A stretch of 54,186 nt of DNA. Source: Candidatus Ruminococcus intestinipullorum (GTDB taxonomy: Bacteria; Bacillota; Clostridia; Lachnospirales; Lachnospiraceae). Position 1 is the stretch's first letter. Each line of letters begins with the position of its first letter. The position numbers and the translations under genes were made by a program. The notes under the pieces are model-generated. The model was not told the origin of the DNA. It worked only from the letters and a program-made list of their open reading frames with translations, and made no database searches. Shown piece after piece: positions 1 through 54,186 of this stretch. The stretch is taken from NCBI GenBank assembly GCA_018883985.1, contig JAHLFA010000006.1, positions 1 to 54,186 of the forward strand, read 5' to 3'.

Positions 1-35
1 ATATACAACAACCTTCTTATTCCTATTAAAATAAA

Positions 36-1382
36 TTATTTGATATTGTTTAAAAAAGCCAAATAACCTTTCTTCATTTCGTATAAATCTAATTTAGATA
101 TCACTTCCCATGGAGCATGCATGTTTAGAACTCCAATTCCACAATCTACTACTTGCATACCATAAGAAGCCATAATATATGCAATTGTTCCCCCTCCTCC
201 ACGGTCTACTGCTCCAAGCTCTGCTGTTTGATATATTACATTATTTTGCGAAAAACATTGTCTTAATTTTGCGATATATTCCGCATTTGCATCATTTCCG
301 CCAGATTTTCCACCTTTACCTGAGAATTTACTCAATACTAAGCCTTTGGATAGATAAGCAGAATTTCTACTTTCAAAATACTCGCTATACATTGGGTCAT
401 ATGCTGCTGTTACATCACAAGAAAGCATAAAAGAATTTTGCAAAATCATCTCTTTTTCTTTATATTCTTTGAAATTCACTAACTTTTTTAATGATTGTAT
501 AGAATTTTCAAAAAACTTAGAATGCATGCCTGTTGCACCTACACTCCCAATTTCTTCTTTATCTACAAAAATTGTACATATAGTCCTTTTCGGATTTTCA
601 CATTCTAACATTGCCCTTAATGCTGCAAAGGCACAACTTCTATCATCTTGACCATAGCCTAATATCATACTGTAATCTAGACCACAGTCACGAGCTTTTC
701 CTGCTGGTACAATTTCCAGCTCTGCAGAAATAAAATCTTCTTCTTTGATTTGATATTCTTTATATAAGATATCCAATATTTTAGATTTTACTGTATCATT
801 ATTTCCATTCCCAATTAACAAATCCATCTTTTCAGCATCTATAAATTCTTTTAGCTTCTTTTCTTCTTTATCTCGCCCCAAATGTGGAAGTAAATCAGTA
901 ATTACAAAAGCTGGATCATTCTTCTTTTCTCCAATACATACTTCAATCACTGTTCCATCTAACTTAACTACTACTCCATGAATTGCCAACGGGATACCTA
1001 ACCATTGGTATTTCTTGATTCCTCCATAATAATGGGTGTCAAAGTATGCCAACCCACGCTCCTCATATAAAGGAACTTGCTTGATATCAATTCTTGGGGA
1101 ATCTAAATGTGACCCTAGAATATTCATTCCCTCCTCCAAAGGGGCTGTTCCTATCTGAAATAAAGCAACTATTTTTCCCATATGTGAAATATATACTTTT
1201 TCTCCAGGTTGAATTTGTCGATTCTCTTGCATAAGATTTTCTAAGTTTTTGTAGCCATGTTTTTTGGCTTCTCGTATCACAAAATTCACACATTCTCTTT
1301 CTGTTTTTCCCCGATTCAAGAACTGTTTATAACTTTTAGCAAGTTCTTCTAAGTCTTTTTGCTCCTCTTTCTTACTTTTCAT
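36..1382 (-). CDS. M18 family aminopeptidase (paralogue 1)
   Basis: This 448-residue protein is a dinuclear-metal aminopeptidase of peptidase family M18, expected to be cytosolic and to trim N-terminal residues from peptides. Metal and catalytic motifs are visible in order: SHLDSPR near residue 90, GYGQDDRS near 245, DKEEIGSVGATGMHS near 275, SCDVTAAYDP near 325, GKSGGNDANAEY near 360 and a C-terminal MHAPWEV. It lies directly downstream of a close paralogue (1523-2896) but has its own predicted promoter, and a terminator separates the two, so they are probably separate transcripts. The start is preceded by an AGGAGA-type site. The family is clear; the substrate preference cannot be read from the sequence. 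Confidence 0.93.
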   Translation of the reverse strand: MKSKKEEQKDLEELAKSYKQFLNRGKTERECVNFVIREAKKHGYKNLENLMQENRQIQPGEKVYISHMGKIVALFQIGTAPLEEGMNILGSHLDSPRIDIKQVPLYEERGLAYFDTHYYGGIKKYQWLGIPLAIHGVVVKLDGTVIEVCIGEKKNDPAFVITDLLPHLGRDKEEKKLKEFIDAEKMDLLIGNGNNDTVKSKILDILYKEYQIKEEDFISAELEIVPAGKARDCGLDYSMILGYGQDDRSCAFAALRAMLECENPKRTICTIFVDKEEIGSVGATGMHSKFFENSIQSLKKLVNFKEYKEKEMILQNSFMLSCDVTAAYDPMYSEYFESRNSAYLSKGLVLSKFSGKGGKSGGNDANAEYIAKLRQCFSQNNVIYQTAELGAVDRGGGGTIAYIMASYGMQVVDCGIGVLNMHAPWEVISKLDLYEMKKGYLAFLNNIK

Positions 1383-1424
1383 ATCTTTCTCCTAATTTTG
1401 CATGCTAGCTTTTTATATTGGATT

Positions 1425-1454
1425 ATTATACTCACCTACCCTAAATTTATTCAA
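1425..1454 (-). promoter_or_regulatory. Predicted sigma-A promoter of the first M18 gene
   Basis: Read on the minus strand there is a TTGAAT -35 box (1449-1454), an 18-bp spacer and a perfect TATAAT -10 box (1425-1430), about 40 bp upstream of the start codon. It sits just past the terminator of the preceding gene, the expected place for an independent promoter. Confidence 0.6.
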
Positions 1455-1508
1455 AAAAATACCAGCCCTAAATATTCACAGATTGTGAATATTATTTAAG
1501 ACTGGTAT
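1453..1508 (-). terminator. Rho-independent terminator after the second M18 gene
   Basis: On the minus strand a long stem pairs ATACCAG (from 1508) with CTGGTAT (to 1459), continues with minor mismatches into AATATTCAC/GTGAATATT, and is followed by a run of U (AAAAAA at 1453-1458 on the plus strand). It starts 15 nt after the stop codon at 1523. Confidence 0.85.
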
Positions 1509-1522
1509 CATATATTTTTAAT

Positions 1523-2896
1523 TTATTTTTCAGACATCTGCTCTAAAAAGGCTTTGTAGCCACGATATGCTTCGTACACATCAGCCTTGCTTGTAACTTC
1601 CCAAGGTGCATGCATGCACAAAACAGCAACTCCTCCATCGATTACTTCCATTCCATACTGGGCTAGAATATAAGCGATAGTTCCTCCGCCACCTATATCT
1701 ATTTTTCCCATTTCAGTTAATTGGAATTTTACTTCATTTTCATCAAACACTCTTCTTAATTGAGCAATATACTCTGCATTTGCATCATTGGAACCACTTT
1801 TACCTCTTGCTCCAGTATGCTTATTTAAAACCATTCCATAGCCAAAGAATGGATTTGATTTTTTATCGTATACATCACTATACATTGGATCATATGCTGC
1901 ACCTACATCTGAAGAAATCATCTTAGAATTTGCTAAAACTCTACGTAATTTCATTTCTGTAAAGTTCCCCATCTTTTCTAACATTTCTGCTACAGCATTT
2001 TCAAAAAATCGGGAATTCATTCCTGTGGCACCCACACTTCCTATTTCCTCTTTATCTACTAAGATACAGCAAGAAGTTCTTTTTATATTTTCTGCATCAA
2101 ACATGGCTGCCAAGGATGTATATGCACATACACGGTCATCCTGACCATATGCCATAATCATACTTCTATCAAATCCACAATCTCTTGCTCTTCCTGATGG
2201 TACGACTTCTAACTCTGCTGACATAAAATCATCTTTTTCTATTTGGTATGTATATGCCAAAAGATTCATTATATTTTCAGCGACTGCATCTTTTTCCTCT
2301 CCAACTAATGGACGGCTGCCTACTAAAATATCTAAGGATTCCCCTTCTATAACGGTGGAAGCTTTTTTCTCCATTTGCTTTGAGGAAAGATGAACCAATA
2401 AATCTGTAATTACAAATACTGGATCCCCCTCATTTTCCCCAATAGAAATTTGTACTTTGCTTCCATCTTTACGAACTACTACACCGTGAATCGCCAATGG
2501 AATGGTCACCCATTGATATTTCTTTATTCCTCCGTAATAGTGTGTATCAAGATATGCAAATCCACTTTCTTCATATAATGGATTTTGCTTTAAATCCAAA
2601 CGTGGAGAATCTATATGAGCACCTAAGATGTTCATACCTTTTTCTATCTCTTCCTCTCCTATATGGAATAGTACTATACTTTTTCCCATCCAATCTTGAT
2701 ATAACTTATCCCCTGCTTTTACTTGTGTGACATTGTTGATATTTTTATATCCAGCTAACTCCGCTTGACGAATAATTTCAGTAACACATTCTCTCTCTGT
2801 TTTTCCAGCATCCAAAAAAGCTTTGTAGTTTTCTGTAAGGTGAGATAACTCATCAAGTTGCTTTTGGCTATAAATCTGCCATAAAGATTTTTTCAT
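1523..2896 (-). CDS. M18 family aminopeptidase (paralogue 2)
   Basis: This is a 457-residue cytosolic M18 aminopeptidase, collinear with its neighbour at 36-1382 and sharing its motifs: AHIDSPR, AYGQDDRVC, DKEEIGSVGATGMNS, SSDVGAAYDP, GKSGSNDANAEY and MHAPWEV. I chose ATG 2896 because GGAGG lies just upstream; starting further upstream would translate that ribosome-binding site. The messenger leader is unusual: the hairpin of the RAYT element (2910-2943) ends three bases from the Shine-Dalgarno site. Any native promoter must lie beyond the inserted element, or the gene is now expressed from promoters in the element or from glyQS read-through. Confidence 0.93.
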   Translation of the reverse strand: MKKSLWQIYSQKQLDELSHLTENYKAFLDAGKTERECVTEIIRQAELAGYKNINNVTQVKAGDKLYQDWMGKSIVLFHIGEEEIEKGMNILGAHIDSPRLDLKQNPLYEESGFAYLDTHYYGGIKKYQWVTIPLAIHGVVVRKDGSKVQISIGENEGDPVFVITDLLVHLSSKQMEKKASTVIEGESLDILVGSRPLVGEEKDAVAENIMNLLAYTYQIEKDDFMSAELEVVPSGRARDCGFDRSMIMAYGQDDRVCAYTSLAAMFDAENIKRTSCCILVDKEEIGSVGATGMNSRFFENAVAEMLEKMGNFTEMKLRRVLANSKMISSDVGAAYDPMYSDVYDKKSNPFFGYGMVLNKHTGARGKSGSNDANAEYIAQLRRVFDENEVKFQLTEMGKIDIGGGGTIAYILAQYGMEVIDGGVAVLCMHAPWEVTSKADVYEAYRGYKAFLEQMSEK

Positions 2897-2909
2897 AACT
2901 TCCTCCTTC

Positions 2910-2943
2910 GGGGACGTAGTCAATTCAATTTGACTACGTCCCC
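2910..2943. repeat. REP-like palindrome A (outer end of the RAYT element)
   Basis: This is a perfect hairpin: 14-bp arms starting GGGGACGTAGT and ending ACTACGTCCCC around a 6-nt loop (2924-2929). It is the outer left end of the transposase element and has the same core as palindromes at 3829-3860 and 7246-7289. It abuts the ribosome-binding site of the second M18 gene, so it would form a stem just upstream of that gene's start on the messenger. Confidence 0.9.
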
Positions 2944-2954
2944 GATTTCAATCA

Positions 2955-2986
2955 AGTATGTCCCAAACTGAATTTTGCCCTGTCCC
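2955..2986. repeat. Left inner inverted repeat of the RAYT element
   Basis: This 32-bp sequence begins AGTATGTCCC and ends GCCCTGTCCC. It is the inverted counterpart of 3785-3816 with three mismatches. It contains two GTCCC boxes (2960-2964 and 2982-2986), 22 bp apart and 22 bp from the box in the outer hairpin. Confidence 0.88.
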
Positions 2987-2996
2987 TTTTTTGTAA

Positions 2997-3764
2997 TTAT
3001 TTCTCCATTATACTGTTTTTTACATAAAAATACAATTCTTCAGTTCTTTTTTTGGATATTTTTAATGATTTTATTAAATCTGATTTATATTGCATCCTTA
3101 ATTCTCGGTCTTCTATTACTTCTTTTACATTCTCTAAATTTTCAACATGTGCTTTTTGATAAATCATAGAAATAGCAATTTCCTCCTGCTGCCTCTTTAT
3201 TTCATCTGGAATATCAATAAAAACCTGCTTAGAAGTTTTTTCATGATATATCAAATATTCTTCAAAATCTGCAAACTCATTTTTATATATTTTAATTGCA
3301 GATTTATGCAATAACTTTATATCTTCATGCTCATACTCCTTTAAACTACTATATTTATAATTTAAAGGCTTCTTTACAATATTGGCCTTCACAGGATTTA
3401 GATGTATATATCTCATACAATTCCAAAAATATCGTGCTGATTCTACACATTCACTAGAAAACCTATTTTGAAACACATGTCCATTTCTCTGATGTTTATA
3501 ATTATAATATTCTGCGAATTCGGCTAGAACTACTGCCATATATGATGATAAGATTTTTAATTCTGAACGAATTAAAAGATGAATATGATTTGACATTATA
3601 CAATATGAAAAAATTTCAACAGGATACTTTTTTAAATGTTTGCCCATTAATTTCATAACCTGTCGCTTTTCGCAATTTTGATTAAATATACGTTCCTTAT
3701 TGATACCTTTTGCAACAACATGATACATCCCTGTGCTACTTTCACAACGTCTTTGCCTAGGCAT
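2997..3764 (-). CDS. REP-associated tyrosine transposase (RAYT, IS200-like Y1)
   Basis: This 255-residue single-strand transposase belongs to the Y1/HUH superfamily. The N-terminus RRCESSTGMYHVVAKG is typical of RAYT proteins. The metal-binding HUH motif is SNHIHLLI near residue 60, and YIHLNPVKANIV near residue 120 is the hallmark block that I take to contain the nucleophilic tyrosine. Residues from about 185 to 255 form a Lys/Glu-rich helical tail ending in a possible helix-turn-helix (IKSLKISKKRTEELYFYV), perhaps for DNA binding. GAGGTGAAG precedes the ATG. The gene is intact and fills the space between the inverted repeats. The family is clear; activity is not shown. Confidence 0.93.
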   Translation of the reverse strand: MPRQRRCESSTGMYHVVAKGINKERIFNQNCEKRQVMKLMGKHLKKYPVEIFSYCIMSNHIHLLIRSELKILSSYMAVVLAEFAEYYNYKHQRNGHVFQNRFSSECVESARYFWNCMRYIHLNPVKANIVKKPLNYKYSSLKEYEHEDIKLLHKSAIKIYKNEFADFEEYLIYHEKTSKQVFIDIPDEIKRQQEEIAISMIYQKAHVENLENVKEVIEDRELRMQYKSDLIKSLKISKKRTEELYFYVKNSIMEK

Positions 3765-3784
3765 ATCTTCACCTCACTTAATTT

Positions 3785-3816
3785 GGGACAGGGCAAAACT
3801 CAATTAGGGACATACT
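3785..3816. repeat. Right inner inverted repeat of the RAYT element
   Basis: This 32-bp sequence begins GGGACAGGGC and ends GGGACATACT, the inverted counterpart of 2955-2986. The GGGAC boxes at 3785 and 3807 are 22 bp apart, and the next one, at 3829, is the arm of hairpin B. Confidence 0.88.
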
Positions 3817-3828
3817 CGTCATTAATAC

Positions 3829-3860
3829 GGGACGTAGTCAAATTCAATTCACTACGTCCC
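3829..3860. repeat. REP-like palindrome B (outer end of the RAYT element)
   Basis: A 10-bp arm, GGGACGTAGT, pairs with ACTACGTCCC (3851-3860) around a 12-nt loop that pairs partially. It forms the right outer end of the element. It lies 6 bp past the glyQS stop codon, so on the glyQS messenger it makes a 3' hairpin with no U tract. Confidence 0.88.
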
Positions 3861-3866
3861 CAATAT

Positions 3867-5258
3867 TTAAAATTCAAATTTTCTCTCAAAATATGCTTTT
3901 AAATCTTCTATCTTCACTCTTTCCTGCTCCATTGTATCTCTATCACGAACAGTCACAGCTCCATCAGTCTCCGATTCAAAATCATATGTTACACAGAATG
4001 GTGTACCAATCTCATCCTGACGACGATAACGTTTCCCTATATTTCCACGATCATCAAACTCACAATTATAAGTCTTACTCAACTGTGCAAACACCTTCTC
4101 TGCACCCTCATTCAACTTCTTAGATAACGGAAGAACCCCAATCTTAACAGGTGCTAATGCTGGATGAAAACGAAGAACTGTACGAGTATCTCCTCCTTCT
4201 AATTCTTCTTCATCATATGCACTACAAAGGAATGCAAGAACCATACGATCCGCCCCTAAAGATGGTTCAATTACATAAGGGATATACTTTTCCTTTTTCT
4301 CATCATCAAAATATGTTAAATCTTGCTTTGATACTTCCTGATGTTGAGTTAAATCATAATCGGTTCTATCGGCAATTCCCCAAAGTTCTCCCCAACCAAA
4401 AGGAAATAAAAATTCTACATCTGTAGTCGCTTTGCTATAGAAACTTAATTCTTCTGGACTATGGTCACGATAACGTACTTCGTCTTCTTTTAATCCCAAA
4501 GAACTTAACCAATTCAAACAAAAATTCTTCCAATAATTAAACCATTCTAAGTCTGTCCCTGGCTCACAGAAAAATTCAAGTTCCATCTGCTCAAACTCTC
4601 TTGTACGGAAAGTAAAGTTCCCTGGTGTAATTTCATTACGGAAAGACTTTCCAATTTGGGCTATACCAAATGGAATCTTCTTTCTGGATGTTCTCTGTAC
4701 ATTTTTAAAGTTCACAAAAATACCTTGTGCTGTTTCTGGTCTCAAATAAACAACGTTTTTCGCATCTTCTGTAACACCTTGAAATGTTTTAAACATCAAA
4801 TTAAACTCTCTAATATCTGTAAAGTTGTGCTTTCCACAAGAAGGACAATTAATCTGATGCTCTTCAATATAAGCAGTCATTTCCTCTTTAGACCATGCAT
4901 CTACGCTACCCTCTATTTCAATTCCATGCTCCTGCATGTAATCTTCGATAAGCTTATCTGCTCTAAATCTTTCTTTACACTCCTTACAATCCATCAAAGG
5001 ATCGCTAAATCCACCTAAATGACCAGATGCAATCCATGTTTGAGGATTCATTAAAATAGCACAATCCACACCTACATTATATGGACTTTCCTGCACAAAT
5101 TTTTTCCACCATGCTTTTTTTACATTATTTTTAAGCTCTACACCAAGATTACCATAATCCCATGTATTTGCAAGACCTCCATAAATCTCAGAACCTGGAT
5201 ACACAAAACCTCTCGATTTTGCCAGAGCCACGATTTTATCCATTGTCTTTTCTACCAT
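3867..5258 (-). CDS. glyQS: Glycine--tRNA ligase (single-chain, alpha2 type)
   Basis: This class II synthetase charges tRNA-Gly. It is the single-chain dimeric form common in Firmicutes and actinobacteria rather than the GlyQ/GlyS pair. Visible features include the N-terminal [14 protein letters not shown] block, a CxxC pair (CKECKERF) and a second one (CPSCGKHNF), motif 2 ([26 protein letters not shown]), [12 protein letters not shown] and motif 3 near [10 protein letters not shown]. The length of 463 residues is normal. ATG 5258 was chosen because GAGGA lies 7 nt upstream; a GTG five codons earlier would put that site inside the gene. It has its own promoter, and no T-box leader fits in the 75-bp gap. 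Confidence 0.96.
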
Positions 5259-5296
5259 AATCCTGTTCCTCACATTCTTTTTATCAACTTCTAAAT

Positions 5297-5325
5297 ATTA
5301 TAACGGCTTACTATATTTTTTTCAA
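5297..5325 (-). promoter_or_regulatory. Predicted sigma-A promoter of glyQS
   Basis: On the minus strand TTGAAA (5320-5325), a 17-bp spacer and TATAAT (5297-5302) form a near-consensus promoter between recO and glyQS. The leader to the ATG at 5258 would be about 30 nt, too short for a T-box. Confidence 0.75.
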
Positions 5326-5347
5326 GCAATACCTAGCTCTTCTTATT

Positions 5348-6088
5348 TTAAATCAATGTCTCCAATATTTCTAACGATTTAAATTTCTTATCTATGTATA
5401 ATGTTCTATATCGTTCCATGATTTTATCAAGTTGTTCCATCACTTCTTCATTTACCAAAAAAGTATACAACTTTTCAATAGAACTACTCTCTATGTATTG
5501 CATTGTATATAAAGTAGAATTTTTCAAATAAATTCCATCCACTACATCTCTAAGGCAATCGTGACAAAGCACACCTCCACGCTGTGCACTAAACATAAAA
5601 TCTTGCGAAGATTTCCCACAAGAAACACATTGAAAAACCTGTGGACCTTCCCCATTTATGCAAACTGTTTTCAGTTCAAAAATATAACGAATAAGTTGAT
5701 TAGGTATCTTAGAATTTGTCAATGCCTTCATCGTTTGATAAAGCAACTTTAACATTTCCCTTTCATCATTTGCTTCTTTTACATAATAACTTGCAAACTC
5801 CAGAAAATAAAAGCCATAATATGCCCCTTCAATATCGGTTCTTAATTCTGAAAAATAATTTTTAATATTTGCTGACTGAATAGTATAAGAATTTCTCCCC
5901 TCATAAATAGTAAATTCTCCAAAAGAAAAAGGGGTGACTGCACCCATTAAAGGACTATTGATTCTCCGAGAGCCCTTTGCAAATGCAGAAATCTTCCCTT
6001 GTTCTTTGGTTAGTATTACAACTCTTTTATCATATTCTCCAACAGGTGTTGCCGAAAGCACCATTCCCGTTACTACAATTTGATTCAC
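5348..6088 (-). CDS. recO: DNA repair protein RecO
   Basis: RecO works with RecF and RecR to load RecA on SSB-coated single-stranded DNA. The 246-residue protein starts with the OB-fold segment VTGMVLSATPVGEYDKRVV and has the four-cysteine zinc site of Firmicutes RecO (CVSCGKS and LCHDC near residues 155-180). The start is a GTG with AGGAG nine bases upstream. That start lies inside the preceding small YqzL-like gene, overlapping it by 59 nt in another frame. The era-yqzL-recO order is conserved in Firmicutes and supports the call. Confidence 0.93.
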   Translation of the reverse strand: MNQIVVTGMVLSATPVGEYDKRVVILTKEQGKISAFAKGSRRINSPLMGAVTPFSFGEFTIYEGRNSYTIQSANIKNYFSELRTDIEGAYYGFYFLEFASYYVKEANDEREMLKLLYQTMKALTNSKIPNQLIRYIFELKTVCINGEGPQVFQCVSCGKSSQDFMFSAQRGGVLCHDCLRDVVDGIYLKNSTLYTMQYIESSSIEKLYTFLVNEEVMEQLDKIMERYRTLYIDKKFKSLEILETLI

Positions 6089-6227
6089 TACCTTGTGCTC
6101 CTGATTCTCTTTTCTTTACCGACTGCCCCTCTTTTTTAATTTCTAATTCCTGTTGTGCCATCTTATAAGAAAGGTAATCTTCTATCTTTCCAGTACTGAT
6201 AAACTGTTCCCAATTTTTTTCTATCAT
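6030..6227 (-). CDS. YqzL-like small protein
   Basis: This 65-residue protein begins MIEKNWEQFISTGKIEDYL, resembling YqzL-type proteins (W..F..TG.I..YL.YK) found between era and recO in Firmicutes. The function is unknown. GAGGTGG sits four bases before the ATG. Only the first 30 or so residues resemble the family. The rest (Ser/Gly/Asn-rich) is translated from the region overlapping the start of recO, so the tail may simply be a by-product of the overlap. Translation across it could couple recO expression. Confidence 0.7.
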   Translation of the reverse strand: MIEKNWEQFISTGKIEDYLSYKMAQQELEIKKEGQSVKKRESGAQGSESNCSNGNGAFGNTCWRI

Positions 6228-6297
6228 CGGTCCACCTCTTTTTCATCTGTTATGTTATTAGAGTGTCCGATTCTATTTTCTCTATACTATATAAAAA

Positions 6298-7203
6298 TTA
6301 CCAGCGAGTTTCATCCTCATGATATCCGAAATTTTTCATTTGGAAGTCACTATCTCGCCAATTCTTTTGTACTTTTACCCAAATCTTCAAATTTACTTTA
6401 CAATCCAAAAGTTTTTCTATTTCATATCGTGCTGTGCTACCTATTTTTTTCAGCATACTTCCTTGTTTCCCAATAATAATCCCTTTATGAGAATCTCGTT
6501 CACATACAATTGTTGCATCAATATGCATTACCTTATTTTTCATTTTCATCATATCAATTGCCACTGCAATTCCATGAGGTATTTCTTCCTGAAGTGCATG
6601 CAATGCTTTTTCACGAATAATCTCAGCTACAATTTGACGTTCTGGTTGATCTGTCACCGTATCCTCATCATAAAATTGAGGACCATAAGGCAAATATTTC
6701 AAAATAACTTTAATTAACTCCTCTGTGTTATCCCCTGTTCTTGCTGAAACTGGAACAATTTCCGCAAAGTCATATTCTTTTCGGTAAGTATCTATCGATA
6801 ATAAAATCTCCTCTTTTTTCACCATATCTGTTTTATTAATTACCAAAATAACAGGGGTATTCACTCGTTTTAATTGCTCGATAATATGATTCTCTCCCGC
6901 ACCTATAAATGTAGAGGGTTCCACAAGCCATAGCACAACATCTACCTCGTTTAGAGTTCTCTGTGCTACATTCACCATATATTCACCCAGTTTATTCTTT
7001 GCTTTATGAATTCCAGGTGTATCCACAAAAACAATCTGCCCCTCATCTGTTGTCAATACCGTTTGAATTCTATTTCTCGTGGTCTGTGGCTTATTCGACG
7101 TAATCGCAATCTTTTGACCAATCAACAAATTCATTAATGTAGATTTGCCTACGTTGGGTCTTCCAATTAAGGTTACAAAACCCGATTTAAAATTATTATC
7201 CAT
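6298..7203 (-). CDS. era: GTPase Era
   Basis: Era is a ribosome-assembly GTPase that binds the 3' end of 16S rRNA. The 301-residue protein has G1 GRPNVGKST, G3 DTPGIHK, G4 NKTD and a C-terminal KH domain with GIIIGKQGSMLKKIG. I chose ATG 7203 because GGAGG is just upstream and the protein then starts MDNNFKSGFVTLIG; an upstream in-frame start would translate the REP-like repeat at 7230-7289. No clear promoter is visible between the repeat and the gene, so transcription may come through from the M16 gene. Confidence 0.96.
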   Translation of the reverse strand: MDNNFKSGFVTLIGRPNVGKSTLMNLLIGQKIAITSNKPQTTRNRIQTVLTTDEGQIVFVDTPGIHKAKNKLGEYMVNVAQRTLNEVDVVLWLVEPSTFIGAGENHIIEQLKRVNTPVILVINKTDMVKKEEILLSIDTYRKEYDFAEIVPVSARTGDNTEELIKVILKYLPYGPQFYDEDTVTDQPERQIVAEIIREKALHALQEEIPHGIAVAIDMMKMKNKVMHIDATIVCERDSHKGIIIGKQGSMLKKIGSTARYEIEKLLDCKVNLKIWVKVQKNWRDSDFQMKNFGYHEDETRW

Positions 7204-7229
7204 TCTTACTCCTCCATTTACTCCAATTA

Positions 7230-7289
7230 GGGACACACTGAACTTCAATTGGGGACGTAGTAAAATCAATTTGACTACGTCCCCAATTG
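7230..7289. repeat. Solo RAYT-element end (REP-like palindrome C plus box)
   Basis: This is a transposase-less copy of the element end. A GGGACACACT box at 7230 is followed exactly 22 bp later by GGGACGTAGT (7252), the arm of a hairpin whose 16-bp arms are 7246-7261 and 7274-7289 (each arm carries CAATTGGGG or its complement). The 22-bp spacing matches both ends of the complete element at 2910-3861 while the spacer differs in sequence. The third, innermost box is absent here. The hairpin ends one base from the stop codon of the M16 peptidase gene. Confidence 0.85.
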
Positions 7290-7290
7290 A

Positions 7291-10218
7291 TTAAAATAAC
7301 ACCCTCACTTCTTGGAACATTTCTTTTTCTGCTTCTATTTTTTCTTCGCTACCAATTACGCACAACTGCTTTGCATCTAGCATTGCTTGTACTACTTCTG
7401 CCAAATTGCGGATATCTTCCTGCTTTGCACTTAATATTTCTTCTCTTTCTTTTCGAATCATCTCTTCCGATACGTGATTCATATATAAATTTAAGGATCT
7501 TTCGCCTTTCGCCGCTGGATTCATTGGACGGTCTATATTACTAATCGTACCAATTATATATTTAGTCATATCTCTATCATCTACTGTAAAGTTTTTTAAA
7601 TACTCTACAACATCTTCATAAATCTGCATTGTTTTTTTCAAGTTTGGATCACGATAAGAGATTAAATATGCCTCTCCTATTCTATTAAAGTTGCTCATGC
7701 ATCCATAAGCACCACCTTTAACACGTATATTCTGCCATAGATAGTCATAACTCAATATCACCTTTAATATCTGTAATGCCCCATGATACTTTGCCCCACC
7801 ATCAATGAAGTTTCCTACTCTTGCAACGTATTGTACTTTTGAGGATGTTTTAAATCCTTCATTCTTTTTTGTACAGTGCAAAATACAACGTGTTTCTTCT
7901 TCGCATTTTTCTTGATGCAATGTATGTTTAATACTCTTTAATGCTTTTTCTACAGGCTCTACCCCTTCTTTTGCTGCTGTATAACTTAGCATCATATTTT
8001 CTGCTCTAAATATTTGTTTTGAGATAAATTTTAGATTTTCTATCAGTTTTTCTTTTCTATCCTCAAAATTTTCTTCTATATCTTTTACCACTTCATAAAA
8101 TCCGATTCCATCTGTATCGTCCTTAAATTTTGCAAGTGGTGAACCATAAGAAAGTGCTCTTAAAGCAGCTGTTGTATGCCCTGATGACTGGAATGACATC
8201 TGTAATCTAGATTTTAACATAGCTAAAATTTCTTTCAAACGTTTTTCATCATCCAACTTAGACTCCATTAAAATTTCTCGAATCATGGAAAATAAAATAT
8301 CTAGCCCTTGATACAATGCCTTTCCTTTTACTTCAAACACTGCCTTAAACTCTTTTTCTTTTGCCTTTGTTACATCAGCATACAGCTCTAAGGAAGTACC
8401 AATTCCCCCTGTACTTCGATTTATTTCATTAAATAGCTCTCCATATTCATAGTGATTTGTATCAATAATCCCCAATACACTCTGTAAGATTCCTACATAA
8501 GGAAGTAGCTCCTCTGAAATTCCAGATATATCAAACATTAATGTTGCGTACCCGATTCCATTTGTTTCTATTTCATGATATAACATTGGAATTTCATCGA
8601 TTGTTTTTTCTTCATTATAAATTGGTGCTATCTCTCTTGTAATATCCTCTCGCTTCAATACAGGAATCTTTTCCAAATCTTCCTGTGAAGACTCTTCCTC
8701 TTGATATCTCTCCAAAGCCTTTGTTTGTTCAACCAATCGTTCTATCTCTTCTTGACTTAGACTTGACTTGTATTGTTCTAATTTTTCCTCCAGCTCCTTC
8801 TCCATACGAGCTGTACGACCTTGCTCTGGCTTAATTACTACAATGGATCCATGCGTATTATCTAAAATATATTTTTGTATTAATTCCTCAAAATACCCTG
8901 TCCCTATCTGTGATTTCAAATATTCAAAAATCGATAACGCCTGTATATGAATAAATGGTTTATTTTCATCATATAACCAGCTATCAAACAATTGCAACAT
9001 ATACATCAGACCCTTTGGATAATTTCCAAAATCTGCTTCTCTAAAACGGAATTCATGATAATTAATTCCAGCTTCCAATGCCTTCGCATCAATACCATTC
9101 TTCACAATCTCTCTGCACGTATTTTCAATAACAGACAAAAATTCCTCTTTTTGTTCCAAATCTGCATTCTTAGATATTACAGAGAAAATAGGCTGACAAA
9201 TTCCGTTATCATAAGACCCCATAATATCCTTACCAATTCCTGCGTCCAACAATGCTTTTTTAAGTGGTGCTCCTGGTGCAGATAACAATGCATAGTCTAA
9301 AATTTGAAATGCTACATAAAGAGTTTCGTCCATACTCGTAGCAATGACCTTATTATAAGAAAGGTACGTATTCTCTTTTTCTGACTCTTCGCTAGAAATA
9401 GAATACTCCTTCTCTACCTCTACCATTTTTTCAAAAGGTTTTTGATATAAAATCTCTGAATCAATCTGTTTCGCATCAAACTCGGATAAATACATTTCAT
9501 CTAGCCACTGCAATTTTTCCTCCATGTCCATATCTCCATACAAATAGATATAGCTATTGGATGGATGATAATAGATACGATGAAAATCTAAAAATTGTTC
9601 ATACGTAAGCTCTGGAATTGCTTCTGGATCTCCTCCTGACTCATTTGCATAAGAAGTATCTGGGAATAATGAGTTTAAAATCATACGATCTAAAACACCT
9701 TCTGGTGATGAAAATGCCCCTTTCATCTCATTATACACAACACCATTATATTCCAATTTTGCTTCTGGGTCATCTAACTTATAACTCCACCCCTCCTGCC
9801 TAAATATCTCCTCATGTTGGTAAATATTAGGATAAAACACTGCGTCCATATATACATGCATCAAATTTTGAAAATCCTTATCATTACAACTTGCAATAGG
9901 ATATAATGTCTTATCAGGATATGTCATTGCATTCAAAAATGTATTCAAAGACCCTTTTACTAATTCTACAAAAGGATCTTTAACTGGAAATGCTTTTGAT
10001 CCACAAAGCACGGAATGCTCCATAATATGTGGCACGCCAGTACTATTTGGTGCTGGAGTACGAAACCCTATGGAAAATACCTTATTTTCATCTTGATTCT
10101 TTATCAGCAAAATTCTAGCTTGACTTTTTTTATGCTTTAATAAAACTCCAGTTGATTGGATATCTGATAACTCTGTTTCTTGTATTACTTCATATGCCTT
10201 TAAGTCATATATGCTCAT
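7291..10218 (-). CDS. M16 family zinc metallopeptidase (insulinase/presequence protease type)
   Basis: This is a 975-residue M16C-like peptidase. The inverted zinc motif HxxEH is H64-I-M-E67-H68 in GVPHIMEHSVLCGS, and E164 in YNEMKGAFSSPEG is the likely third ligand. Four M16-type repeats are expected, with an Arg/Tyr block near the C-terminus (RVKGGAYGCMSNFNRIG). The family degrades peptides in a closed chamber. There is no signal peptide, so it is cytosolic. GGAGGAAAG precedes the ATG. A REP-like hairpin follows the stop directly. The family is clear; the substrate is unknown. Confidence 0.93.
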   Translation of the reverse strand: MSIYDLKAYEVIQETELSDIQSTGVLLKHKKSQARILLIKNQDENKVFSIGFRTPAPNSTGVPHIMEHSVLCGSKAFPVKDPFVELVKGSLNTFLNAMTYPDKTLYPIASCNDKDFQNLMHVYMDAVFYPNIYQHEEIFRQEGWSYKLDDPEAKLEYNGVVYNEMKGAFSSPEGVLDRMILNSLFPDTSYANESGGDPEAIPELTYEQFLDFHRIYYHPSNSYIYLYGDMDMEEKLQWLDEMYLSEFDAKQIDSEILYQKPFEKMVEVEKEYSISSEESEKENTYLSYNKVIATSMDETLYVAFQILDYALLSAPGAPLKKALLDAGIGKDIMGSYDNGICQPIFSVISKNADLEQKEEFLSVIENTCREIVKNGIDAKALEAGINYHEFRFREADFGNYPKGLMYMLQLFDSWLYDENKPFIHIQALSIFEYLKSQIGTGYFEELIQKYILDNTHGSIVVIKPEQGRTARMEKELEEKLEQYKSSLSQEEIERLVEQTKALERYQEEESSQEDLEKIPVLKREDITREIAPIYNEEKTIDEIPMLYHEIETNGIGYATLMFDISGISEELLPYVGILQSVLGIIDTNHYEYGELFNEINRSTGGIGTSLELYADVTKAKEKEFKAVFEVKGKALYQGLDILFSMIREILMESKLDDEKRLKEILAMLKSRLQMSFQSSGHTTAALRALSYGSPLAKFKDDTDGIGFYEVVKDIEENFEDRKEKLIENLKFISKQIFRAENMMLSYTAAKEGVEPVEKALKSIKHTLHQEKCEEETRCILHCTKKNEGFKTSSKVQYVARVGNFIDGGAKYHGALQILKVILSYDYLWQNIRVKGGAYGCMSNFNRIGEAYLISYRDPNLKKTMQIYEDVVEYLKNFTVDDRDMTKYIIGTISNIDRPMNPAAKGERSLNLYMNHVSEEMIRKEREEILSAKQEDIRNLAEVVQAMLDAKQLCVIGSEEKIEAEKEMFQEVRVLF

Positions 10219-10271
10219 TTTCTTTCCTCCGTTTCTGTAAGAATGAAACTCCTTACATTACAATGATTTTT

Positions 10272-10300
10272 ATTATATCACCATATAGAAAACATGAAAA
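10272..10300 (-). promoter_or_regulatory. Predicted promoter of the M16 peptidase gene
   Basis: On the minus strand TTTTCA (10295-10300), a 17-bp spacer and TATAAT (10272-10277) lie in the 90-bp gap after glpK. The -10 box is perfect and the -35 box moderate. Confidence 0.5.
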
Positions 10301-10308
10301 GGGGCTTA

Positions 10309-11835
<1,527 letters not shown>

Positions 11836-11885
11836 CTATATACCGTATAACTTGTCCTTATTTTACCATATTTCTTCTACTAAAA

Positions 11886-11920
11886 CAAAAAAAGCTGCCA
11901 CACTATATAGTGCGACAGCT
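11886..11920 (-). terminator. Rho-independent terminator of the PFOR gene
   Basis: On the minus strand AGCTGTCGCACTA pairs with TAGTGTGGCAGCT (one mismatch) around a short loop, followed by seven U residues (11886-11893 region). It lies about 40 bp after the stop codon of the PFOR gene. Confidence 0.9.
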
Positions 11921-11958
11921 CTTCCCCCTTACGGTTATAACATGATTAAGAACTTATC

Positions 11959-14900
11959 TTAATTTTCTTTTGTTGTATCGTAAAGTGTTACTAAGCCTTT
12001 TAGATATTCATATCTTTCCTTAGCTTCTTCTTCATTCTTAGCGAATAATTGTTCAGCTTTTTCTGGATTTGCTCTCATCAAAGCGTTGTAACGAACTTCA
12101 CCATTCAAGAATTCACGATAATCTCCTGTTGGCTCTTTGCTATCTAATGTGAACTTCTGCTCAGCTTGCGGGTTGAATCTGAAGTTGTTCCAATATCCGC
12201 ATTCTACTGCTAACTGCTCTTCAGTCTGAGCTTTGCTCATACCTTTCTTAATTCCATGGTTGATACATGGAGCGTAAGCAATAATCAAAGATGGTCCTGG
12301 ATATGCTTCAGCTTCTGCAATAGCTTTTACAGTCTGGTTGAAATCTGCTCCCATTGCAATCTGAGCAACATATACATATCCATAGCTCATTGCAATACTT
12401 GCAAGGTCTTTTTTCTTTGTTTCTTTACCACCAGCTGCAAACTGTGCAGTTGCACCTGTCTTTGTAGCTTTAGAAGATTGTCCACCTGTGTTAGAGTAAA
12501 CTTCTGTATCAAATACCATAATGTTTACATCTTCACCACTTGCTAATACATGGTCAACACCACCGAATCCGATGTCGTAAGCCCATCCATCTCCACCGAA
12601 GATCCATTGAGATTTCTTAGCAAGGAAATCTTTATTCTTCAACAACTCAGCTCTCTCTGGGCATCCACAATCACAAGCTTCCAAAGCTGCTACTAATCTA
12701 TCTGTAGCTGTACCATTTGTTGCTCCAATTGAGAATGTTTCCAAATATTCTTTTGCTGCTGCTTTTACTTCTTCATTTTCACCATTTTCAGCAAGTTTTT
12801 CAACTTTTGTTTTCAATCTTGCTCTAATTGTGTTCTGTGCAAGAAGCATACCATATCCAAACTCAGCATTATCTTCAAATAAAGAGTTAGACCAAGCTGG
12901 ACCTCTTCCATCTGGAGTTACTGTGTATGGTGTTGAAGGTGAAGAGTTACCCCAAATAGAAGAACATCCTGTTGCATTTGCGATGTACATTCTTTCACCA
13001 AACAACTGAGTAATCAATTTTGCGTAAGGTGTTTCTCCACATCCTGCACAAGCTCCTGAGAACTCTAACAATGGTTGTTTAAACTGACTACCTTTTACTG
13101 TTGTTTCTTTAAATTTAGCTACAACATCTGCTTTGATTGGAAGTTCTCTTCCATAGTCAAAGTAAATTTGTCTTCCAGCATTCTCTTCCATGTTACCCAT
13201 AACAAGAGCTTTTTCACCTTTCTTACCTGGGCAAACATTAGCACAAGAACCACATCCTGTACAGTCATAAGCTGATACAGCAATAGAGAACTTCATGTTT
13301 GGCATACCAATCATGTCAAGTGTTTCCATTCCTTCTGGTGCATTTGCAACTTCTTCTTCAGTCATAGCGATTGGACGAATAACTGCGTGAGGACAAACAT
13401 ATGCACAACGATTACACTGAATACAATTTTCAGGTTTCCACAATGGAATATCTACTGCAATACCACGTTTTTCATATGCAGAAGTACCTGAAGGTGTAGA
13501 TCCATCTACATATTCATTAAATGCAGAAACTGGAAGTGAATTTCCTTCCTGAGCATTTACTTTTGTCTGAATATTCTTTACGAAATCAACAACATCTGCT
13601 TTTCCACCTTCAATATGTGGAACTGCTAAACCTTCATCTGCTGCATCTTTCCAGCTTTCAGGAACTTGAATTTCTACAACCTGTTTTGCACCAGCATCGA
13701 TTGCATCATAGTTCATCTGTACAATCTTATCACCTTTTCTTCCATAAGTAGCTTTTGCTGCTGCTTTCATAAGCTCGATTGCTTGCTCTTCTGGAATAAT
13801 TGCTGCCAATTTAAAGAATGCAGACTGAAGTACTGTATTAATACGTCCACCAAGTCCGATTTCTTTACCAATTTTAATACCATCGATTGTATAGAACTTA
13901 ATATTGTGGTTTGCAATATAGCTCTTAACCTGTCCTGGAAGATGTTCTTCCAATCCTGCCATATCCCAAGAGCAGTTCAATAGGAATGTTCCTCCATCAA
14001 CTAACTCCTGAACCATGTTGTATTTATCAACATAAGAAGGATTGTGACATGCTACAAAGTTTGCTTGACGAATCAAGTATGTAGATTTGATTGGCTCTTT
14101 TCCAAAACGAAGGTGAGACATTGTAACACCACCAGATTTTTTAGAGTCATAATCAAAATATGCTTGTGCATACATGTCTGTATTATCACCAATGATTTTG
14201 ATAGAGTTCTTGTTAGCTCCAACTGTACCGTCAGCTCCAAGACCCCAGAATTTACAGTTAATTGTTCCTTCTGGTGTTGTAACTAATGGCTCATCTGCTT
14301 TCAAAGATAAGTGTGTTACATCATCTTCGATACCAATTGTGAATTTCTGTTTTTCATCATTGTGATATACTGCAACGATTTGTGCAGGTGTTGTATCTTT
14401 AGAACCTAATCCATAACGTCCTGTGTAAATTGGTACTGCATCAAATTTTGTTCCCTTCAATGCTGCAACAACATCTAAGTATAATGGCTCACCAAGTGCT
14501 CCTGGCTCTTTTGTTCTGTCAAGAACTGTGATTTTCTTTACAGACTCAGGGATTGCATTAATTAATGCTTCTGCACAGAATGGTCTATAAAGACGAACCT
14601 TTACAACACCAACCTTTTCTCCAGCTTTCATTAAGTAGTCAATTGTTTCTTCAATTGTATCACATACAGAACCCATAGCTACGATTACATGTTCTGCATC
14701 TTCTGCTCCATAGTAATTGAATAACTTATAGTCTGTACCAATTTTTTCATTTACTTTATCCATGTAATCCTGAACAATTCCTGGAAGTGCATCATAGTAT
14801 GGATTACATGCTTCTCTTGCCTGGAAGAAGATGTCTGGGTTCTGAGCAGAACCTCTGTGACATGGGTGATTTGGATTCAACGCATGTGCACGGAATGCAT

Positions 14901-15501
14901 CAATTGCATCGTGATTTACTAAATCGTTCAAATCTTCATAATCCCATGTTTCAATTTTTTGAATCTCATGAGATGTTCTAAATCCATCAAAGAAGTTAAT
15001 GAAAGGAATCTTTCCTTCTAATGCAGCACAATGTGCAACAGGTGTCAAGTCCATAACCTCCTGTACACTTGACTCACAAAGCATCGCTGCTCCAGTCTGA
15101 CGACATGCATAAACGTCAGAGTGATCTCCAAAAATAGATAGTGCGTGGCTTGCAATTGCACGTGCAGATACATTGAATACACCTGGAAGCTGCTCCCCTG
15201 CCACTTTATATAAGTTAGGGATCATCAAAAGTAGCCCCTGAGATGCTGTAAATGTTGTTGTCATTGCACCTGCTGCCAAAGAACCGTGTACAGCTCCGGC
15301 TGCTCCTGCTTCAGACTGCATTTCTGTTACATGAACAGTTTGTCCGAAAATATTCTTTCTTCCCTCAGTTGCCCACTCATCTACATGCTCTGGCATTACA
15401 GATGATGGTGTGATTGGGTAAATAGCTGCAACTTCTGTATAAGCATATGAAACATGAGCTGCTGCCTGGTTACCGTCCATGGTCTTCATTTTTCTTGCCA
15501 T
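11959..15501 (-). CDS. nifJ: Pyruvate:ferredoxin (flavodoxin) oxidoreductase
   Basis: This single-chain enzyme oxidises pyruvate to acetyl-CoA and CO2 and reduces ferredoxin, the central step of clostridial fermentation. The 1180-residue protein has the usual order: an N-terminal pyrimidine-binding domain (YPITPSSVMPEHVDEW), the gamma domain, two 4Fe-4S clusters (CIQCNRCAYVCP and CTGCGSCANVCP near residue 690-760) and the TPP-binding domain (CAGCGETPY, GGDGWAYDIGFGG, NTGGQSSKAT). ATG 15501 was chosen because AAGGAGGAAC precedes it. The gene has its own promoter and terminator, so it is monocistronic. An inverted repeat sits at its predicted transcript start. Confidence 0.97.
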   Translation of the reverse strand: MARKMKTMDGNQAAAHVSYAYTEVAAIYPITPSSVMPEHVDEWATEGRKNIFGQTVHVTEMQSEAGAAGAVHGSLAAGAMTTTFTASQGLLLMIPNLYKVAGEQLPGVFNVSARAIASHALSIFGDHSDVYACRQTGAAMLCESSVQEVMDLTPVAHCAALEGKIPFINFFDGFRTSHEIQKIETWDYEDLNDLVNHDAIDAFRAHALNPNHPCHRGSAQNPDIFFQAREACNPYYDALPGIVQDYMDKVNEKIGTDYKLFNYYGAEDAEHVIVAMGSVCDTIEETIDYLMKAGEKVGVVKVRLYRPFCAEALINAIPESVKKITVLDRTKEPGALGEPLYLDVVAALKGTKFDAVPIYTGRYGLGSKDTTPAQIVAVYHNDEKQKFTIGIEDDVTHLSLKADEPLVTTPEGTINCKFWGLGADGTVGANKNSIKIIGDNTDMYAQAYFDYDSKKSGGVTMSHLRFGKEPIKSTYLIRQANFVACHNPSYVDKYNMVQELVDGGTFLLNCSWDMAGLEEHLPGQVKSYIANHNIKFYTIDGIKIGKEIGLGGRINTVLQSAFFKLAAIIPEEQAIELMKAAAKATYGRKGDKIVQMNYDAIDAGAKQVVEIQVPESWKDAADEGLAVPHIEGGKADVVDFVKNIQTKVNAQEGNSLPVSAFNEYVDGSTPSGTSAYEKRGIAVDIPLWKPENCIQCNRCAYVCPHAVIRPIAMTEEEVANAPEGMETLDMIGMPNMKFSIAVSAYDCTGCGSCANVCPGKKGEKALVMGNMEENAGRQIYFDYGRELPIKADVVAKFKETTVKGSQFKQPLLEFSGACAGCGETPYAKLITQLFGERMYIANATGCSSIWGNSSPSTPYTVTPDGRGPAWSNSLFEDNAEFGYGMLLAQNTIRARLKTKVEKLAENGENEEVKAAAKEYLETFSIGATNGTATDRLVAALEACDCGCPERAELLKNKDFLAKKSQWIFGGDGWAYDIGFGGVDHVLASGEDVNIMVFDTEVYSNTGGQSSKATKTGATAQFAAGGKETKKKDLASIAMSYGYVYVAQIAMGADFNQTVKAIAEAEAYPGPSLIIAYAPCINHGIKKGMSKAQTEEQLAVECGYWNNFRFNPQAEQKFTLDSKEPTGDYREFLNGEVRYNALMRANPEKAEQLFAKNEEEAKERYEYLKGLVTLYDTTKEN

Positions 15502-15525
15502 TTCTTGTTCCTCCTTCAAAATTAC

Positions 15526-15550
15526 ATTGTAAAACCATTTTTTTTACAAT
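15526..15550. promoter_or_regulatory. Inverted repeat at the start of the PFOR transcript
   Basis: Perfect 9-bp arms ATTGTAAAA (15526-15534) and TTTTACAAT (15542-15550) flank 7 bp. With the -10 box at 15558-15563, transcription should begin near 15551, so the repeat occupies about +1 to +25. It could be a repressor operator or a 5' messenger hairpin. The spacing does not fit the known Rex consensus. Confidence 0.6.
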
Positions 15551-15557
15551 TGATTTT

Positions 15558-15586
15558 ATTATATCTCCAAACCTAGTAAAAGTCCA
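15558..15586 (-). promoter_or_regulatory. Predicted sigma-A promoter of PFOR
   Basis: On the minus strand TGGACT (15581-15586), a 17-bp spacer and TATAAT (15558-15563) precede the PFOR gene. The -10 is perfect and the -35 matches the consensus at four of six positions. Confidence 0.6.
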
Positions 15587-15608
15587 TATGAACCCTGCCT
15601 TTTTTTGT

Positions 15609-16496
15609 TTATTTTTTAGGACATTCCACATGTAAAATGCGATATTTTTTATGATGTTTTCTTAGATAAATTAACGCAGTACCTGTAACAAACACAAGGA
15701 CTCCTGCCAACAGCTGTGAAACTGGAAGTCCTACCACTGGAAGAAGTAATTGATCTGTTCGCAGTCCTTCAATCCACACTCTGCCAAGTCCATATCCAAA
15801 TAAATACAATAAGAAAATTTCTCCTTCGTACTTTTTCTTTTTTCGGTACAAAACCAAGAGAATTAATAGCATTGCACACCATAGAGATTCATACAAGAAT
15901 GTCGGATGCACCTGAATATAGGAAATGCCATCTATAACCTCCATATGTGAACGCATACTTTCTGTAATATCACTGCTTCGAACTGCACTCACTGGTAGTC
16001 GCATTGCAAATAGACTATCTGTATATTCTCCAAATGCCTCTCGATTGAAAAAATTCCCCCACCTGCCTAGCATCTGTCCGTTTAAAATTGCCAGTGCAAC
16101 TGTATCAAAAATTTGTGGAGCATTTAAGTGTTTTTTCCATGCGCCAAAAATAATCACTAAAATGGCAGCAATTACCCCACCATAAATAGCCAATCCCCCT
16201 TGACGCAGCTTGAAAATATCAATTGGATTGTCTTTGTACATCTCCCATGAAAAGATGACATAATAAATTCTTGCTCCTATAATTCCACAAATAACACCAA
16301 TGGTACCTAAATCTAAGTAATTTTCCGGATTTTGCCCTGTCCTTTTCGCCTCGGCTGTTGCAATTGCAAATCCCAATAAAATCGCAGTCCCTATGATAAT
16401 TCCATAATACGCAATTTCAAATCCAAAAATGGAAATGGTTTTCCCTACATGAGGTAATGTAATTCCTATATTAGGAAAGCTAATATCATACTGCAT
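15609..16496 (-). CDS. lgt: Prolipoprotein diacylglyceryl transferase
   Basis: Lgt is a polytopic membrane enzyme that moves a diacylglyceryl group from phosphatidylglycerol to the lipobox cysteine of prolipoproteins. The 295-residue protein has about seven hydrophobic segments, the Lgt signature GRWGNFFNREAFGEYT, HPTFLYESLW and EGLRTDQL. GGAGGGG precedes the ATG at 16496; another ATG four bases earlier runs straight into a stop. It follows ychF by 23 bp on the same strand. Confidence 0.96.
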   Translation of the reverse strand: MQYDISFPNIGITLPHVGKTISIFGFEIAYYGIIIGTAILLGFAIATAEAKRTGQNPENYLDLGTIGVICGIIGARIYYVIFSWEMYKDNPIDIFKLRQGGLAIYGGVIAAILVIIFGAWKKHLNAPQIFDTVALAILNGQMLGRWGNFFNREAFGEYTDSLFAMRLPVSAVRSSDITESMRSHMEVIDGISYIQVHPTFLYESLWCAMLLILLVLYRKKKKYEGEIFLLYLFGYGLGRVWIEGLRTDQLLLPVVGLPVSQLLAGVLVFVTGTALIYLRKHHKKYRILHVECPKK

Positions 16497-16519
16497 CCAT
16501 GCCCCTCCATTCTTGTAGA

Positions 16520-17617
16520 TTATACGTTAAATCTAAACAAAATAATATCTCCATCTTGTACTACATATTCTTTTCCTTCTAATCTTACCAACCCTTTTTC
16601 TTTTGCTGCTGTATAAGATCCACATTCCATCAAATCTGTATACCCTACAATCTCTGCACGAATAAATCCACGTTCAAAGTCAGAATGAATTTTCCCAGCA
16701 GCCTGTGGAGCCTTTGTGCCCCTCTTAATCGTCCATGCACGAACTTCTTGTTCCCCTGCTGTTAAATAACTAATCAAACCTAGCAAATGATAACTCGCTT
16801 TAATTAGCTTTTCCAATCCTGACTCTTGCAATCCTAAATCTTCTAAAAATAATTTCTTTTCTTCCTCTTCTAATTCTGCAATTTCCTGTTCTATTTGTGC
16901 ACAAACAACAAATACTTCACAGTTTTCCTCTACTGCATACTCTCGTACCCTTTGAACACCTTCATTATCTGCACCGTCATTTGCTAATTCATCTTCTGTA
17001 ACATTGGCAGCAAAAATAACTGGCTTAGAAGTAAGCAAATTATAGCTGTTTAGCCATTCTTGCTCATCTTCATCCTCTGCTTCAAAACTTTTTGCCATTT
17101 TATTTTCTTCTAAATGTTCTTTTACTCTCTTTAACAGTTCCAACTCTTTTGCAGCTGCTTTATCATTTCTAGAAAGCTTAACAACTTTTGCAATTCGTCT
17201 TTCCAAAATCTCTATATCTGAGAAAATCAATTCTAAATTAATTGTTTCAATATCACGAATTGGATTGATACTTCCATCCACATGCACAATGTTACTGTCT
17301 TCAAAACAACGCACTACATGTACAATTGCATCCACCTCACGAATATTAGCAAGAAATTGATTTCCTAATCCTTCTCCTTTTGAAGCACCCTTTACCAAAC
17401 CTGCAATATCTACAAACTCAATTGCTGCTGGAACAATCTTCTTTGTGTGATACATTTCTCCTAAAACTTCCAATCTTTCGTCTGGTACTGTTACAACTCC
17501 TACATTTGGATCAATTGTACAAAATGGATAATTTGCTGACTCTGCCCCTGCTTTTGTTAATGAATTAAACAATGTACTCTTTCCTACGTTTGGTAAACCA
17601 ACAATTCCTAATTTCAT
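16520..17617 (-). CDS. ychF: Redox-regulated ATPase YchF (OLA1 family)
   Basis: YchF is an Obg-related P-loop NTPase that prefers ATP and associates with ribosomes. The 365-residue length is standard. Seen here: [32 protein letters not shown], the NVTE element in place of NKxD (FAANVTEDE), and a C-terminal TGS/YchF domain ending ILFRFNV. AGGAGG precedes the ATG. It lies 35 bp after thiN on the same strand and may belong to the same operon. Confidence 0.96.
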
Positions 17618-17652
17618 TTTCTATATTTCCTCCTATAATTCCTTTACTTATA

Positions 17653-18306
17653 TCAATCCCTTGTTTCCATCAAAATTACAATCCCCTCTGAAAATGTAAC
17701 TTTCACCTCATCCTCTGCAAATTCATTACTAACACAAAGACTATCAAAAGGCAATAACGTTGCATGACTTAACGGATATTTTGCTCCTTGAATACTAAAA
17801 TCCTGAACCTCTCCACCTAGTGGAAAAAACGAAAAGTATGATCCAAAAGCTGTTTTTCGATGCAAAGATACACCCCGATTCAAAAGTCGAATTCGATTAT
17901 GAGCATCCATAATACAAACCTCTTCGCCTTTGTCCAGTCCAATTTTTAATGTTTGAACATTCGCCCAAACATGATCTATTCTAGTTCCTGTAGCCCCTAA
18001 TATTACAATGTTTTTTCTTTCCATTTCTAAACATAATCGAAGTGCTACTTCTGTATCTGAAGCATCTTTTACAGGATGTAGCCTTTTGATTGGAACCTTT
18101 GTTTCTTCCGTATAATATGTAATAATATCCTCTGATACACTGTCAAAATCCCCCACAATATAATTCGGTGAAATTTTGTGTTTGTACAAAAATTCTATTC
18201 CTTTATCCACCCCAATAATAAATTCGGTATCTTGTGATTTCAATATTGACAGTACAAATTCCTCTTCTAGCATCCCACCACTTACAATGATTGTTCTCTT
18301 ATTCAT
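17653..18306 (-). CDS. thiN: Thiamine diphosphokinase
   Basis: ThiN transfers pyrophosphate from ATP to thiamine to make thiamine diphosphate. The 217-residue protein shows GVDKGIEFL, IVGDFDSVSE, DASDTEVAL and LGATGTRIDH, all typical of the family. The start overlaps the end of rpe by 8 bp, so the two are probably translationally coupled. Downstream of rsgA and rpe is the usual position for this gene in Firmicutes. Its product is the cofactor of the PFOR encoded nearby, though the two genes are not in one transcript. Confidence 0.94.
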   Translation of the reverse strand: MNKRTIIVSGGMLEEEFVLSILKSQDTEFIIGVDKGIEFLYKHKISPNYIVGDFDSVSEDIITYYTEETKVPIKRLHPVKDASDTEVALRLCLEMERKNIVILGATGTRIDHVWANVQTLKIGLDKGEEVCIMDAHNRIRLLNRGVSLHRKTAFGSYFSFFPLGGEVQDFSIQGAKYPLSHATLLPFDSLCVSNEFAEDEVKVTFSEGIVILMETRD

Positions 18307-18961
18307 ATTCTTTAAAAATCTCCATAAATCCTCTCACATTTTCCTCTGGATTTCCTTTAAACACTGCAGAACCTGCTACAATTACATTTGCTCCTGCCTC
18401 TAATATTTCTCTTACATTTGTTTGATAAATTCCACCATCTACCTCGATATCTGCTTGAATTCCCTTACGCTCCAACATTTGACGTAGCTGTCTGATTTTT
18501 TCTAAAGACTCTGGAATAAATGCCTGTCCACCAAATCCAGGCTCCACAGACATGATGAGAAACATCTCTACTTTATCCAAAACAGGCTCTAGTACAGACA
18601 ATGGTGTATTTGGCTTAACAGAAACCCCAGCTTTGATACCCAGCTCATGAATTTTCTCAATAGTTTCCAATAAATTCTCACATGCTTCTGTATGAACTGT
18701 TATAATATCTGCACCTGCCTGTACAAAATCTTGAATATAACGAATCGGTTCTGTTACCATTAAATGTACATCCATCACCTGATTCGTATGACCTTTGATT
18801 GATGCCAGTACTGGCATACCGAATGAAATACTTGGAACAAAAATTCCATCCATAACATCAAAATGAATATACTGTGCACCTGCACGCTGTGTTGCAACAA
18901 GCTGCTCACCTAAAACTTTAAAATCTGCAGATAAAATTGATGGTGACATAATTTTTTTCAT
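18299..18961 (-). CDS. rpe: Ribulose-phosphate 3-epimerase
   Basis: Rpe interconverts ribulose 5-phosphate and xylulose 5-phosphate in the pentose phosphate pathway. The 220-residue TIM barrel shows SPSILSADF, HFDVMDGIFVPSISFG, DVHLMVTEP, MSVEPGFGGQ and EVDGGIY, holding the metal-binding His and Asp residues. GAGG lies ten bases before the ATG. It sits 3 bp after rsgA and overlaps thiN. Confidence 0.96.
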   Translation of the reverse strand: MKKIMSPSILSADFKVLGEQLVATQRAGAQYIHFDVMDGIFVPSISFGMPVLASIKGHTNQVMDVHLMVTEPIRYIQDFVQAGADIITVHTEACENLLETIEKIHELGIKAGVSVKPNTPLSVLEPVLDKVEMFLIMSVEPGFGGQAFIPESLEKIRQLRQMLERKGIQADIEVDGGIYQTNVREILEAGANVIVAGSAVFKGNPEENVRGFMEIFKEYE

Positions 18962-18964
18962 TTA

Positions 18965-19843
18965 TTAATACCTCTTTTTTTCTTTTAATTCTGTATACAT
19001 TTCTAAATAATTCTTATACCGTATTGGGTGAATCTCCTTCTCTTCTACAGCCTTTTTTACTGCACAATTTGGCTCGTGAATGTGGTCACAGCCTTGAAAT
19101 CTACACTGCCCTTCATAAGGCTCAAATTCTCGAAAATAATATTTTAACTCTTCTTTTTCAAAATCATTTACATACAAAGAACTAAATCCTGGCGTATCCA
19201 TAATAAATGTCTGTTCATCTATTTGAATTAATTCACTATGGCGTGTTGTATGTTTTCCTCTTTCTATTTTTTTGCTAATACTTCCTACTTCCATTTGCAC
19301 ACTCGTCTGAAGAAGATTAATAATGGACGATTTTCCAACACCAGAGGGACCCGCTATTGCCGTGGTCTTTCCCTTTAGCATTTCTTTAACTTCCTGTAAA
19401 TTTTCCTGTTGCTTTGCACTTGTAAACAAAATAGGATATCCAGATTTCTCATAAATAGACTGTATATTTAACAGCTCCAAATCTTTTGCCAAATCTTTTT
19501 TATTAAAGCATAAAATAACAGGAATTCCTTTTCTCTCCATCATTACTAAAAAACGATCTAGAAGATTAAAGTGAGGCTCTGGCTTCGTTACAGCAAATAC
19601 AACTAATGCCTGATCTAGATTAGCCGTTGCTGGTCGTATTAGCTCGTTCTTTCTAGGTAAAATCTCTACAATATTTCCTATCTTTCTTTCCTCGTCTAAG
19701 ACCTCAATTCGTACATGATCTCCAACCAAAGGCTTTAATTTTTCTTTTCGAAATACACCTTTTGCCTTACACTCATAAACACCGAATTCTACTACATGAA
19801 TGTAGTAGAATCCGGCAATTCCTTTTACTATCTTTCCCTGCAT
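18965..19843 (-). CDS. rsgA: Ribosome small-subunit-dependent GTPase A
   Basis: RsgA is a circularly permuted GTPase acting in late 30S maturation. The 292-residue protein has an N-terminal OB fold, the G4-like NKKDL ahead of G1 GPSGVGKSS, G3 DTPGFSSL, and a C-terminal zinc site with CRFQGCDHIHEPNCAV. I chose ATG 19843, with GAGGAG three bases upstream, which is tight. A TTG six codons earlier is the alternative but has no ribosome-binding site. It follows prkC by about 20 bp, as in many Firmicutes. Confidence 0.95.
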   Translation of the reverse strand: MQGKIVKGIAGFYYIHVVEFGVYECKAKGVFRKEKLKPLVGDHVRIEVLDEERKIGNIVEILPRKNELIRPATANLDQALVVFAVTKPEPHFNLLDRFLVMMERKGIPVILCFNKKDLAKDLELLNIQSIYEKSGYPILFTSAKQQENLQEVKEMLKGKTTAIAGPSGVGKSSIINLLQTSVQMEVGSISKKIERGKHTTRHSELIQIDEQTFIMDTPGFSSLYVNDFEKEELKYYFREFEPYEGQCRFQGCDHIHEPNCAVKKAVEEKEIHPIRYKNYLEMYTELKEKKRY

Positions 19844-19866
19844 AAACTCCTCTATACACAAAATCT

Positions 19867-21933
19867 CTATTCTAGACTATGCGTAGCCTCTCCACCTTCT
19901 TCTTGAGAATCACCAGTCTCTTCCTCATTTGAAGATGTTTCATCCTTTATTCCTAAACTAATAATTACCTGTACTGTACCACCTTTTTCGATTTGATTTG
20001 TATTCCATGAGATTACATATCCTTTTGTAATGGTACTGCTATATTCTGTAATAAAGGATGCTTTTAAACCAACTTTTTCTAATTCTTGAGCTGCTTCTTC
20101 CTGTGTCTTTCCTCTTAAGGATGGCACATCAACCAACTCAATCTCTTTCCCTTTGCTAATTACGTAATTAACACTTGAACCCTTCTCTGCTTCATATCCA
20201 GCCGCTGGCTCAGTACGGATAATTTTTCCCTCTTCTATACTATCATGATATTCACTAGCTATCTCACTTCCAAGATGCAAGCTGGCAGACTGCATCATAC
20301 TTGCTGCCGTAGACGTATCTGTATTGGTTACATCAGGAACTACTACCATTTCCTTTCCTTGGCTTACATACAATGTAATCGTACTTCCCTCTTCCAATAC
20401 AGTTCCAGCAGAAGGATCCGTATAAATAACCTTTCCAAACTCCACAGAGCTATCATAGGTAAATTTTGTATCTACAAGAAATCCTTGAGATTTTAATTCA
20501 TTCTCTGCTGTAGTTTGATCTTTTCCAGATACGTTTGGCACAGATATTTCCTTGGGTTCTGCACCTTTACTAAGCTTTATCTTTATTGTAGTATGTTTGT
20601 CTACCTTTGTACCAGCCTTTTTATCCTGCTCCATTACTTCCCCTTCATCATAAGTATCAGAATATTCACTGGTCAACTTTTGATATCCTAGGTCATATTT
20701 ATCCAACTCAGCCTTAGCTTGTGACTCTGTCATTCCCAATATGTTAGGTACACTTACCTGTTCCTCTTGTTCCTCTTCCACAATTGGATTCCCTCTTGTA
20801 AGTGCAATTACAAGTCTGCTAACACCAAAAATAGCACCACTTACTACAATCAAAATTGCTGCAATCATCAATATTTTAACAACCTTTTTCATTTGAGGTT
20901 CTACTTCTTCTCTATCACGAGTACTTCCTTTTTTTCCATCAGATTTTCTTCTCTCATGGTAATCGTAATCTTCTTCATCATAATCTTCGTCTTGGTCATA
21001 TTCTTCTTGATATGGTTGATTTTGAATGATATCCAATTCTTGTGTATCCATTAAAACAGTTTCATCTGATACTGGAGGACGACTTGTTCCTCCCCCTATC
21101 ATGTTCATGGCTGGATCCATAAGAGAACGTTTTAAATCCAAAAGAACTTCCTCGCAGCTTTGGTAACGATTTGCAGTACTTTTTTGAGTACATTTCAAAA
21201 TAATATGCTCTAAACTTTTTGGAATTTCTGGAACTTCTCTTGCTGGAGAAACAAGCTCTTCCTGAAGGTGCTTTAATGCAACTGTTACTGTAGAGTCTCC
21301 GTCAAAAGGCACATGTCCTGTAACCATCTCATACATTGTAATTCCAGCAGAATAAATATCACTCTTTTCATCTACTACCCCACCTCTTGCTTGTTCTGGT
21401 GATGTATAATGAACAGACCCCATAACACTTGTACTAATTGTATGTGAGGAAGTTGTCGCTCTGGCAATTCCAAAGTCTGTTACCTTTACTTTTCCCTCTT
21501 TAGAAATAATAATATTCTGCGGCTTTATATCTCGATGTACAATATGCTGATTATGTGCAGCTTGAATTCCAGTCACCATTTGAATGGCAATACTTACTGT
21601 TTCTTTTGCAGAAAGTCTGCCTTTCTTCTCGATATATTGTTTCAAAGTAATTCCTTCAACTAATTCCATTACCATATAGTAAAGTCCACGATCCTGCCCC
21701 ACATCATAAACATTTACTACATTTGGATGCATCAATCCAGCTGCTGCTTGTGCTTCACTTAAAAATTTCTGTATAAAAGTTTCATCTGAACGAAAATCAC
21801 TTTTTAAAACCTTAATTGCCACAAAACGATTTAATTTATGATCTTTCCCTTTATAAACATCTGCCATTCCTCCAGAACCAATTCGCTCTAGAATCTCATA
21901 GCGCTGTCCTAAAAATATCCCTTCCTTTAACAT
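19867..21933 (-). CDS. prkC: Serine/threonine kinase with PASTA domains
   Basis: This membrane receptor kinase of the PrkC/Stk1 family senses peptidoglycan fragments or lipid II and phosphorylates cell-wall, division and translation proteins. The 688-residue protein has a cytosolic kinase domain at about 10-275 (IGSGGMADVYKG, K41, HRDIKPQN, DFGIA), an acidic linker, a basic stop-transfer segment and one transmembrane helix near 350, then four extracellular PASTA repeats (about 395-660), each with the VPxxxGxxxxxA pattern. The tail is Ser/Glu-rich. It overlaps the phosphatase gene prpC by 7 bp, the usual kinase/phosphatase pairing. Confidence 0.96.
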   Translation of the reverse strand: MLKEGIFLGQRYEILERIGSGGMADVYKGKDHKLNRFVAIKVLKSDFRSDETFIQKFLSEAQAAAGLMHPNVVNVYDVGQDRGLYYMVMELVEGITLKQYIEKKGRLSAKETVSIAIQMVTGIQAAHNQHIVHRDIKPQNIIISKEGKVKVTDFGIARATTSSHTISTSVMGSVHYTSPEQARGGVVDEKSDIYSAGITMYEMVTGHVPFDGDSTVTVALKHLQEELVSPAREVPEIPKSLEHIILKCTQKSTANRYQSCEEVLLDLKRSLMDPAMNMIGGGTSRPPVSDETVLMDTQELDIIQNQPYQEEYDQDEDYDEEDYDYHERRKSDGKKGSTRDREEVEPQMKKVVKILMIAAILIVVSGAIFGVSRLVIALTRGNPIVEEEQEEQVSVPNILGMTESQAKAELDKYDLGYQKLTSEYSDTYDEGEVMEQDKKAGTKVDKHTTIKIKLSKGAEPKEISVPNVSGKDQTTAENELKSQGFLVDTKFTYDSSVEFGKVIYTDPSAGTVLEEGSTITLYVSQGKEMVVVPDVTNTDTSTAASMMQSASLHLGSEIASEYHDSIEEGKIIRTEPAAGYEAEKGSSVNYVISKGKEIELVDVPSLRGKTQEEAAQELEKVGLKASFITEYSSTITKGYVISWNTNQIEKGGTVQVIISLGIKDETSSNEEETGDSQEEGGEATHSLE

Positions 21934-22670
21934 ATACTCACCTCATCTGCAAATGGCTCAATTAATACGACTCCTATATTGTCCGTACCACCATTTTCCT
22001 TTGCTGTTTCTACCAAAGATACTGCTGATTCCACAATATCTCTGCCCCCTTGTACAATATGGAAGAGCTCCTCATCATCTACCATATTACTTAAACCGTC
22101 TGTACACATTAAGATGATATCCCCTTTTTTCAGACGATGTTCATAAAAATCTACTTCAACACTATCCTTTGCTCCAATTGCCCTTGTAATAATATTTTTA
22201 TCAGGATGGTGCTTTGCTTCCTCTGGTTTGATTCCCCCTAATCGAACCATCTCCTCAACAAGGGAATGATCTTTTGTTAACTGTACAATTCCTTGATTAA
22301 TCAGGTAGAGTCTACTGTCGCCTACATTAGAAAAGTACATCATTTGATTCACAATTGTAGCAATAACTACTGTAGTCCCCATCCCTTTTAGACTTGAATC
22401 TTCAGACGCTTTTTTTATAATTTCTGTATTCGCTGTTTTAACAGCCTGCACCAGTGCTTTCTCTATATCTGTTTCTTTCGTATTTCCAAGTTCTCGCTTT
22501 AAAACCTCTACTGTATATTTTGACGCATAATCCCCTGCCTGATGACCGCCCATACCGTCTGCTACTACAAAAAGATTTGGAAGTGGACCAATTGGGGTAT
22601 CTGTCATATAGACATAATCTTGATTAATTTGTCTTACCATCCCAACATCTGTAATGGAAAATGTCTTCAT
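21927..22670 (-). CDS. prpC: PP2C-type protein phosphatase
   Basis: This Mg/Mn-dependent phosphatase reverses phosphorylation by the neighbouring PASTA kinase. The 247-residue protein shows the PP2C motifs NQDYVYM, VVADGMGGHQAGD, FSNVGDSRLYL, TDGLSNMV and GGTDNIGVVLIE, which carry the metal-binding aspartates. GGAG precedes the ATG, and the stop overlaps the start of prkC. Confidence 0.95.
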   Translation of the reverse strand: MKTFSITDVGMVRQINQDYVYMTDTPIGPLPNLFVVADGMGGHQAGDYASKYTVEVLKRELGNTKETDIEKALVQAVKTANTEIIKKASEDSSLKGMGTTVVIATIVNQMMYFSNVGDSRLYLINQGIVQLTKDHSLVEEMVRLGGIKPEEAKHHPDKNIITRAIGAKDSVEVDFYEHRLKKGDIILMCTDGLSNMVDDEELFHIVQGGRDIVESAVSLVETAKENGGTDNIGVVLIEPFADEVSIC

Positions 22671-22682
22671 AGTCTTTCTCCT

Positions 22683-23723
22683 TTACTCCTGATTTGTCTT
22701 TACATAACGTCTTCTAAGCTGTCCGCAGGCACCATCTATGTCTGCCCCCATTTCTCTTCTTATAGTAACATTTATTCCGCTTTTTTCAAGTTTATTTTTA
22801 AATTCTAAAGCATTTTTCCGTGTAGGTTGCTTGTACTCTCTCTCTTTGATTGGATTGACTGGAATCAAATTTAAATGGCAATTTCTAGAACCTAAAATTT
22901 CTACTAGCTCCTTTGCATCCTCCATAGTATCATTAACTCCTTGAACCAAACTATATTCAAATGTAACCCTACGTCCTGTTTCTTTAAAATATGTATCACA
23001 TGCTTCTAATACTTCAGATAAATCATATTTATTTGCTATTGGCATAAGCTGCTTTCTTTTTATTTGATTCGAGCCGTGTAATGATAATGCTAGCGTTATT
23101 TGAAAATGCTCCTTCGCTAACTCTAAAATTTTAGGTACGATTCCACAAGTAGATACTGTGATATTCCTTTGACTTATATTTAAACCATGCTCATCTGTCA
23201 GAATTTGAAGAAATAATACCAATTGTTCATAATTATCCAAAGGCTCGCCAGTCCCCATTACAACAACATTTGAAACTCTCTCCCCTGTTAATTTCTGAAT
23301 TTGATAAATCTGTGCCAACATTTCAGATGCAGATAAATTCCTCTCTAAACCACCAATTGTAGAGGCACAAAATTTACACCCCATTCTACATCCTACTTGA
23401 GAAGAAATACAAACAGAATTGCCGTGCTTATATCTCATAAGTACACTTTCTACAACATTTCCATCATATAAACGAAACAAAAATTTATTCGTACCATCTA
23501 TCTTTGAAATTTGTCTTTCCAACATTTCTACTGGAAGAATACTATAATTCTCTTCTAGCTTCTCTCTAAGAGTTTTCGACAAATTCGTCATTTCAAAAAA
23601 ATGACTTGCTAACTTCACATGTAACCACTCATAAATCTGCTTTGCACGAAATTTCTTTTCACCCAAAGCCTCTATTTCTTGCTGTAATTGTTCATATGTA
23701 TATGCACGAATGTCTTTTTTCAT
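22683..23723 (-). CDS. rlmN: 23S rRNA (A2503-C2)/tRNA (A37-C2) methyltransferase RlmN
   Basis: RlmN is a radical SAM enzyme that methylates C2 of A2503 in 23S rRNA. The 346-residue protein has the CxxxCxxC cluster motif in GCRMGCKFCAST, the glycine-rich GTGEPLDNY, and a C-terminal ADIDGACGQLR cysteine that forms the protein-RNA intermediate. A weak AGAG site precedes the ATG. It lies between rsmB and prpC with gaps of about 15 bp. Confidence 0.96.
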   Translation of the reverse strand: MKKDIRAYTYEQLQQEIEALGEKKFRAKQIYEWLHVKLASHFFEMTNLSKTLREKLEENYSILPVEMLERQISKIDGTNKFLFRLYDGNVVESVLMRYKHGNSVCISSQVGCRMGCKFCASTIGGLERNLSASEMLAQIYQIQKLTGERVSNVVVMGTGEPLDNYEQLVLFLQILTDEHGLNISQRNITVSTCGIVPKILELAKEHFQITLALSLHGSNQIKRKQLMPIANKYDLSEVLEACDTYFKETGRRVTFEYSLVQGVNDTMEDAKELVEILGSRNCHLNLIPVNPIKEREYKQPTRKNALEFKNKLEKSGINVTIRREMGADIDGACGQLRRRYVKTNQE

Positions 23724-23737
23724 ATTTCATCTCTTTC

Positions 23738-25093
23738 TTAATTTTTATTATTTTTTACCATTCTGGCAATGAAAAATCCATCACTTTTGTGAATTCCTGG
23801 AAGTAATTGAAGACAGCCTTTATCTTGTATACTTTTCTTCAATTCTTCACATACATGCTCTTCTATAGAATCCAGTGAAAATTCTGGAAATTGCTTCAAA
23901 AACCACTTCACATTTTCTATGTTTTCTTCTGGGTTTATTGTACAAGTACTATAAATTAGCACTCCATTTGGTTTTACATAAGATTGTACTGTTTGTAAAA
24001 TTTCTCTTTGTAACTGCACTAAATCTTTCGTGCCTTCCAAAGAGGCTTTATATTTTAAATCTGCCTTTTTCCCTAAGACACCAAGTCCAGAACATGGCAA
24101 ATCTGCAATCACAATATCTGCACTTTCGATAGAATCTTTTTCTAAAATTCTTGCATCTTTTTGAACGGCACAAATATTCTTTTGCCCACTTCTTACGATA
24201 TTTTCCTGTATCAACGCTACTTTATATGTACTTAAATCCCTAGCCTCTACATATCCTGTTCCAGCCATTTTTTCTGCAATATGAAGAGCCTTTCCTCCTG
24301 GTGCAGCACAAACATCAATTACCCGACTATTTTTTGAAGGATTTGCAATTTCCCCGACTAACATCGAACTAATATCCTGCACATAAAACTTTCCTTCTTG
24401 GAACGCTTTCAAATCTCCAAGGTAATTATACCCTTGTATTTGGAATGCATAAGATAAATATGGATGTGGTTCGATGAAAACACCTTCTTTTTCTAGCTCT
24501 ATTTTTAGCTGTTGTGGCTGTACTTTCTCTGTGTTACAGCGTATGGTAAGAGGCTGCTCTTTTTGAAATTCCAAAAGCATCTGTTCCACAACGTCTTGTG
24601 TATAATAGTTCAGACAGAGTTTCAAAATCCACTCTGGCATTGAATACTGTACACAAAGTCTTTGAAATGTATCCAATGGATACGTCACTTTATCTAAATT
24701 CCTTGCTGTATTACGAAGTACGCCATTTACAAAACCTTTTAGATTTTTAAAACCTTTTTTTACTGCAAGCTTTACAGCCTCATTACACACTGCTGAATCT
24801 GGAACACTATCCATATACTTTAATTGATAGACTGCACTTCTTAAAATATTTCGAATTACAGGTTTCATCTTGTTTACTTTTACATTAGAAAATTGATTTA
24901 AAATATAATCAATCTCTATCATATGCTCCAATGTACCTTCTGTCACTCTCGTGATAAAAGCACGTTCTTTTTTATCTAAATATTGATATTTTTCTAAAGT
25001 ATTTCTCAAAACAATATGACTATATCCATTGTTCTGTGTCACTTCCATCAATATTCCTAGCACCAGCTCTCGTTCTGTAATTTCTTTAGTCAT
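23738..25093 (-). CDS. rsmB: 16S rRNA (cytosine-967-C5)-methyltransferase RsmB
   Basis: RsmB (Sun) makes m5C967 in 16S rRNA. The 451-residue protein has an N-terminal NusB-like RNA-binding domain (about 1-135) and a Rossmann methyltransferase domain with the SAM motif DVCAAPGGKALH, motif IV DLPCSGLG and motif VI STCTINPEEN, carrying the two conserved cysteines. The start overlaps the YugP-like gene by 8 bp, with a G-rich ribosome-binding site just upstream. Confidence 0.95.
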   Translation of the reverse strand: MTKEITERELVLGILMEVTQNNGYSHIVLRNTLEKYQYLDKKERAFITRVTEGTLEHMIEIDYILNQFSNVKVNKMKPVIRNILRSAVYQLKYMDSVPDSAVCNEAVKLAVKKGFKNLKGFVNGVLRNTARNLDKVTYPLDTFQRLCVQYSMPEWILKLCLNYYTQDVVEQMLLEFQKEQPLTIRCNTEKVQPQQLKIELEKEGVFIEPHPYLSYAFQIQGYNYLGDLKAFQEGKFYVQDISSMLVGEIANPSKNSRVIDVCAAPGGKALHIAEKMAGTGYVEARDLSTYKVALIQENIVRSGQKNICAVQKDARILEKDSIESADIVIADLPCSGLGVLGKKADLKYKASLEGTKDLVQLQREILQTVQSYVKPNGVLIYSTCTINPEENIENVKWFLKQFPEFSLDSIEEHVCEELKKSIQDKGCLQLLPGIHKSDGFFIARMVKNNKN

Positions 25094-25784
25094 CTCTGTT
25101 ACCCCCTACGATGAGTAACAATCTCAGCAATTGTAAAATACTTGCTGCCGCACTTGCAACATATGTCAATGCTGCTGCTCCAAGCACCTTTTTTGTACCT
25201 TGTATTTCATCCGCATGTAAAATCCCTGTATTTTCTAGAACTTTTACTGCTCTGGCAGATGCATTAAATTCTACTGGAAGTGTTACCAATTGAAACAATA
25301 CTGCTGCTGAAAATAAAAAGATACCTAAATTTATTAATAAATTTGATGAATTTCCTGATAAAAACAACCCAATTAAAATTAAAGGCCATGCTGCCATAGA
25401 ACCAAAATTTGCAACAGGTACTAACGCACCTCGGATTCGCAGCGGAGCATACCCTGATGCATGCTGCACAGCATGACCACACTCATGTGCTGCAACACCA
25501 ATCGCTGCAACAGAAGCTGCCTGATACGTAGCATCGGACAATCCCAATGTTTTATTTCTAGGGTCATAATGATCCGTTAAATTCCCTGGAATATGATGTA
25601 CCTTTACATCATATATGCCATTGGCACGCAATATAAGCTCTGCCGCTTCCTTTCCAGTTAATCCAGATCGACTGCGTACCTGTGCATATTTTGCAAATAC
25701 ACGATTTACTCTCGCAGATGCAATCAAACAAATGACAGCACCAAGAATTACCAATATATACGTTGGATCATAATAAAAAAACAT
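25086..25784 (-). CDS. YugP-like membrane zinc metallopeptidase
   Basis: This 232-residue membrane protein contains the zinc protease motif HECGHAVQH, which contains HExxH, and a downstream PVEFNASARAVKVL block that probably supplies the third ligand, typical of the YugP/DUF neutral zinc metallopeptidase family. Hydrophobic segments occur at about 1-22, 120-165 and 205-230. The role is not established. Its place between fmt and rsmB is common in Clostridia. GGAGG precedes the ATG. Confidence 0.9.
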   Translation of the reverse strand: MFFYYDPTYILVILGAVICLIASARVNRVFAKYAQVRSRSGLTGKEAAELILRANGIYDVKVHHIPGNLTDHYDPRNKTLGLSDATYQAASVAAIGVAAHECGHAVQHASGYAPLRIRGALVPVANFGSMAAWPLILIGLFLSGNSSNLLINLGIFLFSAAVLFQLVTLPVEFNASARAVKVLENTGILHADEIQGTKKVLGAAALTYVASAAASILQLLRLLLIVGGNRDD

Positions 25785-25822
25785 AGCTTATCCTCCATGA
25801 ATCTATTGAAACATCTTATACA

Positions 25823-26764
25823 CTAGGAATGAAGTATTACTCCCTCTTTTAGTGAATAACCTCTTAAGAATGCACCCGCTTCCATTCTTTTCTTTCCTGC
25901 AAGCTGAAGCTCCAAAATTCGTAAAATACCTTCTCCTGTTTGAACAGAAAAACTATCCTTCTCTACTGCAACAATAGTTCCTGGAGTTACATCTGATGTA
26001 ATCAGATTTTCACACTCCACTTCTGCCTTCCAAATTTTGATTACTTTATCTCCCCAATGCGTATATGCACTTGGCCAAGAATTAAGCCCTCGAATCAAAC
26101 GCTCTATCTCCACTGCTGATTGACTCCAATTAATATTTCCCAAATTTTTATCCAACATTCTAGCATAAGGTGTTGGAGATTCACCTTGCTTCGTAAACGT
26201 AGCAGTTTTATCCTCTAATGCCTTTAATGTTTCTACACATAAGTCTGCCCCAGCTTTTGCTAATTTATCATGAAGAGTTTCTCCAGTTTCATCAGGTTCT
26301 ATCAAAACTTCCTTTTTCAAAATCATATCCCCTGTATCTAACCCTTCATCCATCTGCATGGTAGTAACGCCAGTTACTGATTCTCCTGAAATAATAGACC
26401 ACTGTATTGGTGCTGCACCTCGATATTTTGGCAATAAGGAAGCATGTACATTAATACATCCATAAGGCGTCATTTCTAAAATAGCTTTTGGTAAAATTTG
26501 ACCAAATGCTATAACAACCATAACATCTGCTTGATATTTTCGTAATTCTTCTATACATTCCATCTCACGAATTTTTTTCGGTTGAAACACAGGAATGTTG
26601 TGAGCAATTGCTGCCTCTTTTACTGGAGGAAACTGCATTTCTTTTCCCCTGCCCTTTGGTTTATCAGGCTGTGTAACAGCCAAGCAAACCTCATGCCCAG
26701 CAGCAATTAAGGCTTCCAATGTTCCTACAGAAAAATCAGGAGTTCCCATAAAAATAATACGCAT
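25823..26764 (-). CDS. fmt: Methionyl-tRNA formyltransferase
   Basis: Fmt formylates initiator Met-tRNA. The 313-residue protein starts MRIIFMGTPDFSVGTL and has the folate-site block INVHASLLPKYRGAAPIQWSI with the catalytic Asn-His, then QMDEGLDTGDMI and a C-terminal OB-like tRNA-binding domain. Its stop-to-start junction with def is TAGATG, so the two genes abut, and its ribosome-binding site is encoded by the acidic tail of def. Confidence 0.97.
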   Translation of the reverse strand: MRIIFMGTPDFSVGTLEALIAAGHEVCLAVTQPDKPKGRGKEMQFPPVKEAAIAHNIPVFQPKKIREMECIEELRKYQADVMVVIAFGQILPKAILEMTPYGCINVHASLLPKYRGAAPIQWSIISGESVTGVTTMQMDEGLDTGDMILKKEVLIEPDETGETLHDKLAKAGADLCVETLKALEDKTATFTKQGESPTPYARMLDKNLGNINWSQSAVEIERLIRGLNSWPSAYTHWGDKVIKIWKAEVECENLITSDVTPGTIVAVEKDSFSVQTGEGILRILELQLAGKKRMEAGAFLRGYSLKEGVILHS

Positions 26765-27238
26765 CTACTCTTCCTCCTCATCCTCTACATCATGCAGTCC
26801 ATCTTCTACTTTATCAACGTACATCTCACCTTTTAAATGGTCTATTTCATGACAAAATGCTCTTGCTAATAATCCTTCTCCATCTATAACGAATTCTTCC
26901 ATATTTTCATCCAATGCTCTGACCTTTACATAGTTTGGCCTTGTAACGATTCCCCATTTTCCAGGTAAACTTAAACATCCCTCTTCGCCTGTTTGTTCTC
27001 CTTTTGTTTCAATAATTTCTGGATTAATTAAAACAATAGGGCCTTCTCCTACATCAATTACAACAATTTGCTTTAGCACTCCAACTTGTGGTGCCGCTAA
27101 ACCTACACCATATCTCTCATACATCGTATCAATCATATCTTCAATCAACATTCGTGTACGTGGGGTCATTTTTGTAACTGGTTTACATTTCTTTTCTAAA
27201 ATTTCATCCCCCATGATTCTAACTTCTCGTATTGCCAT
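26765..27238 (-). CDS. def: Peptide deformylase
   Basis: Def removes the formyl group from nascent proteins, the counterpart of Fmt next door. The 157-residue metalloenzyme has all three family motifs: GVGLAAPQVG, EEGCLSLPG (metal Cys) and HEIDHLKG (metal His pair and catalytic Glu). GGAGG precedes the ATG. The C-terminus is an acidic tail ending EDEEEE whose codons also form the GGAGGAAG ribosome-binding site of fmt. Confidence 0.97.
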   Translation of the reverse strand: MAIREVRIMGDEILEKKCKPVTKMTPRTRMLIEDMIDTMYERYGVGLAAPQVGVLKQIVVIDVGEGPIVLINPEIIETKGEQTGEEGCLSLPGKWGIVTRPNYVKVRALDENMEEFVIDGEGLLARAFCHEIDHLKGEMYVDKVEDGLHDVEDEEEE

Positions 27239-27250
27239 AAATTCTCCTCC

Positions 27251-29479
27251 TTAAAAGACATTCATTGGATTAAAATCAAAATAAATCCGCATCTTTTTAT
27301 ATCCTGAATTAATTTCAATATATTGCTCCAGTGTATTCTTTATTTTTATTAGTGTATCATAATTCTCATCTTTTATATAAATAACTTTTCTATAAATATC
27401 GTTTAACTTCCCAATTCCAGGGTTAGCTGGTCCAATAATCTGTGTAGTTTCCTTTGATGCAATTCTAAGTGCAAACTCCTTTAAATACTTGCTGCCTTTT
27501 TCCAAAAGCAACTCCTCTTCACAACTGATAAAAACTGCCAGCAAATGCTCCACAGGAGGATATCCCATCAACGCCCTATACTGAATTTCTTCTGTATAAA
27601 AAGCTTCATAATCCTGTGCTGCTGCACTTACAACAGCATAATGTTCTGGACTATAAGTTTGTATAATAGCCTCTCCTGATTTTTCTCCTCTGCCAGCTCT
27701 ACCTACTGCTTGTGTCAATAACTGAAACGTTCGCTCTCCAGAACGGTAATCATTAGAATACAATGACATGTCAGCCGCCAACACACCTACTAATGTTACA
27801 TTTGGAAAATCATGTCCTTTTACAATCATCTGTGTCCCTACAAGGATATCTGCTTCCTCATTAGCAAATGCTGACAAAATCTTCTCATGTCCATTCTTTT
27901 CACGTGTGGTATCCAAATCCATCCGAAGAACTCTTGCTTTAGGAAATTGTTTTTTTACAATCTCCTCAATCTGCTCTGTTCCAGCACGAAACTCGCCTAT
28001 GTGCCTAGAACCACATGCTGGACAATTGTGCGTCCTCTTCTCCTCATACCCACAATAATGACACATTAATTTTCCATTTTTATGGTAGGATAAAGACACA
28101 TCACAATGTGGACATTTTATAACATGACCACACTCCCTACAAGAAATAAATCCAGCATATCCTCGTCTATTTAAAAACAGTATCACCTGTTCTTTTCTCT
28201 CTAAACGCTGTGCTATAAGCTCTTGGAGCTTATAACTTAAAATAGAGCGATTCCCCTCTTTTAACTCCTGCCTTAAATCAATCGTATAAACCTGTGCCAT
28301 AGACTGCATTCCTGACCGATTTTTCAAAGACAATAATTGATATTCTCCTTTTTTTGCACGATACATCGCTTCCATGGAAGGCGTTGCTGAGCCTAAAACA
28401 ACACTTGCTCCTTCCATTTTTGCACGAGCCTGTGCCGTTTCTCTTGCATGATATCTAGGAATTTGCTCACTTTTATAGGTCATTTCATGCTCTTCATCAA
28501 TTACAATCAAACCTAATTTAGGAAAAGGTGTAAATAGTGCGGAGCGTGGCCCTATCATTACATCAATCTCTCCATTTTTGGCTCTCATCATTTGATCGTA
28601 TCGTTCACCTGCTGAAAGGCGAGAATTCATAATCGAAATTCGCTCTCCAAAACAACGATAAAACCTCATAACAGTCTGATATGTTAACGAAATCTCTGGA
28701 ATCAATACAATCGCTTGTTTTCCCTGACTTACAACTCTGCGAATCATTTCTATATATACTTCTGTTTTCCCACTTCCTGTAACCCCATGCAATAAATATG
28801 TTTGATAAATACCCTTTTTATAAGCTTTCCAAAATGTTTCTATTGCTATGCTTTGTTCTTCTGTATATTCCACCTGATATTCTTGCTTTCCTTGTGCTGT
28901 CACAGGATTTCTGTAAACCTGCTCTGATTCTAGAATGGCTATCTTTTGCTCTTCCAAAGCTCTTACAACGTTCAAAGAAATATTTAGTTTCTTCGTCACA
29001 AGTTCATAAGAAATCACAGGGGTGTCTAGAAGTGCTGCAAGTAATCTTGCTCTTGCTTTTTGATTTTTTTCTAAATAATAATCTAATTGTTTTTTAGCAG
29101 ACTCTTTGTCTAAAAGCAGGCGTACATATCGTTTCACTTTAGCCTGTTCCTTTTGTTTCACGGGAAGTACTGTTTTTAACGCCTGTATCATCGTTCCTCC
29201 GTAATGCTCCTTCATCCATGCTGCCAAGGAGATTAGCTTCGCTTCGATTTCAACACGTTCATGGGAGATTTCCAATATTTCCTTAATCTTTGATACATCA
29301 TAATTACAGGTTTTTGATAAACCAACAATATACCCTTTTGTTCTACGATTTCCCATGCCAAAAGGAATCACAACTTCCATCCCTAACCTGATGTCCTCTT
29401 CCATTTCTTTTGGAATCCGATATTGAAAAACTTTATCTAATTTTTCATGCTTAATATCTACAATAATATCTGCAAACAC
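27251..29479 (-). CDS. priA: Primosomal protein N' (replication restart helicase PriA)
   Basis: PriA restarts stalled forks by binding them and loading the replicative helicase. The 742-residue protein has an N-terminal 3'-DNA-binding domain, Walker A GVTGSGKTEVYIE, the DEEH box VIDEEHEMTYK, eight zinc-binding cysteines (from CRECGHVIKCPHCDVS to CPACGS) and helicase motif VI (QAVGRAGRG). The start is a GTG at 29479 with a G-rich but weak ribosome-binding site. It lies 26 bp downstream of murE. Confidence 0.96.
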   Translation of the reverse strand: MFADIIVDIKHEKLDKVFQYRIPKEMEEDIRLGMEVVIPFGMGNRRTKGYIVGLSKTCNYDVSKIKEILEISHERVEIEAKLISLAAWMKEHYGGTMIQALKTVLPVKQKEQAKVKRYVRLLLDKESAKKQLDYYLEKNQKARARLLAALLDTPVISYELVTKKLNISLNVVRALEEQKIAILESEQVYRNPVTAQGKQEYQVEYTEEQSIAIETFWKAYKKGIYQTYLLHGVTGSGKTEVYIEMIRRVVSQGKQAIVLIPEISLTYQTVMRFYRCFGERISIMNSRLSAGERYDQMMRAKNGEIDVMIGPRSALFTPFPKLGLIVIDEEHEMTYKSEQIPRYHARETAQARAKMEGASVVLGSATPSMEAMYRAKKGEYQLLSLKNRSGMQSMAQVYTIDLRQELKEGNRSILSYKLQELIAQRLERKEQVILFLNRRGYAGFISCRECGHVIKCPHCDVSLSYHKNGKLMCHYCGYEEKRTHNCPACGSRHIGEFRAGTEQIEEIVKKQFPKARVLRMDLDTTREKNGHEKILSAFANEEADILVGTQMIVKGHDFPNVTLVGVLAADMSLYSNDYRSGERTFQLLTQAVGRAGRGEKSGEAIIQTYSPEHYAVVSAAAQDYEAFYTEEIQYRALMGYPPVEHLLAVFISCEEELLLEKGSKYLKEFALRIASKETTQIIGPANPGIGKLNDIYRKVIYIKDENYDTLIKIKNTLEQYIEINSGYKKMRIYFDFNPMNVF

Positions 29480-29505
29480 TCTGCTACCGCCCGCCTTTAA
29501 ATCTT

Positions 29506-30975
29506 TTATTTTTCTGCACGTAACTCCTCTAACACTTCTTGAATCAATACACGTTCATCCATTGGATATTTCACGCCTTTAATTTCCTGATAATCTTCAT
29601 GCCCTTTTCCAGCAAGGACTATAATATCTCCTAATTGTCCATGTTCAATGGCATATTTAATTGCTGCTTTTCTATCACAAATTTCTACATACTCTCCATT
29701 GGTTCTTCCAATTCCTACTTTAATATCATCAATGATAGCCTGTGGATCTTCAAATCTTGGATTATCTGATGTAATAATTGTTAAATCTGCAAGTCTTCCA
29801 GATACTTCTCCCATTTCAAATCTTCTATCTTTGGAACGATTGCCACCACATCCAAATAAGCATACTAAACGATTTGGATGATATTCTTTCAATGTTGCCA
29901 AAAGACTTTCTAAGCTCATTGCATTATGTGCATAATCTATCAGCAATGTGAAATCTTCTGAAACTGGAATCATTTCAATACGTCCCTTTACTTTTGCACA
30001 CTTTAAGGCATCCAAAATCACTGCCTCTGGCACTTGAAAATGGCGACATACTGCAATTGCTGTTAATGAATTATACACACTAAATTTTCCTGGGATATCA
30101 ATCTCCACATTCATATCTAACAGACCTTTGGCATGATAAGACACCCCTAAGTACCCTGGTCTTGATACAAGTTGTACATTGTCTGCTCTTAAATCTGCGT
30201 TTTCTGAGAAACCAAATGTTTCAACATGACACGTTGCATTTTTGAAAACATCCTGATAATACTCATCATCTATATTGGCAATTCCTAATTTACATTGTTG
30301 GAATAATAATGCTTTACATCTCTTATAATCTTCAAAATCTGTATGTTCATTTGGGCCAATATGATCTTTCCCAAGGTTTGTAAAAATACCAATTTCAAAT
30401 GGAATCCCTGCTGTACGATGTAACATAAGCCCCTGAGAGGATACTTCCATTACAACACTATCACACCCTGCCTCTAGCATTTGGGAAAAATATTGATGAA
30501 TCATATAAGACTCTGGCGTCGTATTTGCAGCTGGAATGGTTGTATCTCCTATGATTGTTTCAATTGTTCCAATCAATCCAACCTTACGACCTACCCCTTC
30601 TAAAATGGATTTGATCATATACGTAGTTGTCGTTTTTCCTTTTGTTCCCGTAATACCAATCACTTTTAACTTTTCTGCTGGATAACCAAAATAGGCTGCT
30701 GAAGTCATAGCCAGTGCATATCTGGTATCCTTTACACGAATTACTGTTAGATGGTTTGGGGCATCCACTTCCTTTTCTACAATAATTGCTGATGCTCCAC
30801 TTTCTGCAACTTGCTCGATATACTGATGTCCATCAGACACTGCTCCACAAATACAAACAAATACGGAATCTTTCTCTACCTTGCGTGAATCGTAAGTCAG
30901 AGTGCTAATTTCAATTGCATCACTCCCCTGTACTACCTCATACTCCAATCGTTCCAATAACTGGCTTAATTTCAT
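29506..30975 (-). CDS. murE: UDP-MurNAc-tripeptide synthetase MurE (meso-DAP type)
   Basis: MurE adds the third stem-peptide residue to UDP-MurNAc-L-Ala-D-Glu. The 489-residue Mur ligase shows GTKGKTTTTYM, the central-domain TNLGKDHIGPNEH and the C-terminal specificity motif DNPRFEDP. DNPR is characteristic of enzymes that use meso-diaminopimelate rather than lysine, pointing to a DAP-type peptidoglycan. AGGAGG precedes the ATG. It heads the priA-def-fmt run, with a candidate promoter between it and cbiC. Confidence 0.95.
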   Translation of the reverse strand: MKLSQLLERLEYEVVQGSDAIEISTLTYDSRKVEKDSVFVCICGAVSDGHQYIEQVAESGASAIIVEKEVDAPNHLTVIRVKDTRYALAMTSAAYFGYPAEKLKVIGITGTKGKTTTTYMIKSILEGVGRKVGLIGTIETIIGDTTIPAANTTPESYMIHQYFSQMLEAGCDSVVMEVSSQGLMLHRTAGIPFEIGIFTNLGKDHIGPNEHTDFEDYKRCKALLFQQCKLGIANIDDEYYQDVFKNATCHVETFGFSENADLRADNVQLVSRPGYLGVSYHAKGLLDMNVEIDIPGKFSVYNSLTAIAVCRHFQVPEAVILDALKCAKVKGRIEMIPVSEDFTLLIDYAHNAMSLESLLATLKEYHPNRLVCLFGCGGNRSKDRRFEMGEVSGRLADLTIITSDNPRFEDPQAIIDDIKVGIGRTNGEYVEICDRKAAIKYAIEHGQLGDIIVLAGKGHEDYQEIKGVKYPMDERVLIQEVLEELRAEK

Positions 30976-31028
30976 ATATTTTTACCCTCCTGATGGAAAC
31001 TCGTTTATCTCATATTTTACACGTTAAT

Positions 31029-31057
31029 AGCATAGCATAAAAATTCTCATATCGCAA
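31029..31057 (-). promoter_or_regulatory. Candidate promoter of murE
   Basis: On the minus strand TTGCGA (31052-31057), a 17-bp spacer and TATGCT (31029-31034) lie in the 100-bp gap between cbiC and murE. The boxes are moderate matches. No terminator for the B12 operon is visible here, so read-through into murE is possible. Confidence 0.4.
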
Positions 31058-31075
31058 ACCACTCCCAACTAGCTT

Positions 31076-31717
31076 TTACGACTGTTCTCGCATCATATAA
31101 AGCAATGCATTTACGATACAAGCTGCTATATTGCTTCCTCCTTTTCGTCCTCTTGCTACAATGGAAGGCGTATCTTCTAAGGATAAAATCAACTCTTTAG
31201 ACTGTACAACATTTACAAATCCAACTGGAACAGCAATAATGCACTCTGGATTTATTTTTCCTTCTTTTATTAATTCATAAAGTCTTACTAAAGCAGTTGG
31301 AGCATTTCCAATAGCAAATATAACCTCCTGATTCAAATCTGCTGCTTTATCCATACTTGCTACTGCCCTAGTTGTACCGTTTTGCTTGGCATTTTCTATC
31401 ACATCCTCGTCTGCCATAAAACAGAAAACCTCGCTTCCATATTTTGCAAGCTCTTTTTTATTAATTCCAGCCTTTACCATCTGTGTGTCCGTTACAATTG
31501 GAACACCTTTTTTTATCGCCTGCATTGCCTTGTGTATTACATCCTTAGAAAACACCAAATTTTTCGCATAATCAAAATCTGCACTTGTATGTATACAACG
31601 TTTAATTACAGGCTCTGTTTCTGGGGAAAATACTTGTTGTCCTAATTCCTCTGTTATAATTTCAAAGCTTCTTTTCTCTATTTCTGTTGGCAAAACTTTT
31701 TCCAATTCTATATTCAT
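31076..31717 (-). CDS. cbiC: Cobalt-precorrin-8 methylmutase
   Basis: CbiC moves the C11 methyl group to C12 to give cobyrinate. The 213-residue protein contains IHTSADFDYAKNL with the catalytic histidine of CbiC/CobH, then VTDTQMVKAGI and GNAPTAL. GGAG precedes the ATG. It is the last gene of the B12 run, 15 bp after the CobU-type gene. Confidence 0.96.
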   Translation of the reverse strand: MNIELEKVLPTEIEKRSFEIITEELGQQVFSPETEPVIKRCIHTSADFDYAKNLVFSKDVIHKAMQAIKKGVPIVTDTQMVKAGINKKELAKYGSEVFCFMADEDVIENAKQNGTTRAVASMDKAADLNQEVIFAIGNAPTALVRLYELIKEGKINPECIIAVPVGFVNVVQSKELILSLEDTPSIVARGRKGGSNIAACIVNALLYMMREQS

Positions 31718-31732
31718 ACTTACTAAACTCCT

Positions 31733-32722
31733 TTATTGCAATCTTTGCCCTATTCCACAAGTCACTCGATAAATTCGATTTGCTTCTTTTGCAAATGCAC
31801 TGCACACTCTTCCTACAGCCTCACGATATTGTCTTTCATCTGGATCTATAGGAACGATTCCACATCCAACCTCATCACAAATAATCACTCTCTCTTTCTC
31901 TTGTTCTAAAAGAATAGAAATTAACTCCTCTAGTGTCCTATTCGCACTTAACCATCGTTTAATAAAACTATGGAACTTTTCCACTGCCTTAGCATCCTTA
32001 ATTACTTCCAATTCACACGTTTCTCCACAAATCCAGTCTTTTCCTCTATAAATACTTTCGGCAAATCTTTTTTTTCCTTGAAAGCTTCCCCCCACAATTA
32101 AAATCTTCTCTCCTTGATTCATCTGTTTCTCCTTGATTTGTTTTTTCATTGTACAAGGAATTCCTGCCACAATTTCCTGTGTGTTTTCTGACATAAAGGC
32201 TAAAAATTGATTCAGTTCTCCCAATACCTTTAAATATTCCTCCATCTCTTTGGATGGGCAAGGTTCCAAAAAAACATCATTTGTTACAACAATCAAACAC
32301 TTACATGTTTGAGCAAGTTTAAGGATTCCGTCCTTAAGTACTTGTAATACATCTTCTCCTCGGGTATTTTCCCCTCCATTCATATACATCTCATTTGCTG
32401 TTAGATTGGATACACATTCTAATAATACATATGCACTTTTAAGTTTTAGAGGATCTTTTTCTTTCTCATTCTCCTTTAAATGCCCTAGAAAATCTGTATG
32501 CCATTCTAATGTATGAAATCCTTTGCCCTCTCGCATTTTTTGATGTTTTCTAATCTTCTCCTCTATTTCCTCTCCTCCATGCATCATAGTGGCAATATAA
32601 TAAAGTGGAGGTTTTGTTGAAGAATTATCCTGTATTTTGCATATCTTTTCATATTCAACACATATCCGTGCCTCTGCATACGCAGATTTTCCACTTCCAC
32701 TTCCTCCAATAATTAACTCCAT
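31733..32722 (-). CDS. cobU: CobU-type adenosylcobinamide kinase/guanylyltransferase, two-domain
   Basis: CobU phosphorylates adenosylcobinamide and transfers GMP to it. Canonical CobU has about 180 residues; this protein has 329 and looks like two CobU domains in tandem. Domain 1 (1-193) has the P-loop GGSGSGKS and the RKHQKMR region with H60, the probable guanylylated histidine, but the usual NEVGxGIVP motif reads TNDVFLEPCP. Domain 2 (about 201-329) has the P-loop GGSFQGKK and a good DEVGCGIVP motif near 283-291 but lacks the histidine segment. The motifs look complementary. Assignment by family and operon is firm; how activities are shared is inference. Confidence 0.85.
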   Translation of the reverse strand: MELIIGGSGSGKSAYAEARICVEYEKICKIQDNSSTKPPLYYIATMMHGGEEIEEKIRKHQKMREGKGFHTLEWHTDFLGHLKENEKEKDPLKLKSAYVLLECVSNLTANEMYMNGGENTRGEDVLQVLKDGILKLAQTCKCLIVVTNDVFLEPCPSKEMEEYLKVLGELNQFLAFMSENTQEIVAGIPCTMKKQIKEKQMNQGEKILIVGGSFQGKKRFAESIYRGKDWICGETCELEVIKDAKAVEKFHSFIKRWLSANRTLEELISILLEQEKERVIICDEVGCGIVPIDPDERQYREAVGRVCSAFAKEANRIYRVTCGIGQRLQ

Positions 32723-32734
32723 AATTCTACCAGC

Positions 32735-34210
32735 TTATCCTTCTTCTAAAATTTTATAAATTTCTTTCATATCTACGCTCGCTCGAATGATATCTGCTAA
32801 TTTATCATACTGCTCTTCTTTGTAGGCTCTCCAATCTTTCACTGAAATAGAATCTATGCTATATCCTTTGGACTTAAGTACTCCTTGTAAAAATCCCTTC
32901 ACTACCTCAGGCTCATCAAAAATCCCATGGATATAGGAACCATATACGTTGTTGCTTTGAGCTCCTCCATCCAAATCCAACAATGGAGTTCCTCCATAAC
33001 GATTGGTTCTTCCCATATGTATTTCGTACCCTGAAAATTTTACACCCGAAAGTGCATGTAAGATTCCTTGTACATTTCCAAATTTTCCTTGTACTTGTAT
33101 TTGTCTTTTTTCCTCATGAAAGATTGTCTTAATTGGAAGCAAATTCATTCCTTTTATAGTGCCTTTTTGTTCACTGCCTGTTGGGTCTGATATCTCTTCG
33201 CCTAACATTTGATAACCACCACAAATTCCAAATACAACCTTGCTATTTGCTGCATGCTGAAGTACCTTTGCTTCCAAACCATTTTCTCGCATCCACAAAA
33301 GGTCTTGTATAGTATTTTTACTTCCTGGAACAATGACCACATCTGGATTTCCAAACTCTCCTGCTGATTGTACATATCGTATTTCAATAAATTCAGATGC
33401 CTCCAAAGGAGCCATATCTGTAAAATTAGAAATTCTTGGAAGTCGTATCACTGCAATATCTAATAATGCTGGATGATTTTTTTTGTAAAATCGTTCGGAT
33501 AAACTATCTTCCTCATCGATGTCCAAATGAAAATATGGGGTAACTCCTAACACTGGTATTTTTGTTTTTTCCTCTAGCATACGCAAACCAGGTTCTAAAA
33601 TAGATACATCCCCACGGAACTTATTTATGAGTGTTCCCTTAATTCTTCTCTTTTCCTCTTCTTCTAAAAGAAGAATCGTTCCTGCAATCTGTGCAAATAC
33701 TCCACCTCGGTCAATATCGCCTACAAGCAATACTGGAGCATCTACCAACTTTGCCATTCCCATATTAACGATATCATCTTTTTTAAGATTGATTTCAGCT
33801 GGGCTACCAGCCCCTTCTATTACAATAATATCATAATCCTTTTCCAACTGCTGATATGCTTCCATTATATATGGAATAAAAGAAGTTTTCTTCTTATAAT
33901 ATTCTACTGCTTTCATTGTCCCAATCGCTTTTCCATTGAGAATTACCTGTGAACCCACATCACTGGTTGGTTTTAGCAAAATAGGATTCATACACACCCT
34001 TGGCTCAATTCCTGCTGCCTCTGCCTGCATCACCTGTGCCCTTCCCATCTCAAAACCATCTTTTGTTATAAAGGAATTCAATGCCATATTCTGAGATTTA
34101 AAGGGTGCCACACGATATCCATCCTGTTTGAAAATACGACACAAGCCTCCCACAAGAATACTTTTCCCAACGTTAGACATTGTGCCTTGTATCATAATAC
34201 ATTTTGCCAC
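32735..34210 (-). CDS. cobQ: Cobyric acid synthase
   Basis: CobQ (CbiP) amidates side chains b, d, e and g of adenosylcobyrinate a,c-diamide, using glutamine and ATP. The 491-residue protein has an N-terminal synthetase domain (IQGTMSNVGKS, SQNMALNSF, DRGGVFAQI) and a C-terminal triad amidotransferase domain with the Cys nucleophile in GICGGYQMLG. I chose GTG 34210, with GGAGGG eight bases upstream; a GTG three codons earlier would overlap that site. The start lies 38 bp inside the end of cobD. Confidence 0.96.
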   Translation of the reverse strand: MAKCIMIQGTMSNVGKSILVGGLCRIFKQDGYRVAPFKSQNMALNSFITKDGFEMGRAQVMQAEAAGIEPRVCMNPILLKPTSDVGSQVILNGKAIGTMKAVEYYKKKTSFIPYIMEAYQQLEKDYDIIVIEGAGSPAEINLKKDDIVNMGMAKLVDAPVLLVGDIDRGGVFAQIAGTILLLEEEEKRRIKGTLINKFRGDVSILEPGLRMLEEKTKIPVLGVTPYFHLDIDEEDSLSERFYKKNHPALLDIAVIRLPRISNFTDMAPLEASEFIEIRYVQSAGEFGNPDVVIVPGSKNTIQDLLWMRENGLEAKVLQHAANSKVVFGICGGYQMLGEEISDPTGSEQKGTIKGMNLLPIKTIFHEEKRQIQVQGKFGNVQGILHALSGVKFSGYEIHMGRTNRYGGTPLLDLDGGAQSNNVYGSYIHGIFDEPEVVKGFLQGVLKSKGYSIDSISVKDWRAYKEEQYDKLADIIRASVDMKEIYKILEEG

Positions 34211-35267
34211 TTTGTACACCCTCCTTTTCTTCTAAAATCTCATAAATTGCCTGAATTAACCTTTGATTTTCCTCTGGCAGTCGAACCGCTACTCGATACC
34301 ACCCTTTTTCCAAGCCATCGTAATTCGAACAATCTCGAATCAGAATCTTCTTTTTCTTTAGTAGCTCAAATAAATCATATTTACTTTGAAATAGAATGTA
34401 ATTTACTTTGGATTGCATTACTTGAAATCCCATTTCCTCTAACTGTTGCTCCATCCATTCCCTTTCATATTTTATCATTACTTTCGTATCTAGAATTCGT
34501 TCATTCTCACTAAGTGCGGCAATTCCTGCTTCCTGTGCTGGAGTAGAAACACCCCATGGCTGCCGAATCTTATAAATTTTTTCCACTAACACTTCATCAG
34601 AAGTGATTCCATAGCCCAAACGTAAACCTGGAATGGCATGAATTTTTGTAAATGCACGTAAAATAAATAGATAGCGATACTGTTTTGCCATAGAAACTGT
34701 AACCTTTTCCTGTTCTGTCGTTTCTAAAAAATCTACAAAACATTCATCCAACACAAGACGAATTTTCTTTTTCTCACATTCCTCTATAATTTTTTTTAAA
34801 AGAAAAATTGAAATAACCTGTCCAACTGGATTTGACGGAGAACAAAGAAATATCATATCGAGAGAATCATCTAAATATTCTAAGAAATCATCTTGAATAC
34901 AAAATTTATCTTCTCTTCGTGTTTCATAATATTCCATATGACATTCTATGGCTTGTAGTGCTTGTTTATATTCTGAAAAAGCAGGAATGACTATCAAAGC
35001 TTTTGAAGGACGCTCTGCAAACACAATGGAGTAGATAAGATCTGCAGCTCCATTGCCCGCTAGAATTCCCTGCTTTGGAAAGTTTAGATACCTAGAGAGT
35101 GCCTCTCTCAATCTTCCACACCTACTATCTGGGTACATCTGCATTTGTGTAATACCTCTTTTAGCTGCCTCAATGACCTTTGGAGAAGCTCCCAAAGGAT
35201 TGATATTTACAGAAAAGTCCAACATTCCTTCGTATGTATAAATATCGCCCCCATGTGTATATTCCAT
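34173..35267 (-). CDS. cobD: Threonine-phosphate decarboxylase (CobD)
   Basis: CobD is a PLP enzyme of the histidinol-phosphate aminotransferase fold that makes (R)-1-aminopropan-2-ol phosphate for the B12 linker. The 364-residue protein shows HGGDIYTYEG, NINPLGASP, GNGAADLIY, the PLP lysine block AFTKIHAIPGLRLGYG and a C-terminal Arg (RVAVRLPEEN). ATG 35267 gives the typical MEYTHGGDIY start; an in-frame ATG seven codons upstream has no ribosome-binding site. Aminotransferases of this fold can be hard to tell apart, but the operon settles it. Confidence 0.92.
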   Translation of the reverse strand: MEYTHGGDIYTYEGMLDFSVNINPLGASPKVIEAAKRGITQMQMYPDSRCGRLREALSRYLNFPKQGILAGNGAADLIYSIVFAERPSKALIVIPAFSEYKQALQAIECHMEYYETRREDKFCIQDDFLEYLDDSLDMIFLCSPSNPVGQVISIFLLKKIIEECEKKKIRLVLDECFVDFLETTEQEKVTVSMAKQYRYLFILRAFTKIHAIPGLRLGYGITSDEVLVEKIYKIRQPWGVSTPAQEAGIAALSENERILDTKVMIKYEREWMEQQLEEMGFQVMQSKVNYILFQSKYDLFELLKKKKILIRDCSNYDGLEKGWYRVAVRLPEENQRLIQAIYEILEEKEGVQSGKMYYDTRHNV

Positions 35268-35295
35268 GTATAGTTTCCGTCCTTTCATTTAAATT

Positions 35296-36258
35296 TTATA
35301 GAACTAAGAATACTTTCAGTACTCCAAAAAAAATGAGCATTAAAACCGAAGTACTATACATCAATCTTCCCGCTCTAACGATATCTTCATTCTCAATTGG
35401 ACGAAGATTTTCCCCTATAAATTCTTTTTCATACAATTTTCCAAAATAGGTTGCATTTCCTGCTAATTGCACCCCCAATGCCCCTGCACAAACGGATTCT
35501 GTCTGTGCCGAATTAGGACTTGCATGTTTTCTTCGATCTCTTCTATATATTTTCCAAGCCCCTTTTATAGAAAAACCTAAAAAACCAGCAGAAATTATCA
35601 TAAACCACGCTGTAATTCTAGATGGCAAATAATTAAAAACATCATCTAGCTTCGCTGGCACTCTGCCAAAATAAATATATTTTTCATTCTTATAACCCAG
35701 CATAGAATCCATTGTATTTACAGCTTTGTATAAAAAACCAAGTGGGGCTCCTCCTAAAATCATATACAAAAGTGGAGCAGTTACTCCATCTGATGTATTC
35801 TCCGCTATGGTTTCAACTGTCGCCTTAATTACCCCTTCTGTTGTAAGTTCTTTCGTATCTCGTCCTACAATCATAGAAACAGCATTTCTAGCTCCATCTA
35901 AGTTTGATATCGCTAGCTGTTCATAAACTTTTTTACTTTCCTTAACAAGCCCTCTTGCAGCAAAAATTTGCCAACACCAAAAACTTTCCAAACAAAAAGA
36001 GAGGGCTGGATGAACCCTATCTGCTAACAAAAGTAAGCAAAATGGCAGGATATAAGAAAGTGCTGCTATGCAAATCCAAAGAATTGTTCCTGCCACAATA
36101 AGAGAATTCTTTTCCTTTCGAAAAAACTTTCTCAATACCTTCTCGCCATATGAAATTCCTCTTCCCATCCATTGCACTGGATGATAAATCCAATCAGGAT
36201 CTCCAAATAAAAAATCCATAACAAATCCTACAAAACAAGCTGCAACTTTGGGCATCAT
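35296..36258 (-). CDS. cbiB: Adenosylcobinamide-phosphate synthase
   Basis: CbiB joins aminopropanol phosphate to adenosylcobyric acid. It is an integral membrane protein of 320 residues, with DFLFGDPDWIYHPVQWMG, the SDGVTAPLLYMILGGAPLG loop and several hydrophobic spans. The start overlaps the stop of cobC as ATGA. The sequence begins ATGATG, so the start could be one codon later. Confidence 0.95.
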   Translation of the reverse strand: MMPKVAACFVGFVMDFLFGDPDWIYHPVQWMGRGISYGEKVLRKFFRKEKNSLIVAGTILWICIAALSYILPFCLLLLADRVHPALSFCLESFWCWQIFAARGLVKESKKVYEQLAISNLDGARNAVSMIVGRDTKELTTEGVIKATVETIAENTSDGVTAPLLYMILGGAPLGFLYKAVNTMDSMLGYKNEKYIYFGRVPAKLDDVFNYLPSRITAWFMIISAGFLGFSIKGAWKIYRRDRRKHASPNSAQTESVCAGALGVQLAGNATYFGKLYEKEFIGENLRPIENEDIVRAGRLMYSTSVLMLIFFGVLKVFLVL

Positions 36259-36848
36259 ATTTTTTCTACCTCTCTAAAAATCTCTTTTCCTGATTGCCAC
36301 TCTTCTTTTTTTGCAATCATCAAAAATCCCTCTCCATTTTTTACTTGCCAATCATAAAAATTATGGCTTCCCTCCGCAAGCTCTGCTAAAGCAGCCATAA
36401 TTGTTCCTCCATGAACTACAAATGCCACATGGTGGACATCTTCTTCTAAAAATCTATGCACAGAATCTTTAATGGCTTGTACACATCTTTCCCGAAATTT
36501 TTTAGGGTCTTCCCCCTCTGGAAATGGGATATTTCCACCAGAATCTAGCCACCTTAAATACTCTGGCTCTTCTTTTAATTCCTCATAAGTTTTCTGTTCA
36601 AATTTTCCAAAACAACATTCTCTAAGCCTAGAATCCTCTACCATTGATATATGAGGATACATAAGCTTAGCACTTTGAATACAGCGTTTCATTGGGCTTA
36701 CTACCAAACGTTGTACACAAGGATATTCTCTATTTTTGCTATGAAACTCCTCTACTGCATGTAACGAAAGCTCTTCGTCTGTACTTCCAATATATTGTCC
36801 TTTTTCATTCCCTAATGTTTTAAGATGACGCAGCATAATAATTTTCAT
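36255..36848 (-). CDS. cobC: Alpha-ribazole phosphatase, histidine phosphatase family
   Basis: CobC dephosphorylates alpha-ribazole 5'-phosphate or adenosylcobalamin phosphate in nucleotide-loop assembly. The 197-residue protein has the catalytic LRHLKT near residue 7 (RHG-type motif with Leu in place of Gly) and the second His in VVHGGTIMA. GGAGG precedes the ATG. It overlaps both neighbours by 4 bp. The superfamily is clear; the specific role rests on its position between cobS and cbiB. Confidence 0.88.
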   Translation of the reverse strand: MKIIMLRHLKTLGNEKGQYIGSTDEELSLHAVEEFHSKNREYPCVQRLVVSPMKRCIQSAKLMYPHISMVEDSRLRECCFGKFEQKTYEELKEEPEYLRWLDSGGNIPFPEGEDPKKFRERCVQAIKDSVHRFLEEDVHHVAFVVHGGTIMAALAELAEGSHNFYDWQVKNGEGFLMIAKKEEWQSGKEIFREVEKI

Positions 36849-37642
36849 AGAAGCTTTCCTCCAAGTATGATTACCATCAATATAATCAACTCACAAACTT
36901 GTAAAAAATATCCAGCAATATCTCCCGTAGTTCCTCCAAACTGCTTTTTGCTAATCCATGCATAGTGTCCAAATACAAGAATGGCAGAAAAAACTGCGAT
37001 TCCACCTAAAAGTACAGAACCATTCAAAAGAAAACTAGTTCCTAAAATTCCTATGACAGAAAATACAAACCAGACACACAACACATTTCTCACACGATTT
37101 CTTTTTGCCATTGCTTGAAATGTTTTCAATAGACCATTTTTCTTTGCTGATGGGAAAACCATAACAGAAATTCCACTTAACGAACGAGATAATATATAAA
37201 ACTGGGCTATAATTCCTAATAACACTAGCCGATTTTCTGCTATTGGTAATTCACTCCATACCCCTACGGATAAGAGCAAAAAACAACATAAACTAATAAG
37301 TGCAAATGCACCAATATGAGGATCTTTTAAAATTTCAAGTTTCTTTTCCCTCTCTCCATAAGAACATAGTGCATCCATTGTGTCAATAAATCCATCTAAA
37401 TGAATTCCACCTGTTATTATAATAGGCAAAATCGTCATAACAATTGCAAAAAACAGCGTTCCACATGCTGTATATTCTAATAATAACCATCCAACTAAAA
37501 ATTGAATTCCTCCAACAAACATACCTGCAACTGGGAAAAAACACATAGCATATTTCATACTTTCTTCATCCCAATTCACTTTAGGAACTGGAATTCTTGT
37601 ATACATAGCCAATGCTATAATGAATGCCCTACAAAGATTCAT
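36845..37642 (-). CDS. cobS: Adenosylcobinamide-GDP ribazoletransferase
   Basis: CobS joins AdoCbi-GDP and alpha-ribazole (or its phosphate) at the membrane. The 265-residue polytopic protein shows GGIHLDGFIDTMDAL and FGGTTGDIAGYFLQ, the family's acidic motifs. I chose ATG 37642, with GGGAGAAG upstream, giving a 14-bp overlap with cobT; an upstream in-frame start would overlap more and lacks a site. Confidence 0.95.
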   Translation of the reverse strand: MNLCRAFIIALAMYTRIPVPKVNWDEESMKYAMCFFPVAGMFVGGIQFLVGWLLLEYTACGTLFFAIVMTILPIIITGGIHLDGFIDTMDALCSYGEREKKLEILKDPHIGAFALISLCCFLLLSVGVWSELPIAENRLVLLGIIAQFYILSRSLSGISVMVFPSAKKNGLLKTFQAMAKRNRVRNVLCVWFVFSVIGILGTSFLLNGSVLLGGIAVFSAILVFGHYAWISKKQFGGTTGDIAGYFLQVCELIILMVIILGGKLL

Positions 37643-38714
37643 CTCTATCTTCTCCCTGCTCAAAGTCTTCATATTGTTCTACTTGTATTTCTTCAAATGT
37701 ATGCATCTGATGATAAACAGAAAGTGCCATATCAAGGAGTGGAAAAATAGCAACTGCACCACTTCCCTCGCCTAAAGACATCCTGCAATCTAAAAATGGT
37801 TCATATCCCAATGCCTCTAATACCATGCCTCCAGCAGGCTCTGCTGAACGATGAGAAGGAAGTAAATAATTTTTCACTTCTGGTATTATTGAAATTGCAC
37901 ACAAAGCTGCAACAGAAGAAATTAAGCCATCAATGACAACTGGAATTCGATATATAGCTGCTCCTAAAAACATTCCTGTCATTCCAGCAATATCAAGTCC
38001 TCCAACTTTCGCAAGAACATCAATTGGATCCTTTGGATTTGGCTTAAGTAACTCAATTCCTTTCTGAATTGCCCCCACCTTTCTTTCCAATCCATCATTA
38101 CAAAGCCCTGCTCCTCGTCCAGTTACTTCTTTTGGATTTTTTCCAAGTAATACAGAAAGAACAGCGCTGCTTGTTGTTGTATTTCCAATTCCCATCTCTC
38201 CAGTTGCTAAAATCTGATATCCATCCTTCGCCAATTTTTCTACCAACTGTATTCCTACTAAAATTGCACGCTCTGCTTCTTCTCTGGACATGGCTGGTTC
38301 TTCTGCAAAATTATGCGTTCCATACATGACTTTGTATTCAGGAGCTGTCACACCATCCACATCCGAAATCATTCCAATGTCAATGGGGTAAACATCTACT
38401 CCTGCTGCTTCTGCCATAAAGCAAACACTTGCAGCATGTTCGGTAAAATTTTTTGCCACAATAGCTGTGACTTCCTGTCCAGTCTGTGTGACACCTTCTT
38501 TTACTACTCCATTATCTGCACAAAAAATTACCAAGCCTTTTTTCTCTAATTTATACTCTGCATTTCCAAAAATTCCTGCCATTTGCACAACTGCATCTTC
38601 CAATTTTCCTAAGCTATGTAATGGCTTGGCAATCTTTCCCCATCTTTTTTTGGATTGTTCCATTGCTTCTTGACTTACTGGTACAATATTCTTTAATACT
38701 TTTTGTAATTCCAC
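37629..38714 (-). CDS. cobT: Nicotinate-nucleotide--dimethylbenzimidazole phosphoribosyltransferase
   Basis: CobT activates the lower-ligand base as its alpha-ribotide. The 361-residue protein shows PLHSLGKLED, VIFCADNGVV, GEMGIGNTTTSSAVL and a C-terminal LGEGSGAVA with the catalytic Glu. No bluB or bza genes are visible in the window, so the source of the lower ligand is not shown here. It sits 3 bp after cbiA. Confidence 0.96.
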   Translation of the reverse strand: MELQKVLKNIVPVSQEAMEQSKKRWGKIAKPLHSLGKLEDAVVQMAGIFGNAEYKLEKKGLVIFCADNGVVKEGVTQTGQEVTAIVAKNFTEHAASVCFMAEAAGVDVYPIDIGMISDVDGVTAPEYKVMYGTHNFAEEPAMSREEAERAILVGIQLVEKLAKDGYQILATGEMGIGNTTTSSAVLSVLLGKNPKEVTGRGAGLCNDGLERKVGAIQKGIELLKPNPKDPIDVLAKVGGLDIAGMTGMFLGAAIYRIPVVIDGLISSVAALCAISIIPEVKNYLLPSHRSAEPAGGMVLEALGYEPFLDCRMSLGEGSGAVAIFPLLDMALSVYHQMHTFEEIQVEQYEDFEQGEDRDESL

Positions 38715-38717
38715 CGA

Positions 38718-40115
38718 TTATTTCTTCCTTTCTGCAAATATTTTGCACTGTTGAACAAATCGCTTTGCAAACTCTGGACAAGAGGGATAATACAAGTGTG
38801 GATACCCTGCAAACAATGTTCCTTTTGCATGAATACACTCCCACCTTCTCTTTCCATCGGGCTTTACTGCAATACAAGATTCTCCATTCATTTCGCTATC
38901 CCAGTAATGAAATTCATGTCCTTTGATAGACTCACCTTTTTTTAAGTATATGCTATCCATTTCCTCGTTTAATGAAATCTCTACATAACCAAATCGGACC
39001 AATTTCCCTGTTGGGTAGGATTTTCCAGATATTACTCCTACGAAAGGATATTCTTCTCCATCTTGCCCCTTAATTGCTTCCTCTAGATACATAAATCCTC
39101 CACATTCTGCAATACATGGCATCCCTTCTTGAATGAATTTTGCAATCTGTCTTTGCAACATTCGATTCTGTGATAAAGCAGGCAAATAAAGTTCAGGATA
39201 GCCCCCTCCTAAGAGAATCCCTCCTACATTATCTGGCAATTTCTTGTCATGAAGTGGACTAAATGGTACCAACTGACACCCTTCCTGCTCCAAAACTGTT
39301 AAATTTTCTTTGTAATAAAAACAAAAAGCCTCATCTTTTGCAATGGCAATGCGTACTTCCTTTTCTTTCTCTTCTCTGCGTTGTAGACAATCTGTTTCTA
39401 GCTCTTTCGCTTCATTTGCTATTTTGATAATTTGTTCCAAATCCACCGTTTGTGCAGCAATCTGCCCTGCTCTCTCTAGCTGCTCTTTGATTCCTATTAA
39501 TTCCTCTGGTGTGGTCAAACCTAAATGTCTGCTTTCAAAATGAAAAGAATCATCATTTGGCAAATATCCTACTACAGAAATATCTAAATTTGCCTTTTGG
39601 AATTCTTTCTCAAGCATTGCTTTCATTCTTTTATAAAGTCCTGAAGAAACCTTATTTAATAGAACTCCTTTGATTCTGCTATTTTCTCGAAATTGTGCCA
39701 TCCCTTGTATAACTGCCGCCAAAGAAAGTGCAGTCCCATGAGCTGGGACAACAAGAATTACAGGCATCTGAAGTTTGCAGGCAACGTCATAAGAGCTGGA
39801 TTGTTCTGTATCCAATTGCATTCCATCATAAAATCCCATAACACCTTCTGCGATAGCTAAATCCAGCCCCTTCATATGACGAACAAATGAATCTCTTAAC
39901 TGCTCTTCCTTTGAAAAGAATAAATCTAGATTTAAAGAGTCTATTCCCAGCACTTTTTTATGAAACATTGGGTCAATATAATCTGGTCCACATTTACATG
40001 CTCCAATTTTCCTTCCTGCCAGTTTAAATGCTGACATCAATGCACAAGCTGCCACTGTCTTCCCACTTCCACTTGCAGGAGCTGACAAGAGTATTCTTGG
40101 AATTTTATTTTGCAT
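38718..40115 (-). CDS. cbiA: Cobyrinate a,c-diamide synthase
   Basis: CbiA amidates carboxylates a and c of cobyrinate. The 465-residue protein has the P-loop SAPASGSGKT, the CGPDYIDPMFH block, and a C-terminal amidotransferase domain with the nucleophile in IAECGGFMYLEEA. The gene begins ATG-AAT-ATG; I chose the second ATG (40115), eight bases after GGAGG. It overlaps the end of cbiET by 11 bp. Confidence 0.95.
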   Translation of the reverse strand: MQNKIPRILLSAPASGSGKTVAACALMSAFKLAGRKIGACKCGPDYIDPMFHKKVLGIDSLNLDLFFSKEEQLRDSFVRHMKGLDLAIAEGVMGFYDGMQLDTEQSSSYDVACKLQMPVILVVPAHGTALSLAAVIQGMAQFRENSRIKGVLLNKVSSGLYKRMKAMLEKEFQKANLDISVVGYLPNDDSFHFESRHLGLTTPEELIGIKEQLERAGQIAAQTVDLEQIIKIANEAKELETDCLQRREEKEKEVRIAIAKDEAFCFYYKENLTVLEQEGCQLVPFSPLHDKKLPDNVGGILLGGGYPELYLPALSQNRMLQRQIAKFIQEGMPCIAECGGFMYLEEAIKGQDGEEYPFVGVISGKSYPTGKLVRFGYVEISLNEEMDSIYLKKGESIKGHEFHYWDSEMNGESCIAVKPDGKRRWECIHAKGTLFAGYPHLYYPSCPEFAKRFVQQCKIFAERKK

Positions 40116-41340
40116 ATTCATCGCCTCCAGCTGAAATAATCCACACAGGATTCATCCCTGTCATTAAATGATACTGACCAATTTCAGAGGAACGTGCTGT
40201 CATAAGCTGAACGACCTCTACATCTTTTAGCAACTGATTCTTGAGAACTTTTACAATCTCTCCTAAAGTCTCTAGAGCAATTGCATTGATTACGATACGA
40301 ACTTGAGGATTCTTATTCAATACAAGTTTTAAAATCTCCTCTAAATATCCTGAGCTTCCACCAATAAATACATGGGTAGGGGCTTCTAATTCTTCCAAAA
40401 TTTGTGGTGCTTCTCCCTCTATAATTTGAACGTTAGAAGTTTTAAATTTTCTTCGATTTTGTTTTAGAAGTTCGATTGCTGCTTCCTTTTTTTCAATGGC
40501 ATATACACGCACTCGTTCTCCCGATAATGCTGCCTCTATGGAAACAGAACCAGTTCCTGCCCCGATATCATAAACCACCGCATCCCTAGTCAATTGCAGC
40601 TTTGCTATACTTACTGAACGAACTTCTGCCTTGGTCATAGGAACACGTCCTCGAATAAAACATTCATCTGAAATATGAGAGCTTATTTTCTGTGATGGAC
40701 ATGGATTTTCAATCATTGCAACACAAAGTCCTTCAAAATCTTCTGCCGTAAATTTATGAAAATATCCTGACATTATCCGCTCTTTTTTATAACCTAAATA
40801 TGTTCCTAAATGAATCTTAACCTGATTCATATCAAATTCTTCTAATTCTTTTAAGATTCTTTCTCCTGATTTTCTTCCCGAAAGCAATAAAAAAGTTTTC
40901 TTATGCGTATCTATGGTACGTATAAAATCCGTTTCCTTTCCATGCAAACTTAGAAATGCTGCATCTTCCCAAGAAACATGTAATTTTGCCGCCAATGCAA
41001 TTACAGAAGAAACTCCTGCTTCTACAATCACCTCATATTGTTCGTTCTGTTTATCTAACAATTCCCAAAGGTGTTTTGCTCCACTGTAAAATCCTGTATC
41101 TCCTGAAAATACAATTACTACTTTTTTATATTCTGGGTGCGCCTCAAGGAAAGAAATAATATTCTCTGCTTGATATTCCCTATAAATAAAACAATCACAA
41201 GCATGTACTTCCATCGCTAAGTCAATCATACGACTTGCTCCAATTAAACAATCTGTCTGCTGTAATAATTGTAGAGTCTTTAATGTAACTGTATCTGGTG
41301 TACCAATTCCAATGAGATGAACACAACGCTTTTGCTCCAT
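40105..41340 (-). CDS. cbiET: Precorrin-6Y C5,15-methyltransferase (decarboxylating), CbiE-CbiT fusion
   Basis: This 411-residue protein fuses CbiE (about 1-200; HLIGIGTPDTVTLK, a tetrapyrrole methylase) and CbiT (about 210-411; DIGAGTGSVSIEAAL SAM motif, VFIGGSSGYLEEIL). It methylates C5 and C15 and decarboxylates the C12 acetate. ATG 41340, one base after the stop of cbiH, is the natural start, with AGGGG upstream; an in-frame start 69 bp earlier lies within cbiH. Confidence 0.95.
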   Translation of the reverse strand: MEQKRCVHLIGIGTPDTVTLKTLQLLQQTDCLIGASRMIDLAMEVHACDCFIYREYQAENIISFLEAHPEYKKVVIVFSGDTGFYSGAKHLWELLDKQNEQYEVIVEAGVSSVIALAAKLHVSWEDAAFLSLHGKETDFIRTIDTHKKTFLLLSGRKSGERILKELEEFDMNQVKIHLGTYLGYKKERIMSGYFHKFTAEDFEGLCVAMIENPCPSQKISSHISDECFIRGRVPMTKAEVRSVSIAKLQLTRDAVVYDIGAGTGSVSIEAALSGERVRVYAIEKKEAAIELLKQNRRKFKTSNVQIIEGEAPQILEELEAPTHVFIGGSSGYLEEILKLVLNKNPQVRIVINAIALETLGEIVKVLKNQLLKDVEVVQLMTARSSEIGQYHLMTGMNPVWIISAGGDEYAK

Positions 41341-41341
41341 A

Positions 41342-42073
41342 TTATACCCCTTTATATCCTCTTGGAGTGACCATATACTCCCCAATCTGTTTTGTAGAAG
41401 AGTTCCCAATGTATACTGTAGTAAACATATCTGTTTTTGTATTTTTCAATTCCCCAAGACTTAAAATTTTATATGATTCCTCCTCACGGCCAATATTTCG
41501 CACAATCCCACAAACTGTATCAGCTGCTCGGTATTTCAAAATCCTTTCACAAGCTAAGCGAAGGTAATCTGATCGCTTTTTGCTTGATGGGTTATATAGG
41601 CAAATGACAAAATCTGCTTCTGCCGCCGCATCTAAACGTTTTTCTATTTGCTCCCATGAAGTTAATAAATCACTCAAACTTATCACTGCAAAATCATGCA
41701 TCAAAGGTGCTCCTAATACGGCTGCTCCTCCTGTTGCTGCCGTGATTCCTGGAATTACTTCCACCTCAACTTGTGGGTACTTATCTCCTAACTCATACAG
41801 CAATCCTGCCATTCCATAAACTCCAGCATCTCCACTGCAAACCATGGCTACATCTTTGCCTTTCATTGCCTCTTCAAATGCTAATTTGCACCGTTCCACT
41901 TCCTGTCTCATTGGTGTACTAACATATTCTTTTTCTGGGAATTCTTTCTGAATCAATTCAATATAGACTGTATATCCGACTATAACAGGACAACTACTTA
42001 AAACCTTTTTCGCTTGAATTGTCATCTGTTCTCCTGCTCCAGGCCCTAGTCCAACTACATATACTTTGCTCAT
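41342..42073 (-). CDS. cbiH: Precorrin-3B C17-methyltransferase (CbiH)
   Basis: CbiH methylates C17 and drives ring contraction in the anaerobic pathway. The 243-residue tetrapyrrole methylase starts MSKVYVVGLGPGAGEQMT and shows MVCSGDAGVYGMAG, PGITAATGGAAVLGAPL and CLYNPSSKKR. The start overlaps the stop of cbiF as ATGA. Confidence 0.95.
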   Translation of the reverse strand: MSKVYVVGLGPGAGEQMTIQAKKVLSSCPVIVGYTVYIELIQKEFPEKEYVSTPMRQEVERCKLAFEEAMKGKDVAMVCSGDAGVYGMAGLLYELGDKYPQVEVEVIPGITAATGGAAVLGAPLMHDFAVISLSDLLTSWEQIEKRLDAAAEADFVICLYNPSSKKRSDYLRLACERILKYRAADTVCGIVRNIGREEESYKILSLGELKNTKTDMFTTVYIGNSSTKQIGEYMVTPRGYKGV

Positions 42074-42828
42074 TTTTCTACTCCTTTCCGAAACTCTGTT
42101 GTAAATTCAGGGTCATACAACTTTGATCTTTCATATTCGCCTTCTAATACTCGCCCAACTATAATTAATGCTGTTTTTTTCACATCGTTCCTCCTAGCTG
42201 TTTCCTCAAGTGTTTCTACTGTACAGCGAAGAACCTTTTCCTCTGGCCACGTTGCTTTATACACAATTGCTGCTGGTGTATCTGGTGTATATCCACCGTC
42301 TATAAGTTCCTTTGACAGCTCTCTTAACAATCCTGTACTAAGAAATACAACCATTGTGGATTGATGTGCTGCAAATGCTCGAATGCTTTCTCTTTCTGGA
42401 ACTGGTGTACGTCCAGCCATACGTGTAATGACAACAGACTGTGACACAGAGGGCAGTGTATACTCTGTCTGTAATGCCGCTGCTGCCCCACTAAAAGAAC
42501 TTACTCCTGGGCATATTTCATATGCGATTCCTTTTTCCTTTAATGCATCCATTTGTTCTTGAATTGCACCATATAAACAAGGATCTCCTGTATGTAAACG
42601 AACAATTTCCTTTCCCTCTTGAGCTCCACGATAGAAAACTTCTAACACTTCCTCTAAAGTCATTTCGGCACTATTCCATATTTCACAATCTTCTCTACAA
42701 CGCAAAAGCAATGCTGGATTTACAAGGGAACCTGCATAAATCACAATATCCGCACTTTTTAATAACTGATCGCCACGAACGGTAATCAAATCCTCTGCCC
42801 CAGGCCCTGCACCTACAAATGTAATCAT
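42070..42828 (-). CDS. cbiF: Cobalt-precorrin-4 C11-methyltransferase
   Basis: CbiF methylates C11. The 252-residue protein starts MITFVGAGPGAEDLITVRG and shows YAGSLVNPALL, RLHTGDPCLYGAIQEQ and PGVSSFSGAAAALQTEYTLP, all standard for CbiF/CobM. It shares TAATG with cbiL. Confidence 0.96.
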   Translation of the reverse strand: MITFVGAGPGAEDLITVRGDQLLKSADIVIYAGSLVNPALLLRCREDCEIWNSAEMTLEEVLEVFYRGAQEGKEIVRLHTGDPCLYGAIQEQMDALKEKGIAYEICPGVSSFSGAAAALQTEYTLPSVSQSVVITRMAGRTPVPERESIRAFAAHQSTMVVFLSTGLLRELSKELIDGGYTPDTPAAIVYKATWPEEKVLRCTVETLEETARRNDVKKTALIIVGRVLEGEYERSKLYDPEFTTEFRKGVEK

Positions 42829-43574
42829 TACACCTCTCCTTTCTGACTTTTTGCTACCAAAATAGAATAATAACTCGGTTTATCTGGAATTTCCTCTGCT
42901 GATTGATATACTTTTTCTCCGTCCATACCGCAATTTTCAACCATCTGTACATCCAAGCCCTCTTGTAACAATAACTCTCGAACTACAGAAATCTTCTTAC
43001 CAGTCTTCATCAAAACCTTTGTTCCTGATAAAGACAGACCTTCTTCTATTTGATAGGATGCTGGAAGAATATGCAGCTCATCACTATTTTCTACAAGGGA
43101 GCAATCTAGCTTTGCCGCCACTGCACAAAAAGAAGGAACTCCCGGAATTAATTCTGTACGATATCCTAGCCTTTTTAATCGTTTATGGATATACATACAT
43201 GTAGAATAGACCGTAGGATCTCCCAAGGTTAAGAATACGATATTCTCTCCAGCATTTATAATTTTTTCCACTTCCTTCGTACCCAAATCATGTATAGCTG
43301 CTAATCTTTCCTTATCCTTTATCATAGGCATTGGCAATAACAGTATCTTTTTTTGTTCTACTTCTGGAAGTGCCTGACTTGTAATGGTATACGCTACACA
43401 GGAATTCAAATATTCTTTTGCTTCATTAACTGTCACAACCTTTGGTTCCAAAAGGCTTACATCTGAGATTGGAACTGCAAGTATTTTACTATCCTGTATG
43501 ATACGTACTGCTTTTAATGTAAGTAACTCTGGATCCCCAGGACCAATTCCAACTCCTATAAATTTACCTTGCAT
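42828..43574 (-). CDS. cbiL: Cobalt-precorrin-2 C20-methyltransferase
   Basis: CbiL methylates C20, the first methylation after cobalt insertion. The 248-residue tetrapyrrole methylase shows GVGIGPGDPELLTLKAV, LTLGDPTVYSTCMYI and PGVPSFCAVAAKL. The coding region begins GTG-ATG; I list the ATG, which forms TGATG with the stop of cbiD. The GTG one codon earlier is also possible, with GGAGG at 7 nt. Confidence 0.95.
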   Translation of the reverse strand: MQGKFIGVGIGPGDPELLTLKAVRIIQDSKILAVPISDVSLLEPKVVTVNEAKEYLNSCVAYTITSQALPEVEQKKILLLPMPMIKDKERLAAIHDLGTKEVEKIINAGENIVFLTLGDPTVYSTCMYIHKRLKRLGYRTELIPGVPSFCAVAAKLDCSLVENSDELHILPASYQIEEGLSLSGTKVLMKTGKKISVVRELLLQEGLDVQMVENCGMDGEKVYQSAEEIPDKPSYYSILVAKSQKGEV

Positions 43575-44710
43575 CACTTTTTACCCTCCTTGACTTGCTC
43601 CCACAAACCTTGTGCATCTTTTGTCATTCCTAAAATCCCATCTTCCATGGAAAACATAATTGCTCCTATTTCAAGCTCTTCGCCAGCCCTATTTTTTAAA
43701 TAAAACTGCATTCTATCCATGATGGTATTCATCACCTGCTGTAAAATTTGCTCTTCTTTTAAAATTTCTATAGCTTCATTTGTATTGATACATTGCATCA
43801 GTTTACAGATGCTCTCCTTTTTCGCCCCTGCCATTGCTGCATGTGAAGCCAATACTTCCATCCTGCAATCTGCTTGTCTTGAATGGGTATTCATCACTCC
43901 TGCTGCCAATTTGATAAACTTACCCACATGTCCTATAAGTAGCAGCTTTTTTATTCCCAATAGTTTTGCATAATCAATTGTTTCTCCAATATAATTGCTA
44001 CATTTTACTGCTGTATCTAAATTCATGCCTAATTCGCCTTGCAAAAACTCTATCCCATAATTTCCAGGTACAACACAACACAGGGAGCATCCATTCTCTT
44101 TTTGCACCTTCATCTCTATATAAATCGTATCTGTTAATGCTTTTTCGCTCATAGGCTCTACAATTCCACTTGTTCCAAGAATGGAGATTCCCCCCTCAAT
44201 TCCTAATCTAGGATTAAACGTTTTTTTCGCAAGATGAATCCCTTCTGGAACAGAAATTTGTACTTTTACGCCCCCTGTATATGCATATATTTTACAGATT
44301 TCCTCCACTGCCTCTTGAATCATACGTCTTGGAACTTTATTGATAGCTGGCATACCAATCTTTTGTTCTAATCCCAGTCTTGTTACTCGTCCTACACCAA
44401 GACCACCGTCAAGAGAAAAACTGTCACTTTTTTCTACTGTTGAGAAAATTAAAATCCCATCTGTTACATCAGGATCATCTCCGCTATATTTTCTTATGGC
44501 ACAACAAACTGATGTAGGAGTCATAGAAATTTCTTCCACATCCAAATATAGGAGAATCCCTTTTGGTGTCATCAATTGCACTTGATGAATTTCCTCTCCC
44601 GATAAAAGCATTTGGACGGCTGCCTTTGTTGCCGCTGCAGCACAGCTTCCTGTAGTATATCCGTATCGCAAGCCCGAACGTGTTTTTCCTATTTCCTTAT
44701 TTCTATCCAT
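43574..44710 (-). CDS. cbiD: Cobalt-precorrin-5B C1-methyltransferase
   Basis: CbiD methylates C1 and is diagnostic of the anaerobic, cobalt-early route. The 378-residue protein shows SGLRYGYTTGSCAAAATKAA, GGVKVQISVPEG, GTSGIVEPMSEKAL and GHVGKFIKLAAG. GGGATAG precedes the ATG. It lies 2 bp after cbiK. Confidence 0.97.
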   Translation of the reverse strand: MDRNKEIGKTRSGLRYGYTTGSCAAAATKAAVQMLLSGEEIHQVQLMTPKGILLYLDVEEISMTPTSVCCAIRKYSGDDPDVTDGILIFSTVEKSDSFSLDGGLGVGRVTRLGLEQKIGMPAINKVPRRMIQEAVEEICKIYAYTGGVKVQISVPEGIHLAKKTFNPRLGIEGGISILGTSGIVEPMSEKALTDTIYIEMKVQKENGCSLCCVVPGNYGIEFLQGELGMNLDTAVKCSNYIGETIDYAKLLGIKKLLLIGHVGKFIKLAAGVMNTHSRQADCRMEVLASHAAMAGAKKESICKLMQCINTNEAIEILKEEQILQQVMNTIMDRMQFYLKNRAGEELEIGAIMFSMEDGILGMTKDAQGLWEQVKEGKK

Positions 44711-44712
44711 CG

Positions 44713-45486
44713 CTATCCCTTTGCTACCTGAAGATGTTCTTCAAATATTTGTCGAATCTTTGGAAATTCTCCAAGACCTTTTAATAGAACTCTAACTTCA
44801 TATCCAGCATCTCTTATCACTTGCTTCCATGAATCTTCTTCCCCAGCCATATCATTTTTTGCATGCTCTCCTGCAACAAGCATAAATGCCAATAATACAA
44901 CTTTTTTCTTTTCAGATTTTTCGAGTTTATTCATTACATCTTGAAGTTCTGGAAAACTTTCCACTGTTCCAATATATACATTTTCATGTCCTAATGCGTG
45001 AAAGGTATATTCTAACATTGGATAAGAGGCATTTGCATAATGATCCGAACCATGCCCCATCAGTACCAACATTTCATCTTGGGAAAGTTGTATTTCCTCT
45101 ACAATAGCTTTGACCACTTTTTTATAATCATCTACCTCACTAAGTAACGGAGTGCCAACAGCAATACTCTTGAAGCTATCCTGATATTCTTTCATATCTT
45201 CAAGCATATTGTCATTTTCAATTCCATTGATAATGTGGGTTGGCTGAATCAAAATCTCTTCTATCCCGTCTTCCTGCATACGTTTTAAAGCCTCTTTCAC
45301 TGTATCTACATGTATTCCATACACATGTTTTAATTTTCGAATAATCATTCCACTTGTAAATGCACGATAGACCTTATATTCTTCAAACTTTCTTTGTAAC
45401 TCCTGCTCGATTACCTCAATCGTTTTTTCCATCGTGTCGAGATGACTTGTTCCAAAGCTTACTACAAGAATTCCTTTTCTTTTCAT
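44713..45486 (-). CDS. cbiK: Sirohydrochlorin cobaltochelatase
   Basis: CbiK inserts cobalt into sirohydrochlorin, committing it to the anaerobic B12 route. The 257-residue protein starts MKRKGILVVSFGTSHLDT, with the cobalt-binding histidines in LMGHGSDHYANASY (near 145) and AGEHAKNDMAGEE (near 205). There is no signal peptide, so it is the cytosolic form. It is the first gene after the cobalamin riboswitch, with AAGGAA ten bases before the ATG. Confidence 0.95.
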   Translation of the reverse strand: MKRKGILVVSFGTSHLDTMEKTIEVIEQELQRKFEEYKVYRAFTSGMIIRKLKHVYGIHVDTVKEALKRMQEDGIEEILIQPTHIINGIENDNMLEDMKEYQDSFKSIAVGTPLLSEVDDYKKVVKAIVEEIQLSQDEMLVLMGHGSDHYANASYPMLEYTFHALGHENVYIGTVESFPELQDVMNKLEKSEKKKVVLLAFMLVAGEHAKNDMAGEEDSWKQVIRDAGYEVRVLLKGLGEFPKIRQIFEEHLQVAKG

Positions 45487-45685
45487 CTTTACAATTCCTT
45501 CCTATCTTCTGTTGATTTAAAATTTATTGGGAAATATATTTTATAAATAAGAAATGAAGGAGAACTCTCTAAAGAAATGTAAACTCTCCCTTGTGACTCA
45601 TTTTTCTGGAATTTTCCCATCCAGATGCCACAAAACAGAATTGTGTTTGCAGCATACCTAATTATATTCCCGTAATTTTCAGATC
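45487..45685 (-). promoter_or_regulatory. Expression platform between the cobalamin riboswitch and cbiK
   Basis: This 199-nt leader contains three possible stems on the minus-strand transcript: AUGC/GCAU enclosing CACAA/UUGUG, UCUGGA/UCCAGA near 45611-45631, and GGAGAGUU/AGUUCUCC near 45560-45595, followed by a C-interrupted U-rich tail. The last is the best terminator candidate, but it lacks a clean U run, so control by sequestration of the start region is also possible. An 83-codon reading frame here is treated as spurious. Confidence 0.45.
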
Positions 45686-45861
45686 CCTTTAAAAGTGAAT
45701 ATTCTGACTTAGGTATCATCGCTTTGCTTCGCCTTCCCACAAATTCTCTTGCAGTGACATCAATGAAGCATCACTCCTCCAATACAGCAACGGGTATTGT
45801 GCAGGACTCTCACCTGACTTCCTCAAGACAACACATCTGGTTGTCTATAATCTTTTAAAGG
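45686..45861 (-). promoter_or_regulatory. Cobalamin riboswitch aptamer
   Basis: On the minus strand the leader carries the hallmarks of a B12 riboswitch: a GTCAGGTGAGAGTCCTGCAC segment (near 45791-45816), a GCTGTA core, AGCGATGA followed by the B12-box AAGTCAG (45704-45710), and a perfect 10-bp closing P1 stem (45852-45861 pairing with 45686-45695). High adenosylcobalamin would be expected to shut off the cbiK-to-cbiC operon. The bases after AAGTCAG (AATATTCAC) depart from the usual GAGACC. It starts only 24 bp after the cobO stop; no convincing promoter is visible, so it could start inside cobO or sit within a longer transcript. Confidence 0.9.
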
Positions 45862-45884
45862 TATGCTAGATCTGAATCTCTATT

Positions 45885-46412
45885 TTAATATTCTATCCCT
45901 TTTCTTGCAGTTATTCCTTTGTCAAAGGGATGTTTTACTTTACATATTTCTGACACATAGTCAGCTAAAGACACAAGCTCTTTGGCTGGGTCACGTCCTG
46001 TTAAAATAACTTCCAATTCTTTTGGCTTCTTCTCAAGGAATAAAACTGCTTCTTCTTGAGGAATAAAACCATAGCGATACGCTGCCATAAACTCATCCAT
46101 CACCAAAACATCGTATTGCCCCTTGGAAATTTCTTCACATATCTGATTCCACAATGATTGATAAAGTGCTTTCACTTCCTCTTTCTCTTGATTCGAAAGT
46201 GACCAAACAAAACCATAGGATTTAGGTAAATGGATGACATCTATCCCATCGATTTTATCTAAAATAACCAGTTCACCTGACTCCTCTGTTTTTAGGAAAC
46301 GTGCAAATAATACCTTCATTCCAACTCCTGCTGCACGAACTGCAAGACCAATGGCTGCCGAAGTCTTCCCCTTTCCATCTCCACAATAGATATGAATCAA
46401 TCCCTGCTCCAT
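45885..46412 (-). CDS. cobO: Cob(I)yrinic acid a,c-diamide adenosyltransferase
   Basis: This CobA/CobO/BtuR-type enzyme adds the 5'-deoxyadenosyl ligand to cobalt. The 175-residue protein has the ATP loop YCGDGKGKTSAAIG and shows LKTEESGE and VLMDEFMAAYRYGF, standard for the family. ATG 46412 follows AAGGAG at 8 nt. It lies 27 bp after cbiJ and upstream of the cobalamin riboswitch, so it is not governed by it unless transcription is continuous. Confidence 0.94.
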   Translation of the reverse strand: MEQGLIHIYCGDGKGKTSAAIGLAVRAAGVGMKVLFARFLKTEESGELVILDKIDGIDVIHLPKSYGFVWSLSNQEKEEVKALYQSLWNQICEEISKGQYDVLVMDEFMAAYRYGFIPQEEAVLFLEKKPKELEVILTGRDPAKELVSLADYVSEICKVKHPFDKGITARKGIEY

Positions 46413-46439
46413 GTTTCTTGTCTCCTTTTTTAATCTCAA

Positions 46440-47246
46440 TTATTCTATCATAGTTTTTTTAGCAACGCAATCTGTGGCATACTCCTCCAACTGCTTTCGC
46501 ACCTCTTGTAATTCCATTCCCTCTTCTTTTGGTCTTCCTATAATTACGAGAGTTGCGTTTACTTCTTTTGCCGCTAACAATTTTTCTTCAAATCCACCTG
46601 TTTTCCCTGATTCTTTCGTTACAAAATATTTCCCCTGTATTTGCCTTAGTACTGCTAGATTCATTTCCATTGAAAATGGACCCTGCATTGCTATTAAATG
46701 CTTCCCTTCAAATCCTAGAGAAATTGCTTTATCTACGGATTCTTTTACAGATAATACTCTGGCAAAACAACGTTCTTTATAATTTTTTAGTTCTGTATAT
46801 AACTCCAACTCTTTACTTCCTGTTGCAATGAGTACATTTCCATCCGTCTTATTTAAATACAAAACTGCCTCTTTCACAGAATCTACTATGACAACCCCCT
46901 CCTGTGAAAACTCCACATCATCATTTTCTTTTCGTAAACAACGGATATAAGAAATTCCTTGCTCTTTGCATGCACTTTGGATATTTTGAGTTACCTCAAC
47001 TGCAAATGGATGTGTTGCGTCAATCACCAATGCCGTATTCTTCTGCTTAAAAAATTCTCGCATCTTGGTTTGATTCATTCTTTCACTATTGACACAAATT
47101 CCTTTATTCTCACTTAATAAACTCCCCCCATATTCTGTTGCTGTATTTACAATACAAGGAAGTCCTAAATTTGCCGCATCTTGTGCCAATATCCTGCCCT
47201 CTGTCGTTCCTGCAAAAATAACTACAGTTTGTTCCATCTTCTTCAT
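46440..47246 (-). CDS. cbiJ: Cobalt-precorrin-6A reductase
   Basis: CbiJ (CobK-like) reduces the corrin ring of cobalt-precorrin-6A with NADH or NADPH. The 268-residue protein has the N-terminal FAGTTEGRILA nucleotide-binding loop, IDATHPFAVEVTQN and GPFSMEMN. The start could be the first Met or the one three codons on; the ribosome-binding site is weak. It is divergent from cbiG, with about 107 bp between the start codons. Confidence 0.93.
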   Translation of the reverse strand: MKKMEQTVVIFAGTTEGRILAQDAANLGLPCIVNTATEYGGSLLSENKGICVNSERMNQTKMREFFKQKNTALVIDATHPFAVEVTQNIQSACKEQGISYIRCLRKENDDVEFSQEGVVIVDSVKEAVLYLNKTDGNVLIATGSKELELYTELKNYKERCFARVLSVKESVDKAISLGFEGKHLIAMQGPFSMEMNLAVLRQIQGKYFVTKESGKTGGFEEKLLAAKEVNATLVIIGRPKEEGMELQEVRKQLEEYATDCVAKKTMIE

Positions 47247-47353
47247 CTTCTTTCTCTTTTCTTTTTCTGCTTTTATGTTTCAGTATCATATCATATCTTA
47301 TTATGATATACTAGGAAAGAAACGAAACTTTTGAAATGCAACGGGAGATATTT

Positions 47354-48433
47354 ATGAATCAAAAGAAAGACATTATTATTTTTAGCTTTACTCCTTCTGG
47401 AACACAACAAAATCAACGTATTAAATCGTTCCTTCTTGCAGAAGGCTTTACAGTTATGAGTTTTACCTCTTCTCGTTATGCAAACGAAGAGATACTCCCT
47501 CTCCCTAAAAATCCTAAGGACTTTATCAAATCCGTTTGGGGCAGTTGTGACTTTCTTTTTATTGGTGCAGCAGGAATTGCCGTACGTTATATCGCTCTTT
47601 CTGTTCATGATAAATTTACTGATTCTGCAGTTGTTGTAATGGATGAAAAAGGGAACTACATCATTCCACTTCTGTCAGGACATATGGGAGGTGCTGTTAC
47701 GCTTGCAAACAAGATTTCGTCCTTAACAAAAGCCATTGCAATACATACTACAGCCACAGATGTGCAAAATGTGTTTGCTGTTGATGTATTTGCAAAGAAA
47801 AATTCTATGATAATTTCAGATCGAACGCTTGCCAAAGAAATTTCTGCTGCTATTTTGCGAAATGAGCCTATTGGCTTTTATAGTGACTCCCCCTTATATT
47901 CATGGGATGAATCACTTCCTGCCGAACTATTTTATTGTAAAACGGAAACCGAACTTCAAAAGTATCCTTATGGAATTTGTATTTCCCATAGAAGTATACA
48001 TATGGTTCCTTCCAACACAAACATTCTTACTTTAGAACCAAAAAACATTACTTTAGGTATTGGATGCCGAAGAGGAGTTCCTTTCTCTAATGTAGAAACA
48101 GCATTTCTTTCAGCAATCCAAATGCTAGATATTTCTCCATTGGCAATTGAAGCACTTGCAAGTATTGATATAAAAAAAGAAGAGCCTGCACTTATCACAT
48201 TTAGTGAGAAGTACAACCTCCCTTTTTTCACCTACAGTTCAGACGAATTGAAACGTACTCAGATTCACAGCTCTGGTTCCAAGTTCGTAAAACAAGTGAC
48301 TGGTGTAGACAATGTTTGCGAACGTTCTGCTATCTTTCATTGTCCTAATGGCCAAATTCTTCTTCCAAAAAGGATTTACGATAAAGTAACGATTTCCTTA
48401 GCAGAACGTCCTTTACACTTAACATTTTCTTAG
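47354..48433 (+). CDS. cbiG: Cobalt-precorrin-5A hydrolase
   Basis: CbiG opens the delta-lactone of cobalt-precorrin-5A and releases acetaldehyde. The 359-residue protein shows FIGAAGIAVRYIA, PLLSGHMGGAVTLAN and a C-terminal domain with GIGCRRGVPF. ATG 47354 follows GGGAG; an in-frame ATG six codons earlier would overlap that site. It is the only B12 gene on the plus strand, divergent from cbiJ, and no riboswitch fits in its leader. Confidence 0.94.
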   Translation: MNQKKDIIIFSFTPSGTQQNQRIKSFLLAEGFTVMSFTSSRYANEEILPLPKNPKDFIKSVWGSCDFLFIGAAGIAVRYIALSVHDKFTDSAVVVMDEKGNYIIPLLSGHMGGAVTLANKISSLTKAIAIHTTATDVQNVFAVDVFAKKNSMIISDRTLAKEISAAILRNEPIGFYSDSPLYSWDESLPAELFYCKTETELQKYPYGICISHRSIHMVPSNTNILTLEPKNITLGIGCRRGVPFSNVETAFLSAIQMLDISPLAIEALASIDIKKEEPALITFSEKYNLPFFTYSSDELKRTQIHSSGSKFVKQVTGVDNVCERSAIFHCPNGQILLPKRIYDKVTISLAERPLHLTFS

Positions 48434-48451
48434 TATATCGGGGGTAATAGC

Positions 48452-48937
48452 ATGACACATAAATTCCTACAATTTTTAAAACCTTTTACCGTACTTCCTG
48501 CTCTGCTTATGCTTTGCTTAATCTTTGGTTTCTCCAATCAAGATGGGAAGACCTCCAGTGGACTTAGCCAAAAAGTAAGCATTGAAATCGTTCGCACTCA
48601 AGATACCTTACTGGAAAAAAATTATACAGAAAAAGAAATTATTTTCCATGCAAAAACAATTGAATATGGCGTACGAAAACTTGCACATATTACAGAATAC
48701 TTTTTCCTGGCACTGCTCGTCGCACTTCCGCTCTATACATATCATGTTAGAGAACGGAAATTATTTGTACTCACTCTGCTTCTTTGTATTGTATGTGCCT
48801 CATTTGATGAATTTCATCAATTTTTTATATCTGGAAGAAGTGCTAGGGTTACGGATGTGTGTATTGATTCCATTGGAATCTTTATTGGAAGTGCTATGTT
48901 TACAATGTTTTCCACAAAGCTTTCAAAATTTAGGTAA
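48452..48937 (+). CDS. VanZ-like membrane protein
   Basis: This 161-residue protein belongs to the VanZ family, small membrane proteins of mostly unknown role (one member confers low-level teicoplanin resistance). It shows an N-terminal hydrophobic segment, FSNQDGKTSSGLS, RKLAHITEYFFLALL, DEFHQFFISGRSARVTDVCIDS and further membrane spans. GGGGG precedes the ATG, 18 bp after cbiG. Its 3' end overlaps the convergent acyltransferase gene by 8 bp. Confidence 0.9.
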   Translation: MTHKFLQFLKPFTVLPALLMLCLIFGFSNQDGKTSSGLSQKVSIEIVRTQDTLLEKNYTEKEIIFHAKTIEYGVRKLAHITEYFFLALLVALPLYTYHVRERKLFVLTLLLCIVCASFDEFHQFFISGRSARVTDVCIDSIGIFIGSAMFTMFSTKLSKFR

Positions 48938-49943
48938 CTTTTCTTCCTAACTCAAATTTTCTTAACATTTTAATGCAAATAAAGGATATGCCCGCAATCC
49001 CAATGGTTAACATAGGAACTGAAATCCAAGCTGGGATTGCTGTGGCTTCTACATACTTTTTATAGAAATCCAAAAATAAAATATGAATAAAATAAATACC
49101 AAATGAACACGAACAACAAGAATCTATTCTTCTCTTCCATGAATCGCTTAATCCAAGGACGAGTTTCTTACAGCGAATCATATACAGAAAAAAGGTAATC
49201 GCTGCAATAACAATCAGTGGACACCCATACTCTAAAATTCTCTCATAATGTTCCCCGATACTGTAAGAAATCTTCCATGTAAGTATACAAATGAATAAAA
49301 TAGATATCCCAAAAATTCCTCCTGTCACTTTCTGGGAAACTGGTATTTTGTCTTTATATTTCATAAGATAATATCCTATAAATACGTAATATGTATACAC
49401 ACGGTCTCCTATCAAAGGCAAATCATAATAGGCTTCTCCATGTTGCAGGGATACGATGTAATTAAAAAGTACGGCTCCTGTAACAATCAACAACAGTGCC
49501 TTTTCTTGATTTTGATTCATTCCTCTACACATAATTTGTAGAAAAGGGAGTACAAAATATATGGGTATCATTGCATACAAATACCATAGATGTGGCTCTG
49601 TAGGAACATATAAAATTTCTTTAATATCATAAGGAGTTTTCATAAAGTATACGTTCCAAAAATAATAAATTCCACTCCATACTACAAGAGCAAGAAAAAA
49701 ACGTACCAATCGCTGCATATGCTTTTGTAGGCTTTCATTCCTCCCTAAAAGTAATGCTCCCGAAATCATAAAAAAACAAGGTACACTGACTCTCGAAACT
49801 GTATCTAAAACTAATGCAAATACATATTCTCCTCCTTGAATTTCAGGAAATGCCCTGCATATATAATTGGTTACATGTATCATAATGACCATAAAAAATG
49901 AGAGCATTCTTATGATTTCCAAGTTGTAATTCTTTTCGCTCAT
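48930..49943 (-). CDS. Membrane acyltransferase (acyltransferase 3 family)
   Basis: This 337-residue protein of the acyltransferase-3 superfamily has about ten hydrophobic spans and the N-terminal NLEIIRMLSFFMVIMIHVTN block, with the family's Arg and His. Members O-acetylate or O-acylate surface glycans or peptidoglycan; the substrate here is unknown. The start overlaps dinB by 4 bp, so it is the last gene of the clpB-dinB set. Confidence 0.9.
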   Translation of the reverse strand: MSEKNYNLEIIRMLSFFMVIMIHVTNYICRAFPEIQGGEYVFALVLDTVSRVSVPCFFMISGALLLGRNESLQKHMQRLVRFFLALVVWSGIYYFWNVYFMKTPYDIKEILYVPTEPHLWYLYAMIPIYFVLPFLQIMCRGMNQNQEKALLLIVTGAVLFNYIVSLQHGEAYYDLPLIGDRVYTYYVFIGYYLMKYKDKIPVSQKVTGGIFGISILFICILTWKISYSIGEHYERILEYGCPLIVIAAITFFLYMIRCKKLVLGLSDSWKRRIDSCCSCSFGIYFIHILFLDFYKKYVEATAIPAWISVPMLTIGIAGISFICIKMLRKFELGRKVT

Positions 49944-51067
49944 TTCTTTTGTTCCTTTTCATTTCTAGTATTTATAACTCCCACGTCAAACAAAGAAATT
50001 TGTTCTGGTGTAGAAATATGGCAAAGTTTCGCTGTACGCACCCCCACTAATCGAATTGGCTCACCTGTCCAAATCTCCTCAAATAATCTACATGCTTCCT
50101 GATACAAAATCCTTTGGTCATTGGTAGCCTTTTGCAATTGTTTTTGGTGAGAAAACTTACGAAAATCATGATACTTTATTTCTACACTAACCATACTTGC
50201 CTTTTTTTCCAACTTCTCCATTCGACTTGCAACTCCTTTAGACAATACATCCAGTATGGGATATATCTCCTCCAATGTTTCTGCATCTGACGAAAGAGTT
50301 ATCGATTTTCCAACTCCTTTTGCATCTACTTGCTCTGCTTGTATATGGGAGCGGTCAATTCCATTTGCATATTCCCAGAGAACCTTTCCATGATTTTTTA
50401 AATGCAACATAACCAAATCTATATCTGCTTTTGCTAAATCTCCAATTGTTTGTATTTCTAATTTTTTCAAAGCTTCTACACTAGAATGCCCTGCCATATA
50501 AAGTTCTGAAATAGGAAGTGGCCACATCTTCTCTGAAATTTCATGTGGAAATAATGTATGTATTTTATCTGGTTTTTCAAAATCAGATGCCATCTTTGCC
50601 AAAAGCTTATTGGTAGAAATTCCAATATTTACTGTGAAACCAAACCTTGATTTTACAGTATTTTTTATTTCTAAGGCTAAATCCATTAAAGAAGAATAGC
50701 CTTTTAAAACCTCTGTCATATCTATGTAACATTCGTCAATACTAAATTGCTCAATTTTATCTGTAAATGTACCTAAATATTCCATTAACTGTCTACTCTT
50801 ATCACGATACATCTGATAATCAGGGGCTGCTGTAACTAAATTGGGACACTTACGAAAGGCATTCGCCACAGGTTCCCCTGTACGAATGCCATATTTCTTT
50901 GCCAAAATGGATTTTGCTAACACCACCCCATGACGGGATTTTTGATCCCCTCCTATTATGGAGGGAATCTTACGCAAATCCTGTTTTTCACCATTCTTTA
51001 ATTGTTCTACTGCTGTCCAGCTTAAAAATGCTGAATTTACATCTATATGGAATATGACATGTGTCAT
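49940..51067 (-). CDS. dinB: Y-family DNA polymerase (Pol IV-like)
   Basis: This is a translesion polymerase. The 375-residue protein has the catalytic palm motifs [11 protein letters not shown] and [11 protein letters not shown], the finger/thumb [19 protein letters not shown], helix-hairpin-helix [18 protein letters not shown] and a little-finger domain (about 235-355). It lacks a clear C-terminal beta-clamp motif. The start overlaps the stop of clpB as ATGA, implying translational coupling with the chaperone. Confidence 0.93.
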
Positions 51068-53661
51068 GCAGTAATCTGTCCTTTCACATTCGCTACTAAT
51101 GTGCCATCTTTATCATCTAACAAAATTTGATCGCCTCTGCCAACATTTCCCTCTAAAATTAACTTGGCTGCTAGTGTTTCTACATGTTTTTGTAAATATC
51201 TCTTCAAAGGTCTTGCTCCATACATTGGCTCATATCCACCTTCAACTATCAAATCTTTTGCAGCTTGTGTAAGCTCAATAGACAATTCTTTTTCTGTTAA
51301 ACGTCTGTTCACATCTTGAATTAACAAATCAATAATTGCATGAATTTTGTCTTTCGTCAATGGTTTGAACATAATTATTTCATCCAATCGATTTAAAAAC
51401 TCTGGTCTGAAATGTGCTCGAAGCTCATTCATCACCATTTCCTGACTTGCTTCTTGTATTGTTCCATCTTCTTGAATACCTTCCAACAAGTAATTCGCTC
51501 CAATATTAGATGTCATAATCAAAATCGTATTTTTAAAGTCTACGGTACGACCTTGAGAATCCGTAATACGTCCATCATCCAATACTTGAAGTAATACGTT
51601 AAATACATCTGGATGTGCTTTTTCAATCTCATCAAATAGGACAACGCTGTATGGTTTTCTTCGTACTGCTTCTGTTAATTGTCCACCTTCATCATATCCT
51701 ACATATCCTGGAGGTGCTCCAATTAATCGAGATACGGAGTACTTCTCCATATATTCACTCATATCAATACGAACCATATTGTTTTCATCATCAAACAGAC
51801 TCTCCGCTAATGCTTTTGCAAGCTCTGTTTTTCCAACTCCAGTAGGACCTAGGAATAAGAAAGAACCGATTGGTTTTGTTGGATCTTTGATTCCTGCTTT
51901 TGAACGAATAATTGCCTCGGTTACTAACTCCACTCCTTCATCCTGTCCAATTACTCTTTTATGCAATTCATCTGCTAGATGGAGTGTCTTATTTCTCTCA
52001 CTTTCATTTAATTTCGCAACTGGAATTCCTGTCCATCTAGAAATAATTCGAGCGATTTCTTCATCGGTAACTGCCTCATGCACTAAAGTGAGTTCTTTTG
52101 CCTTTACTCTTTCCTCTTCTTCCTCTAATTGCTTCTGTAATTGTGGCAATCGACCATACTGAAGTTCAGCTGCTTTATTCAAATCATACTCTCTTTGTGC
52201 TTTTTGTATTTCTTTATTTACCTGCTCAATCTCTTCTCGAATTTTTTGTACACGCTCAACCGATGTTTTCTCATTCTCCCACTGTACCTTTTTACCTGCA
52301 TATTGCTCTTTCAAGCCAGCTAACTCTTCTTGAAGATGTTCTAAGCGTTCTTTGCTAAGTCTATCCTCTTCTTTTTTCAACGCTTCTTCTTCAATTTCAA
52401 GCTGCATAATACGGCGTCGCATTTCGTCCAACTCGGTTGGCATGGAATCCAGCTCGGTCTTAATCAATGCACAAGCCTCATCTACCAAATCAATGGCTTT
52501 ATCTGGAAGAAAACGATCTGAGATATAACGATGAGATAATGTTGCTGCGGCAACCAATGCACTATCTGTAATTTTCACTCCATGGAAAACCTCATAGCGT
52601 TCTTTCAATCCACGAAGTATGGAAATTGCATCTTCTACCGTTGGTTCTTCTACCATAACTGGCTGGAAACGTCTCTCTAGTGCTGCATCCTTCTCAATAT
52701 ACTGACGATATTCATCTAATGTGGTTGCACCAATACAATGCAATTCACCTCTCGCCAACATAGGTTTTAACATATTTCCAGCATCCATGGCACCATCTGT
52801 TTTTCCAGCACCTACAATTGTATGCAACTCATCAATAAACAAAATAATCTTTCCATCACTTTGTTTTACTTCTTCTAGAACTGCTTTTAGACGCTCTTCA
52901 AATTCTCCTCGGTATTTTGCTCCAGCAACTAATGCACCCATATCCAATGAAAAGATTGTTTTATCTTTCAATCCCTCTGGTACATCTCCACTTACGATTC
53001 TTTGTGCCAACCCTTCGACTACCGCTGTTTTACCAACACCTGGTTCTCCAATTAATACTGGATTGTTTTTTGTCTTACGAGATAAAATACGAACTACATT
53101 TCTGATTTCTTCATCTCTTCCAATCACAGGGTCTAATTTTTGTTCCCTTGCTCTATCTACTAAATCCTGTCCGTATTTATTTAAGGTATCATACGTAGCC
53201 TCTGGATTATCACTTGTAACCCTTTGATTCCCTCTGACTGTGGATAGTGCATGTAAAAAACCTTCTCTGCTAATCCCAAATTCTTGGAATAATTTCTTCA
53301 TATCACGGCTTGCGTATTTTAATAAAGATAGAAACAAATGCTCGACAGAAACATATTCATCTCCCATCTGCTTTGATTCATCTTCTGCATGAATGAGGAC
53401 GTTGTTTAAATCCTGTCCCATGAATACCTGTCCACCTTGTACCTTAGGACGCTTGTTCAACATCTCCTCAACTCTATTTACAAATAATGTTCCTTGTATA
53501 CTCATCTTCTCTAATAATTTCATGATTAAACTATCATCTTGCATCAAGAGAGCATACATTAGATGTTCTTGTACCAATTCTTGATTTCCATATTCATAAG
53601 CATACTTTTGACAATCCTGTACAGCCTGCATGGATTTTTGTGTAAATTTATTTATATTCAT
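51064..53661 (-). CDS. clpB: ATP-dependent chaperone ClpB
   Basis: ClpB is a hexameric AAA+ disaggregase working with DnaK. The 865-residue protein has a Clp N domain, AAA1 with [15 protein letters not shown] (near 210) and [11 protein letters not shown], a coiled-coil middle domain at about 410-530 and AAA2 with [14 protein letters not shown] (near 610) and [15 protein letters not shown] 53661 follows GGGAGGAG. The long coiled-coil linker marks it as ClpB rather than ClpC. A CIRCE-like operator overlaps the promoter. Confidence 0.97.
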
Positions 53662-53704
53662 AGCATACTCCTCCCTTGTTAACTGTTTCCCTTGTTCTAG
53701 TAGT

Positions 53705-53733
53705 AATATAGCAACTATTATTAGCCACGTCAA
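53705..53733 (-). promoter_or_regulatory. Predicted sigma-A promoter of clpB
   Basis: On the minus strand TTGACG (53728-53733), a 17-bp spacer and TATATT (53705-53710) lie 44 bp upstream of the start codon. The -35 box lies inside the CIRCE-like repeat, an arrangement seen in HrcA-controlled genes. Confidence 0.75.
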
Positions 53734-53747
53734 GGGTTGAGTGCTAA
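53721..53747 (-). promoter_or_regulatory. CIRCE-like (HrcA) operator upstream of clpB
   Basis: The CIRCE consensus is TTAGCACTC-N9-GAGTGCTAA. On the minus strand one half-site is perfect, TTAGCACTC (53739-53747). The spacing of nine bases is kept. The other half keeps only GCTAA (in CGTGGCTAA, 53721-53729). HrcA repression of clpB is therefore plausible but may be weak. I saw no CtsR heptad repeat. Confidence 0.65.
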
Positions 53748-53765
53748 TTTTTTTCTTTTCTGATG

Positions 53766-53816
53766 TCAGATGTTCACAGCCATACTATCCAAAGCGTTCC
53801 TGCTGATACTCTTCAT
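53766..53816 (-). other. Short 16-codon reading frame with a strong ribosome-binding site
   Basis: ATG 53816 follows GAGG-CGAGG, which overlaps the end of the broken membrane gene, and the frame runs for 16 codons ([16 protein letters not shown]) to a TGA. It may be the remnant of a longer second gene, or a leader peptide ahead of clpB. I do not recognise it. Confidence 0.25.
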
Positions 53817-53825
53817 TTCCTCGCC

Positions 53826-54186
53826 TCATTTTAATTCTTTTTTGTGTTGTATATGTATTCCGATATGTCCAACTCCTAAGATTATCGTGGCACCTAAAAG
53901 CCATACAACTTTTCCATATATTCCAAGCAAGAAAAAGGAAATTACAGGCAATGTTGCTCCAGCAAGCGGAACACCTATAAAATTGCTATAAAAATCGGAT
54001 TGTTTGCGCTCGCTGTGAAAATAACGTATCTACCAACATTCGTACATTGCCATTAACGCAAAAGCTCCAATAAGCCACCAAGTCCAATTTGACCAACTAT
54101 GAAAATTAAAATCATCAAATATTAACACACATATTGTAGTCAAAAATTCACCTATCCGTTCAAAAAACAATAATATTTTATTTTCA
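53826..54186 (-). pseudogene. Membrane-protein gene interrupted by an in-frame amber codon (5' end outside the window)
   Basis: Reading the minus strand in one frame gives a continuous membrane protein, with the segment FHSWSNWTWWLIGAFALMA, a TAG codon at 54030-54032, then IRYFHSERKQSDFYSNFIGV and two hydrophobic spans ending HIGIHIQHKKELK. The frame is open on both sides of the TAG, and residues on each side are equally compatible with a polytopic membrane protein. A single base change (TGG to TAG) would explain it. The family is not identified. It could be a true pseudogene, a strain polymorphism or a base-call error. Confidence 0.6.

Follow-up and report, generated by a model that had tools for sequence, protein, structure and literature searches.

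Phased GGGAC boxes at the ends of a RAYT gene unit in Candidatus Ruminococcus intestinipullorum, with a step length that differs between protein clades

The closest described systems are the TIRYT genes, or TIRtrons (Di Nocera 2013), which have long terminal inverted repeats, many of them carrying a GGGGWSAS motif, and whose related repeats are dispersed singly, in pairs or in groups, some being partly self-complementary (accessible text of PMC3733652). TnpAREP subclass 2.1 (Quentin 2018) is largely the same group, and RAYT group 1 (Bertels 2017) maps to this subclass as cited there by Quentin; the C-terminal helix-turn-helix of the subclass may not join in target recognition, or may have a new target (PMC6006769). 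For E. coli TnpAREP, single-strand chemistry is described in the accessible text of PMC8266576, which reports no evidence of mobility for TnpAREP genes.

The unit analysed here resembles the TIRYT genes in its HUH Y1 protein with an extra C-terminal domain, in its long terminal inverted repeats and in its scattered related repeats. It is unlike their descriptions in having phased multi-box arrays, a 22- or 21-bp step that goes with the protein clade, and an order among the boxes. These features find no mention in the accessible text of PMC3733652 or PMC6006769; neither "iteron" nor "direct repeat" is used in that of the former, and "direct repeat" is absent from that of the latter. The class (TIRYT, or TnpAREP subclass 2.1) is already known, and the phased multi-box ends are new relative to these texts as far as they are accessible. 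The initial annotation had compared the ends with classical REPs only, and this comparison misses the nearest class, because TIRYT genes with long terminal inverted repeats had already been described (PMC3733652, accessible text). The literature searched, mostly outside subscription journals, contained no paper that joins a tyrosine transposase and an iteron.

From the REP/RAYT systems of E. coli and Pseudomonas (REPtrons, BIMEs, REPINs) the unit differs in that GTAG lies in the stem and not unpaired on the 5′ side, as well as in its extra phased boxes and extra C-terminal domain. With IS200/IS605 it shares the HUH Y1 catalytic domain and hairpins near the ends, whereas inverted multi-box ends, a single genomic copy and an NF033573 score below cut-off set it apart. 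Plasmid iterons are direct repeats about two helical turns apart that are read by an initiator protein; the present boxes are likewise direct repeats at a constant helical step (22 bp in 104/105 cases), but here go with a Y1 HUH enzyme and no known replication origin. TnsB and MuA are DDE enzymes acting on double-stranded DNA, and the likeness of our ends to those of Tn7 and Mu is an analogy of multi-site layout only. In Tn7-type ends, 22-bp transposase sites of a single type are present several times, and the spacing of the ShCAST sites is uneven and nonsymmetric (PMC9371665, accessible text).

The window, i.e., the whole stretch of DNA that was analysed, comprises 54,186 nts of contig JAHLFA010000006.1. 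The features needed here are the following.

1523 to 2896, minus strand: M18 aminopeptidase gene, directly 3′ of the transposase gene; conserved neighbour
2910 to 2986, minus strand: left end, 3′ of the gene; three outward GGGAC boxes at a step of 22 (GTCCC at 2982, 2960 and 2938 on the plus strand)
2911 to 2942, no strand assigned: left tip hairpin, GGGACGTAGT...ACTACGTCCC; ssDNA fold of -18.9 kcal/mol, z -9.55
2997 to 3764, minus strand: REP-associated tyrosine (HUH, Y1) transposase gene, 255 aa; NF047646 match
3785 to 3861, plus strand: right end, 5′ of the gene; GGGAC boxes at 3785, 3807 and 3829, step 22
3829 to 3860, no strand assigned: right tip hairpin; ssDNA fold of -9.9 kcal/mol, z -5.41
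3867 to 5273, minus strand: glyS (glycyl-tRNA synthetase), directly 5′ of the transposase gene; conserved neighbour
7230 to 7283, plus strand: gene-less dispersed copy with one inner box and a tip hairpin at a step of 22, in the gap between an M16 peptidase gene and era

We take 1523–2896 to be an M18 aminopeptidase gene and 3867–5273 to be glyS, judging by their sequences. Two M18 aminopeptidase genes, 57% identical, stand in tandem in the window (36–1382 and 1523–2896). The transposase scores 82.4 bits against NCBIfam NF047646 (curated cut-off 80), which upholds the earlier naming of the gene as a RAYT, and 18.7 bits against NF033573 (IS200/IS605), below the family cut-off of 55. Across 37 aligned sequences the HUH residues H60/H62 are invariant, as are P124 and Y119, and N123 is kept in at least 90%; Y119 (in YIHLNP) is likely the catalytic tyrosine. 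The gene is single-copy in its own genome, whose assembly is 83.5% complete.

All six box positions and the 22-bp steps at both ends are exactly as first annotated. Since 2910–2986 and 3785–3861 form a single inverted repeat with 77-nt arms (83% complementary), the unit extends from 2910 to 3861. The window contains five occurrences of the pattern GGGAC-N17-GGGAC, where 100 shuffles give a mean of 0.00, the fifth occurrence being the further copy at 7230–7283, which was absent from the initial annotation. The assignment of the outermost box to a hairpin is likewise confirmed: both tips fold strongly as ssDNA, whereas the two inner units tested (3785–3806 and 3807–3828) give no ssDNA fold. At the right end, the CAAA..TCAATT tract is found in both the inner and the outer unit, as originally described. 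In the tip hairpin, GTAG is part of the paired stem GGGACGTAGT, unlike the unpaired GTAG 5′ of the palindrome in classical REPs (RAYT groups 2 and 3). For comparison with the TIR motif GGGGWSAS, the sequences are GGGGACGT at the left tip of the window, TGGGACAG in the inner box at 3785, and GGGGACAG in the dispersed copy C27:2583-2590.

The step is almost invariant in the close relatives. At the ends of 28 clade genes, including our own, 104 of the 105 steps between adjacent exact boxes measure 22 bp; the remaining one measures 44 and is a lost box. This count covers 55 ends with exact GGGAC at no more than 160 nt from the gene, in 24 loci of the genus, two loci of other genera (L123 and L127) and two of Lachnospiraceae with the genus unstated (L157 and L158). 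Each end carries one to five boxes, tip included, apart from one that is cut 2 nt past the gene and has none. Adjacent exact boxes step by 22 in 23 orthologues with 54–74% identity (one end only being visible at two of these loci), with the single 44 in L077; in L073 the tip box is mutated, which leaves a gap in the array. The inner units, whose positions 1–5 are fixed by the search pattern, agree on average at 61% over positions 11–22, and their A/T tract is partly retained (positions 12, 13, 16, 18, 20, and 21 exceed 1 bit); this is the tract noticed in the initial annotation. Because 104/105 steps equal 22 at such a low agreement, the phase is conserved despite change in the spacer. The initial annotation had asked whether spacing stays fixed while the spacer varies, and had named variable spacing as an argument against its reading: the spacing holds when the spacer or the number of boxes changes, and at the clade ends another value appears once in 105 steps, as the 44.

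The boxes are also ordered by type, mostly GGGACAGGGY innermost and GGGACGTAG at the tip. In lists of the commonest types, GGGACAGGGC or GGGACAGGGT accounts for 44 among the 52 first inner boxes listed, and later boxes match GGGACAYASY in 37 among the 48 listed. Among the units listed, 51 start with GGGACGTA, followed by G in 50; these units make up the tip class, which is defined by those same letters. An array with the same box order, inverted, lies 3′ of the gene, and gene-less copies have such arrays too. Separately, seven boxes stand in a run at 22 bp in genome G016 (L286, 929–1065) and face another array, of three boxes, across a gene that by eye resembles a subtilase.

On a tree of 130 related proteins (dropping the duplicates L152–L156 and L161, the cut L086, and the short L204 and L197), 28 rows have exact outward steps of 22, and all but one of them, 27, belong to a single 33-row clade (support 100/99). 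All five rows with a step of 21 fall in its sister clade of six (98/74, the second measure being under the usual mark). Six members of the 22 clade have no exact steps and show, by eye, mostly altered box letters of the GGTAC, TGCAC, and CTGAC types. In a lag test that ignores box letters, these six still give 22 as the top lag (z 3.5 pooled; 4/6 singly), the 21 clade peaks at 21 (z 2.9 pooled; 4/6 singly), and nine chosen outgroup loci give neither 21 nor 22; L148 was left out of this outgroup since it has 22. By these lag results, the period outlasts the box letters in most cases and varies with protein lineage. There are exceptions: L148 steps by 22 outside the clade, L130 has one 22 step inside the 21 clade, and L159 shows neither a 21 nor a 22 period.

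The dispersed pairs of 21-clade genomes bear on the same question. In G205, 24 pairs step by 21 and 6 by 22 (n = 59), a distribution that supports, at the sequence level, a step set by the resident protein. G226 has 25 pairs at 21 and 23 at 22 (n = 72), and the gene found there is of the 21 clade only, which shows that one genome can hold both step lengths. Pair totals in G166 and G214 were not above the reversed control. Across GGGAC and GTCCC positions in 139 loci, many distant ones have a single inward GGGAC close to the gene, or other unit lengths. One relative next to glyS (L138) has inward boxes at 21 bp on both flanks, four downstream and three upstream plus one 10 bp off; it and L148, with its 22 bp, are probably separate cases. 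A distant relative (L144) has three near-identical palindromes of at least 60 bp, 0.9–1.0 kb apart, two of which flank the gene.

Copies of the ends are scattered over the genome of Ca. R. intestinipullorum itself. The tip hairpin pattern occurs 29 times against 0 for the reversed control. Besides the gene unit, these places comprise 13 bare tips (two of them truncated where a contig ends), 9 tips that have a single inner box, and 6 inverted pairs. The inverted pairs are gene-less, with two inverted repeats around a short linker, which is the BIME/REPIN organisation. GGGAC-N10-26-GGGAC pairs number 41, and the 33 of them that step by exactly 22 all sit in tip-hairpin places, while the other eight lie elsewhere with other spacings. 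The 22-bp spacing expected of copies elsewhere in the genome is therefore found in 33/33 box steps within tip-hairpin places. Absence of the inner boxes from most copies, which had been held to count against the initial reading, is seen in part: they are absent at 13 of the 29 places, which is not most. At 11 bare tips (L032, L034, L043–L045, L047, L049, L050, L052, L056, and L057) the flanking bases are complementary for 5–10 bp; as these flanks pair though copy-specific in sequence, the palindrome exceeds the conserved part.

Scored with open frames of at least 110 aa as genes, 30 own-genome hairpins lie in convergent gaps (9), in tandem gaps (18), beside one neighbour that is cut off (3), and never in divergent gaps. 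For 14 of the 30, the 3′ end of a frame is 4–10 nt off, and this gene-end placement agrees with that of REPs in the accessible text of PMC3733652. At three of the copies (L033, L044, and L055) the neighbouring frame stops at a TAG within the hairpin (GGGACGTAG). One bare tip (L045 1501–1533, i.e., C45:6988-7020) fills a gap of about 49 nt between an ABC-transporter gene and a convergent gene that we take to be rsmI from a methylase match and recall. Of 54 relatives with a match at this site, 29 were fetched, one of them cut, and the tip hairpin is absent from 28/28 with sequence there. The ABC-transporter neighbour is kept in 26, and a terminator-like hairpin appears in 14 of these in a scan of exact stems without shuffled control; the sequences suggest that the tip hairpin may have replaced a terminator hairpin at rsmI. 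The M16-era gap (window 7230–7283; L318–L347) was compared by eye in 29 relatives: hairpins of the GGGACGTA type occur in 14 (in one of these an arm is damaged), those of the GGGGTC or a related type in 7, and one of the GGGACGGAG type in 1, while 7 relatives have none of these (in two of the last seven, no M16 gene is in view). At least three hairpin families, or none, thus occupy this gap depending on the species, and from these sequences it reads as a shared landing site for different hairpin families.

Hairpin number follows the gene across the genus. Among 58 genomes, 32 have a close gene (at least 52% identity), 6 only a distant relative (38–40%), and 20 none. All 32 genomes with a close gene carry tip hairpins, 6–31 in number (median 15), whereas of the 26 without one 13 have 0 and 22 have at most 3 (Mann-Whitney p 1.5e-8, a statistic that ignores relatedness). 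The median number of 22-step pairs is 26.5 in genomes with the gene (2–62) vs. 5 in those without (0–62), with reversed-pattern control medians of 7.5 and 8, respectively. Hairpins in gene-less genomes, a further finding that the initial annotation would have held against its reading, do occur, since four of the 26 (G005, G080, G019, and G074) exceed three, one of them with an intact locus, but the other 22 have three or fewer. In three of these four the transposase locus is probably absent from the assembly, because neighbouring genes are missing or cut: those of G005 and G080 are without a close M18 gene and era, and the M18 gene of G019 is cut at a contig start. In G074, glyS and the M18 gene are adjacent with no transposase gene between them, and this genome is a real orphan, with hairpins and no gene. 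Two genomes fit the trend poorly: G067 has the gene but 2 pairs, and G021, in which the M18 gene and era are missing as well, has 28 pairs and 3 hairpins without the gene.

The gene itself stays in one place. It has glyS upstream and the M18 gene downstream in 22 of 24 close-orthologue loci, the other two showing glyS only, at a contig edge. By coordinates, the M18 gene directly follows the transposase gene in 9 further gene-positive genomes, glyS is seen together with it in G062 and G068, and one or both neighbours are retained in several other genera. With the neighbours constant across the genus and partly so in other genera, the gene is mostly inherited in place. A second close copy exists in G014 and G076, that of G014 (L093) also lying after glyS. 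Mobility of the whole unit was looked for by synteny, and no sign of it was found in the genus. In 12 of 15 gene-less loci, glyS and the M18 gene are adjacent with a gap of 65–398 nt and no box pairs (of the others, two have no glyS match and one is cut). These loci are too diverged for a junction to be placed and gave no precise empty site among the 15, so the boundaries of the unit depend on the inverted repeat alone. What varies, the gene being at a fixed locus, is the gene-less hairpin with its array.

We lean towards reading this locus as a TIR-type RAYT (TIRYT) unit whose ends would be ordered multi-site recognition arrays read by the C-terminal domain. This domain is modelled alone as four helices (pLDDT 92.5) and lies mostly past the stretch (model 1–187) that matches 4er8, the solved E. 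coli TnpAREP-hairpin structure, a fold match that covers the HUH core. In the window protein it gave no Pfam match to Bac_DnaA_C, HTH_23, or HTH_28, and helix-turn-helix matches in the same region were obtained for 5/5 outgroup relatives scanned, all under the Pfam cut-offs. It has no significant fold match (profile match 24.6%); DNA-bound TnsB and DeoR are among the weak ones, but unrelated proteins score alike. These matches hint weakly at a domain that may bind DNA. In the mechanism we propose, the C-terminal helical domain would bind double-stranded boxes on one face of the helix, two helical turns apart, and several subunits would align along an end and carry the HUH core to the tip hairpin. 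Like its relatives, the core would work on a tip in single-stranded form, and the hairpin would be cut and joined as ssDNA and spread as small gene-less copies. Two turns of B-DNA span close to 21 or 22 bp, so neighbouring subunits would share one face, and a step length fixed by contact between them would account for the difference between the 22-bp clade and its 21-bp sister.

Other explanations of the same arrays are less probable. The boxes might be an operator through which the transposase or another regulator controls expression, with scattered copies acting as regulatory or decoy sites and no recognition of ends. In the 24 genus loci the upstream array starts 19–28 nt 5′ of the start codon, an operator-like position, and such control could be unusual in kind, since promoter-like sites in the region are not above chance (3 found, 6.0 expected). 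We nevertheless regard this as fairly unlikely, given that an operator alone needs neither an inverted downstream array of the same order nor gene-less arrays, and autoregulation is compatible with end recognition in any case. It is unlikely, too, that only the hairpin counts, the host favouring it as a transcription terminator, with the inner boxes as passengers and the protein as a housekeeping hairpin enzyme. In favour of this, none of the 30 hairpins lies in a divergent gap, 13 of 29 places are bare tips, and our genome has a tip at rsmI that the 28 relatives with sequence there lack, 14/26 showing a terminator-like hairpin in the uncontrolled scan. That reading leaves unexplained why, in 23 orthologues, boxes that do not fold hold their phase at the ends of the gene, and no T-tract terminator was found in 2850–3950, around the ends in the window.

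We consider it improbable that slippage produced the arrays by tandem duplication of a 22-bp unit, leaving remnants whose phase is not under selection. Box number does vary, from one to five per gene end and up to the seven of G016, and the A/T tract that inner units share beyond GGGAC is what common descent would leave; yet the steps hold at 22 while positions 11–22 agree at only 61%, box type depends on position, and the period is seen without the box letters (in the pool and at 4/6 loci) and differs between protein clades. Least credible, and to our mind very improbable, is that the inner GGGAC boxes serve as alternative single-stranded partners of the terminal GTCCC, forming loops longer by 22 nt per box, with recognition wholly single-stranded. 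The five bases common to every box are complementary to the tip arm, a sameness due in part to the search by GGGAC. Beyond GGGAC, however, the inner boxes read AGGGY or AYASY against GTAGT at the tip, so that the longer hairpins would be weak, and such pairing demands no exact step of 22 or 21.

Returning to the recognition arrays, a broader statement is possible, which we offer tentatively and with some doubt: this would be an HUH family with an added Tn7/Mu-like layer of phased duplex boxes, on which subunits gather by way of a diverged C-terminal DNA-binding domain. The step would evolve with the protein, catalysis would still take place on the single-stranded tip hairpin, and hairpins seeded by the gene from its fixed locus would take terminator positions. 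The role of the C-terminal domain of subclass 2.1 is made directly testable by phased arrays with a clade-specific step. If the recognition reading is true, the protein reads duplex boxes besides hairpins, and the single-strand chemistry of HUH enzymes would here be joined to the multi-site end complexes known from DDE transposons.
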